DNA of 37,165 nucleotides, taken from Lachnospiraceae bacterium (lineage in GTDB: Bacteria; Bacillota; Clostridia; Lachnospirales; Lachnospiraceae). The DNA is taken from assembly GCA_024694625.1 (NCBI GenBank), contig JAILJP010000026.1:1-37165 (forward strand), in the 5' to 3' direction. A model generated the notes under the pieces. That model searched no databases. It was not told the DNA's origin and worked only from the letters and a program-made list of their open reading frames with translations. The translations under genes and the position numbers were made by a program. Shown here in pieces: positions 1 through 37,165 of the stretch (its first letter is position 1; each line of letters begins with the position of its first letter).

Positions 1-118
1 TCATAAAGCTGTGAAAACAACTATACATAAGGGCTGACGCTCCAGCTAATACCACAGTAGAAACCTGAAGAGCCACTGCCAATTGATGTTGTTTTGTCTT
101 TTTGTTTTTTTCTTCCAT
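1..118 (-). CDS. N-terminal part of an unknown membrane-associated protein (runs off the left edge)
   Basis: An ATG at 116-118 is preceded by a clear GGAGG ribosome binding site at 127-131. It opens a frame with no stop before the window edge, giving 39 residues. The first 12 residues are charged (MEEKNKKTKQHQ) and are followed by a mostly hydrophobic stretch (LAVALQVSTVVLAGASALM), as in an N-terminal membrane anchor or uncleaved signal. The protein family cannot be recognised from so short a piece. It lies downstream of the dnaE terminator and has its own promoter (181-209), so it is an independent transcription unit. The start is well supported; the function is unknown. Confidence 0.6.
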   Translation of the reverse strand, partial: MEEKNKKTKQHQLAVALQVSTVVLAGASALMYSCFHSFM

Positions 119-180
119 GATTACTTCCTCCAGTCCAAATATCTTTTTGATTTCTGATTTTATTCTCTGTTTCTGTTTCA

Positions 181-209
181 ATAATAATTCTGCAATCCTT
201 GCTTGTCAA
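181..209 (-). promoter_or_regulatory. Sigma-A-type promoter of the left-edge gene
   Basis: Read on the minus strand there is TTGACA (204-209), a 17-nt spacer and TATTAT (181-186). This is a near-consensus vegetative promoter about 65 nt upstream of the start codon at 118. Confidence 0.75.
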
Positions 210-215
210 TATATT

Positions 216-234
216 TTTATCGTTTTTCGATAAA
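216..234. promoter_or_regulatory. Palindromic operator candidate next to the left-edge promoter
   Basis: TTTATCG and CGATAAA form a perfect 7-bp inverted repeat around a five-base T/A spacer. It ends 7 bp upstream of the -35 hexamer of the promoter at 181-209. The size and placement fit a dimeric helix-turn-helix regulator. The regulator is not identifiable in the window. Confidence 0.5.
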
Positions 235-312
235 TCGTTCTCGAATTGCAATACGCATAGAGATGATTGATTCCCATAATGCGATTTCTCAAAGTATACT
301 TTTTTCCCCACG

Positions 313-340
313 AAAAAAGACCTCATAATACTATGAGGTC
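313..340 (-). terminator. Rho-independent terminator of dnaE
   Basis: On the minus strand a perfect 9-bp stem (GACCTCATA / TATGAGGTC, loop of 4; 319-340) is followed by six T (313-318). It starts 19 nt after the dnaE stop codon. Confidence 0.85.
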
Positions 341-358
341 GTTTCATTTTTAACGTTT

Positions 359-3300
359 TTAAAGTTTTTCCTGCACCACGCGAATATTTTCTTCTCCAAA
401 GGCTTCCAGCAAACGCGCCTTTAATTCTTCTGTCACCTGAACATTCCAACGGGCAGGCATTCGCTTCATCTGTTTGGTGGAACGAATGTAAATGATGATA
501 CTGTCCTTTCCTTCATTTCCGGATAACAAAGACAATAGTTTTTCTTCGTTGTAGTCCTCTATGGTTTCAAGCTGAATCCAAAGGGTCTTTGGTAAATCAG
601 AAAAAGAAATTACTTCACTGGCAATCAGTTTTGCATTTTTTTCTTCTTCCACGCTGACTCTACCTTTTATCAGCACCTTTTCATCTTCTCTCAGATATTT
701 GCGATAACGCTCAAAATCTCTAGGGAAAATAATAATTTCAATGGTTCCATACAAATCTTCTAAGGTTAAAAAGGCCATGGTTTGATTCTTCTTTGTGTAG
801 TGAATCTTTACCTCGGTAAGCATTCCGCCCACTATCACCTCTTTGTCATCTTCAATATTGGCAACGGACGCACCGTCTTCCAACATAAATTCCAAAGATT
901 TTGCCGTAACATTTTCATCCATGATTTCCATGTACTCTTCCAATGGATGGCCGGACACGTAGATTCCCAAAACATCTTTTTCATTCATCAAAAGTGTTTC
1001 TCTGTCGAATTCCTCCACATTGGGAAGTTTGAAACGAAACTCTTCTTTGTTATCTTCCGGAGCCATATCAAACAAGGACATTTGTCCTGCCATGGAATTC
1101 TTTTTGCTGTTGGCAATGGAATCCATAATATCAGAATAGATAATGCTCTTTTGCTTTCGATTACCGGGAAGAGAATCCAAGGCACCACCCAAAATCAGGT
1201 TTTCAATGGCACGCTTGTTTACTTCACCGCCACCAACACGACGGATGAAGTCTTCCAAATCTTGATAAACGCCCTTTTCTTCACGATTTCTTACAATGGC
1301 ATCAATCACCGGACGGCCCACACTTTTGATCGCATACATTCCGTAACGGATTTTGCCGTTTACCGCTTTAAAGGTGCCGCCTCCCTCATTAATATCCGGA
1401 GGCAACAATTCAATATTCATATTTCGGCAAACCTGGATGTATTCGGAAATTTTTGAAGACATTCCGATTACCGAAGTCATAAGCGCCGCAAAGAACTCCG
1501 CCGGATAATAATAACGTAAGTACGCCGTTTGATATCCCACTACTGCATAACATGCCGCATGGGCTTTATTAAAGGCATACTTGGCGAAATCAATCATATC
1601 GTCATAAATCTTATTTGCCACCGCCTCGGAAATACCATTTTTGATACATCCGGGGATTCCTGCCTCTTCATTTCCGTAAACAAAGCTTTGGCGCTCCTGC
1701 TCCATCACTTTTGTCTTTTTTTTCGACATGGCACGACGCACTTCATCAGAGCGTCCCAAAGAAAATCCAGCCAAGTCACGAACGATTTGCATTACCTGCT
1801 CCTGGTATACAATACAACCATAGGTAGGCTTCAAAATAGGTTCCAACTGAGGACAGTCATAGGTTACGGAGTCTTTGTTGTTCTTTCCCTTGATATAGTT
1901 TGGAATAAAATCCATGGGACCGGGACGATACAAAGAGATTCCGGCAATAACATCTTCCAAGCTCTCCGGTTTCAACTCCTTCATAAAGGTCCTCATGCCT
2001 GTGGATTCCAGCTGGAAAATTCCTTCTGTCTTTCCGGAAGAAATCAACTGAAAAATAGCCGGATCATCACATTCCATGTTATCAAAATCAATGTCCACAC
2101 CGTGGTTTTCTTTCACCATATCGCAGGCATCTTTGATTACTGTTAGCGTACGCAACCCCAAAAAGTCCATCTTCAAAAGTCCCAACTCTTCGATGGTGGT
2201 CATGGTAAACTGGGTTACCGGAAGACCTTCGGAAGAAAGGGCCAAGGGAACAAATTCATCCATAGGAGACTGGGAAATTACCACGCCGGCAGCATGGGTT
2301 CCGGAATTTCGGGGAAGTCCCTCCAAAGCGATGGCATCATCAATCAACTCATGCACCTGGGGATCTGATTCGTAGCGTTCCCGCAGTTCATGGTTTTTCT
2401 CCAAAGCTCCCTGGATGGTAATGTTTAATTCATTGGGGATGGATTTTGCAATATCATCCACATAGGCATAGGGCAAATCCAACACTCGTCCCACGTCACG
2501 AATGGCATTTTTAGCCTTCATGGTTCCAAAGGTTACAATCTGGGTTACACAATCCGCGCCATATTTATCCACTACATAAGCGATGACTTCTCCTCGTCTT
2601 TCATAGCAAATATCCACGTCGATATCCGGCATGGATACTCGTTCCGGATTTAAGAATCGCTCAAAGAAGAGTTGATAGCGTACCGGATCAATATTGGTAA
2701 TGCCCGTTGTGTAGGAAACCAAAGAACCGGCCGCACTTCCTCGACCAGGTCCTACAGGAATTCCCACGCTTCTGGCGTAATTGATAAAATCCCAAACGAT
2801 CAGGAAATAGTCTACGTACCCCATGGTTTTAATGACGTTTAATTCATATTCCAACTGAGGCTTCATTTCCTCTGCCCTTTCACCGTAACGGCGGTCTAGG
2901 CCATCAAAGCAAAGTTTATTTAAATATGTCCAAGAGTCATACCCTTCGGGCACTTCAAAGTGAGGCAACTTGGTATGGCCAAACTCAATTTCCACATGGC
3001 ATCGATCCGCAATCTTTTGGGTATTCTCAACAGCTTCTTTTGCATAGGGGAAGAGATTTTTCATCTCCTCTTCGCTCTTAACGTAATACTGTCCCCCTTC
3101 ATAACGCATACGGTCCGTATCCTGCACTTTTTTCCCGGTTTGGATACAAAGCAATAAATCATGAGCCTCCGCATCTTCTGCGTCGGTGTAATGACAGTCA
3201 TTTGTCACCACAAGCTCGATTCCCGTCTCCTCATGCATTCGCATCAATCCGGCATTCACCTTTTGCTGCGCCGGTATTCCATGGTCTTGCATTTCTAGGA

Positions 3301-3814
3301 AATAATTCCCCTTACCAAAGCATGCTTCATATTTTAAAGCCACCTCTTTGGCACCATCATAATTATCTCGGGCCAGTTCTCGTGCTACCTCTCCTGCCAA
3401 ACATGCAGAAAGGCAAATCAATCCGGTGTGGTATTTTTCCAATGTTTCAAAATCCACACGGGGCTTGTAGTAAAATCCATCCACAAAACCGATGGAAACA
3501 ATCTTCATCAGATTCTGATAGCCTTCATTGTTTTCCGCCAAAAGAATCAAATGATAATAACGATCATCTCCCTTTGAGATTTCCCGGTCAAAGCGGCTTC
3601 CGGGCGCCACATAAACCTCGCATCCCAGCACCGGATTAATGTCCTTCTTTTTACACTCTTTATAAAAATCAATGACACCGTACATCACGCCGTGGTCTGT
3701 AATGGCACAAGCATTCATGCCCATGTCCTTTACCTTTTGAACATAGTTTACGATCTTATTCGAACCATCTAATAAACTATATTGTGTATGGGTGTGCAAA
3801 TGAACAAATGACAT
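359..3814 (-). CDS. dnaE: DNA polymerase III subunit alpha (DnaE)
   Basis: This is the replicative polymerase catalytic subunit, acting in the cytoplasm at the replication fork. The 1151-residue product has the usual DnaE length. It starts with a PHP domain (HLHTHT at residues 5-10), then the palm with GPGRGSAAGS (355-364) and PDIDVD (396-401, two catalytic aspartates), then the finger and helix-hairpin-helix region, and near the C-terminus an OB fold. An in-frame frame continues to 4012, but that extension only translates the GGGACGG repeat cluster. The ATG at 3812-3814 is preceded by an AGAGGA site and gives the canonical MSFVHLH start. An extended -10 (TGATAAAAT, near 3853-3861) is the likely promoter. 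A terminator follows at 313-340, so the gene appears monocistronic. Confidence 0.97.
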   Translation of the reverse strand: MSFVHLHTHTQYSLLDGSNKIVNYVQKVKDMGMNACAITDHGVMYGVIDFYKECKKKDINPVLGCEVYVAPGSRFDREISKGDDRYYHLILLAENNEGYQNLMKIVSIGFVDGFYYKPRVDFETLEKYHTGLICLSACLAGEVARELARDNYDGAKEVALKYEACFGKGNYFLEMQDHGIPAQQKVNAGLMRMHEETGIELVVTNDCHYTDAEDAEAHDLLLCIQTGKKVQDTDRMRYEGGQYYVKSEEEMKNLFPYAKEAVENTQKIADRCHVEIEFGHTKLPHFEVPEGYDSWTYLNKLCFDGLDRRYGERAEEMKPQLEYELNVIKTMGYVDYFLIVWDFINYARSVGIPVGPGRGSAAGSLVSYTTGITNIDPVRYQLFFERFLNPERVSMPDIDVDICYERRGEVIAYVVDKYGADCVTQIVTFGTMKAKNAIRDVGRVLDLPYAYVDDIAKSIPNELNITIQGALEKNHELRERYESDPQVHELIDDAIALEGLPRNSGTHAAGVVISQSPMDEFVPLALSSEGLPVTQFTMTTIEELGLLKMDFLGLRTLTVIKDACDMVKENHGVDIDFDNMECDDPAIFQLISSGKTEGIFQLESTGMRTFMKELKPESLEDVIAGISLYRPGPMDFIPNYIKGKNNKDSVTYDCPQLEPILKPTYGCIVYQEQVMQIVRDLAGFSLGRSDEVRRAMSKKKTKVMEQERQSFVYGNEEAGIPGCIKNGISEAVANKIYDDMIDFAKYAFNKAHAACYAVVGYQTAYLRYYYPAEFFAALMTSVIGMSSKISEYIQVCRNMNIELLPPDINEGGGTFKAVNGKIRYGMYAIKSVGRPVIDAIVRNREEKGVYQDLEDFIRRVGGGEVNKRAIENLILGGALDSLPGNRKQKSIIYSDIMDSIANSKKNSMAGQMSLFDMAPEDNKEEFRFKLPNVEEFDRETLLMNEKDVLGIYVSGHPLEEYMEIMDENVTAKSLEFMLEDGASVANIEDDKEVIVGGMLTEVKIHYTKKNQTMAFLTLEDLYGTIEIIIFPRDFERYRKYLREDEKVLIKGRVSVEEEKNAKLIASEVISFSDLPKTLWIQLETIEDYNEEKLLSLLSGNEGKDSIIIYIRSTKQMKRMPARWNVQVTEELKARLLEAFGEENIRVVQEKL

Positions 3815-3887
3815 GCAATTCCTCTTTCCTAATTTAAAAATAAGCTGTGGATATTTTATCACAAATATATACTTAACAATAGTACTT

Positions 3888-3952
3888 AGGGACGGTTCTT
3901 TTGTCTTCATTTTTATGATAGAGAAAAATGAGGACAAAAGAATGTACCGACC
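3888..3952. repeat. Inverted pair of GGGACGG-family repeats forming a long hairpin
   Basis: A plus-oriented copy (3888-3914, AGGGACGGTTCTT onward) and a minus-oriented copy (3924-3952) are separated by 9 nt. About 19 bp pair (TTCTTTTGTC-TTCATTTTT against its complement) with one G-T pair. Further short relatives lie directly to the right (3961-3980 and 3982-4010), so this intergenic region between the secreted-protein gene and dnaE is essentially made of this repeat family. Confidence 0.75.
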
Positions 3953-3981
3953 TTTATTTTCCCCAAAAGAACCGTCCCCGT

Positions 3982-4010
3982 AAAAAAATGAGGACGGAAG
4001 AACCGTCCCC
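3982..4010 (-). terminator. GGGACGG-family repeat acting as terminator of the PPC-domain gene
   Basis: Read on the minus strand: GGGGACGG, loop TTCTT, CCGTCCTC, then ATTTTTTT. The stem pairs at 7 of 8 positions and is followed by seven T. It begins 7 nt after the stop codon of the secreted-protein gene. A nearly identical unit ends the next gene upstream (5208-5236). Confidence 0.75.
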
Positions 4011-4016
4011 ATAAAC

Positions 4017-5105
4017 TTATTTTTTTACTTTGCTGTAAGAGCCGTAAATCTTAGCTCCGAAAGGATCATATACATAACCACGAACTCGGGTATAGTATTT
4101 CTTATTAGTAGAAAGTCTTTCATTAACAGAAATCTTCTTTTTACCTACAGTTCCATAATTGTTGATATCGTAGGTTTGATTTAACACTTTCTTCTTCATA
4201 TTTTTCTTTTTTGCAACCTGAAGCTGGAAGCCGTCTACAGCCTTATTTCCCTTCATGGTAAGGTAGTTAAAGTAATAATATGTAGAGTATTTTCCTTTTT
4301 TAATGGAAACCTTTTTGATGGTAGGTTTTTTCACATTTAAATTTGAAGCACTATATTTCACCTGATAAGGCACGCCCTCATCTGTCCACAAATTGTGTAC
4401 ACGAAGGTAATAGGTACCCTTCTTTAAATATACCGTAGTTGTTACTACGCTAGAGGAATAGCTAATATTCTCCGTATGATTGTTTGAATCAATCAAATCC
4501 AAAGACCATGAATCACTATTTCCAGTAACATCCTTCGGTCCTAAAGTAAGCTTAACCTTGCTGTTTTTCTTTACAGAAAAACGATAATAATCATATTCGT
4601 CATTTGCGCCTCTTGTTCCATAAACAGCTTTATTGTTACTTAAAACACGAGCCTGAGCTGCAGAATCATTTTCTTCGTTTTCCCAATCATTAGAAGCCAC
4701 AAAATCTACTCGAACATTAAAAGCACCTTCAAAGTTTAAAGGATCTACAACGACTGTATAAGTTTTTCCTCCTCTAGAAGCATAAGAAACCGTAGTACCA
4801 GTTGTGTCATCTTCAATACAAGTACTATCAATCACTTCACGATTGTTGGAATCCAATACCGTTACATAAGTGGGATTCCAGTTTTGGGAAAGTTCTGACA
4901 ATGTTACAGAAAAATATCCGTCTGCCGGTGTGGTAAATGTATACAAACATTTCTCACCCTCTAGTGTACTTCCGGAATACGTCTGATTTAGCGCAATTGT
5001 CTGCTGCTTATCAGAAGCAGCAAAAGTCTCTTTTGCAGGAATCATGCTAAGAAGCATTACCAATGTCAAAAGAGCCACTCCTGTTCTCTTTAATAATTTT
5101 TTCAT
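4017..5105 (-). CDS. Secreted protein with PPC (pre-peptidase C-terminal)-like domains
   Basis: The 362-residue product has a clear Sec signal peptide: a positive N-terminus (MKKLLKR), a hydrophobic core, and a likely cleavage site after TFAA near residue 30. Two beta-rich segments follow. The first is about residues 35-135. The second (about 140-255) has the typical PPC pattern (EYDYYRFSVKKNSKVKLTL and a GTYYLRV motif). Residues 260-362 form a lysine/tyrosine-rich fibronectin-III-like segment, often seen in Firmicute surface proteins. No catalytic domain, LPXTG motif or lipobox is visible. It is therefore probably an exported binding or adhesion protein; the ligand is unknown. It has its own promoter (5174-5202), a leader with two hairpins and an AGGAGG site. 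Confidence 0.8.
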   Translation of the reverse strand: MKKLLKRTGVALLTLVMLLSMIPAKETFAASDKQQTIALNQTYSGSTLEGEKCLYTFTTPADGYFSVTLSELSQNWNPTYVTVLDSNNREVIDSTCIEDDTTGTTVSYASRGGKTYTVVVDPLNFEGAFNVRVDFVASNDWENEENDSAAQARVLSNNKAVYGTRGANDEYDYYRFSVKKNSKVKLTLGPKDVTGNSDSWSLDLIDSNNHTENISYSSSVVTTTVYLKKGTYYLRVHNLWTDEGVPYQVKYSASNLNVKKPTIKKVSIKKGKYSTYYYFNYLTMKGNKAVDGFQLQVAKKKNMKKKVLNQTYDINNYGTVGKKKISVNERLSTNKKYYTRVRGYVYDPFGAKIYGSYSKVKK

Positions 5106-5128
5106 CCTCTTATTTCCTCCTCTTCATT

Positions 5129-5164
5129 TGAGGCTTCGCCTCATGGTCTGTTAGTTTCTAACAG
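5129..5164 (-). promoter_or_regulatory. Two tandem hairpins in the leader of the PPC-domain gene
   Basis: On the minus strand a perfect 7-bp hairpin (CTGTTAG-AAA-CTAACAG, 5148-5164) is followed by a perfect 6-bp hairpin (TGAGGC-GAA-GCCTCA, 5129-5143), both between the predicted start point (about 5167) and the ribosome binding site. They probably stabilise the 5' end of the mRNA or mark a regulated leader. No known riboswitch fold is recognised. Confidence 0.6.
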
Positions 5165-5173
5165 CCAAAGCGT

Positions 5174-5202
5174 ATTGTATCACTCTTCACTTTTTTACAC
5201 AA
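5174..5202 (-). promoter_or_regulatory. Promoter of the PPC-domain gene
   Basis: Minus-strand TTGTGT (5197-5202), a 17-nt spacer and TACAAT (5174-5179). The spacing is ideal and the position is about 70 nt upstream of the start codon. Confidence 0.6.
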
Positions 5203-5207
5203 CAAAC

Positions 5208-5236
5208 AAAAAAATGAGGACGGCAGAACCGTCCCC
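5208..5236 (-). terminator. GGGACGG-family repeat acting as terminator of the EF-hand-like gene
   Basis: Minus-strand stem GGGGACGG / CCGTCCTC with a 5-nt loop, followed by ATTTTTTT. It lies about 30 nt after the stop codon at 5269. It differs from the copy at 3982-4010 by a single base within the unit, which points to recent duplication or gene conversion. Confidence 0.75.
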
Positions 5237-5268
5237 ATAAACAGCTTATTCAGAAAGGTTACATTTTG

Positions 5269-6375
5269 TTACATCGCCAAATCGACTTGTTGCAGTAGTC
5301 CCGCAACACCGTTTTCTTTCAGATAAAAACCGCTTTGGCGAATCATGGCTTTGGATGTATTGTTTTCGTCGGTAACATTGAAGGGCGTACGCTGTGCCTG
5401 CAGACAGATGGCACCAACACCTGCATCCTTTAAGGTAAAGAGCACGTCTTTTCCTTCTTCATCTTTTGACCAGATTTTCAGCTGAGAGAATACCTCATCC
5501 GCTTCATCAATCCAGCCGTTACCGTCCAAATCGTAAGTAGCTAATTCTTCAAATCCATTGCCGCTTTTCGCACCGAAAAGCTCGGAGCCGTTGTTAATCG
5601 CTCCATCGCCGTTTTTATCCAAAGCAAGGAAACCACTGCCGCTTCCCGGCATTGAGATGAAATCCTCCGTTCCGTCACTATCCAGATCAAAATAAAATTT
5701 TTGGTCTGTAACCTGAGCTACGTTACCATCTAAATGAATGACTAAAGGATCCATGTAGGATGGAATGGTTCTTTCATACTCTGTAGTGTATTGCTCATAA
5801 AAACTTCGACTCATTGTAACATCAATTCCAAATCCAATTTCCCTGCCATCGGCAGTACAAACCACACCAGAAGTAGAAAAGGTAGTAGTCTCATTCTCTT
5901 CATGGGTATACATGCTTTCGTAGGTTTGTGTCGTATAAGAGTCTCCATAGTATTCCGATTCATCATTGACTCCCTTTAAGATCTTGTCAAAAGAACTGTT
6001 TTCCTGCCAAAATCTCTCCTGAAACAAAATACGAAACAGGTATTGCAAGGTTTCAAATTGGATTCGAAGCGCGGATTTTTTCAGATCCGTTGCATCTTGT
6101 GTCTGCGTCACTCCTCTTGACGCAGAAGATTTTCCGTCCCCGTCCGTAATTGACCCAAGCAGACCGGACTCTTTGTTGATATCCGTATTTTGCTTCATTT
6201 CTTCTAGGCTGTAATTCAAAAAGCCCATGAAATTTCCGCTGAAGCCTGCATTGGATAAACCCCGGATTCCGCTTGCGTTATTACTTTGGGATGTGGAAAT
6301 CCGTGTATAGGAATTCGTTTTTTCACTGTAGGTTCTACAGCTTCTCATTCCCACATCACCTGACGTAATAATCAT
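5269..6375 (-). CDS. EF-hand/dockerin-like calcium-binding protein, probably in the flagellar regulon
   Basis: A 368-residue protein without signal peptide or membrane segment. The C-terminal half has three Asp-rich calcium-loop-like motifs (DLDSDGTEDF, DKNGDGAINN, DLDGNGWIDEAD), typical of EF-hand or dockerin loops. The N-terminal half is rich in Ser, Thr and Asn and of low complexity. Homologues of this architecture occur in Lachnospiraceae as hypothetical proteins; the biochemical role is unknown. A sigma-28-like promoter (6544-6569) suggests co-expression with motility genes. The start at 6375 is set by GGGAGG four nucleotides upstream, and this site is buried in a hairpin (6382-6396). 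A GGGACGG-type terminator follows. Confidence 0.75.
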   Translation of the reverse strand: MIITSGDVGMRSCRTYSEKTNSYTRISTSQSNNASGIRGLSNAGFSGNFMGFLNYSLEEMKQNTDINKESGLLGSITDGDGKSSASRGVTQTQDATDLKKSALRIQFETLQYLFRILFQERFWQENSSFDKILKGVNDESEYYGDSYTTQTYESMYTHEENETTTFSTSGVVCTADGREIGFGIDVTMSRSFYEQYTTEYERTIPSYMDPLVIHLDGNVAQVTDQKFYFDLDSDGTEDFISMPGSGSGFLALDKNGDGAINNGSELFGAKSGNGFEELATYDLDGNGWIDEADEVFSQLKIWSKDEEGKDVLFTLKDAGVGAICLQAQRTPFNVTDENNTSKAMIRQSGFYLKENGVAGLLQQVDLAM

Positions 6376-6381
6376 ATTATA

Positions 6382-6419
6382 CCTCCCTTCGGGAAGTACC
6401 GATTTCGCAAAGCAAAATC
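6382..6419 (-). promoter_or_regulatory. Leader hairpins, one sequestering the ribosome binding site
   Basis: Read on the minus strand, GATTTTGC-TTT-GCGAAATC (6401-6419) forms an 8-bp hairpin with one G-T pair. Directly after it CTTCCC-GAA-GGGAGG (6382-6396) forms a 6-bp hairpin whose 3' arm is the GGGAGG ribosome binding site of the EF-hand-like gene. Translation would need opening of this stem. Confidence 0.55.
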
Positions 6420-6502
6420 CCTTTTTTAATGCAAAAAAATAGCACTTTTACAAAAGGTTTCCTTACCCTTTCCAAAAGTACCATCCTGGTGCATCCCATA
6501 TT

Positions 6503-6541
6503 TTTGTGAAGAATTCTGTGGCCATCAAAACCCTTCACAAA
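6503..6541. repeat. 9-bp inverted repeat at the predicted transcription start
   Basis: TTTGTGAAG (6503-6511) and CTTCACAAA (6533-6541) are perfect complements separated by 21 nt. They lie just downstream of the sigma-28-like -10 element, so the transcript would start within or next to the first arm. It could be an operator or an mRNA hairpin. Confidence 0.5.
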
Positions 6542-6543
6542 TT

Positions 6544-6569
6544 ATATCGGACACCCTATTTATTTCTTA
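6544..6569 (-). promoter_or_regulatory. Sigma-28 (SigD/FliA)-like promoter of the EF-hand-like gene
   Basis: On the minus strand TAAG (6566-6569), a 15-nt spacer and CCGATAT (6544-6550). The known consensus for SigD/FliA is TAAA, about 15 nt, then GCCGATAT. The -10 part is a full match except for the first G. Confidence 0.6.
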
Positions 6570-6572
6570 ATA

Positions 6573-7493
6573 TTAATTTTCAAATTTTTCTTCTATTTTT
6601 ACTTTTTGGGGAATGGACTTAATCACAAGCTCATATCCAATATAGGTAACAATCAAACTTCCCAACAAAATAAAGTAGAACGAAATGGCATTGTCGCCCA
6701 TATTCATAAACTGGCTGATAAAAGTTCCCAAAGTATTAAAGAGAATATGTAAAATAATGGTGAGCAAAATATTTCTGCTCTTCTCGTAAATCATTCCAAA
6801 GATAATACCCAAAGCTGCCGCATAAATTCCCTGTAAAGGGTTCATATGCAACAATCCAAACAAGCAGGCCTGGATGATGTTTGCAACCCAAAAAGGTGTA
6901 GCCCGTCTGGCATAGGTAAAGGTCAAGCCACGGAAGGTAAGTTCTTCTACAATCGGTCCAAGCAGTACCGTATAAAGAATCAAAGGCACTGTATAGGAAT
7001 CTGCAGAATCCAATCCCATTCCTTCCATAAGCTTTTGGTACTGAGCCAACCACTGAGGCATTAAGGATGCCACAAGGTTCATTAAATAAGAGCAAACATA
7101 CTGGCAACCCACAGCGAGCATAATCATTCCGGGAATGATGGGCCAACGATAGCCTTCAAAAATACTCTTCCTCTCACTTTTCATATCTTCAGCTATATCG
7201 GAAACACTGATGCCGTCATTTCTCAAAGCCTTATTATGGGTGAGCTGGTAATACCAAATTGCAAACCAAACACCACAAATAATGGCATAGCCCAAAGAAA
7301 TCCATACTGCAAAATCTGCTGACTGTACGGTTTCCAACATTTGATTTGTAAAATCAGTAAAGGTTCCGCCTGCGAAATTATGTGCCTGAATCATAAACAA
7401 CAATTCCACGCCCATAATCGAAAGCAAATTTTCAACCATAAATACCATTACAATCGGCATAAAGGCTCTTACTAAACTACTGGATTTTCTCAT
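6573..7493 (-). CDS. CPBP (CAAX/Abi) family intramembrane metalloprotease
   Basis: A 306-residue polytopic membrane protein with about eight hydrophobic segments. It carries the three family motifs: EELTFR (E183, E184, R188), an HMNP motif (H216) and HxxxN (H249, N253). These are the presumed metal ligands and catalytic residues of the CPBP family, which in other bacteria acts in prenyl-protein-type proteolysis, bacteriocin self-immunity or sigma-factor control. The substrate here is unknown. Its start codon follows the stop of the patatin-like gene after one nucleotide, with the AGGAG site inside that gene, so the two are translationally coupled. Confidence 0.88.
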   Translation of the reverse strand: MRKSSSLVRAFMPIVMVFMVENLLSIMGVELLFMIQAHNFAGGTFTDFTNQMLETVQSADFAVWISLGYAIICGVWFAIWYYQLTHNKALRNDGISVSDIAEDMKSERKSIFEGYRWPIIPGMIMLAVGCQYVCSYLMNLVASLMPQWLAQYQKLMEGMGLDSADSYTVPLILYTVLLGPIVEELTFRGLTFTYARRATPFWVANIIQACLFGLLHMNPLQGIYAAALGIIFGMIYEKSRNILLTIILHILFNTLGTFISQFMNMGDNAISFYFILLGSLIVTYIGYELVIKSIPQKVKIEEKFEN

Positions 7494-7494
7494 A

Positions 7495-8346
7495 TTATTT
7501 TAAAAACTCCTTTAATCTGTCCATAGACTCTTTTGCATCATAAAGTCCGCTTTGATACAGCATTTCTGCCACTGTAGTATCGATGGAATAGGTACTCATC
7601 TTTTCCAGTTTTGGCGTAAAATAAACCATTGCCTTCCCTTCCTTTTCCATCTGTAGCACTTGTCGAAGCTGAGCATTATACACTTCATGTCTGTGATTTA
7701 AATCATTTACAATATTGGGGCTTTTCCGCAAAACCCGGCTGTAGATTCGACGGTGTCCCTGAGGCTCCATTTCGTACCCCTGTGGTTTGGACATAATCAC
7801 TACCACCTTCTCACATCCCTTTTCCAGACTTCGCCAGATAGGAATGGAATCGGACACTCCACCATCATAATAAAATTTCCCCTCGATTTCAACAGCACGA
7901 GAAGCTACCGGCAAAGCGCATGTTGCTTTGATAGGTCGATAGTCATTAGGTGCCAAATCAGTTTTTGTAAAATATCTGGGCTTTCCTGTCTCCACTTCTG
8001 TTGCCGGATATTCAAATTCTGTATCGTTTTTCATCATGGCATCAAAATCCAATGGATCCTTGCCGCCTTCTTCTGTCAGTGTGCCGTAGATATAATCTAA
8101 CCCAAAGAGGTTTCCTGTTTTGATAAAACTCCTAACCCCAAAATACTCCGGGTCTTTGGAATGCTCACAATAAAATCTTTTATTTCTTTCTCTTTGTCCC
8201 GCTAAAAAGGAGGCCGAATTTGCCGCACCGGCAGACACACCGATACAGTAATCAAAAGAAATATTCTCGTCCAAAAATCCATCCAAAACTCCGGCAGAGT
8301 AGGCACATTTCATTCCTCCACCCTCAACTATTAATCCGGTCTTCAT
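7495..8346 (-). CDS. Patatin-like phospholipase (RssA-type)
   Basis: A 283-residue cytoplasmic serine hydrolase. The oxyanion motif EGGGMKCAYSAG is at residues 8-19, the nucleophile elbow GVSAGA at 36-41 (Ser38) and the catalytic Asp in DGG at 161-163, so the Ser-Asp dyad of the patatin family is complete. The expected activity is hydrolysis of acyl esters in lipids. Upstream in-frame codons extend to 8403, but the ATG at 8344-8346 has an AGAGGAAAAGGA site and places the first beta strand (MKTGLIVEGGG) at the N-terminus as usual. It forms a two-gene operon with the CPBP protease. Confidence 0.9.
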   Translation of the reverse strand: MKTGLIVEGGGMKCAYSAGVLDGFLDENISFDYCIGVSAGAANSASFLAGQRERNKRFYCEHSKDPEYFGVRSFIKTGNLFGLDYIYGTLTEEGGKDPLDFDAMMKNDTEFEYPATEVETGKPRYFTKTDLAPNDYRPIKATCALPVASRAVEIEGKFYYDGGVSDSIPIWRSLEKGCEKVVVIMSKPQGYEMEPQGHRRIYSRVLRKSPNIVNDLNHRHEVYNAQLRQVLQMEKEGKAMVYFTPKLEKMSTYSIDTTVAEMLYQSGLYDAKESMDRLKEFLK

Positions 8347-8391
8347 TCCTTTTCCTCTTTCCCTATTTCTTCTATCGAGGTATTTTATCAC

Positions 8392-8425
8392 AAAAAAAGA
8401 CATTTACAATGATGCAAATGTCTTT
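8392..8425 (-). terminator. Terminator of the GH78 gene
   Basis: A perfect 10-bp stem (AAAGACATTT / AAATGTCTTT, 10-nt loop; 8396-8425) is followed on the minus strand by further T residues (to 8392). It begins 10 nt after the rhamnosidase stop codon and separates this operon from the patatin/CPBP pair. Confidence 0.8.
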
Positions 8426-8434
8426 ATCTGTATA

Positions 8435-10717
8435 TTAAATCATCTCTATCATATCCGGAAGAGTTATCTCAAACTTTGGTATCTGATTTATCCGTTCTCC
8501 CCGAACCACAATCGTTCCATGAGGGGTGTCATAACTACAGGTAAAAGTATTCACTGACTTCGGCATCCAAGGATGAATCCGGATTTTCCGAAATCCCGGT
8601 TCCAAAGGTTCTATACCTGCAATTCCTGTAAAATACCACTCAATAATATGTCCCATCATATCGTGACAGTGACTTCTGGGATTTTTTTCCCAATACTCTC
8701 CCAAAGTCGTCATTCCATCCTTTACAAAAGCATAGTAGCTGGGATGTTCTTCTCTCATAATATAGTCTGCAATCAGTTCATTCATCCCATATTTCGATGC
8801 CGTTTGGATAATATAAGGAAGTCCCACTTCGCCGGAAGAAAAGCAGTTTTTTTCCTCCAAAGTTTCACGAAAAGCATCTACAACATCCGCTTCTGCTTCT
8901 TTTGGAACCAATCCAAAATACAAAGGCAAAGCTTCCGCGGCCTGGGTTTTGATGATTTCCCCTTTATGTTCAAAACTTTTATACAAAAACTTTCCGTCTA
9001 CCTTTACTAAAAGCTTTTCATTGTAATTTTTTTGAATCTCCCTGGCATCCTTTAGAAATCCCTCTTTATCATTTTCTCTTCCCAGTATCCCGGCTGCTTC
9101 TGCCAAAGCTTTAGCATCTGCATATAAAAATGCCGTCTCTATATTTTCTCTTGCCAGTTCATTATCCGGATTTCCCCAGTCTCCCAGTCCATGAGAAATA
9201 AAGCCTTCCACGGTCCGTTTTGTCTTTAAATATTGAAAATAGCGCATTCCCATTTCATAGTTTTCTTCCAGAACCGATGAATCACCATAAAACCAGTAAT
9301 GCCACCTTGCACCCAAAATAGCAGAAGATCCCCATGGAATTATATCGTAAAAGCTTCCCATCCCAGGCACCGGAATCACATTGGGAATATAGCATGGGGC
9401 CTGGGACGGAACCAAGCCATCCCCGGCTTCTATCCGATTACCATCATAATCAAAAAAACTATCTCCTTTCTTATGCTGTGCCGTCCGCATATCCAAAAGA
9501 AACTTCTTCCAAAGCTTTTCTCCATCCTTCATAAACATAATGGACGGTGCCATAAGATGATTGGGTTCCTGCCATGCAAATCGTTCAATCGTAGGACAGT
9601 CCGTGTGCACGCTGAGCATATTGGCTTCCACGGTTTTTTCAATCATTTCATAGATTTGATTGTACCGTTTATCGTCACAAACAAACGTACCGGATTTCTT
9701 CCATGCGCTGGTTATGGCATTTCCGGTCAAGTCCTTTATTTCAGATGCAGCATTTGTCTTTTCCACAGCGACATATCTACCGGCAAAATAGGTAAACTTT
9801 TGGCGATAGTCTTCCCATACATCATCTTCACCGATTCGAATGGTGACGACCGTATTCAAAAGACACCATCCCTTCATCATCTGATCCACGTCTTTTTCTT
9901 CATTCAGTTTTTCTGCCGGATAAATCCTTATCTCATCCCCTTTTTTTCCTTTTACGGACAACGACAAAATTCCTGACATATTCTGTCCAAAATCATAGAT
10001 TTCTCTACACTGACCGGATGGTTGTTCTTTTTCTGTTGATTTTTCCTTCGAAAAAACAGTATGCAGATACTTTCCCTCATAGCTTTTGATTACCTTTATC
10101 GGAGGCTGAAACTGCTCTATCATCTGTCCCTCTGGCTCTTCATCCAATGGAACCAAAGCGGCACATTCCCAATGACAGTCATTAAACGCCACTGTATTCC
10201 AACCTCTTTCCAAAAGAGAAAAATCAGCAGTTTCCGAACCGTACACATTGGATTGCACAATAGGATGCTTTGCCACCTTAAAGTTTTCATCCGCACAGAT
10301 TTCCTCCTGTGTGCCGTCCGTGTAGTGTAACGAAAGATTGCACGCCAATACCAGAGATTTTCCAAACGGGCGATAGGGATTGGGATTTTTTGGCATAAAC
10401 TCCGGAAAAGAAAACGTGTAATGTTCATCATTTTTGATATACCATCCGTTTCCTACTTCCGCACCAAGGACATTTTTCCCTTCCAACAGCATATCCGTTA
10501 CATCAAAGGTCACATATTCTATTACTTTATGATAGTCTGTCCACCCGGGGTCCAATTCGTGGTCTCCAACTTTTTTTCCATTGATATGAAGAACAAACTG
10601 CCCCAGACCGCATACTTTTACAGTAGCCCGTTCTAATGGCTTTTTTACCTCAATTATTCTTCGTGCCAAAAAAGGTGAACAACTGTTATTTGTAATAAAT
10701 CGACCTAAGATACTCAT
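8435..10717 (-). CDS. Alpha-L-rhamnosidase, glycoside hydrolase family 78
   Basis: A 760-residue cytoplasmic enzyme without signal peptide. The N-terminal beta domains (GLGQFVLHINGKKVGDHELD, then WTDYHK) are the usual GH78 carbohydrate-binding fold. A central (alpha/alpha)6 barrel follows, with the conserved DCPTIERFAWQE segment in place of the common DCPQRDERLGW, and a C-terminal beta domain ends near RKIRIHPWMP. The reaction expected is release of L-rhamnose from rhamnosides; the divergent catalytic-loop sequence leaves the exact glycoside open. Its start codon overlaps the transporter stop by 4 nt (ATGA), so both are coupled. No rhamnose isomerase or kinase is near, so the released sugar is processed elsewhere. 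Confidence 0.85.
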   Translation of the reverse strand: MSILGRFITNNSCSPFLARRIIEVKKPLERATVKVCGLGQFVLHINGKKVGDHELDPGWTDYHKVIEYVTFDVTDMLLEGKNVLGAEVGNGWYIKNDEHYTFSFPEFMPKNPNPYRPFGKSLVLACNLSLHYTDGTQEEICADENFKVAKHPIVQSNVYGSETADFSLLERGWNTVAFNDCHWECAALVPLDEEPEGQMIEQFQPPIKVIKSYEGKYLHTVFSKEKSTEKEQPSGQCREIYDFGQNMSGILSLSVKGKKGDEIRIYPAEKLNEEKDVDQMMKGWCLLNTVVTIRIGEDDVWEDYRQKFTYFAGRYVAVEKTNAASEIKDLTGNAITSAWKKSGTFVCDDKRYNQIYEMIEKTVEANMLSVHTDCPTIERFAWQEPNHLMAPSIMFMKDGEKLWKKFLLDMRTAQHKKGDSFFDYDGNRIEAGDGLVPSQAPCYIPNVIPVPGMGSFYDIIPWGSSAILGARWHYWFYGDSSVLEENYEMGMRYFQYLKTKRTVEGFISHGLGDWGNPDNELARENIETAFLYADAKALAEAAGILGRENDKEGFLKDAREIQKNYNEKLLVKVDGKFLYKSFEHKGEIIKTQAAEALPLYFGLVPKEAEADVVDAFRETLEEKNCFSSGEVGLPYIIQTASKYGMNELIADYIMREEHPSYYAFVKDGMTTLGEYWEKNPRSHCHDMMGHIIEWYFTGIAGIEPLEPGFRKIRIHPWMPKSVNTFTCSYDTPHGTIVVRGERINQIPKFEITLPDMIEMI

Positions 10718-12096
10718 GCTTTTTGATTCTCCTTTTTTCTTCTGTCCAACTCTACAATTACATCTTCTGCGATTTCATCATAACGATACAAAACCTTAAC
10801 AATAAAGAAAATAATCACTAATAGAATTGCCGGAATCCATGCAAACAAAGCAATAATACCGTTATTTACTGCAGATGTTTGCACTTGTTCCTTTACATAG
10901 CCCGTCAAAGCCAATACCCAACCCACGCTGGCCAACGCCAGGCCGGAACTGATTTTCTGTGAAAAACTGGTAATGGCGGAGCCCATTCCTTCAATTCTTT
11001 TATTGGTTTTATATTCTCCATAGTCAATTCCGTCTGCGAACAAGGTACTTACCGGAACCGCCAAAAGTCCTGTCACTGTACCGGCGATTATCGTTCCTGC
11101 AATTAAAAGTGGAACGCTTTGCGTCATACCTGCAACTCCCCGTAAAATGAAGCCAACTACCTGTCCGGCAATTCCAATATACATGCATTTTTTCTTTCCG
11201 AACTTTGCCAGGCAAGGTCCTACTAAAACCACAATTCCTATAAGAATCGGCAGTATACTAACCAGATTCAAAGAAGTTGTCAGCATAGTGTCTCCCATAG
11301 TATAAGTGTAGAAATAGGTTTGAGAGGACTGGTTTACCTGAGTGACATAGTTTACTAAAACCGTCATTACCAGCGCAATCAGTAAATATTTATTTGTAAA
11401 AAACAATTTAAACTCTTCCCCTACAGAAAGTTTCTTTTCCTCTTTCGTTGCAATGGTTTCCTCTACAGAGACCACATATTCTTTTGAGAAAAAGAACCCA
11501 TACAGCAATCCTAGAGTAACAATTACGCCATAGATAAGAAATACAATTCTCCACGCAGTTGTATCTCCTCCGAAACGAAACACCAAAGGAAAAGTGGCTG
11601 AAATTCCCAAAATCGTGCTACCTAATCCAAAGAACATACCAAATGCTCCCATAGAGCCTCTTTCCTTCATATCCTGTGTCATTAAAGCCAATAGTGCACT
11701 TCTGGCGATACCTACAATGGTAAACATAACTGCCGTAAACAACACATAACTAAAGAATGCATATACCAACTGGAGCGTTACGGATGCATTTTGTGGTATA
11801 AAAAAGATTAAAACCACTGACAAACCTGTCGGTACAGATAACCAAAGAAGCCATGGTCTGGCTTTTCCCCACTTGGTTCTCGTTTTGTCAATTAAAATCC
11901 CCGCCAAAATATCTGATATTCCATCAAACAATCTTGCCACAAAAAACATGGTTCCCACAGCTCCGGCCGCCAGACCGATATTATCTGTGTAAAACATAGT
12001 CAAAAATGCTGCCAAAATTGAATTTACCGCTTCCGGAAAATCTGCCAGTCCATAGGATAGTTTTTCCGAAAACTTTAGTTTCCTCGTGCCTTCCAT
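10714..12096 (-). CDS. GPH-family (MelB-type) glycoside/cation symporter
   Basis: A 460-residue transporter with 12 predicted membrane helices. It has the GPH hallmarks: the early KLSYGLADFPEA region, the RLFDGISDILAGILIDKTRT loop between helices 2 and 3, and KWGKARPWLLW. The family imports glycosides with Na+ or H+, and also includes the sulfoquinovose-locus transporters YihO and YihP. Being coupled to GH78 and divergent from an AraC regulator, it most likely imports rhamnosides. It could also serve the neighbouring sulfosugar-type operon, which has no transporter of its own. The start is set by AAAGGAGG. Confidence 0.9.
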   Translation of the reverse strand: MEGTRKLKFSEKLSYGLADFPEAVNSILAAFLTMFYTDNIGLAAGAVGTMFFVARLFDGISDILAGILIDKTRTKWGKARPWLLWLSVPTGLSVVLIFFIPQNASVTLQLVYAFFSYVLFTAVMFTIVGIARSALLALMTQDMKERGSMGAFGMFFGLGSTILGISATFPLVFRFGGDTTAWRIVFLIYGVIVTLGLLYGFFFSKEYVVSVEETIATKEEKKLSVGEEFKLFFTNKYLLIALVMTVLVNYVTQVNQSSQTYFYTYTMGDTMLTTSLNLVSILPILIGIVVLVGPCLAKFGKKKCMYIGIAGQVVGFILRGVAGMTQSVPLLIAGTIIAGTVTGLLAVPVSTLFADGIDYGEYKTNKRIEGMGSAITSFSQKISSGLALASVGWVLALTGYVKEQVQTSAVNNGIIALFAWIPAILLVIIFFIVKVLYRYDEIAEDVIVELDRRKKENQKA

Positions 12097-12174
12097 TTAT
12101 ATAATTCCTCCTTTACTTCCTCTCTAGATATGTACAATCTACCACGTAAAAAGAGAAATAATAATTCTGATAAG

Positions 12175-12216
12175 CGACATAAAAAGGTATCATTTACGAC
12201 ATAGCTGTATTATAAT
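12175..12216 (+). promoter_or_regulatory. AraC-type direct-repeat operator and -10 box in the divergent promoter region
   Basis: CGACATA occurs at 12175-12181 and 12197-12203 in the same orientation, 22 bp apart, each in an A/T-rich context (ATAAGCGACATA, ATTTACGACATA). AraC-family activators bind such half sites two helical turns apart. A TATAAT box for the regulator gene follows at 12211-12216, without a good -35, as expected for activated or autoregulated promoters. Confidence 0.5.
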
Positions 12217-12244
12217 TTTAAAAACATGATTTATGGGAGGACAT

Positions 12245-13273
12245 ATGAAGATAACATCCAACATCCCCGAATTATCCAAAAGAGAACATTTTTTAAAAGA
12301 ACAGTATCTTTCTTTTCCCGCTCGTCACTTGAATTTACCCTGCGAAGTATATGAAGTAGCGGATATTTTAAGTCAGGCCTATGATAATCAAATGACCCCA
12401 CAAGAATTTGAAAAAGCACCGGAAAACAGTTTTATTGAAGAAGATTTGGATTGTTCTTTAGTTCGTCATATGCGCTATACTCCTGCCACCTGGCATACCC
12501 ACGAATTCTTTGAACTCCTATATGTCATCCACGGCAGTTGCGACAACTATTTTAACGACCACTCCATCTCTATGACAGAAGGAGATATCTGCATATCCGC
12601 TCCCGGCTCCTCTCACGCAGTCAGCGCATTTTCCGATGGTGATATACTGCTAAATGTTTTAATCCGAAAAACGACTTTTGAACGATATTTTCTCGGATTG
12701 ATGGAAGAAGACGACATTCTATCCACCTTTTTTCGTCGAGCCCTTTATGAGAAAAGCAATATTCCCTATATTATTTTTCATACAAAAAAAGACGCTAAGC
12801 TGAAAGAAATTATCCAGCAAGCATCTTTTGATTTTCACGGGAACCGAAGATTCAAACGGCAATATCTAAATACCTGTTTATCCCTGTTTTTTATTGAATT
12901 ATTGCGGAATTATGAGCATACCGTAGAAACTCCCGGCATGCGTCAAACTTCCGAAAACATTGTCTTTATTCTAAAGTACATTCAACAACACTATAACAGC
13001 GTTACCTTAAAAGAACTGTCTGCATTTTTTAACTATAGCCAACGACAGATTCAACGCCTTTTAGTAAATGCCACTGGCATGAGTTTCATGGAAATCGTGC
13101 AAAGTAAACGCATGAAAACTGCAGAGCAACTACTGACTACGACCACCCTTTCCGTCGAAGAAATCTGTGAAAAAACCGGCTATCAATCCCCCAACAATTT
13201 CCGTCGTATTTTTGCAAAATACCACCATCAAACACCCAGAGAATATCGAAATGCTCATACCCCTGCAGAGTAA
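12245..13273 (+). CDS. AraC-family transcriptional regulator with cupin sensor domain
   Basis: A 342-residue DNA-binding protein. An N-terminal arm leads into a cupin-like sugar-binding domain (WHTHEFFELLYVIHGS, then MTEGDICISAPGSSHAV). The last 100 residues carry two helix-turn-helix motifs (LKELSAFFNYSQRQIQRLL and VEEICEKTGYQSPNNFRRIF), typical of AraC/XylS. It is divergent from the GPH-GH78 operon and probably activates it in response to a rhamnose-type ligand. The start at 12245 was chosen because GGGAGG lies just in front of it; the ATG at 12233 overlaps that site. Its stop codon abuts that of the ROK gene on the opposite strand. Confidence 0.9.
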   Translation: MKITSNIPELSKREHFLKEQYLSFPARHLNLPCEVYEVADILSQAYDNQMTPQEFEKAPENSFIEEDLDCSLVRHMRYTPATWHTHEFFELLYVIHGSCDNYFNDHSISMTEGDICISAPGSSHAVSAFSDGDILLNVLIRKTTFERYFLGLMEEDDILSTFFRRALYEKSNIPYIIFHTKKDAKLKEIIQQASFDFHGNRRFKRQYLNTCLSLFFIELLRNYEHTVETPGMRQTSENIVFILKYIQQHYNSVTLKELSAFFNYSQRQIQRLLVNATGMSFMEIVQSKRMKTAEQLLTTTTLSVEEICEKTGYQSPNNFRRIFAKYHHQTPREYRNAHTPAE

Positions 13274-14395
13274 TTACTTTTTATATAACACACACTCTCT
13301 CAAATATGCTGCCACAGGACCAATATAGTTTTCCTTGTTCCCAAATCCCGTGTATAAAATTCTACTCTCATCAATGGAAGCATCATAATACTTGCACTTT
13401 TCCATTAGGCCTTTTCGAACTCTTTCATCCTTGAAAAGACTTCCGCACAAAATCACCTGATTGGGAGAGACAATGGTTATGGCATTTACAATACATCTTG
13501 CAAACAAATCAAAGGCATCCTGTAACTTTTCCTCTTTTTCCAATGCGTCTCCAAAGGTATCCGGCGTAAACTTGCAAATCTTTGACAAAGCATGGTAGGA
13601 AACCTTGGTCTCCAAGCAACCTCTTCTTCCGCAGGAACACTTTTCTCCATCTTTTTCCACAATGTAATGTCCCAATTCAGCTGCTTTTCGATCTGTTCCT
13701 TCGTAAAGCTCTTTATGCAAAATCAAACTACTTCCCACACCAGGGCCCCATTTGATCAACATAAGATTTTCATACTCTTTTCCAAAGCCAAAAAGTTTTT
13801 CCGCATAGGCCAAAGCATTTACATTGTTTTCTACAATGACGGGAAGATGGAATTCCTCTTCCAAAATAGAGGCCACATCCACCTTTTCATCCCAAATGCC
13901 GTATGCGTGTACCGAAACGCCTTCTGCCTTATCCACAATACCGGAAATCGCCACAGAAACACCACAAAGAGGCAAGTCTCCCTGCTCCTTTGCCATTTCT
14001 TTTGCCATTTTCGCAATCTCTCGCAAAACCACGGCCGGCGCTTCCTTGCCCTCCAATTTAAAGGAGGTCTCCGCCTTTGCGTCACCTTTCAAATTGGAAA
14101 CAGCAATCACTACAGATTCCGGTTCAATATTAATGGCATAAATATAGATATGGTCGTAGTCAATATCCACCAATACCTTTTTTCGTCCCACACCTTGAGA
14201 CTGTGCTGTTCCCAGCTCCATCAAGATTTTTTCTTCCAGCAGAGTATTACAAATCTGTGTCACTGCCGCAGGTGTGAGTCCAGTAGTCTCCGCAATTTCC
14301 TTTCTTGAAACCGGACCGGATTCCACGATATAACTTAAAATAGCTCCACGATTCTGTCGCTTCACCTGTTCCATATTCATTCCGGAATACTTCAT
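13274..14395 (-). CDS. ROK-family transcriptional repressor (NagC/XylR type)
   Basis: A 373-residue protein. The N-terminal winged helix (about residues 15-70; SRKEIAETTGLTPAAVTQIC) is followed by a ROK sugar-kinase-like domain. This has the WGPGVGSSLI glycine motif (WGxGIG in relatives) and the zinc cluster CSCGRRGCLE. Such proteins repress sugar operons and release DNA when the sugar binds. It is the last gene of the GH31-transaldolase operon, 70 nt after the isomerase-like gene, and its likely target is the 13-bp-arm palindrome over the operon promoter (20727-20753). The start at 14395 has GGGGGA four nucleotides upstream; the longer frame to 14455 lacks a comparable site. Confidence 0.9.
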   Translation of the reverse strand: MKYSGMNMEQVKRQNRGAILSYIVESGPVSRKEIAETTGLTPAAVTQICNTLLEEKILMELGTAQSQGVGRKKVLVDIDYDHIYIYAINIEPESVVIAVSNLKGDAKAETSFKLEGKEAPAVVLREIAKMAKEMAKEQGDLPLCGVSVAISGIVDKAEGVSVHAYGIWDEKVDVASILEEEFHLPVIVENNVNALAYAEKLFGFGKEYENLMLIKWGPGVGSSLILHKELYEGTDRKAAELGHYIVEKDGEKCSCGRRGCLETKVSYHALSKICKFTPDTFGDALEKEEKLQDAFDLFARCIVNAITIVSPNQVILCGSLFKDERVRKGLMEKCKYYDASIDESRILYTGFGNKENYIGPVAAYLRECVLYKK

Positions 14396-14465
14396 ATATC
14401 CCCCGTTCTTGTCTATATAATCGTGGATTCCCATAGTGCACCTACGAGAATCCATGAAATAAACT

Positions 14466-15812
14466 TTATTCGTAACGATCTACTTCGATATTTAAGAAAT
14501 GAGCCAAAATTTCCAACTCATCGCCAACATCTCCGTATGCTACCACAAAATGCGGTTCATATCCAGCCTCTACACTGGAATAAACAAATTCCTTTGCATT
14601 GGATTTTGTTTCTACTACTACAGAAGTTCCGTTAAACTGCTTGGGCTTGTCCAAAGCCTTTCCTTCTGCAATCAAAAAGCGGAAATTTCCATCTGCCTTT
14701 TTGCCAATTCTGAAAATCGTAACCTTATCAGCTTCTTTGCATCCAAAGTCCAAGGTCGGTCCGATTTTTCTGTTACAGTGAACATCAATTTTGGCGCCGG
14801 TATCTTTTCTTGCCAAAGAGCAAGCAGCAGTTCCGCAATGCCAAAATGTTACTGTATTTTCCTTTTCATCCATAGAAACAGGATCACCAAAGAAGGTAGG
14901 TTGATTGGTTAATTGCATTCCAAGATACATAGAAAGCGCACCATAGGTATCAGCCTCACAGCTTGCTGCTACATCCAAGTCATTTAACATGGCGAGTACC
15001 AGGCAAACCGGTGTACCAAATGCGGTAAAAAAATCAGGCCAGCAGCGGGAAGCTAGGGCTCCGATTTGATTTTCATCCACATATTCCTTATATGCACGAT
15101 ATAATCTTGCAAAATCTTTGCGGTTGTTTTCCGGGGTATTTTCCAATCCAACGGTGCGGTTAGACGCATCCTTTAAATACTCCTCAATATCTTCATCGCT
15201 GTAAGCTTTTGCTTTATCAATCAACTCTCTGGCTTCAATGGATTCCAATGTAGCACCAAAGGTTTCCATCATTTCAAGATCCATAGCGCGACCAAATCCA
15301 AATCCCTGAGGTGTATGTCCCACAGCAGCTACCTTTAAAGATTTCATCTTAAACTTTAACTCAGCGGCAGCGATGGCGGCCTTTACCTTTTTGATTACTT
15401 CAGCTTCCTCAGCAGCACCGAAAATGTACTCCAAGGGTTCCTTACGGAATGCCTTAAATGCATTGGCAGCGGAATAAGCTCCTGTTAAAGAATTCAATCG
15501 AAGTCTTCCTCCGTCAATTACCGGCTCACGAAGCGTCCAAAGCAAAATCGGACAATCAAACCGTTTTAACACCTCGCTGGCATATGCTGCGTTTGCAAAG
15601 GTAATATTTTGTAAAATAATCAAATCCGGATCGATTTCATCCAAAAATGCATGTAACAAATCGATGGATAACAACATTTCCTTAGGAAGTGCCGGATTTT
15701 TTACCGATTCTGAAATTAACTTACAGGATTTTTCAAACTCCTTTTGGGCACTTTCCAAATGAAAAGTTCCTACACCTATGGGCACATATGCCACCTGAAA
15801 TTCCTTACTCAT
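14466..15812 (-). CDS. FucI/AraA-like sugar isomerase family protein (COG2407 type)
   Basis: A 448-residue cytoplasmic protein of the L-fucose/L-arabinose isomerase superfamily. The N-terminal Rossmann-like part (PDLIILQNITFANAAYASEV) is followed by a C-terminal isomerase fold with ALASRCWPDFF, CEADTYGALSMYLG and FWHCGTAA. The Glu, Asp and His residues in these stretches are candidate metal ligands. The family interconverts aldoses and ketoses. In this operon it could convert the sugar released by GH31 (sulfoquinovose in the working model) to the ketose cleaved by the transaldolase. The adjacent DUF4867 protein is the other isomerase candidate, and I cannot decide between them. AAGGA precedes the ATG. 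Confidence 0.78.
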   Translation of the reverse strand: MSKEFQVAYVPIGVGTFHLESAQKEFEKSCKLISESVKNPALPKEMLLSIDLLHAFLDEIDPDLIILQNITFANAAYASEVLKRFDCPILLWTLREPVIDGGRLRLNSLTGAYSAANAFKAFRKEPLEYIFGAAEEAEVIKKVKAAIAAAELKFKMKSLKVAAVGHTPQGFGFGRAMDLEMMETFGATLESIEARELIDKAKAYSDEDIEEYLKDASNRTVGLENTPENNRKDFARLYRAYKEYVDENQIGALASRCWPDFFTAFGTPVCLVLAMLNDLDVAASCEADTYGALSMYLGMQLTNQPTFFGDPVSMDEKENTVTFWHCGTAACSLARKDTGAKIDVHCNRKIGPTLDFGCKEADKVTIFRIGKKADGNFRFLIAEGKALDKPKQFNGTSVVVETKSNAKEFVYSSVEAGYEPHFVVAYGDVGDELEILAHFLNIEVDRYE

Positions 15813-15856
15813 AATGTCCTTCTTTCCAACATACGTTTATTCTTAAGAACTCATCT

Positions 15857-16555
15857 CTAATAAAAAAGTTCTTTATTGTCCCCGATAATTCCGGGATGTG
15901 CCCCCTGCTTAATCAGAGGCTCTCTCTTGGGATGAGCAATCACCCACTTATTTCTGTGAAGTAAAAGAATCTGTTCTGCATCCTTTTTATCAATGCTTTC
16001 TTTTTCTTCCTCTGTCAAAGGAGTGTTGGTTCCCTGAGGCAAAATAACAACTCCCTTAAATCCTTCGTCGCAAACCTTCAATGGGGATAAATGAAGTGTG
16101 GTTTCAAACATCTCAATGGCACATCCACGTTCTACAAAAAAGACCTTTGCGTCCTTATTATCATAGTGGTTGTTTTTAATTTCCCAACGATGTCCCAACA
16201 CCAACATAAAATCCGTTACGGCAACATTGATTTCACTGCCTTTGTGATATTCAAAACCGTTGTAGGTGGAATTTCTTCCGTTACAATATCCTATTTGAAT
16301 GGGCATACCGCCGTAAAGACCAACTTCTAACTTATGTTTCACTGGAAACTTTTCCATGTCCTCCACGCCGGGAACATAGGTGTTTCCTTCCTTGGGAATA
16401 TCCGTATGTTCCTTCATATATTTTGTGATATCCGAAAAATCATATCCTTTTACAATTCGTCCATAGGGTGTAAATTCCGGATCTTCCACAGAATAAATCT
16501 TCACATCATTAACTTCATTTAAATGTTGTAATAAATCAATACTTTCTTTTCTCAT
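15857..16555 (-). CDS. DUF4867 (cupin-like) protein of the sugar operon
   Basis: A 232-residue soluble protein that I recognise as DUF4867, a Firmicute family with a cupin-like core. Conserved features are EYHKGSEINVAVTDFMLVLG, FVERGCAIEMFETTLHLSP and GVVILPQGTN. The His and Glu residues in the first two stretches look like cupin metal ligands. Cupin-fold relatives include sugar isomerases of the KduI/IolB type, so an isomerase or epimerase role on the operon's substrate is plausible; this is inference. It lies between the dehydrogenase (51 nt) and the FucI-like gene (44 nt), with an AGGGG site. Confidence 0.72.
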   Translation of the reverse strand: MRKESIDLLQHLNEVNDVKIYSVEDPEFTPYGRIVKGYDFSDITKYMKEHTDIPKEGNTYVPGVEDMEKFPVKHKLEVGLYGGMPIQIGYCNGRNSTYNGFEYHKGSEINVAVTDFMLVLGHRWEIKNNHYDNKDAKVFFVERGCAIEMFETTLHLSPLKVCDEGFKGVVILPQGTNTPLTEEEKESIDKKDAEQILLLHRNKWVIAHPKREPLIKQGAHPGIIGDNKELFY

Positions 16556-16606
16556 AACAACACCCCTGTTGCTTTCTTTTCATCTTCAAACCCGTTTCTT
16601 AGACGC

Positions 16607-17467
16607 TTATCTGCCTTCGCGAACAACTTTCATTGTTGCACAGAAATCTTCTTTTCCAAGGCCCATTTCAAGAGCTTTGTCATAGACACGAACAGCATTT
16701 TCTTCACCGGGCATATCCACACCGCATTCCTCTGCTAACTTCAAGCAGATATGAACGTCCTTGTGCTCATTTTCAATAGAAAATGCAGTGGTATAATCTT
16801 CTTTTGCCAAAACATCCTTTTTCGAATCCAAGTACCAGTTTCCGGCACCGCCATAGGAAATTGCTTCTGCGTAATTCAAGATATCAATGCCGTTTGCCTT
16901 TGCCAAGGTAGCGGTTTCGTTTACACCATTTTGAATCTGAGAAACCAATGCATTGTGACAAATCTTCATAACAAGACCTTTTCCGTTGTCACCCATGCGA
17001 ATTACATTTTCGCCCATGTAAAGTAAAATCGGGCGCATATCCTCATAAGTCTTTTCATCACCACCGACATAAATTCCAAGCTTTCCGGCAATTGCTGCAG
17101 GTTTGGATTTTACTACAGGGGCATCAATAAACTGTGCACCGGTCTTTTTCACCATTTCTGAGATTTCCACAGAAACAGAAGGATCGATGGTAGACATATC
17201 AATACAAGTCTTAGAAGCATCCAATACAGGAAGAACTTCCTTGTAAACGCTCATAGAATGCTCAGACTTTGGTACCATGGAAATAATAACATCCACCTTT
17301 TCAGCTACTTCCTTTGAAGAGCTGCAAGCCTTAGCACCCTTGGATTCCAAGATGTCTACCTTTTCCTTTACAAAATCAAAGACGTAAACGTCGTCGTCGT
17401 GTTTCTTTACAATGTTTTCTGCCATGGACTCACCCATGATTCCTAATCCAATAAATCCAATTTTCAT
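16607..17467 (-). CDS. Beta-hydroxyacid dehydrogenase, candidate sulfolactaldehyde reductase (YihU-like)
   Basis: A 286-residue NAD(P)-dependent enzyme. The dinucleotide motif GFIGLGIMGESMAENI is at residues 4-19, and the substrate loop DAPVVKSKPAAIAGKLG replaces the usual DAPVSGG. The catalytic-lysine helix is GKGLVMKICHNALVS. Loss of SGG with gain of a basic residue resembles YihU, the sulfolactaldehyde reductase, where this loop reads DVPVGRTS. In the working model it reduces 3-sulfolactaldehyde to dihydroxypropanesulfonate for export. Tartronate-semialdehyde or 3-hydroxyisobutyrate activity cannot be excluded. TAGGAG precedes the start. Unlike every other junction of the operon, it is separated from the upstream gene by 482 nt of structured repeats. 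Confidence 0.82.
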   Translation of the reverse strand: MKIGFIGLGIMGESMAENIVKKHDDDVYVFDFVKEKVDILESKGAKACSSSKEVAEKVDVIISMVPKSEHSMSVYKEVLPVLDASKTCIDMSTIDPSVSVEISEMVKKTGAQFIDAPVVKSKPAAIAGKLGIYVGGDEKTYEDMRPILLYMGENVIRMGDNGKGLVMKICHNALVSQIQNGVNETATLAKANGIDILNYAEAISYGGAGNWYLDSKKDVLAKEDYTTAFSIENEHKDVHICLKLAEECGVDMPGEENAVRVYDKALEMGLGKEDFCATMKVVREGR

Positions 17468-17494
17468 GTTTATACTCCTATCTATTGTATACTC

Positions 17495-17627
17495 CGGCTG
17501 GCTTTTGGCATATCACGTCGGCACCGAGGTTTTATACATGTTTTCCTCGGAGCCGCTCTGCGGTGTCTCTCGGAAAACCAGATAAAACCTCTTGTACCAA
17601 CCACGAAACGTATAAAGCCACCCAGCG
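17495..17627. repeat. Long hairpin element B (short member of the structured-repeat family)
   Basis: Nested inverted repeats: CGGCTGGCTTT (17495-17505) against AAAGCCACCCAGCG (17614-17627); a perfect 10-bp pair GAGGTTTTAT / ATAAAACCTC (17526-17535, 17582-17591); a perfect 7-bp pair GTTTTCC / GGAAAAC (17540-17546, 17572-17578); and an apical CCGC-TCT-GCGG (17553-17563). On the minus strand the apical part reads TTTCCGAGAGACACCGC and CTCCGAGGAAAA. These modules recur in the two larger elements. It lies upstream of the dehydrogenase gene; I see no coding potential. Confidence 0.7.
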
Positions 17628-17657
17628 AACACTTTCCTCTGTTACAGATTATACGTA

Positions 17658-17935
17658 CCCGCGGACGGGTTAATATTTGGTGGAAACCAAGTGATATTTC
17701 ACCCTTTACCGAGAAGACACCGCGGAACTTTCGGAATATCCGTCGTACAGCCGTTCAGCTCACGACTTTAGGAGTGAGCACTACGGATGTTCGACTAGGT
17801 GCGGGTGTCCAGTGGACACCTCTGCGAAGCAGAAGCACGGACCGAGTCGGTAGACGAGAAAAGAAAGTGGAGACGGTGCCGAGGGAAAGGTGTGAAATGT
17901 CACTGGTTTCCCTTAAAAATCCCCCGTCCGCCGGG
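17658..17935. repeat. Structured-repeat element A with 48-nt conserved core
   Basis: The ends are inverted repeats (CCCGCGGACGGG at 17658-17669 against CCCGTCCGCCGGG at 17923-17935), and the pairing continues inward for about 50 nt on each side (GGAAACCAAGTGATATTTCAC at 17682-17702 against GTGAAATGTCACTGGTTTCC at 17892-17911). The interior holds hairpins ATCCGT...ACGGAT, GCTCAC...GTGAGC, GGTGTCC-AGT-GGACACC, TCTGC-GAA-GCAGA and CGAGTC...GACGAG. Positions 17799-17846 match the complement of 36830-36877 at 47 of 48 bases. There is no credible gene; open frames across it only translate the repeat. It interrupts the operon between the transaldolase and dehydrogenase genes. Confidence 0.75.
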
Positions 17936-17949
17936 AAGCAAAATCGTTA

Positions 17950-18636
17950 TTAGTTTCCTGCTGTATTGTCCCATGCATCCTGGAAGGTCTTCATACCCTG
18001 ATCTGTAAATGCATGATGCATAGCGTCCTTATAAACAGCAAGTCCTGCAGTTACACAATCAGCACCAGCAACAGCGCAGTCTACAAACTGCTTAGGTGAA
18101 CGGATTGCTGCGCAGATGATTTCTGTTTCTTCCAAGAAACCATAATTTGCATAGATATCTACAATATCCTGGATATACTGCTTGCAGTCTTCACCGTTTT
18201 GCTCTTTCCAGCCAATGAAAGGAGATACAAACTTACATCCGTATTTTCCTGCAAAAAGTGCCTGTGCAGGAGAGAATACCAAGGTAAGGTTGGTACGGAT
18301 TCCTTCTTTTTCCAACTTACGAGCTGCGGTACAACCAGCTTCTGTACAAGGGATCTTAATTACAAAACATTTGGAAAGAGCAGAAATCTCACGAGCCATC
18401 TTAATCATTTCATCCGCATCGTCCAAATGAGGATTTACCTCTACGGAAATCGGGAAATCATTGTAATCTTCAAATCCCTGTTCTTTTGCCCAATCAGCCA
18501 TATCCTTAATAGCTGTCATAAAAGGCTTTCCGGATAGCATAATATGTTTGGGGTTTGTGGTAACACCATCAATACCAAATGTTTCATAAGCTTCCTTAAT
18601 TTCATCCAATTTTGCACTGTCTAAAAAGTATTTCAT
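17950..18636 (-). CDS. sftT: Small transaldolase (TalC/MipB family), candidate sulfofructose transaldolase
   Basis: A 228-residue class I aldolase-fold enzyme. The N-terminus MKYFLDSAKLDEIKEAY and TTNPKHI are typical of the family. The Schiff-base lysine lies in FVIKIPCTEAG, followed by GIRTNLTLVFSPAQALFAG. The phosphate-site segment is SPFIGWKEQNG, where ordinary relatives have SPFVGRLDD, so the phosphate-gripping Arg is a Trp (codon 18208-18210). That agrees with a substrate other than a sugar phosphate on the donor side, such as 6-deoxy-6-sulfofructose in the sulfo-TAL pathway known from Firmicutes. The start at 18636 has a perfect GGAGG at 8 nt; the ATG at 18651 overlaps that site. The symbol rests on operon context. 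Confidence 0.85.
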   Translation of the reverse strand: MKYFLDSAKLDEIKEAYETFGIDGVTTNPKHIMLSGKPFMTAIKDMADWAKEQGFEDYNDFPISVEVNPHLDDADEMIKMAREISALSKCFVIKIPCTEAGCTAARKLEKEGIRTNLTLVFSPAQALFAGKYGCKFVSPFIGWKEQNGEDCKQYIQDIVDIYANYGFLEETEIICAAIRSPKQFVDCAVAGADCVTAGLAVYKDAMHHAFTDQGMKTFQDAWDNTAGN

Positions 18637-18673
18637 TTTAACTTCCTCCATATAACTTTTTATAAAATCTTAT

Positions 18674-18687
18674 GTCGCACCTGCGAC
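18674..18687 (-). other. Intercistronic hairpin between GH31 and transaldolase genes
   Basis: GTCGCA-GG-TGCGAC on the minus strand, a perfect inverted repeat 16 nt after the GH31 stop codon. It is followed by A/T-rich sequence without a T run, so mRNA processing or stability is more likely than termination. Confidence 0.45.
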
Positions 18688-18702
18688 TGGTTTACATTTG
18701 TT

Positions 18703-20649
18703 TTATGCATTTGCCACCTGTATCAATTCCTCATATCGAGAAGAATTCTTACGAACAAATATCGGCGGCTTACCCATAGGTGCATTTACCTGGTAGGTTC
18801 CACCCTGATATTCTTTTTTGTCGAAAATATTTACCCAAGTATCTTCTGGTAGATAAACCTGACGACTTGTGCTGCTTTCTTCATAAATGGGAGCCACCAA
18901 CAAATCTCTTCCCAAAAGATATTCTGTCATTTCCGTATATGCCTTTGGCTCATCATAGTGATAAAACATAGGTCTCATCACCGGCGTTCCCTTATCGCTT
19001 TGTTCTTTTACCAAATCAATAAGGTAAGGCTTCAATGCCATATGCATCTTTGAGCACTTGGCCATCTGAGCCAAAAGTTCTTCGTCATCATCAAACTGAA
19101 CATCATTCACCGGCTGATTTCCTTCGTGGGTTCGAAGCAGCGGTGTAAAGGCATTCATCTCTTCCCATCTCATTAAAAGCTCTTTGCTTCTGGATAACAG
19201 CTTTCCATAAGTGGTATATCCACCGGCATCGGAATGGGTCACTCCATATCCGGACATTGCAAGAGATAAGGTCGCGGGAACGGTAGAAATCAATCCGTCA
19301 TCCACTGACCAATCCACATGCTGATCTCCTGTCCACATCATAGTAGACGCTGCAATGGTTCCGGTGTGTCCCGCTCTGGTAAAGAAGAAGACCTCCCCTT
19401 CTTTTCCACATTCTAAAATCGCTTCTCGATTCATCTTTGCCCAAATCGCAGGCCACTGATTGTGAATCACTGCTGCATCTTCCCCGGAATACAGTACTGC
19501 ATCCACAGGAAGATATTCTCCAAAGTCAGCCATCCAACCGCCAAGGCCAAGGCCGATCATGTTTTCTTTAATCAACCCTTTGTACCATTCATAGGCTTCC
19601 GGATTGGTAAAATCAATCATGGCTGCGGGGAAGGTGGTTATCGTCACCAAATAATCATTTCCCTCTTTATCCTTTACACAATAGCCTTTCTTGGAAGCGT
19701 ATTCGTAAAGACGTTTTTCAATGGCCATGAAAGGATTGATATAACCTAAGAATTTAACACCTTTGGCATCCCATTCTTTGATCTTTTTATCCAAGTCTAC
19801 GTAGAGTTCTTTGTCCCATTCCCAGTTCCACATTACCTGGTAGCCAAAGCCGGTTCTTCTGCAACCGGACCAATCCTGAGACCAGATACCGCACACCTTT
19901 ACACCGGCATCAAAGGCCTTTTGCAATTTACGATCGATTGCTTCGCAGCCTTCCTGAACAGCCAAAATCGCGCCGTCGTAAATCCAATCCGGTAATGCAG
20001 CCACTCTTCCCAAAAGTGCGGACTGTTTTTGAGAAACCTCCTCAAATGTTTCCCCTCTTTCACTTACAAAGTGGGGCGCCTCCTGAAGATAAAAGGTAAT
20101 CTTGTCAGGCTTTGAAAAATCAAACTCACTGTAAGCATTGGTAAATACATGGACATAATACTTGTCAGATGATGTAAAGGTAGGCTGTGCATAATAGGAT
20201 TCGTACTTGGAAAACTTCAATGTCTTCTTCGGCTGTTTTCCAATGATTCGTCCAATGGTCGCACGCTTAATTACCTTTTTGGAAATGCGATTTACATTTT
20301 GATGTTCCGCAACCCAGATACGAACATTTTCACCCTTCAAGTTGAATTTGGAATAGGTTTCACCGCATCCGTAAATCTTTTCCTCGGGATTGGTGGGAAT
20401 GGTGAGCCAAAAACGATTGACACCTTGTGGCACGTCATCCATATAATCTACAGATATTTTTCCATCTTCCTCTTTCACTGAAATGTGATGGATATTAGTT
20501 TTGTCAGAAAAATGTAGAATATATCCATTTTCCTGTTCTTCCGTCTTTTCCAGAGTACAATTTTTCTTATCAGAAAAACTTTGATTGTACACAAAGCTTC
20601 CCCTGCTCATGGTAAACTGGTTTTCACCCAAACCAACGGTTAGTTCCAT
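18703..20649 (-). CDS. GH31 glycosidase of the YihQ (sulfoquinovosidase) type
   Basis: About 648 residues, retaining alpha-glycosidase fold, cytoplasmic. The similarity to E. coli YihQ as I remember it is extensive: SQDWSG, VMWNWEWD, FLGYINPF, GGWMADFGEYLPVD (nucleophile Asp), TMMWTGDQHVDWS (acid/base Asp), HSDAGGYTT, FTPLLRTHEGN and MGKPPIF. Of the sulfonate-recognition set (Gln262, Gln288, Arg301, Trp304, Tyr508 in YihQ) all but Arg301 appear conserved; Arg301 is Gln (codon 19837-19839). It is the first gene of the operon, behind a consensus promoter with a palindromic operator. The start is uncertain: GGGGG at 20681-20685 points to a non-ATG codon near 20673, while ATG codons lie at 20649, 20697 and 20709. 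Confidence 0.85.
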   Translation of the reverse strand: MELTVGLGENQFTMSRGSFVYNQSFSDKKNCTLEKTEEQENGYILHFSDKTNIHHISVKEEDGKISVDYMDDVPQGVNRFWLTIPTNPEEKIYGCGETYSKFNLKGENVRIWVAEHQNVNRISKKVIKRATIGRIIGKQPKKTLKFSKYESYYAQPTFTSSDKYYVHVFTNAYSEFDFSKPDKITFYLQEAPHFVSERGETFEEVSQKQSALLGRVAALPDWIYDGAILAVQEGCEAIDRKLQKAFDAGVKVCGIWSQDWSGCRRTGFGYQVMWNWEWDKELYVDLDKKIKEWDAKGVKFLGYINPFMAIEKRLYEYASKKGYCVKDKEGNDYLVTITTFPAAMIDFTNPEAYEWYKGLIKENMIGLGLGGWMADFGEYLPVDAVLYSGEDAAVIHNQWPAIWAKMNREAILECGKEGEVFFFTRAGHTGTIAASTMMWTGDQHVDWSVDDGLISTVPATLSLAMSGYGVTHSDAGGYTTYGKLLSRSKELLMRWEEMNAFTPLLRTHEGNQPVNDVQFDDDEELLAQMAKCSKMHMALKPYLIDLVKEQSDKGTPVMRPMFYHYDEPKAYTEMTEYLLGRDLLVAPIYEESSTSRQVYLPEDTWVNIFDKKEYQGGTYQVNAPMGKPPIFVRKNSSRYEELIQVANA

Positions 20650-20726
20650 TTTTTTTAAAGTTTCCAGGTTAATAACATTTCCCCCTCTCAAGCACATTAT
20701 GCTACGCATATATCAGCCACGGTTTT

Positions 20727-20778
20727 TAATTAATTAAAACTTTTAATTAATTATAGTTTCCTTTATGAAGAATTGCAA
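20727..20778 (-). promoter_or_regulatory. Promoter and palindromic operator of the GH31-transaldolase operon
   Basis: Minus strand TTGCAA (20773-20778), a 17-nt spacer and TATAAT (20750-20755). Overlapping the -10 and covering the start point is a palindrome with perfect 13-bp arms (TAATTAATTAAAA / TTTTAATTAATTA) around one central base at 20740. The A/T-rich symmetry resembles ROK-family operators, and a ROK repressor gene ends this operon. Confidence 0.75.
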
Positions 20779-20870
20779 TATTAATTTTTTAATTCTTTTC
20801 ATAAATATCTTATTTCACTTGTTCCAAAGGTAATGTTTTTTCAAAATCTACCAATAAAATAAGTATAGAA

Positions 20871-20899
20871 TTGAGAATACGGATTTTCTCAACTATAAT
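20871..20899 (+). promoter_or_regulatory. Sigma-A-type promoter with overlapping palindrome, upstream of the flagellin gene
   Basis: TTGAGA (20871-20876), a 17-nt spacer and TATAAT (20894-20899). TTGAGAA (20871-20877) and TTCTCAA (20885-20891) form a perfect inverted repeat with a 7-nt spacer that covers the -35 and most of the spacer, a repressor-like position. No good sigma-28 motif is present. Confidence 0.6.
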
Positions 20900-20935
20900 G
20901 CATGGACGCACAGATTTCACAGGGGAGAACTAGTT

Positions 20936-21788
20936 ATGGTTGTTCAGCACAATTTGTCCGCCATGTATACCGCAAATCAATTAAATATTACGGTAACCGA
21001 TCAGAGCAAATCCATGGAAAAACTATCCAGTGGATACCGTATCAACAAGGCCGCAGATGATGCTGCCGGTCTTTCGATTTCCGAAAAAATGCGTTGGCAG
21101 ATTCGCGGACTCAATCGTGCATCTATGAACGCTACTGATGGAATTTCCCTTGTTCAAACTGCAGAAGGTGCGCTAAACGAGATTCATGCTGATTTACAAA
21201 GAATGCGTGAATTATATGTACAGAATTGTAACGATACGAATTGTACTTCAGATAGAGAAGCGATCTTACAAGAAGAAAAACAGTTATATGACAATATTAT
21301 TGAAATTGCCAATAATACAACTTTTAACGGAAAGCATATTTTGGCAGGGGATTTGGCCCCTTATAGAAACGGAGAAGCATGCCAGCTTCAGGTTGGCGCA
21401 TTGGAGTTTGTCCAGTTTATTCCATTGGCCGAATGATTCTACTGCTCACGAAGCATTTTTAAACCCTTGGGGCGACGACTATGTATCCAATCCCATTGAC
21501 CTAAACAGAAACTGTGATGTATGGTTCAAAGTATTGGATGATTCCATCCAGTCTGTTTCAGAACTACGTTCAAAACTAGGAGCTATTCAGAATCGCTTGG
21601 AACACACGGTATTAAATCTGGACAACACATCTGAAAACACTCAGTCGGCAGAATCCCGTCTGAGAGATACCGATATGGCAAAAGAAATGGTAACTCTTTC
21701 CAAAGACAATATATTAGCTCAAGCAGGTCAGTCCATGCTTTCACAGACAAATCAAACACCTCAGGGTATCTTAAATCTTTTGGTTTAA
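20936..21788 (+). pseudogene. Flagellin gene with a frameshift
   Basis: The N-terminal flagellin domain (MVVQHNLSAMYTANQLN, KLSSGYRINKAADDAAGLSI, GISLVQTAEGALNEI) is read from 20936 to a stop at 21434-21436. The C-terminal domain (RSKLGAIQNRLEHTVLNLDN, ESRLRDTDMAKEM, NILAQAGQSMLSQTNQTPQG) continues in another frame to 21788. One extra base, or two missing, near 21428-21436 would restore a single product of about 283 residues, a normal short flagellin. Unusual features are several cysteines (YVQNCNDTNC, GEACQ, RNCDVW), rare in flagellins, and Trp in MRWQIRG where Arg is usual. No other flagellar gene is nearby. GGGGAG precedes the start. Decay of an orphan paralogue or a sequencing indel are the main explanations. 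Confidence 0.85.
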
Positions 21789-21793
21789 GCTTT

Positions 21794-23722
21794 TTATTTT
21801 GCCGGCTTATTCTGTGAAGCTTCTATATATTTCAAGAATGCATCCTCCGGGATGGGTTTGGAATAATAGTATCCCTGCTCGTAATGGCATCCCATTTCTT
21901 CCAGCTTTTCTGCCATTTCTTTGGTTTCAACGCCTTCTACAATCAAATGTAAATTCTTATTTTCAAATGTTTGGATTACGCGAAGCAAAAAATCATTTCC
22001 ATCATTAAAGTACGCCCAGACAATAGACTTATCAATTTTTACGATGCTAAGAGGTAAACTTAAAATGTTAATGAGATTGGAATACCCTGTTCCATAATCA
22101 TCCAAAGCCAACTTCACACCTACATCAACCAGATGATTCATATTATCCTTGATTACATCAATGTTTGAAGCCGCTGATTCTGTTATTTCCAATCCAATGT
22201 ATTTCGGATCCACCCCATAATCTTCCATGATTTGTTCAAATTCAACAGAAAGCTTCTCTCTCATACACTGTAAAGGTGAAAGATTTACTTCGATAAAGGA
22301 TATCCCTAAAGCTTCCATATCGTGGTTCCGTACAAAAGCACATACCTTTTTAAAAACCTGCTCTCCAAGGGTTAAAATACTGCCGTTTTTCTCCGCTTTC
22401 CCCACAAATTCATCCGGGAACAAAAGTCCCAATTCGTCATCCACAATACGGACCAGAGCCTCTGCTCCTGTAATTTTCATATCCTTTGTGGAGTAAATCG
22501 GCTGATAGTATACCTGTAAGCTATCCTCTTTTAAAGCCTTCTTTAATGCATTTTCCACTCTTCGTTCACGAAGCGCCTGCTGATGCATATCCTCTGTCAA
22601 TCGAACAATAGAACCTCTTCCCTTCTTCAATGACTTCTCAATTGCTATTTTCAGACTATCCCGCAACACTTCCTGATTTTCCGCATCAATATCCTCCAAC
22701 ATATATGCAAAAACCGGCGACAAATAAAAACTGGTACTTCCAATAATGAAAGTATTTTTGCACCGTTTGATTACCAGTTCACAATACGTTTGAAGTTTTT
22801 CTGTATCACCATCAAAAATCATGGCAAAACGTCCGTTATGAACATAAAACTGGTTATGCGTCGGAAAAGATTCACGAAGAAACGTTGCAACAGAATGACA
22901 TAGCTCACTGGCAAGCTCTTCGCCATATACTGCCCGAAGTTCTCCATAGTTTTCAAACGCCAATTCCACAACTGCGCGTCGAATGCCATAAATAAAATCT
23001 TCTTCTTTTAGCTTACGTATGCTGTTTTCTCGGAACATTCCGGTTTTCCGTTCTCTGTCGTAATCCGGATTTTGAAAAGCCAAAAAAATAATCAGAATGC
23101 CTATGGTACTTCCCAAAGAAACTGTCTGCAAGTATGGATTGAAATAAACCTGATAAATATGTCCCATCAATGTAAAGAGAATATATACAAAAATAGAATA
23201 TCTCATAACCTTTCGGAACTTATTCTTTCTCGTTAAAACTACAATGGCACTCATAATAAGGTATGACACTGTGGTATAAAACATCACCGGTCTCAACTCA
23301 CCATACAAAAACTCATGATTCTCCGTTATATAAAAAACCGCTTTTGACCATGGTGAAGAAAGCATAACCGCAACAGCCGCTAAAAAAGGAAATGATAATA
23401 TAATACCACCTTTATAACTGATTTTTCCTACCGAAAGTTTTGATAAAGAACACACATAGTAGCAGAAAACCATAGGCTTAAACGCCAGTAAGACATAATA
23501 AATCATGTTAACGAAATAAAGTAGAACAATGGGAAACCTCGCACCTTTCACGCTTATAACGGAAGCAATTACATCAGAAATCGCAACTGCTACTGAGCTT
23601 CCCATTAATAAAAGAAATAACCGGTTGCTCAAGAGGGGCAACCACTTACGATATGCAAAATAAATAATTAATGTTGTTGTTATTAAAATCGCACTAATAT
23701 CAAAGTCAAAATTCCAACTCAT
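21794..23722 (-). CDS. Membrane protein with degenerate GGDEF and EAL domain (c-di-GMP phosphodiesterase), copy 1
   Basis: A 642-residue protein. Residues 1-215 hold about seven membrane helices forming a sensor-like module. A degenerate GGDEF domain follows: it keeps a DRERKTGMF segment, but NGRF replaces GGDEF, so it cannot make c-di-GMP. Then comes an EAL domain with GAEALVR, EVNLSP, LEITESAASN, ALDDYGTGYSNL, VKIDKSIV and EGVET. The metal-binding and catalytic positions look intact, so c-di-GMP hydrolysis at the membrane is likely, controlling motility versus sessility. The copy at 23820-25751 is a close paralogue with the same promoter. The flagellin gene ends 5 nt away on the opposite strand. 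Confidence 0.9.
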   Translation of the reverse strand: MSWNFDFDISAILITTTLIIYFAYRKWLPLLSNRLFLLLMGSSVAVAISDVIASVISVKGARFPIVLLYFVNMIYYVLLAFKPMVFCYYVCSLSKLSVGKISYKGGIILSFPFLAAVAVMLSSPWSKAVFYITENHEFLYGELRPVMFYTTVSYLIMSAIVVLTRKNKFRKVMRYSIFVYILFTLMGHIYQVYFNPYLQTVSLGSTIGILIIFLAFQNPDYDRERKTGMFRENSIRKLKEEDFIYGIRRAVVELAFENYGELRAVYGEELASELCHSVATFLRESFPTHNQFYVHNGRFAMIFDGDTEKLQTYCELVIKRCKNTFIIGSTSFYLSPVFAYMLEDIDAENQEVLRDSLKIAIEKSLKKGRGSIVRLTEDMHQQALRERRVENALKKALKEDSLQVYYQPIYSTKDMKITGAEALVRIVDDELGLLFPDEFVGKAEKNGSILTLGEQVFKKVCAFVRNHDMEALGISFIEVNLSPLQCMREKLSVEFEQIMEDYGVDPKYIGLEITESAASNIDVIKDNMNHLVDVGVKLALDDYGTGYSNLINILSLPLSIVKIDKSIVWAYFNDGNDFLLRVIQTFENKNLHLIVEGVETKEMAEKLEEMGCHYEQGYYYSKPIPEDAFLKYIEASQNKPAK

Positions 23723-23755
23723 ATCACTTCTCCAACAGTCGAATGACCCTATCTC

Positions 23756-23784
23756 ATTCTATCATATCCCCATATGATTATCGA
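23756..23784 (-). promoter_or_regulatory. Promoter of EAL gene copy 1
   Basis: Minus strand TCGATA (23779-23784), a 17-nt spacer and TAGAAT (23756-23761). The block from AATTGTTTCGA onward is shared with the promoter of copy 2 (25798-25826), including identical spacing and -10 box. Confidence 0.6.
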
Positions 23785-23819
23785 AACAATTTCGCAAATC
23801 CACTGAAAAACATCAACGA

Positions 23820-25751
23820 TTAACGTTTATCCCTGTTCCACTGTTTTTCCTCTACATAACGTACAAACTCTTTTTGGGGAACAGGCTTAGAATAGTAGTA
23901 CCCCTGCTCGTAATGGCAACCTAATAATCCAAGAGTTTCTGCCATTTCTTCTGTTTCGACGCCTTCTACAACCAACCGCAAATCCCGATTTTGGAAAGTT
24001 TGAATCACTCGAAGCAAAAAATCATTTTCATCATTAAAATAGGCCCAGACAATGGATTTATCTATTTTAACCACATGAAAAGGCAGGCTTAAAATATTAA
24101 TCAGATTGGAATATCCTGTTCCATAATCGTCCAAGGCCATTTTCACTCCCAGTTCCACAAGATAGTCCATATTGGTCTTTACGATTTCAATATTGGAAGC
24201 AGCAGATTCAGTAATCTCCAGTCCGATGTATTTTGGATTTACTCCATGCTCCTTCATAATGTTTTCCAATTCCTGTGCCAGATTTTCTCTCATACACTGA
24301 AATGGCGATAAATTCACTTCAATAAAAGACAGCCCCAACCCATCCATGTCATGATTTTGTACAAAGTCACATACCTGTCGAAAGACCTGATCTCCAAGCA
24401 TTAGAATACTTCCCTTTTCTTCAGCCATAGGGATAAACTCATCCGGATACAAAAGACCAAGCTCCTCATCATAAATACGTACCAAAGCTTCTGCTCCAGT
24501 AACCCTTTTTTCCATCGTAGAGTATATGGGTTGATAGTATACCAACAAATTATTTTGATTTAAGGCAGTTTTCAGGGCCTTTTCCACCTTGCTGTTTCGA
24601 ATGGCTTTCTGGTGAATCTCCTCAGTAAGACGGACAATGGCTCCTTTGCCTTTTTGCAAAGCCAATTCTATAGCAAGTCTTAAACTATCCCGCAAAATCG
24701 GTTGATTTACAATTTCAACATCATCCAAGGTATAAGCAAACACCGGAGAAAGATAAATACTGACATCCCCGTAATAAAAAGGCTTTTGACAGCGATTTCT
24801 CACCACATCCATATACCTAAGAACTGTCTCCTCACCTCCGGAAAAGATCATAACAAACCGACCATTATGGACATAAAACTGATTCTCTTTCGGGAAAGCC
24901 TCCAGTAAATATTTTCCCACCTTACTGCTTAAATCGCTGACAATTTCATCGCCGTATACAGCTTTCAGCGTCAAATAGTTTTCAAAAGCAACTTCTGCCA
25001 CAGAGCGCTGCACACCATAAAGCGTATCCTCGTCCTTCATTTTCCGAATGCAACTTTCCCGAAACAGTCCGGTTTTTCGATCCCTGTCATAATCCGGATT
25101 TTGAAAAGCCAGAAATACGATTAAAATACCAACGGTGTTTGCCAGAGAAACTGTTTGGGCATATCCATAGATAAAAAACTGATAAATATATCCCATTAGG
25201 GAACAAAAAATATAAAACAAAATAGAAAAGAGTACTACTTTACGCAGATTCTTTCGATTGGCAACCACAACACAGGCACTAATAAACAAATATAGTGCGG
25301 TCACATAAAACATCCAGCTTCGAAACTCTCCATAAACAAACTGATGCTCAGCTGTAACTACAAATAACTTGTTGTTAAAAGGTGTAGATAACACTATCAG
25401 GCATGTAGCCAAAAAAGGAAGGAGCAAAAGCCAATCTCCTCTATACTTAAACCTTCCCACAGGATACCTCGCCAGGGAAAAAATATAAAAAGTGAACACC
25501 ACCGGCTTAAATCCAAGAATAATGTAGTAGATCATATTGGAAATATAAATAAGAGAAATAGGAAAACTTGCACCTTTTTCACAGATTATGGATGAAATCA
25601 CATCCGTTAGAGCGACCATAGTAGAAGTGCACATCAAAAGAAAAAACAAGCGATTCCTGATTAGAGGCAACCACTTGCGGTAGTTAAAGTAAATCATCAA
25701 AGTGGAGGTGAATAATAATGCGCAAATATCATAATCTAGATTCCAATTCAT
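23820..25751 (-). CDS. Membrane protein with degenerate GGDEF and EAL domain (c-di-GMP phosphodiesterase), copy 2
   Basis: A 643-residue paralogue of the neighbouring gene with the same order: about seven membrane helices, a degenerate GGDEF domain (DRDRKTGLF, then NGRF in place of GGDEF) and an EAL domain (GAEALVR, EVNLSP, LEITESAASN, MALDDYGTGYSNL, VKIDKSIV, EGVET). The EAL part is much more alike between the copies than the membrane part, so the sensing specificity has probably diverged while the output was kept. The start at 25751 follows GGGGG at 7 nt; an upstream in-frame ATG would include that site. The two genes are 97 nt apart and each has its own promoter. Confidence 0.9.
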   Translation of the reverse strand: MNWNLDYDICALLFTSTLMIYFNYRKWLPLIRNRLFFLLMCTSTMVALTDVISSIICEKGASFPISLIYISNMIYYIILGFKPVVFTFYIFSLARYPVGRFKYRGDWLLLLPFLATCLIVLSTPFNNKLFVVTAEHQFVYGEFRSWMFYVTALYLFISACVVVANRKNLRKVVLFSILFYIFCSLMGYIYQFFIYGYAQTVSLANTVGILIVFLAFQNPDYDRDRKTGLFRESCIRKMKDEDTLYGVQRSVAEVAFENYLTLKAVYGDEIVSDLSSKVGKYLLEAFPKENQFYVHNGRFVMIFSGGEETVLRYMDVVRNRCQKPFYYGDVSIYLSPVFAYTLDDVEIVNQPILRDSLRLAIELALQKGKGAIVRLTEEIHQKAIRNSKVEKALKTALNQNNLLVYYQPIYSTMEKRVTGAEALVRIYDEELGLLYPDEFIPMAEEKGSILMLGDQVFRQVCDFVQNHDMDGLGLSFIEVNLSPFQCMRENLAQELENIMKEHGVNPKYIGLEITESAASNIEIVKTNMDYLVELGVKMALDDYGTGYSNLINILSLPFHVVKIDKSIVWAYFNDENDFLLRVIQTFQNRDLRLVVEGVETEEMAETLGLLGCHYEQGYYYSKPVPQKEFVRYVEEKQWNRDKR

Positions 25752-25797
25752 AAGACGTCCCCCTTTGCCCATTTACACCTTCTATGAGCTCTCTATT

Positions 25798-25826
25798 ATT
25801 CTAACATAGCTATATACTATTGTCGA
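25798..25826 (-). promoter_or_regulatory. Promoter of EAL gene copy 2, inside the end of the arginase-like gene
   Basis: Minus strand TCGACA (25821-25826), a 17-nt spacer and TAGAAT (25798-25803). The -35 lies within the last codons of the upstream gene (stop at 25810-25812). A perfect 8-bp hairpin GAAACAAT / ATTGTTTC (25825-25845) lies partly over it. Confidence 0.6.
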
Positions 25827-26493
25827 AACAATTATAGATTGTTTCGTTAATTTTTCTGTTAATTTCAATTTCACTATCCGTAGCGGCTTCTTTTTTCTCG
25901 CCACAAACATCCATCCCCAGCAGCCTGTGTTCCTGTAATACTCTCATAATATCCAGAAGTTCCGATAATTTCATATCTCCTTGATCCCAGTCGGTAGCAG
26001 CTTCATCTTCAGATAAAACATCTTTATCCAGCGAAACATAAATTGGCAAATCCTTTGGAATATTTTTCACCTCTTCTTTTGCGGTGTAGACAACTTCTTT
26101 GGGGAGATTACCAAGCTCCTCAAAAAGCGTTTTATCCACGTCAATCATATACACTTTTTTTAGATGAGAATCATCCTCAAATGCATTTTTCACCCATCCT
26201 CCACAGGAGAGAATATTTCCAAAAGAAGGGGGCTGGAAATCCGGATGATGATCCAATAGCACCAGCGCAAAATCTTCTTGTATTCTTTCTAAAAAAAAGT
26301 AAGAAAGATAGTGGTAGTTCCCGCTATCTATAAAATGGAGAGCCTTTACCGGTACATCCTTTAGTCGCTTGCGAAGAGTATCCACTGCCAGATCATCGCA
26401 ATAACAGTTGGTTCCTTCAATATCTTTACAATTAATTTCACACGGAAATCCGTCATATATGCCTGAAAGATTTATGTATATTTCCTCTTTCAT
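25810..26493 (-). CDS. Arginase/agmatinase superfamily protein (short)
   Basis: A 227-residue protein, shorter than the usual 280-310 of ureohydrolases. Metal-ligand motifs are present: SGNYHYLSY (H61), LVLLDHHPDF (D81, H83, D85), YVSLDKDVL (D156, D158) and GMDVCGE. The motif order fits the Mn-dependent arginase fold. The substrate is unclear, because the DHHPD form and short length differ from true arginases and agmatinases. The frame stays open to 26781 upstream, but the ATG at 26491-26493 has an AAGGA site and gives a compact fold. The gene is divergent from the EamA transporter. Confidence 0.75.
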   Translation of the reverse strand: MKEEIYINLSGIYDGFPCEINCKDIEGTNCYCDDLAVDTLRKRLKDVPVKALHFIDSGNYHYLSYFFLERIQEDFALVLLDHHPDFQPPSFGNILSCGGWVKNAFEDDSHLKKVYMIDVDKTLFEELGNLPKEVVYTAKEEVKNIPKDLPIYVSLDKDVLSEDEAATDWDQGDMKLSELLDIMRVLQEHRLLGMDVCGEKKEAATDSEIEINRKINETIYNCFDNSI

Positions 26494-26545
26494 GTGTCTG
26501 TCCTTTCTTCTATAATGGTTTTGGTTTAGCAAAGTGAGGTATTCT

Positions 26546-27418
26546 ATGAAATCAAAATACAAGGGCATTTTATATATCATAGCTGCAGGTTTTTGTTTTG
26601 CCTGTATGACGTTGTTTTTAAAACTTTCCGGAGATATTTCCTCTTTTGAAAAAAGCTTTTTCAGAAACCTTGTGGCAATCTTTTTTGCACTGGGAATTAT
26701 GGCAAAAGAAAAAATCTCTTTTCGATTAGAAAACAAAGAAAGCTTAAAATACTTAATCGCCCGTTCCTTCTTTGGCACCATCGGTATCTTTTGTAATTTC
26801 TACGCGGTAGATCATTTGGTAATTGCCGATGCCAATATGTTAAACAAGCTTTCACCCTTTTTTGCACTGATTTTTTCCTTTTTCCTTTTAAAAGAAAAAG
26901 TAAAACCCTATCAATTATTCTGTATTATTATGGCATTTTGTGGTGCCCTTTTGATTTTAAAACCCGGTGGAGAAAGTCTGACTTCCTTCCCTGCCCTCAT
27001 TGGATTGATTGGCGGAATGTGTGCAGGACTTGCCTATACCAACGTTCGTCTGGCATCTTTACACGGAACTCCGGGACCTTATATCGTCCTTTTCTTTTCC
27101 GTATTCTCCTGCCTTATGTCCATTCCCTTTAGTATCCCCACTTACACACCCCTTTCCCCGAAGCAGTTGGTGTGTCTCCTGTTGGCAGGGCTTTCCGCAA
27201 CCGGTGGACAGTTCAGTATTACTGCCGCTTACTCCCATGCACCAGCTCGGGAGATTTCCGTATACGACTACACCCAGATTATCTTTGCTGCCATTTTAGG
27301 CATCCTGGTGTTAGGTGAATATCCTGACATCCTCAGCTTTTTCGGCTATGGTGTCATTATCCTTGCCGGTGTCATTATGTTTCTCATTCAAAAGAAAAAA
27401 TCCGACCAGGAGGCTTAG
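26546..27418 (+). CDS. EamA-family (drug/metabolite transporter superfamily) membrane transporter
   Basis: A 290-residue protein with ten predicted membrane helices as two EamA repeats (about residues 5-135 and 150-285). Recognisable family segments are GFCFACMTLFLKLSG, SFFRNLVAI, LIARSFFGTIGIFCNFYA and NMLNKLSPFFALIFSF in the first repeat, and AREISVYDYTQIIFAAILG in the second. The family exports or exchanges amino acids, purines and other small metabolites; the substrate is unknown. A GTG at 26534 is in frame, but it is part of the GTGAGG ribosome binding site of the ATG at 26546. Confidence 0.88.
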   Translation: MKSKYKGILYIIAAGFCFACMTLFLKLSGDISSFEKSFFRNLVAIFFALGIMAKEKISFRLENKESLKYLIARSFFGTIGIFCNFYAVDHLVIADANMLNKLSPFFALIFSFFLLKEKVKPYQLFCIIMAFCGALLILKPGGESLTSFPALIGLIGGMCAGLAYTNVRLASLHGTPGPYIVLFFSVFSCLMSIPFSIPTYTPLSPKQLVCLLLAGLSATGGQFSITAAYSHAPAREISVYDYTQIIFAAILGILVLGEYPDILSFFGYGVIILAGVIMFLIQKKKSDQEA

Positions 27419-27432
27419 CCCTCTTGGCCGGA
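27401..27432 (+). terminator. Hairpin terminator candidate between the convergent EamA and kinase-like genes
   Basis: TCCGACCAGGAGG and its imperfect complement CTCTTGGCCGGA form a stem around the EamA stop codon, followed by a T-rich tail (ACTCTTATTCTTCT). The tail is not a pure T run, so efficiency is uncertain. Confidence 0.45.
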
Positions 27433-27444
27433 ACTCTTATTCTT

Positions 27445-28047
27445 CTACTTTTGCACATTTTGAGCCATTGCACAAATAGCCTTTACACAGTTTTCTTCTC
27501 CTAAAGTGCCGCTGTCCAAAGCCAAATCATAGTTTTGGTATTCTCCCCAGTGCTGATCCGTATAGTAGCGGTAGTAGGTTCGACGTTGCTTGTCCTTTTT
27601 CATGATACGTTTTTTAATGTCCACTTCCGGGTTTTCTCCGTATCTCTCCAACACTCTGGCAATTCGATGCTCCATATCCGCATGAATTAAAACGTGTACG
27701 GAAAAGATATCCTCATTTTTTAAAATGTAATCGGAGCAACGACCTACGATTACACAGGGACCTTTCTTTGCACAATCTAAAATAACTTTTCGCTGTGCCA
27801 AAAAAATTTCATCCTGAGGACTCTGAAAATACATAGCACTGGCTGTAGAAATATCAAACCACTTGTTGCTGGCTGAAGTATGTTCCCCCTGTTCTTCAAT
27901 CAACTCCTTGGCATATCCACTTTCCAAAGCCACCTGGTTTACGATTTCCCCATCGTAAAAAGGAATCCCCAAAGTTTCCGCAACCTTTTTACCGATGCTG
28001 TGTCCACCGCTGCCAAATTCACGACTAATAGTAATTACCGGATACAT
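27445..28047 (-). CDS. Cytidylate-kinase-like P-loop protein
   Basis: A 200-residue protein starting MYPVITISREFGSGGHSIG, which contains the P-loop variant typical of the cytidylate kinase-like family widespread in Clostridia. Further features are IPFYDGEIV, CVIVGRCSDYIL and a basic lid region KKDKQRRTYYRYYTDQ. It probably phosphorylates a nucleotide or a related small molecule; it is not the housekeeping Cmk, which differs in length and has a CMP-binding insert. The start at 28047 is 8 nt from GGGGG, whereas the ATG at 28053 is too close to it. It forms an operon with the PH-domain gene 14 nt upstream. Confidence 0.82.
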   Translation of the reverse strand: MYPVITISREFGSGGHSIGKKVAETLGIPFYDGEIVNQVALESGYAKELIEEQGEHTSASNKWFDISTASAMYFQSPQDEIFLAQRKVILDCAKKGPCVIVGRCSDYILKNEDIFSVHVLIHADMEHRIARVLERYGENPEVDIKKRIMKKDKQRRTYYRYYTDQHWGEYQNYDLALDSGTLGEENCVKAICAMAQNVQK

Positions 28048-28061
28048 AATCATCGCCCCCT

Positions 28062-28424
28062 TTACATGTCATCAATATCCGTATCTTCGTCTCCCATAAA
28101 TTCACGAACGGAAACTCTCTTCTTTTCTCTTTGTGCTTCCACTTTGCGAGACAAGTCTTCTTTTACCTCCATTACATCCTTTAGATTGACTAACTGGAAG
28201 TTTCCAAGGGTCTTGTCCTTTGAGGAAATATGAATGGTTCCCATTCCAAAAATTCTTTGAATCAGGCTTCTGGTAACCGTCAAATCCTGAATACGATATA
28301 ATCTCACTTCATCCTGACGGGTGTTTAAAATACCAGAGTCAATAAATAGTCTTTCATCATCAAAACTGTAAACCGTAAAGGTCCAGGGCAATCCACACCA
28401 CAGTCTTTTTCTAGCTTTCCACAT
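28062..28424 (-). CDS. Bacterial PH (bPH2/YdbS-like) domain protein
   Basis: A 120-residue protein. A basic/aromatic start (MWKARKRLWCGLPWTFTVYS) leads into a single bacterial pleckstrin-homology fold: FIDSGILNTRQDEVRLYRIQDLTVTR is the hallmark region, followed by GTIHISSKDKT and an acidic tail (GDEDTDIDDM). Unlike typical YdbS/YdbT proteins it has no membrane helices, so it would be cytosolic or peripheral. The role is unknown. GGAGAGG at 7 nt supports the start at 28424; upstream in-frame codons lack a site. Confidence 0.75.
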   Translation of the reverse strand: MWKARKRLWCGLPWTFTVYSFDDERLFIDSGILNTRQDEVRLYRIQDLTVTRSLIQRIFGMGTIHISSKDKTLGNFQLVNLKDVMEVKEDLSRKVEAQREKKRVSVREFMGDEDTDIDDM

Positions 28425-28526
28425 AAGCACGCCTCTCCTTCTTTTTGATAAAACAATTATACCACACACATAATTTGTTCACAAAAAATTAATAAATATT
28501 TAAGATTTGTTGTTACATTTTTCGTA

Positions 28527-28532
28527 TATAAT
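28527..28532 (+). promoter_or_regulatory. -10 box of the alarmone synthetase gene
   Basis: TATAAT 39 nt upstream of the start codon. The -35 region 17 nt upstream (GATTTG) is weak. A GGAGG ribosome binding site follows at 28560-28564. Confidence 0.45.
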
Positions 28533-28571
28533 GAAGCTGTGATGTGAATACATACCTACGGAGGTTTTTAT

Positions 28572-29387
28572 ATGAGCGACATGAAAGCACAGAATATTAT
28601 TACATCCATTAATACAGAAACACATAAAAAGATTAACTATAGCAGTCACGTTGTTTTAGAAGACGGAAAGATGGATACACAGGTTGAAGTAGAGGAAAAC
28701 CTTTCCGTTCACGAATTGGTTCCCATGACACTGGGGATTCAGGACGATATGTCCCATATTGTAGATATTGGCGAAGAGTTTTCCCACACTATGGACCCCA
28801 TTCTTCGACTTTATAACGCAGCCATTAACGTTACCACATCCCGATTGGATATTATAAAAGACGAATTTCAATATCGAAGACTCCGTGTTCCCATCCATCA
28901 TGTGGATACCCGCCTAAAATCCATAAAAAGTATTTTGGGCAAGCTTCAAAAGAAAGATTTAGACACCACCTTAACGGCAGCCATCAACAACCTTTATGAT
29001 ATTGCCGGAGTTCGTGTGGTTTGTCCCTACATCAAAGATGTATATCTGATTCGCGATCGATTGATTGCCCAAGATGATTTGATGATTTTAGATATCAAAG
29101 ACTACATCGAAAATCCAAAGAAAAACGGTTACCGAAGCTTACATATGATTATCCGAGTACCGGTTTATTTCATGAACAAAAAGCAAATGGTTCCCGTGGA
29201 GCTTCAAATTCGTACCCAAGCTATGGATATGTGGGCTTCTATGGAGCATGACATCAAATACAAATCCTTGTATGAAATTGATCCGGAGTTTGACTACAAC
29301 AAAGAACTCTTAGAATGTGCAAAGCTGATTTATCAGGCCGAAGCCAAAATGGAACTTATGAACAATAAATTAGAAGGCGAATTTTAA
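28572..29387 (+). CDS. Small alarmone synthetase ((p)ppGpp synthetase, RelQ/YjbM type)
   Basis: A 271-residue enzyme that transfers pyrophosphate from ATP to GDP or GTP, making the stringent-response alarmone in the cytosol. The synthetase domain occupies about residues 95-260 and has the family motifs YDIAGVRVVCPY, NPKKNGYRSLHMII and VELQIRTQAMDMWASMEHDI. There is no HD hydrolase, TGS or ACT domain, so it is not a long RelA/Spo. Residues 1-90 are an extra N-terminal region absent from the roughly 210-residue classical RelQ. It has its own -10 box, a GGAGG site and a strong bidirectional terminator overlapping its stop codon. Confidence 0.9.
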   Translation: MSDMKAQNIITSINTETHKKINYSSHVVLEDGKMDTQVEVEENLSVHELVPMTLGIQDDMSHIVDIGEEFSHTMDPILRLYNAAINVTTSRLDIIKDEFQYRRLRVPIHHVDTRLKSIKSILGKLQKKDLDTTLTAAINNLYDIAGVRVVCPYIKDVYLIRDRLIAQDDLMILDIKDYIENPKKNGYRSLHMIIRVPVYFMNKKQMVPVELQIRTQAMDMWASMEHDIKYKSLYEIDPEFDYNKELLECAKLIYQAEAKMELMNNKLEGEF

Positions 29388-29418
29388 AATAGGGGACGGT
29401 TACACCGTCCCCTATTTT
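29386..29418. terminator. Bidirectional terminator of the GGGACGG family
   Basis: A perfect 15-bp stem (AAAATAGGGGACGGT, loop TAC, complement). A tracts on one side and T tracts on the other let it serve both the alarmone synthetase gene and the convergent YgjP-type gene, whose stop codons (29385-29387 and 29412-29414) lie inside or touch it. The GGGGACGGT core marks it as a member of the dispersed repeat family. Confidence 0.9.
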
Positions 29419-29969
29419 CCCTCTGCCCGGAATTTGATTCCTTCTGTTTTTAACCACTGCTTGTGTTCTTCAAACTTTGGATCAAAGTCTTGTACAATCT
29501 TCCAAAACGCTTTGGAATGGTTCATCTCTTTTCTATGCGCCAACTCGTGAATCACCACATACTCCTGCACCTCTTTTGGTGCCAACATTAAAAAGCAGTT
29601 GAAATTCAGATTTCCCTGGGAAGAACAACTTCCCCATCTTGTCTTTTGGTTTCGAATGGTAATACGACCGTAGGTCACACCCATTTTTTTCGCCCACGTT
29701 TCCACCATTGGGGGAAGTTCCAAAGCAGCCTGATTGGCCAAAGCTTTGATTTCATCTTTGGAAAGAACTCTCCCTCCGAATTTTTCATTCTTTGCCTTTG
29801 CAATTCGTTCCAGGTTTTCATAAATCCAAAGTTCTTTTTCTTCCAGAAACTTGTTGATTCGTTTTTCGGAAAGGTGCAACGGCGCCCGCACCGTAAGTAC
29901 CCCCGGTTCTTTTATTTCCAGTCCCAAACTTCTTCTTTTGGAACGGATAATCTCTACTCTATAATTCAT
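29412..29969 (-). CDS. YgjP-type zinc metallopeptidase (DUF45/M48-like)
   Basis: A 185-residue soluble protein with a small N-terminal beta domain (VEIIRSKRRSLGLEI) and a C-terminal gluzincin-like fold. Zinc motif HELAH is at 141-145 (H141, E142, H145), with H151 following in NHSKAFW. KTRWGSCSSQGNLNFN just before it is the YgjP/SprT-like signature. The family is a predicted metal-dependent hydrolase; the cellular substrate is unknown. The ribosome binding site is weak (A/G-rich only), which makes the start at 29969 moderately certain. Confidence 0.88.
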   Translation of the reverse strand: MNYRVEIIRSKRRSLGLEIKEPGVLTVRAPLHLSEKRINKFLEEKELWIYENLERIAKAKNEKFGGRVLSKDEIKALANQAALELPPMVETWAKKMGVTYGRITIRNQKTRWGSCSSQGNLNFNCFLMLAPKEVQEYVVIHELAHRKEMNHSKAFWKIVQDFDPKFEEHKQWLKTEGIKFRAEGK

Positions 29970-30091
29970 TCTTATTTTTCCAATATTTTTTTAATTCTCG
30001 CAAAAATGCCCTTACATCATAGACCACTTTGTATATGTTATCAACAAACATTTTCCGCTATAATTTCCATAGAAATTACAAGGAGTTACCC

Positions 30092-31084
30092 ATGGGAAAT
30101 ATTTTTACATTTGTATTTTTCAAACAATTAATAAAAGCATATTTGTTCTTTGCTTTTTTACATACCATCTTTTGTCTGATTCGCATGTACTACGTCCAGC
30201 ATTTTGCCTGCAATCAGAAAAAGGGAAAACTGCGTCGCAAACAACTAATGGAAGAAGGACGGCTCAAAATTTTCCCCCTTTACGAAAGCGAACAAATTCA
30301 AAACAACAAAAAGCTGGGAACCGTACGACTTCACGTATTTTCCAACGATACAAATGAGCGCACAAAGGCTGTCATCATCTGCCCCGGTGGTGGATACGAC
30401 CATCTTTGTACAAAAACCGAAGGTTATCCTATGGCAGCCCGTTTAAACGAATTGGGCTATACCGCTTTTATTTTGGAATACCGCACCGGATTTGACTGCT
30501 CCCCTCACGCTCCCATGCAGGACTTGGCCCAGGCGGTTCGTTTTATTGAACGAAATCAGGATTGGTTAAACGTGGACATTGAGGACTATGCCGTAATCGG
30601 CTTTTCTGCCGGTGGAAATCTGGCAAGTATTTTTGGTTCCAAAGAATGGGGCTATGACTTTTATAAAACAAGAAAGCCCGGTGCATTGATTTTGGCCTAT
30701 CCATGGACCAACGTGAATCACTGGTTACAGCATCCCTACTGGAACATTTTCATCGGACTTTTGGGACTTTGGCTGTCTGAGCGAGGAAACATCTGGATGT
30801 TTGGATTTGGAAAGCATTTCCTTCGTTCCAACCGGGAAACCCTTTGTGTCCAGAACTATGTAGACGAGTCCTATCCTCCCACCTATATGTTTGCCGGTGG
30901 GAATGATATTTTGGTACTGTCCCATTCCCATACCGATGTGTTGGAAAAATCTTTAAAAGAAAAAAACGTTCCTCACATGTATGAAAAATTCTTTGCCCTT
31001 CCCCATGGAATCGGCTTAGGAGAAAAAACTTCCGCCGAGGGATGGATAGAAAAAGCCCTTGCCTTTTGGCAAGAGCATATATAA
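30092..31084 (+). CDS. Alpha/beta hydrolase (acetyl-esterase/lipase type) with N-terminal membrane anchor
   Basis: A 330-residue protein. Residues 5-35 are hydrophobic (FTFVFFKQLIKAYLFFAFLH), a likely membrane anchor. The catalytic domain has the oxyanion motif CPGGGYDHL (98-106), the nucleophile elbow GFSAGGN (Ser172), a late Asp in AGGNDILV and a His in LPHGIG, giving a complete Ser-Asp-His triad of the hormone-sensitive-lipase/esterase type. It probably deacylates small esters or acetylated sugars. The start at 30092 has AAGGAG at 6 nt; the frame is open further upstream to 30029 without a site. Confidence 0.85.
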   Translation: MGNIFTFVFFKQLIKAYLFFAFLHTIFCLIRMYYVQHFACNQKKGKLRRKQLMEEGRLKIFPLYESEQIQNNKKLGTVRLHVFSNDTNERTKAVIICPGGGYDHLCTKTEGYPMAARLNELGYTAFILEYRTGFDCSPHAPMQDLAQAVRFIERNQDWLNVDIEDYAVIGFSAGGNLASIFGSKEWGYDFYKTRKPGALILAYPWTNVNHWLQHPYWNIFIGLLGLWLSERGNIWMFGFGKHFLRSNRETLCVQNYVDESYPPTYMFAGGNDILVLSHSHTDVLEKSLKEKNVPHMYEKFFALPHGIGLGEKTSAEGWIEKALAFWQEHI

Positions 31085-31146
31085 GAATTGTTTCTTCACA
31101 TAGATTGTCCTATGGCTTCATCTTTATGAGGTTATGGTAAGCAAAA

Positions 31147-32478
31147 TTACTGTTTTTCAAAATGCTGATAATCCTTGGAGTGGGTCCAGCTTCCGCCCCA
31201 GGTGAATCCATGTTCTATAAAGAGCTGATAACACAAATCATTCTCATCGATTTTGTGAGCAAATGCTGTAGAGCGATCTACATAATCTCCGGCATTTATC
31301 GGAGTAAATCCGGAAGACGTAATATAAGGATTGTACAATGGATTAATATCTATTGCCATTCCCTTTGCATGATTGGAAATTGTTGTAGTACCAGCAATGA
31401 ACCGGAAGTTAAAACAGGAGGAATTGTTTGCCTCCATAGAAGCTTCATCGTCTCCGTTATAATTATCTACAAGTTCGATGCGCTCAATTTCATATTTCGC
31501 GTCGTAAAGCTGTTCAAAAATATCCAATAGATCTTCTGCAATTGCTTTATTACAAATAATCTCCCCTACGTGACTTTCACCATCAAAGCCCACATAGCTT
31601 ACCTGAAGATATCGTAAATTCTCTCTGGGAATGGTGCAATCTGCTCCATAGGAGATTCCATTGATACGATTAAATATGTCATCGGAGATTTCTTCCGAAG
31701 TAAAAACTCTCATTTCTGTTTCTTCCTCTTTGTTTATATCCTCTGAAGTGCTTTGCAAACCCTGATTACCTGAACCGGCTTCAGCTGCTTTTTTTGCGCC
31801 ATCCGTCAAATCCCCTTCCACTGAAAACAGAGAGTTTTTTTCAAATAATCCAACAGCAAACCCCAGTTTTAAAAAAACTGGCATATTTTCATAGGCCAAA
31901 AAACTGGTCCTTTGAAGAAGTTCGTCCAAAGAAATCTCTTCATAATAACCGTATGGGTTAGCCACAGTAATCACATCATTTGGAATATCTGCTCCTATAA
32001 TCAACGAATAATGTAATGTCCATTCATCTCCCAAAGGAGCTGCCCATTCAAAGGGCACTGGTTTTCCCTCTGATAATTGTTGATACATAAGATCTATAAA
32101 TTCTGTATTTTTCAAATACTTATGAATGGAGGTTTTATACTCAGGAAATTGCTTATTCATTTCCTCGGAGAATTTATTTCCGGTGGAAGTAACAACCTTC
32201 CCATATTCTTGATATAAATCCTCCTCCGTAAGATGTCCCCCATTCCAAGCAGAAAACATCTCTATTACGGCATAACCACAGGACACCTCCTGTTTGATTA
32301 CCTGAACATTTTCGATTTTTACAGGGGTTTGATATTTCTGATCTGTATAAACAGATGAATAGTCATCCATAATGTCCTTCGTCTGTATATTCAGTTTCGC
32401 CATAGATGCTACGACAATCACCAGTATAAAAATAATGATGACTGCCAACACATTTCGTAATCGTTTCATTTTTTTCAT
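31147..32478 (-). CDS. Membrane-anchored double peptidase: C39-like cysteine peptidase fused to M15 D,D-carboxypeptidase
   Basis: A 443-residue protein. A basic start and one membrane helix (about 10-27) anchor it with the rest outside. Residues 50-210 are a papain-like C39-type domain with QEVSCGYAV (Cys67), a His in WTLHYSLI and an Asn in ANPYGY. After an acidic linker, residues about 300-443 form an M15/VanY-like domain with NFRFIAGTTTISNHAKGMA, IDINP and DYQHFE, the zinc ligands and general base of D-Ala-D-Ala carboxypeptidases. It would cut peptidoglycan peptides or another wall-associated peptide. The start is ambiguous (32469, 32478 or 32490); a 12-bp tandem repeat (CCTAATAGGATG twice) there supplies overlapping AGGATG sites. 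Confidence 0.82.
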   Translation of the reverse strand: MKKMKRLRNVLAVIIIFILVIVVASMAKLNIQTKDIMDDYSSVYTDQKYQTPVKIENVQVIKQEVSCGYAVIEMFSAWNGGHLTEEDLYQEYGKVVTSTGNKFSEEMNKQFPEYKTSIHKYLKNTEFIDLMYQQLSEGKPVPFEWAAPLGDEWTLHYSLIIGADIPNDVITVANPYGYYEEISLDELLQRTSFLAYENMPVFLKLGFAVGLFEKNSLFSVEGDLTDGAKKAAEAGSGNQGLQSTSEDINKEEETEMRVFTSEEISDDIFNRINGISYGADCTIPRENLRYLQVSYVGFDGESHVGEIICNKAIAEDLLDIFEQLYDAKYEIERIELVDNYNGDDEASMEANNSSCFNFRFIAGTTTISNHAKGMAIDINPLYNPYITSSGFTPINAGDYVDRSTAFAHKIDENDLCYQLFIEHGFTWGGSWTHSKDYQHFEKQ

Positions 32479-32495
32479 CCTATTAGGCATCCTAT

Positions 32496-32521
32496 TAGGG
32501 ACGGTTCTTTTGTCTTCACAA
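32496..32521. repeat. GGGACGG-family repeat, left partner of a perfect 26-bp inverted pair
   Basis: TAGGGACGGTTCTT onward. It is the exact reverse complement of 33861-33886. The stop codon of the acetyltransferase gene (32516-32518) lies inside it. The internal stem of the terminator-type copies is lost here (TTTTGTC instead of CCGTCC). Confidence 0.85.
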
Positions 32522-32971
32522 TAGTTCCATCTCATCATTCATTTTTACAAAGCCATACTTTTCATACAAAGGTCTTCCCATATCAGTTGCTTCCAATGAA
32601 ATCGCTGTAATTCCTCGTTTTCTAGCATCTAAAACTAAAAGATCCAAAGTTTTATACGCAATTCCCTGTCGGCGATAATCCAAAGCGGTATACATATTCA
32701 AAATATATGCCTTTTCTCCTGTCTGATTATGATAAGTCGGCATCACTCTAAAATAGCTCACGCCTCCGGCACCAACAAATCTTTCGCCGTCAAATACCAA
32801 ATACGCTGTATGAGTATCGTCTTTCAGCGCATTCGTATAATAGTCTCTACTCTGTCGCTCCACCTCTGTCATATCAACGCTATGATCCAGTTTATTGGCT
32901 GCCCGTAAAACTTCTATTCTTGTAGCAACAAGGATATCTAAATCATCAATGGTTGCCTTTCTAAACTCCAT
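32516..32971 (-). CDS. GNAT-family N-acetyltransferase
   Basis: A 151-residue cytoplasmic enzyme. It begins MEFRKATIDDLDILVATR (beta1-alpha1). The acetyl-CoA motif is YTALDYRRQGIAYKTLD (R/Q-x-x-G-x-A), and the end is ATDMGRPLYEKYGFVKMND, all typical of GNAT. The substrate is unknown. The start at 32971 follows GGGAG at 7 nt. The gene and the broken carbamoyltransferase upstream (14 nt) are together enclosed by perfect inverted GGGACGG repeats, and the last codon plus stop are provided by the repeat. Confidence 0.88.
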   Translation of the reverse strand: MEFRKATIDDLDILVATRIEVLRAANKLDHSVDMTEVERQSRDYYTNALKDDTHTAYLVFDGERFVGAGGVSYFRVMPTYHNQTGEKAYILNMYTALDYRRQGIAYKTLDLLVLDARKRGITAISLEATDMGRPLYEKYGFVKMNDEMELL

Positions 32972-32985
32972 CTTCCGTCTCCCAT

Positions 32986-33811
32986 CTAATTCGCAGCGAG
33001 ACAATAAATAATAATTGCCTGCTGGACTTTCAATAAATTCTTTTTAAACTCATATCCCACAAAGTACTTTGAATCCAAAACTCCATTTGATAGTTCTTCC
33101 CCTCTGTAAAAAGGCGGACAAGGATTTAGGATTGCATTGCTGTTGGCCTGTTTCATCAAGTCTTCATCAATCTGATAATTCTTAAAGTTCTCTGTCATAT
33201 TTGAAGGAATAGAATCTGTGCATATAATATCCTTTCCTACAATTGCCTCCTTCAAGTCCTCATTACAATTTACCCCCGGTATTTGATAAGCAGGGGGCGC
33301 ACATTGCGAAAGAGAAAAGCCAAAAGCCTCTGACGCTTCCTTCCAAGCTCTTCCAATATTTCCATCTGCTCCTACAAAAAAATACTCATCCTCAAGAAAA
33401 TTCGATCTAATTTTTGAAAAGGTATATATCAGACAACATTTCACACGGATGATTTTCATCCGTCAATGCATTTATAACTGGAGCTTTCATAAATTCAGCC
33501 ATTTTTTGGATCAGATGAATATCTCTATGTCGAACCACAACTGCATCTGCCCAGTTTTGAAGATAACCACAAACATCCCTTATATCTTCTTTTTTATCCA
33601 AGGCAGAAGAATCAAAGAGTATGGACTGTCCACCGAGAAGATATATTCCCTTTTCAAAAGAAACTCTGGTTCTAATACTAGCAGGTGGGAAAAACATCAC
33701 AATCGTCTTCCCCTTCAAAAATTCCTCATAATTTTCTATAGAATCAGCAATTCGAAAAATCTCAAACAATTCTTCCTTTGAAAAATCTGTTAATCTTACA
33801 AATGAGTTCAT
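32986..33811 (-). pseudogene. Frameshifted aspartate/ornithine carbamoyltransferase-like gene
   Basis: The first part reads MNSFVRLTDFSKEEL, the carbamoyl-phosphate loop SIRTRVSFEKG (STRTR in relatives), DIRDVCGYLQNWADAVVVRH and NHPCEMLSDIY, then hits a stop near 33407. The second part, in another frame, continues YTFSKIRSNF, FVGADGNIGRAW and NPCPPFYRGEEL to 32986. One lost TA unit in the short TA run at about 33423-33430 explains the shift exactly. Restored, the product would be about 275 residues, somewhat short for the family, and lacks the usual HCLP motif (NPCPP here), so it may have been a divergent carbamoyltransferase. The start at 33811 has a GAGAGGA site. Confidence 0.82.
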
Positions 33812-33860
33812 CTTAATTTCCTCTCTGATGGATAATTCATTTTCCTTCAAACAATTATAG

Positions 33861-33886
33861 TTTGTGAAGACAAAAGAACCGTCCCT
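33861..33886. repeat. GGGACGG-family repeat, right partner of a perfect 26-bp inverted pair
   Basis: Exact reverse complement of 32496-32521. It overlaps the stop codon (33885-33887) of the polyferredoxin gene and lies 50 nt upstream of the carbamoyltransferase pseudogene start. Confidence 0.85.
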
Positions 33887-34712
33887 ATAATGCTCCTTTC
33901 GGGCAATTCTTCACACATTCCATGCATAAAATACACTCAGTTCCGTTTTTTCTTTTTCTGGAATTGTCGGTAACATCCACCTCCATGGGGCAAACCCGCT
34001 TGCATTTTCCACAATGAACACATTTCTCCTCATCACATTGAATCCGTATCAGAGAAAAATAACTCATAGGTTTTAAAAATACGGTAATGGGGCAAATATA
34101 CTTACAAAATGCACGGTTATCTTTACACACAAAAGCCAGTATAATCCCCACCGCATAATAAAGCACGTTTCCAATCACAAAAGCCCAAAACATAATCCTC
34201 TCAATATTTCCCACCTTGGCAAGGAACAAAGCTGATACAAAAATCAGAGAAATACCAAAAGCAATATATCGTATCCAGCCAAGCTTTTTTTGGGGCTCCT
34301 GTAGTGTCTTATAGGGTAAAAAATCCAGCACCATGGCTGTCCAACAGGCAAATCCGCACCATCCTCTTCCAAAGATAAGGGGACCAAAAATTTTTGCAAC
34401 TGCATAATGAATGGTAGCTGCTTCGAATACTCCGGTAAACAAATAATACCAAAGTCCTTCGATTTGCATATTTTCTCTACATATAAAACCTAAGTAAACC
34501 AGCATATACAAACCAACCAATAGCTGAACCACTCGTCTGGCATTCTTGTAATTTTGAATCAGCAAAAACATTCCTAAAGCAATAGACAATCCAATATAAC
34601 TGAAATTAAAAAGATAAAACAGGTTATCTTTCGTCTTCCATAAACTAATGGCCACTGTTTCAAAAATTGCCAGTATTAAAACCGGATATACGTATTTCTT
34701 TAAATGTCCCAT
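33885..34712 (-). CDS. NapH/YccM-like membrane polyferredoxin (4Fe-4S protein)
   Basis: A 275-residue protein with about six membrane helices. It has a family motif GRGWCGFACWTAMVLD (a variant of GRVWCGWxCP) and FCKYICPITVF. At the C-terminus there are two ferredoxin clusters (CVHCGKCKRVCP and CILCMECVKNCP), each CxxCxxCxxxCP, binding two [4Fe-4S] clusters on the cytoplasmic side. Such proteins pass electrons between quinols or ferredoxin and periplasmic or membrane reductases; the partner is not encoded here. The start follows GAGGG at 4 nt. Confidence 0.88.
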   Translation of the reverse strand: MGHLKKYVYPVLILAIFETVAISLWKTKDNLFYLFNFSYIGLSIALGMFLLIQNYKNARRVVQLLVGLYMLVYLGFICRENMQIEGLWYYLFTGVFEAATIHYAVAKIFGPLIFGRGWCGFACWTAMVLDFLPYKTLQEPQKKLGWIRYIAFGISLIFVSALFLAKVGNIERIMFWAFVIGNVLYYAVGIILAFVCKDNRAFCKYICPITVFLKPMSYFSLIRIQCDEEKCVHCGKCKRVCPMEVDVTDNSRKRKNGTECILCMECVKNCPKGAL

Positions 34713-34836
34713 AATTCCCTCGTAACTTATACTTTTCTTTTTGTATTTTCAAATCATGATTATCTCGATTCACCCCGGGAGTAATTATTATCTTAAAATG
34801 TTTTCTTTAAACATTTCCTTTAATTATTGCCTTAAA

Positions 34837-35442
34837 CTATTGTCCCTGATTATTGATTTCTGTCTGAATCTGCTTCCAGTTTTTACATCGTAGATAGTTT
34901 GCTGGCAAATCACAATCCTGATTCCATGGGCGGTCAAACACCATCACTTTCAAATCCGGGAAGTTCTCAAAATACTGGAACGCCAGAGGCGAATCTTCAA
35001 TGGCATAATCAAAATGCATCTTATAAAAATCTTCTAATTCCAAATTAAAACTGCCGTTTTGATAAAAGGTATCTCTTCCGTATTTATTTAAGAAATAAAG
35101 TTTTGCCCGGCTAAGGCCATGCTCATCCAGCCATCTGCGAGAATCCTCATAGGTACTGTCCGGCCTGCCTGTTATAACAGAAACCGAATGCCCCTGATCC
35201 ATTAGATCATTTAATACCGCTGAGGCGTTTGGCGTTTCTTCGTAGGATAGAAGTGTTTTCGATAAGTGACCTTCCACCATAAGCTTTTCGTATTCTTCAT
35301 CATTGAGCCGAAAAGAGTCCTTCAGGTTAAAAAACTTAACCTCCTCATAAGGAACATGTTTCCCAAACAGTCTTCTGTTTATTTCTGTAAACGACCTGGC
35401 TGTCTCACACAGACAATCATCAAAATCTACATATATATTCAA
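34837..35442 (-). CDS. HAD-superfamily 5'(3')-deoxyribonucleotidase-like protein (NT5C type)
   Basis: A 201-residue cytosolic phosphatase. Motif I is DFDDCLCET (residues 6-14; nucleophile and acid/base Asp), motif II VITGRPD and motif IV DYAIEDSP, in the order of the HAD fold with a small helical cap. It is closest in pattern to 5'(3')-deoxyribonucleotidases and YorS-like phage/Firmicute proteins. Expected role: dephosphorylation of nucleotides. The start is a TTG at 35440-35442, set by AGGAG at 7 nt; no in-frame ATG exists near the N-terminus. Confidence 0.82.
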   Translation of the reverse strand: MNIYVDFDDCLCETARSFTEINRRLFGKHVPYEEVKFFNLKDSFRLNDEEYEKLMVEGHLSKTLLSYEETPNASAVLNDLMDQGHSVSVITGRPDSTYEDSRRWLDEHGLSRAKLYFLNKYGRDTFYQNGSFNLELEDFYKMHFDYAIEDSPLAFQYFENFPDLKVMVFDRPWNQDCDLPANYLRCKNWKQIQTEINNQGQ

Positions 35443-35502
35443 AGATAATCTCCTATAAACATAGTTTTACTCAGTTTCAACAAGAAAATATACGTGAAAG
35501 AA

Positions 35503-35973
35503 TTACAAAATAAACTCCATCCGCTTTTCTTTTACCTTCATCCCCATTTTTTCATAGAACTTTTCGGCAGAAGTATTTCCTTCCCAGACATTTAAAGTCA
35601 CTTCGTAACATCCCAATGTTTTCGCTTCGTTTTTCACATAGTCAAACAACACCTCTCCTATGTGTTTGCCGCGAAACGATTCATCTACGCATAAATCATC
35701 AATAAAAAGCTGACGGATCGGAACCATATTTTGACATTTGGATGGCTCTATAATCTGGCAAAATGCGCAACCCACACAACGGTCTTCCTCGTCTGCAGCC
35801 ACATATATGGGGTTGGAATCATCCTGTATCATACGGATTATATCTGCTCTTGAATACTTCGTAGTATCTGCCACAAAAATATCCGGGCGAAGATCTGCGT
35901 GAATTTGTAAAACCTGCCCTAACAGTTTTAATATCTCATCTATATCTTTTTCTTTTGCTAAACGAATTACCAC
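35503..35973 (-). CDS. GNAT-family N-acetyltransferase
   Basis: A 156-residue acetyltransferase. RLAKEKDIDEILKLL opens the fold. The acetyl-CoA site is LCVDESFRGKHIGEVLFDYV (R-G-x-x-I-G), and VTLNVWEGNTSAEKFYEKMG ends it. The substrate is unknown; the sequence resembles ribosomal-protein/aminoglycoside-type GNAT enzymes only in general. The start codon is GTG (35971-35973) with GAGGTG at 4 nt. Confidence 0.87.
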   Translation of the reverse strand: MVIRLAKEKDIDEILKLLGQVLQIHADLRPDIFVADTTKYSRADIIRMIQDDSNPIYVAADEEDRCVGCAFCQIIEPSKCQNMVPIRQLFIDDLCVDESFRGKHIGEVLFDYVKNEAKTLGCYEVTLNVWEGNTSAEKFYEKMGMKVKEKRMEFIL

Positions 35974-36017
35974 TTTACACCTCAGAGAGATTAATCATAA
36001 AAGGATTTCCCATATTA

Positions 36018-36392
36018 TTATTTTTCTTCAAAGAATTCCACTTCTTCTCCTAAAGGTCCATAACAAAAAGCCATTCTAAACGGAAAAGCCGGTGTAGAAT
36101 CCATCACCTTATCTGTTGGTTCAACAAACACTTCATATCCGGATTCTTTCACTCTGGAAATTACTTCATCCACACTATCTACTGCAAACGCAATATGTCG
36201 AAGGCTCCCCTTACCGGATTCTCCATCTCCTGTTGAAAATACTTCCAGTAATCCCGCTCCAGTGTCTATCATTACACCGGCTGACCATTTTCGTTTTATC
36301 GTCATTCCCAAAATATCAAGGTAAAAATGCAGCACTTCCTCCAGTTCTGACTCCCTGCACTTCATGGAAATATGATGTATTCCTTTAATCAT
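36018..36392 (-). CDS. VOC-family (glyoxalase/epimerase-like) protein
   Basis: A 124-residue single-module pair of beta-alpha-beta-beta-beta units: HHISMKCRE and FYLDILGM in the first, LRHIAFAVDSVDEVISRV and EEVEFFEE in the second. Metal-ligand candidates are a His near residue 6-7, Glu in GLLEVFS, His in LRHIAF and Glu in EVEFF, so a metal site is plausible. It resembles glyoxalase I-like and methylmalonyl-CoA epimerase-like proteins; the reaction is unknown. GGAG at 7 nt supports the ATG at 36392. A 39-residue membrane peptide gene lies 15 nt upstream, so the two may be co-transcribed. Confidence 0.85.
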   Translation of the reverse strand: MIKGIHHISMKCRESELEEVLHFYLDILGMTIKRKWSAGVMIDTGAGLLEVFSTGDGESGKGSLRHIAFAVDSVDEVISRVKESGYEVFVEPTDKVMDSTPAFPFRMAFCYGPLGEEVEFFEEK

Positions 36393-36407
36393 TATAATTC
36401 TCCAAAA

Positions 36408-36527
36408 TTAAAATCCTGCAATAAAATATCCCAAAACCGGTCCTAAGAAAATAGCCAGATAAATCAGTGTAATCCATGGCTGATAATCCACATAAAATTC
36501 TTTAAACTCTACACAGAGTCTACACAT
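36408..36527 (-). CDS. Small 39-residue single-pass membrane protein (unannotated type)
   Basis: ATG at 36525-36527 with GGGGAG at 8 nt, and a stop at 36408-36410. The product is MCRLCVEFKEFYVDYQ followed by a 22-residue hydrophobic segment (PWITLIYLAIFLGPVLGYFI) ending AGF, so the first 16 residues contain CxxC-like cysteines (C2, C5) and acidic residues, the rest is one membrane helix. It precedes the VOC gene by 15 nt. No family is recognised. The good ribosome binding site, clean helix and operon position argue it is real. Confidence 0.6.
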   Translation of the reverse strand: MCRLCVEFKEFYVDYQPWITLIYLAIFLGPVLGYFIAGF

Positions 36528-36610
36528 TATTTATGCTCCCCTAGAACACTAATTGAAAGTATGCGTATTATCGCAATGTTTGTCAACACATTGTGGAGTT
36601 TTGTTGTTTT

Positions 36611-36636
36611 GTGGGCGGTTCTTGCGTCTTCATTTT
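36611..36636 (+). repeat. Degenerate GGGACGG-family repeat beside element C
   Basis: GTGGGCGGTTCTTGCGTCTTC followed by ATTTT. It matches the AGGGACGGTTCTTTTGTCTTC copies at most positions. It directly abuts the left end of the structured element at 36637. Confidence 0.6.
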
Positions 36637-36985
36637 GCCAAGAACTCGGGGATTAATTTATACTCGGGTGGGCTGGAGCTATATATCTCTGTTTGCATGA
36701 GAGTATTACTGCTTTCCTCCGCACCGACTCCGCTCTACCTCATCCCGGTGAATGTCTGTAAAGTCCTGAGCTCGTAAACGGCTCAGGCCAACAGACATAC
36801 ACAGTGCATTGCGTGGTCTCGCCTTTCGGCTCGGTCTGTGCTTCTGCTTCGCAGAGGTGTCCACTGGACACCCGCACCGCTCCGCGGATGTCTGTCGGAA
36901 AGCAGTAATACGCTCCATGCAAATGCGATAATAAATAAGCAGTCCACCCGTGCGTAAAGTATCAGAGCGCGCCCGAGTTCTTGGC
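36637..36985. repeat. Structured-repeat element C bounded by 14-bp perfect inverted repeats
   Basis: The ends are GCCAAGAACTCGGG (36637-36650) and its exact complement (36972-36985). Pairing continues inward: CGGGTGGGCTG (36665-36675) against CAGTCCACCCG, and 36695-36717 against 36897-36920 (23 bp with few mismatches, including TATTACTGCTTTCC). Inside, 36788-36798 pairs with 36888-36898 (11 bp, one G-T), enclosing the 48-nt core (36830-36877) with its hairpins. It occupies most of the gene-free stretch 36528-37165, where I find no other gene. Confidence 0.75.
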
Positions 36986-37085
36986 AAACATTTTTTCTGC
37001 GGTGTTTCCTGAATGCGGGCTATGGGCTCCGGCAAACCGATTTGACGAGGAAGTATGATTTTTATGATTTATCTATGAAGAGTGA

Positions 37086-37152
37086 CTCGGCTGCAAGGAT
37101 GCAGACGAGAGAATTTGAGTGCAATGGATTGCACATCAAATTCGTTCACGAA
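37086..37152. repeat. Three tandem hairpins at the right edge
   Basis: CTCG-G-CTGCA-AGGA-TGCAG-A-CGAG (37086-37109), then GAATTTGA/TCAAATTC plus GTGCAAT/ATTGCAC with one bulged A (37111-37143), then TTCG-TTCA-CGAA (37141-37152). No T run follows on either strand within the window, so they are not ordinary terminators. They resemble a leader or a repeat unit of a gene beyond the edge. Confidence 0.5.
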
Positions 37153-37165
37153 AACAATCATTATG

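Follow-up and report, generated by a model that had tools for sequence, protein, structure and literature searches.

A short, probably mobile DNA module of Clostridia inside nested palindromes of a Lachnospiraceae genome

Introduction

Two long palindromic elements, A and C, on one contig of a Lachnospiraceae bacterium have almost the same middle, while their arms pair with their own partners and bear no resemblance to each other. What kind of element keeps its centre and changes its ends? The original prediction offered two answers, a large structured RNA or a folded single-stranded DNA substrate that moves or is copied. We analysed the whole stretch of 37,165 nt (the window), which is contig C11 of a 2.34-Mb draft genome (G000), and followed its repeats through related genomes, phages and plasmids. 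The 48-nt core of the two elements is very probably the heart of a 62–70 bp non-autonomous mobile DNA module of Clostridia, and A and C are copies that landed in a second repeat, here called the shell.

Results

Elements A and C

Element A is located between fsa (minus strand, stop at 17950) and a downstream minus-strand dehydrogenase gene (start at 17467), and element C lies close to the contig end. A repeat search of the window paired positions 17798–17859 with 36817–36878 (62 nt, opposite orientation, 92% complementary). Within this pair, the 48-nt core (17799–17846) differs between A and C by a single base (47/48 identical), as had been noticed at the outset. The conserved part is in the middle, which sets the elements apart from a classical MITE, also as predicted. 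Both fold strongly (–125.5 kcal/mol for A and –164.4 kcal/mol for C; z-scores –8.6 and –9.8, no shuffle reaching either), and their arms are long, self-complementary and dissimilar between the elements. A tRNA search of the window returned none. The elements consist of the following parts (window coordinates; X denotes a hairpin within the shell).

17658–17935, minus strand: element A, a composite nested palindrome (outer hairpin, arms, shell, X hairpin and core)
17797–17859, minus strand: core mobile module of A, TCTCGTCTACCGACTCGGTC followed by CGTGC[hairpin 1][hairpin 2]CGCACC (covariance model R1, G000:C11:17797-17859, 89.9 bits)
17708–17796, minus strand: 3′ half of the A shell in minus-strand reading, X hairpin GAACATCCGTAGTGCTCAC...CGGCTGTACGACGG and the TTCCGCGGTGTCTTCTCGG module (aligned with core-less shells L309, L310, L313, L317 and L319–L321)
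17860–17893, minus strand: 5′ half of the A shell, CTTTCCCTCGGCACCGTCTCCACTTTC (shell alignment)
17658–17707, no strand: outer arm of A, outermost stem CGCGGACGGG
17894–17935, no strand: partner outer arm of A, ending in CCCGTCCGCCGGG
36637–36985, plus strand: element C, a composite nested palindrome
36817–36879, plus strand: core mobile module of C, across the X hairpin from its position in A (R1, G000:C11:36817-36879, 89.2 bits)
36712–36816, plus strand: 5′ half of the C shell and X hairpin, TTTCCTCCGCACCGACTCCGC..CTCATCCCGGTGAATGTCTG..CAACAGACATACACAGTGCATTGCGTGG (sequence reading, shell alignment)
36878–36901, plus strand: 3′ end of the C shell, CGCTCCGCGGATGTCTGTCGGAAA (pattern match, 0 mismatches)
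36637–36711, no strand: outer arm of C, its inner part common to core-less shells L309, L317 and L319
36902–36985, no strand: partner outer arm of C

Several other features were observed nearby. ‘Element B’ (17495–17600), which adjoins A, is a core-less palindrome with shell-like ends (GTTTTCCTCGGAGCCGCTCTGCGGTGTCTCTCGGAAAAC) and a fold z-score of –2.6. An unrelated TwoAYGGAY RNA (RF01731, 50.2 bits) lies just downstream of C at 37042–37165 and is cut by the contig end. A second dispersed inverted repeat, GGGACGGTTCTTTTGTCTTCA, is present at 3886–4016, 5208–5242, 32495–32518, 33858–33892 and 36609–36632, and several core-less shells (L309, L317, L319) have it as their outermost arms. An ornithine-carbamoyltransferase-like gene on the minus strand (32986–33850) is apparently split into overlapping frames at 33407–33850 and 32986–33459.

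The shell and the core are separate units

G000 has 12 clear matches to a pattern taken from the shell, and three sister genomes (G001, G003 and G004) have one or two each. In at least eight aligned copies the core is absent (L309, L310, L313, L317, L319, L320, L321 and L308); core-less shells, with the layout TTTCCTCGGCACCGTCTCCGCT..CATCCCGGCGAACATCCGTAG..X..CGCTCCGCGGATGWCTGTCGGAAA, occur in G000, G003 and G004, and in partial form in G001. Where the core is present, it lies 5′ of X in A, L031 and L027, and 3′ of X in C and L023. The core also occurs alone, without shell or arms, in unrelated flanks. Since the core lies on either side of X in some shells and is missing from others, two mobile units were joined independently in A and in C. 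Each is a composite in which the shell, a palindromic repeat specific to the genus, carries the core as a mobile module of its own, and the pair do not represent one structured RNA.

These results change the initial picture of the elements in part. The inner modules common to A and C do match in sequence, but they do not form one fixed architecture, as the core occupies opposite sides of the X hairpin. The arms are indeed self-complementary and mutually dissimilar; those of C, however, are not unique to it, since its inner arms (..CGGGTGGGC..TTTGC..AGTAT..CTGCTTTCC / GGAAAGCAGT..) recur in core-less shells L309, L317 and L319 of the same genome. The arms likewise do not qualify as partners selected for the core, given shells without a core and cores without any arms; rather, the arms are nested host palindromes that received both core and shell.

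Sites without the composite were found in sister genomes at pheS-pheT, fsa and hbd, while the ilvD sites were too diverged; among these empty sites, only that of A gave an informative pre-existing hairpin. At the fsa site of G004 there is no insertion, just a short hairpin CGGCGGAC...GTCCGCCG that matches the outermost stem of A. The 9-mer match is expected in 12% of shuffles and is therefore weak alone. As both the match and its complement fall on the outermost stem of A, this element probably grew inside a resident hairpin. The pheS-pheT spacer contains a core-bearing composite in G000 and none in G003 and G004; in G001 (L282) a different nested palindrome occupies the same spacer.

Anatomy and covariation of the core module

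The module is about 62 bp long (62–70 bp, typically 62–65 nt), with a 53-nt subfamily that lacks hairpin 1. Its consensus is TCTCG-[YC TNYC GR]-CTCGGTC-[GGYGC T [hairpin 1][hairpin 2] C GCRCC], and its ends are G^TCTCG and GCACC^C(C/T), the caret marking the junction. A mini-hairpin with a 2-bp stem, variable in sequence and length, separates the invariant TCTCG and CTCGGTC. It is followed by a three-way junction made of the GGTGC/GCACC stem, the variable hairpin 1 and hairpin 2, whose tip CC-ACY-GG is conserved and whose stem varies. The terminal TCTCG.. and ..GCACC are not complementary; only the flanking G at –1 and C at +1 pair.

The stems covary strongly. Across 19 copies, 97.5% of cells are paired, eight of the 19 pairs have changed on both sides, and none of the 361 cells is a one-sided G-U step or has changed on one side only; in controls with slid alignments the pairing collapses. 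Among about 3,630 pairs in 206 unique copies there are 39 G-T and 26 A-C combinations, and G-U pairs of the arms are about equally frequent on the two strands (7.0% and 8.0%). As the stems covary with almost no G-U pairs, we conclude that their complementarity is kept at the DNA level.

This bears directly on the possibility of a large structured cis-regulatory or non-coding RNA, selected for sequence in the core and for structure in the arms. Such an RNA would account for the strong folds of A and C and for the many intergenic copies, some of which directly follow stop codons (fsa, pheS) or tRNA genes. It would be expected to tolerate G-U pairs on one strand, yet G-U intermediates are nearly lacking and G-T and A-C show no strand bias. 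Moreover, the copies have no gene context in common, the core and the shell each occur without the other, the core faces either way with respect to tRNA genes and also lies in frame within coding genes, and an Rfam search of the window, also at relaxed E, matched no family at A or C. This last result agrees with the initial impression that the element belongs to no named family. On the G-U statistics and the independence of the modules we rejected one large structured RNA, which we regard as highly improbable. Intergenic copies may still play a role at the RNA level, for example as terminators. Of the two ideas first proposed, a mobile, folded single-stranded DNA fits better, and its single-stranded intermediate is our inference.

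The loops of the module are in keeping with a folded DNA strand. In minus-strand reading, 190 of 191 mini-hairpins have a GNA or GNNA loop, as does hairpin 1 in about 123 of the 147 loops listed. Such loops with G-C stems belong to a class of extraordinarily stable DNA mini-hairpins (PMC4686876), and folding with DNA parameters favours the strand that carries them by 1.7 kcal/mol (–17.5 versus –15.8 kcal/mol). Neither strand gives a GNA loop at the tip of hairpin 2 (ACY), so the argument covers two of the three hairpins and provides support, not proof.

Distribution and copy number

A first query of 65 nt revealed copies in G000 and several relatives, and covariance model R1 was built from 19 core copies. 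With R1, 16 copies were detected in G000, and 64 of 299 Lachnospiraceae genomes had matches at E ≤ 1e-3, about two dozen of them strong ones. When Bacillota were sampled evenly, only G000 and one other genome reached E ≤ 1e-6; thus, the core is not general in the phylum. An exact degenerate pattern matched at least 120 GTDB stretches, nearly all from Clostridia (Lachnospiraceae, Ruminococcus, Ruminococcaceae, Eubacterium ruminantium and others), and 16 viral contigs, and blastn found the core in three phage records. The exact core pattern without ambiguity gave no matches, and PLSDB plasmids gave no match to the core. The hosts are Clostridia from gut and rumen, together with some phages of these bacteria. 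One match lies in a contig labelled Alistipes (L163, CANQGQ010000054.1), i.e. in a Bacteroidota MAG, and may reflect a phage contig or a binning error.

High-copy genomes carry from 32 to about 127 copies each, many of them identical; in several Ruminococcus-type or other Clostridia MAGs the number ranges from 43 to about 127. The further copies that the original prediction called for are therefore plentiful, with over 100 in some genomes. Since the genomes are MAGs, copy numbers and gene absences are lower bounds. Core copies also break assemblies, and many pattern matches lie at MAG contig ends.

Insertion sites

Among 151 junctions, G precedes the module in 72%, and C (85%) and then C or T (93%) follow it, with little information further out. 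No target-site duplication was seen at 144 sites, where a direct repeat of at least 3 nt at the junction occurs only twice. The flanks are complementary beyond chance at 16% of sites compared with 5.6% of permuted pairs; direct similarity of the flanks is raised about as much. Targeting of hairpins is thus a modest bias, and exclusive targeting of hairpins was rejected.

Copies within one genome either have only the module in common or are nested in repeats that are the genome's own and differ between genomes. The core sits inside TATAACCGCAAAGTATGTCCCCCGAG^..^CTCTAAGG in G351, CATTGCGAGGAG..GCAATCCGTG^..^..GGATTGCTTCGC..CGCAATGAC in G354, CTAAGGGGCAGCGAG^..^CCCCTTAG in G355 and CACCTCATCAGTCACC..GACAGCTTG^..^CCTCAAGGGGAAG in G197. 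Another repeat of G354 holds one to four cores in tandem, head to tail inside one host repeat in L273 (G354:C40), and in L173 and L183 cores are nested within other core copies. Other cores are single copies in unrelated flanks. Inspection of insertion sites revealed no cassette organisation.

Copies within genes

In gut phages, a C5-methyltransferase gene (PF00145) carries an in-frame module at the same site in four loci (L098, L089, L103 and L095), and the gene in L095 has a second in-frame site. Homologues without the module read through both insertion points, and comparison of filled and empty sites shows no duplication. In L146 an in-frame module splits the Toprim domain of TopB (topoisomerase III; PF01131/PF01751), and in L100 one lies in a protein of unknown family. 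In-frame modules add about 21 residues to conserved proteins. Since these clear coding insertions keep the frame open, translational bypass is not needed, and a bypass element was rejected. None of the six frames of the consensus contains a stop codon, but about 10% of shuffles are likewise free of stops, so this is weak evidence alone; about half of the unique copies are stop-free.

Copies beside tRNA genes

A tRNA gene lies within 400 nt of 25 of 51 Lachnospiraceae copies, mostly with the core in a T-arm copy adjoining the intact tRNA (GGTTCGA^TCTCG..GCACC^CCGTCTCGCGC, in either orientation). A tRNA-Lys-like copy in L044 (G180:C56) is interrupted by one hairpin in its anticodon loop and by a core module in its T-loop. 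In L034 (G000:C72) and L084 (G055:C10) an inverted copy comes after the tRNA-Leu 3′ end and its terminator, with a core-carrying direct copy behind it, a layout that looks like serial fold-back duplication and suggests fold-back synthesis as a side process.

It could be proposed that such local fold-back or template-switch replication makes and repairs the palindromes in general, and that the core spreads mainly by recombination between repeats. The perfect inverted copy after the tRNA-Leu terminator, the stems kept perfectly complementary and the tandem cores of L273 all agree with this. Yet identical cores in unrelated flanks, single in-frame copies in genes and the two positions in one shell require the core to have moved to new sites, and we consider recombination and fold-back an unlikely explanation for the core as a whole. 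Template switching may still account for some lengthening of the outer arms and for stems that stay exactly paired, but not for the jumps.

Discussion

Comparison with known repeats

The core works like two known types of palindromic repeat, RPEs and palindrome-nested REPs, without fully fitting the definition of either. RPEs are stem-loop-forming Rickettsia repeats of 105–146 bp with 12-bp terminal inverted repeats, found between genes, in frame within protein genes and also in RNA genes, and have no known mobilising enzyme (PMC2229807). Compared by description, the core resembles them as a small palindromic mobile repeat with intergenic and in-frame genic copies (two sites in the C5-methyltransferase, TopB and the L100 ORF). 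It differs in its length of 62–70 bp, its hosts (Clostridia and phages), its non-complementary ends, three-way junction and invariant TCTCG..CTCGGTC frame, and in often sitting inside other repeats. With MITEs the core shares small size, non-autonomy and high copy number, and shell and arms together form a long inverted repeat; unlike MITEs, the core has neither target-site duplications nor terminal inverted repeats.

REPs are described in PMC3733652 as single stem-loops of 20–40 bp with a GTAG or CGTC tag, reported from 8 phyla; some form dimers inside longer palindromes, some units are intragenic, and CGTC REPs have no known transposase. The strings ‘Firmicutes’ and ‘Clostridi’ are absent from the text of that paper. 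The core is likewise a high-copy short palindrome, with some copies within longer palindromes and some in genes. A REP element moved by RAYT, or by another IS200/IS605-type Y1 transposase acting on single-stranded DNA, would explain the small palindromic module, the lack of target duplication, the fixed orientation relative to a short flanking motif and copies inside other palindromes, as for some REPs (PMC3733652). However, the core module is about 62 bp long with three hairpins, and its ends are TCTCG and GCACC, with no GTAG or CGTC tag in the consensus. Moreover, PF01797 (Y1 transposase) is missing from 8 of 14 high-copy genomes, among them those with about 120, 116, 72 and 65 copies, and is present in most low- or no-copy relatives tested; incompleteness of the MAGs leaves a small loophole in this count. 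We rejected an association with the Y1 transposase and hold mobilisation as a REP to be improbable. Among the loci that were fetched, neither an autonomous copy nor an associated enzyme was seen. No earlier description of the core sequence was found in the open-access literature.

Proposed mechanism

The mobile-module reading may be put as follows. The core would be copied at the DNA level, most likely in the form of a folded single strand, and the copied strand would be the one reading GGTGCGGGTGTCC...CGAGA (the GGTGCGGG..CGAGA strand). A protein supplied in trans would mobilise it, and insertion would take place just 5′ of CC or CT without target-site duplication, often in or beside hairpins such as terminators, tRNA T-arms and other palindromic repeats. 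In G000, core copies would have landed at two positions of the genus-specific shell, itself within longer palindromes, giving rise to A and C. Landing at different shell positions within longer palindromes would leave the middle unchanged and give each copy different arms. We put forward only tentatively the fuller proposal of a widespread single-stranded DNA mobile hairpin of Clostridia and their phages that depends on an enzyme outside the IS200/IS605-RAYT group, spreads into hairpins and builds nested palindromes.

The family bears on how REP- and RPE-like palindromes move, and on what mobilises those that have no dedicated transposase. The core has tens to more than 100 copies, many of them identical, with sharp ends, filled and empty sites, copies in phages and two positions within one shell, and its movement is therefore directly testable.
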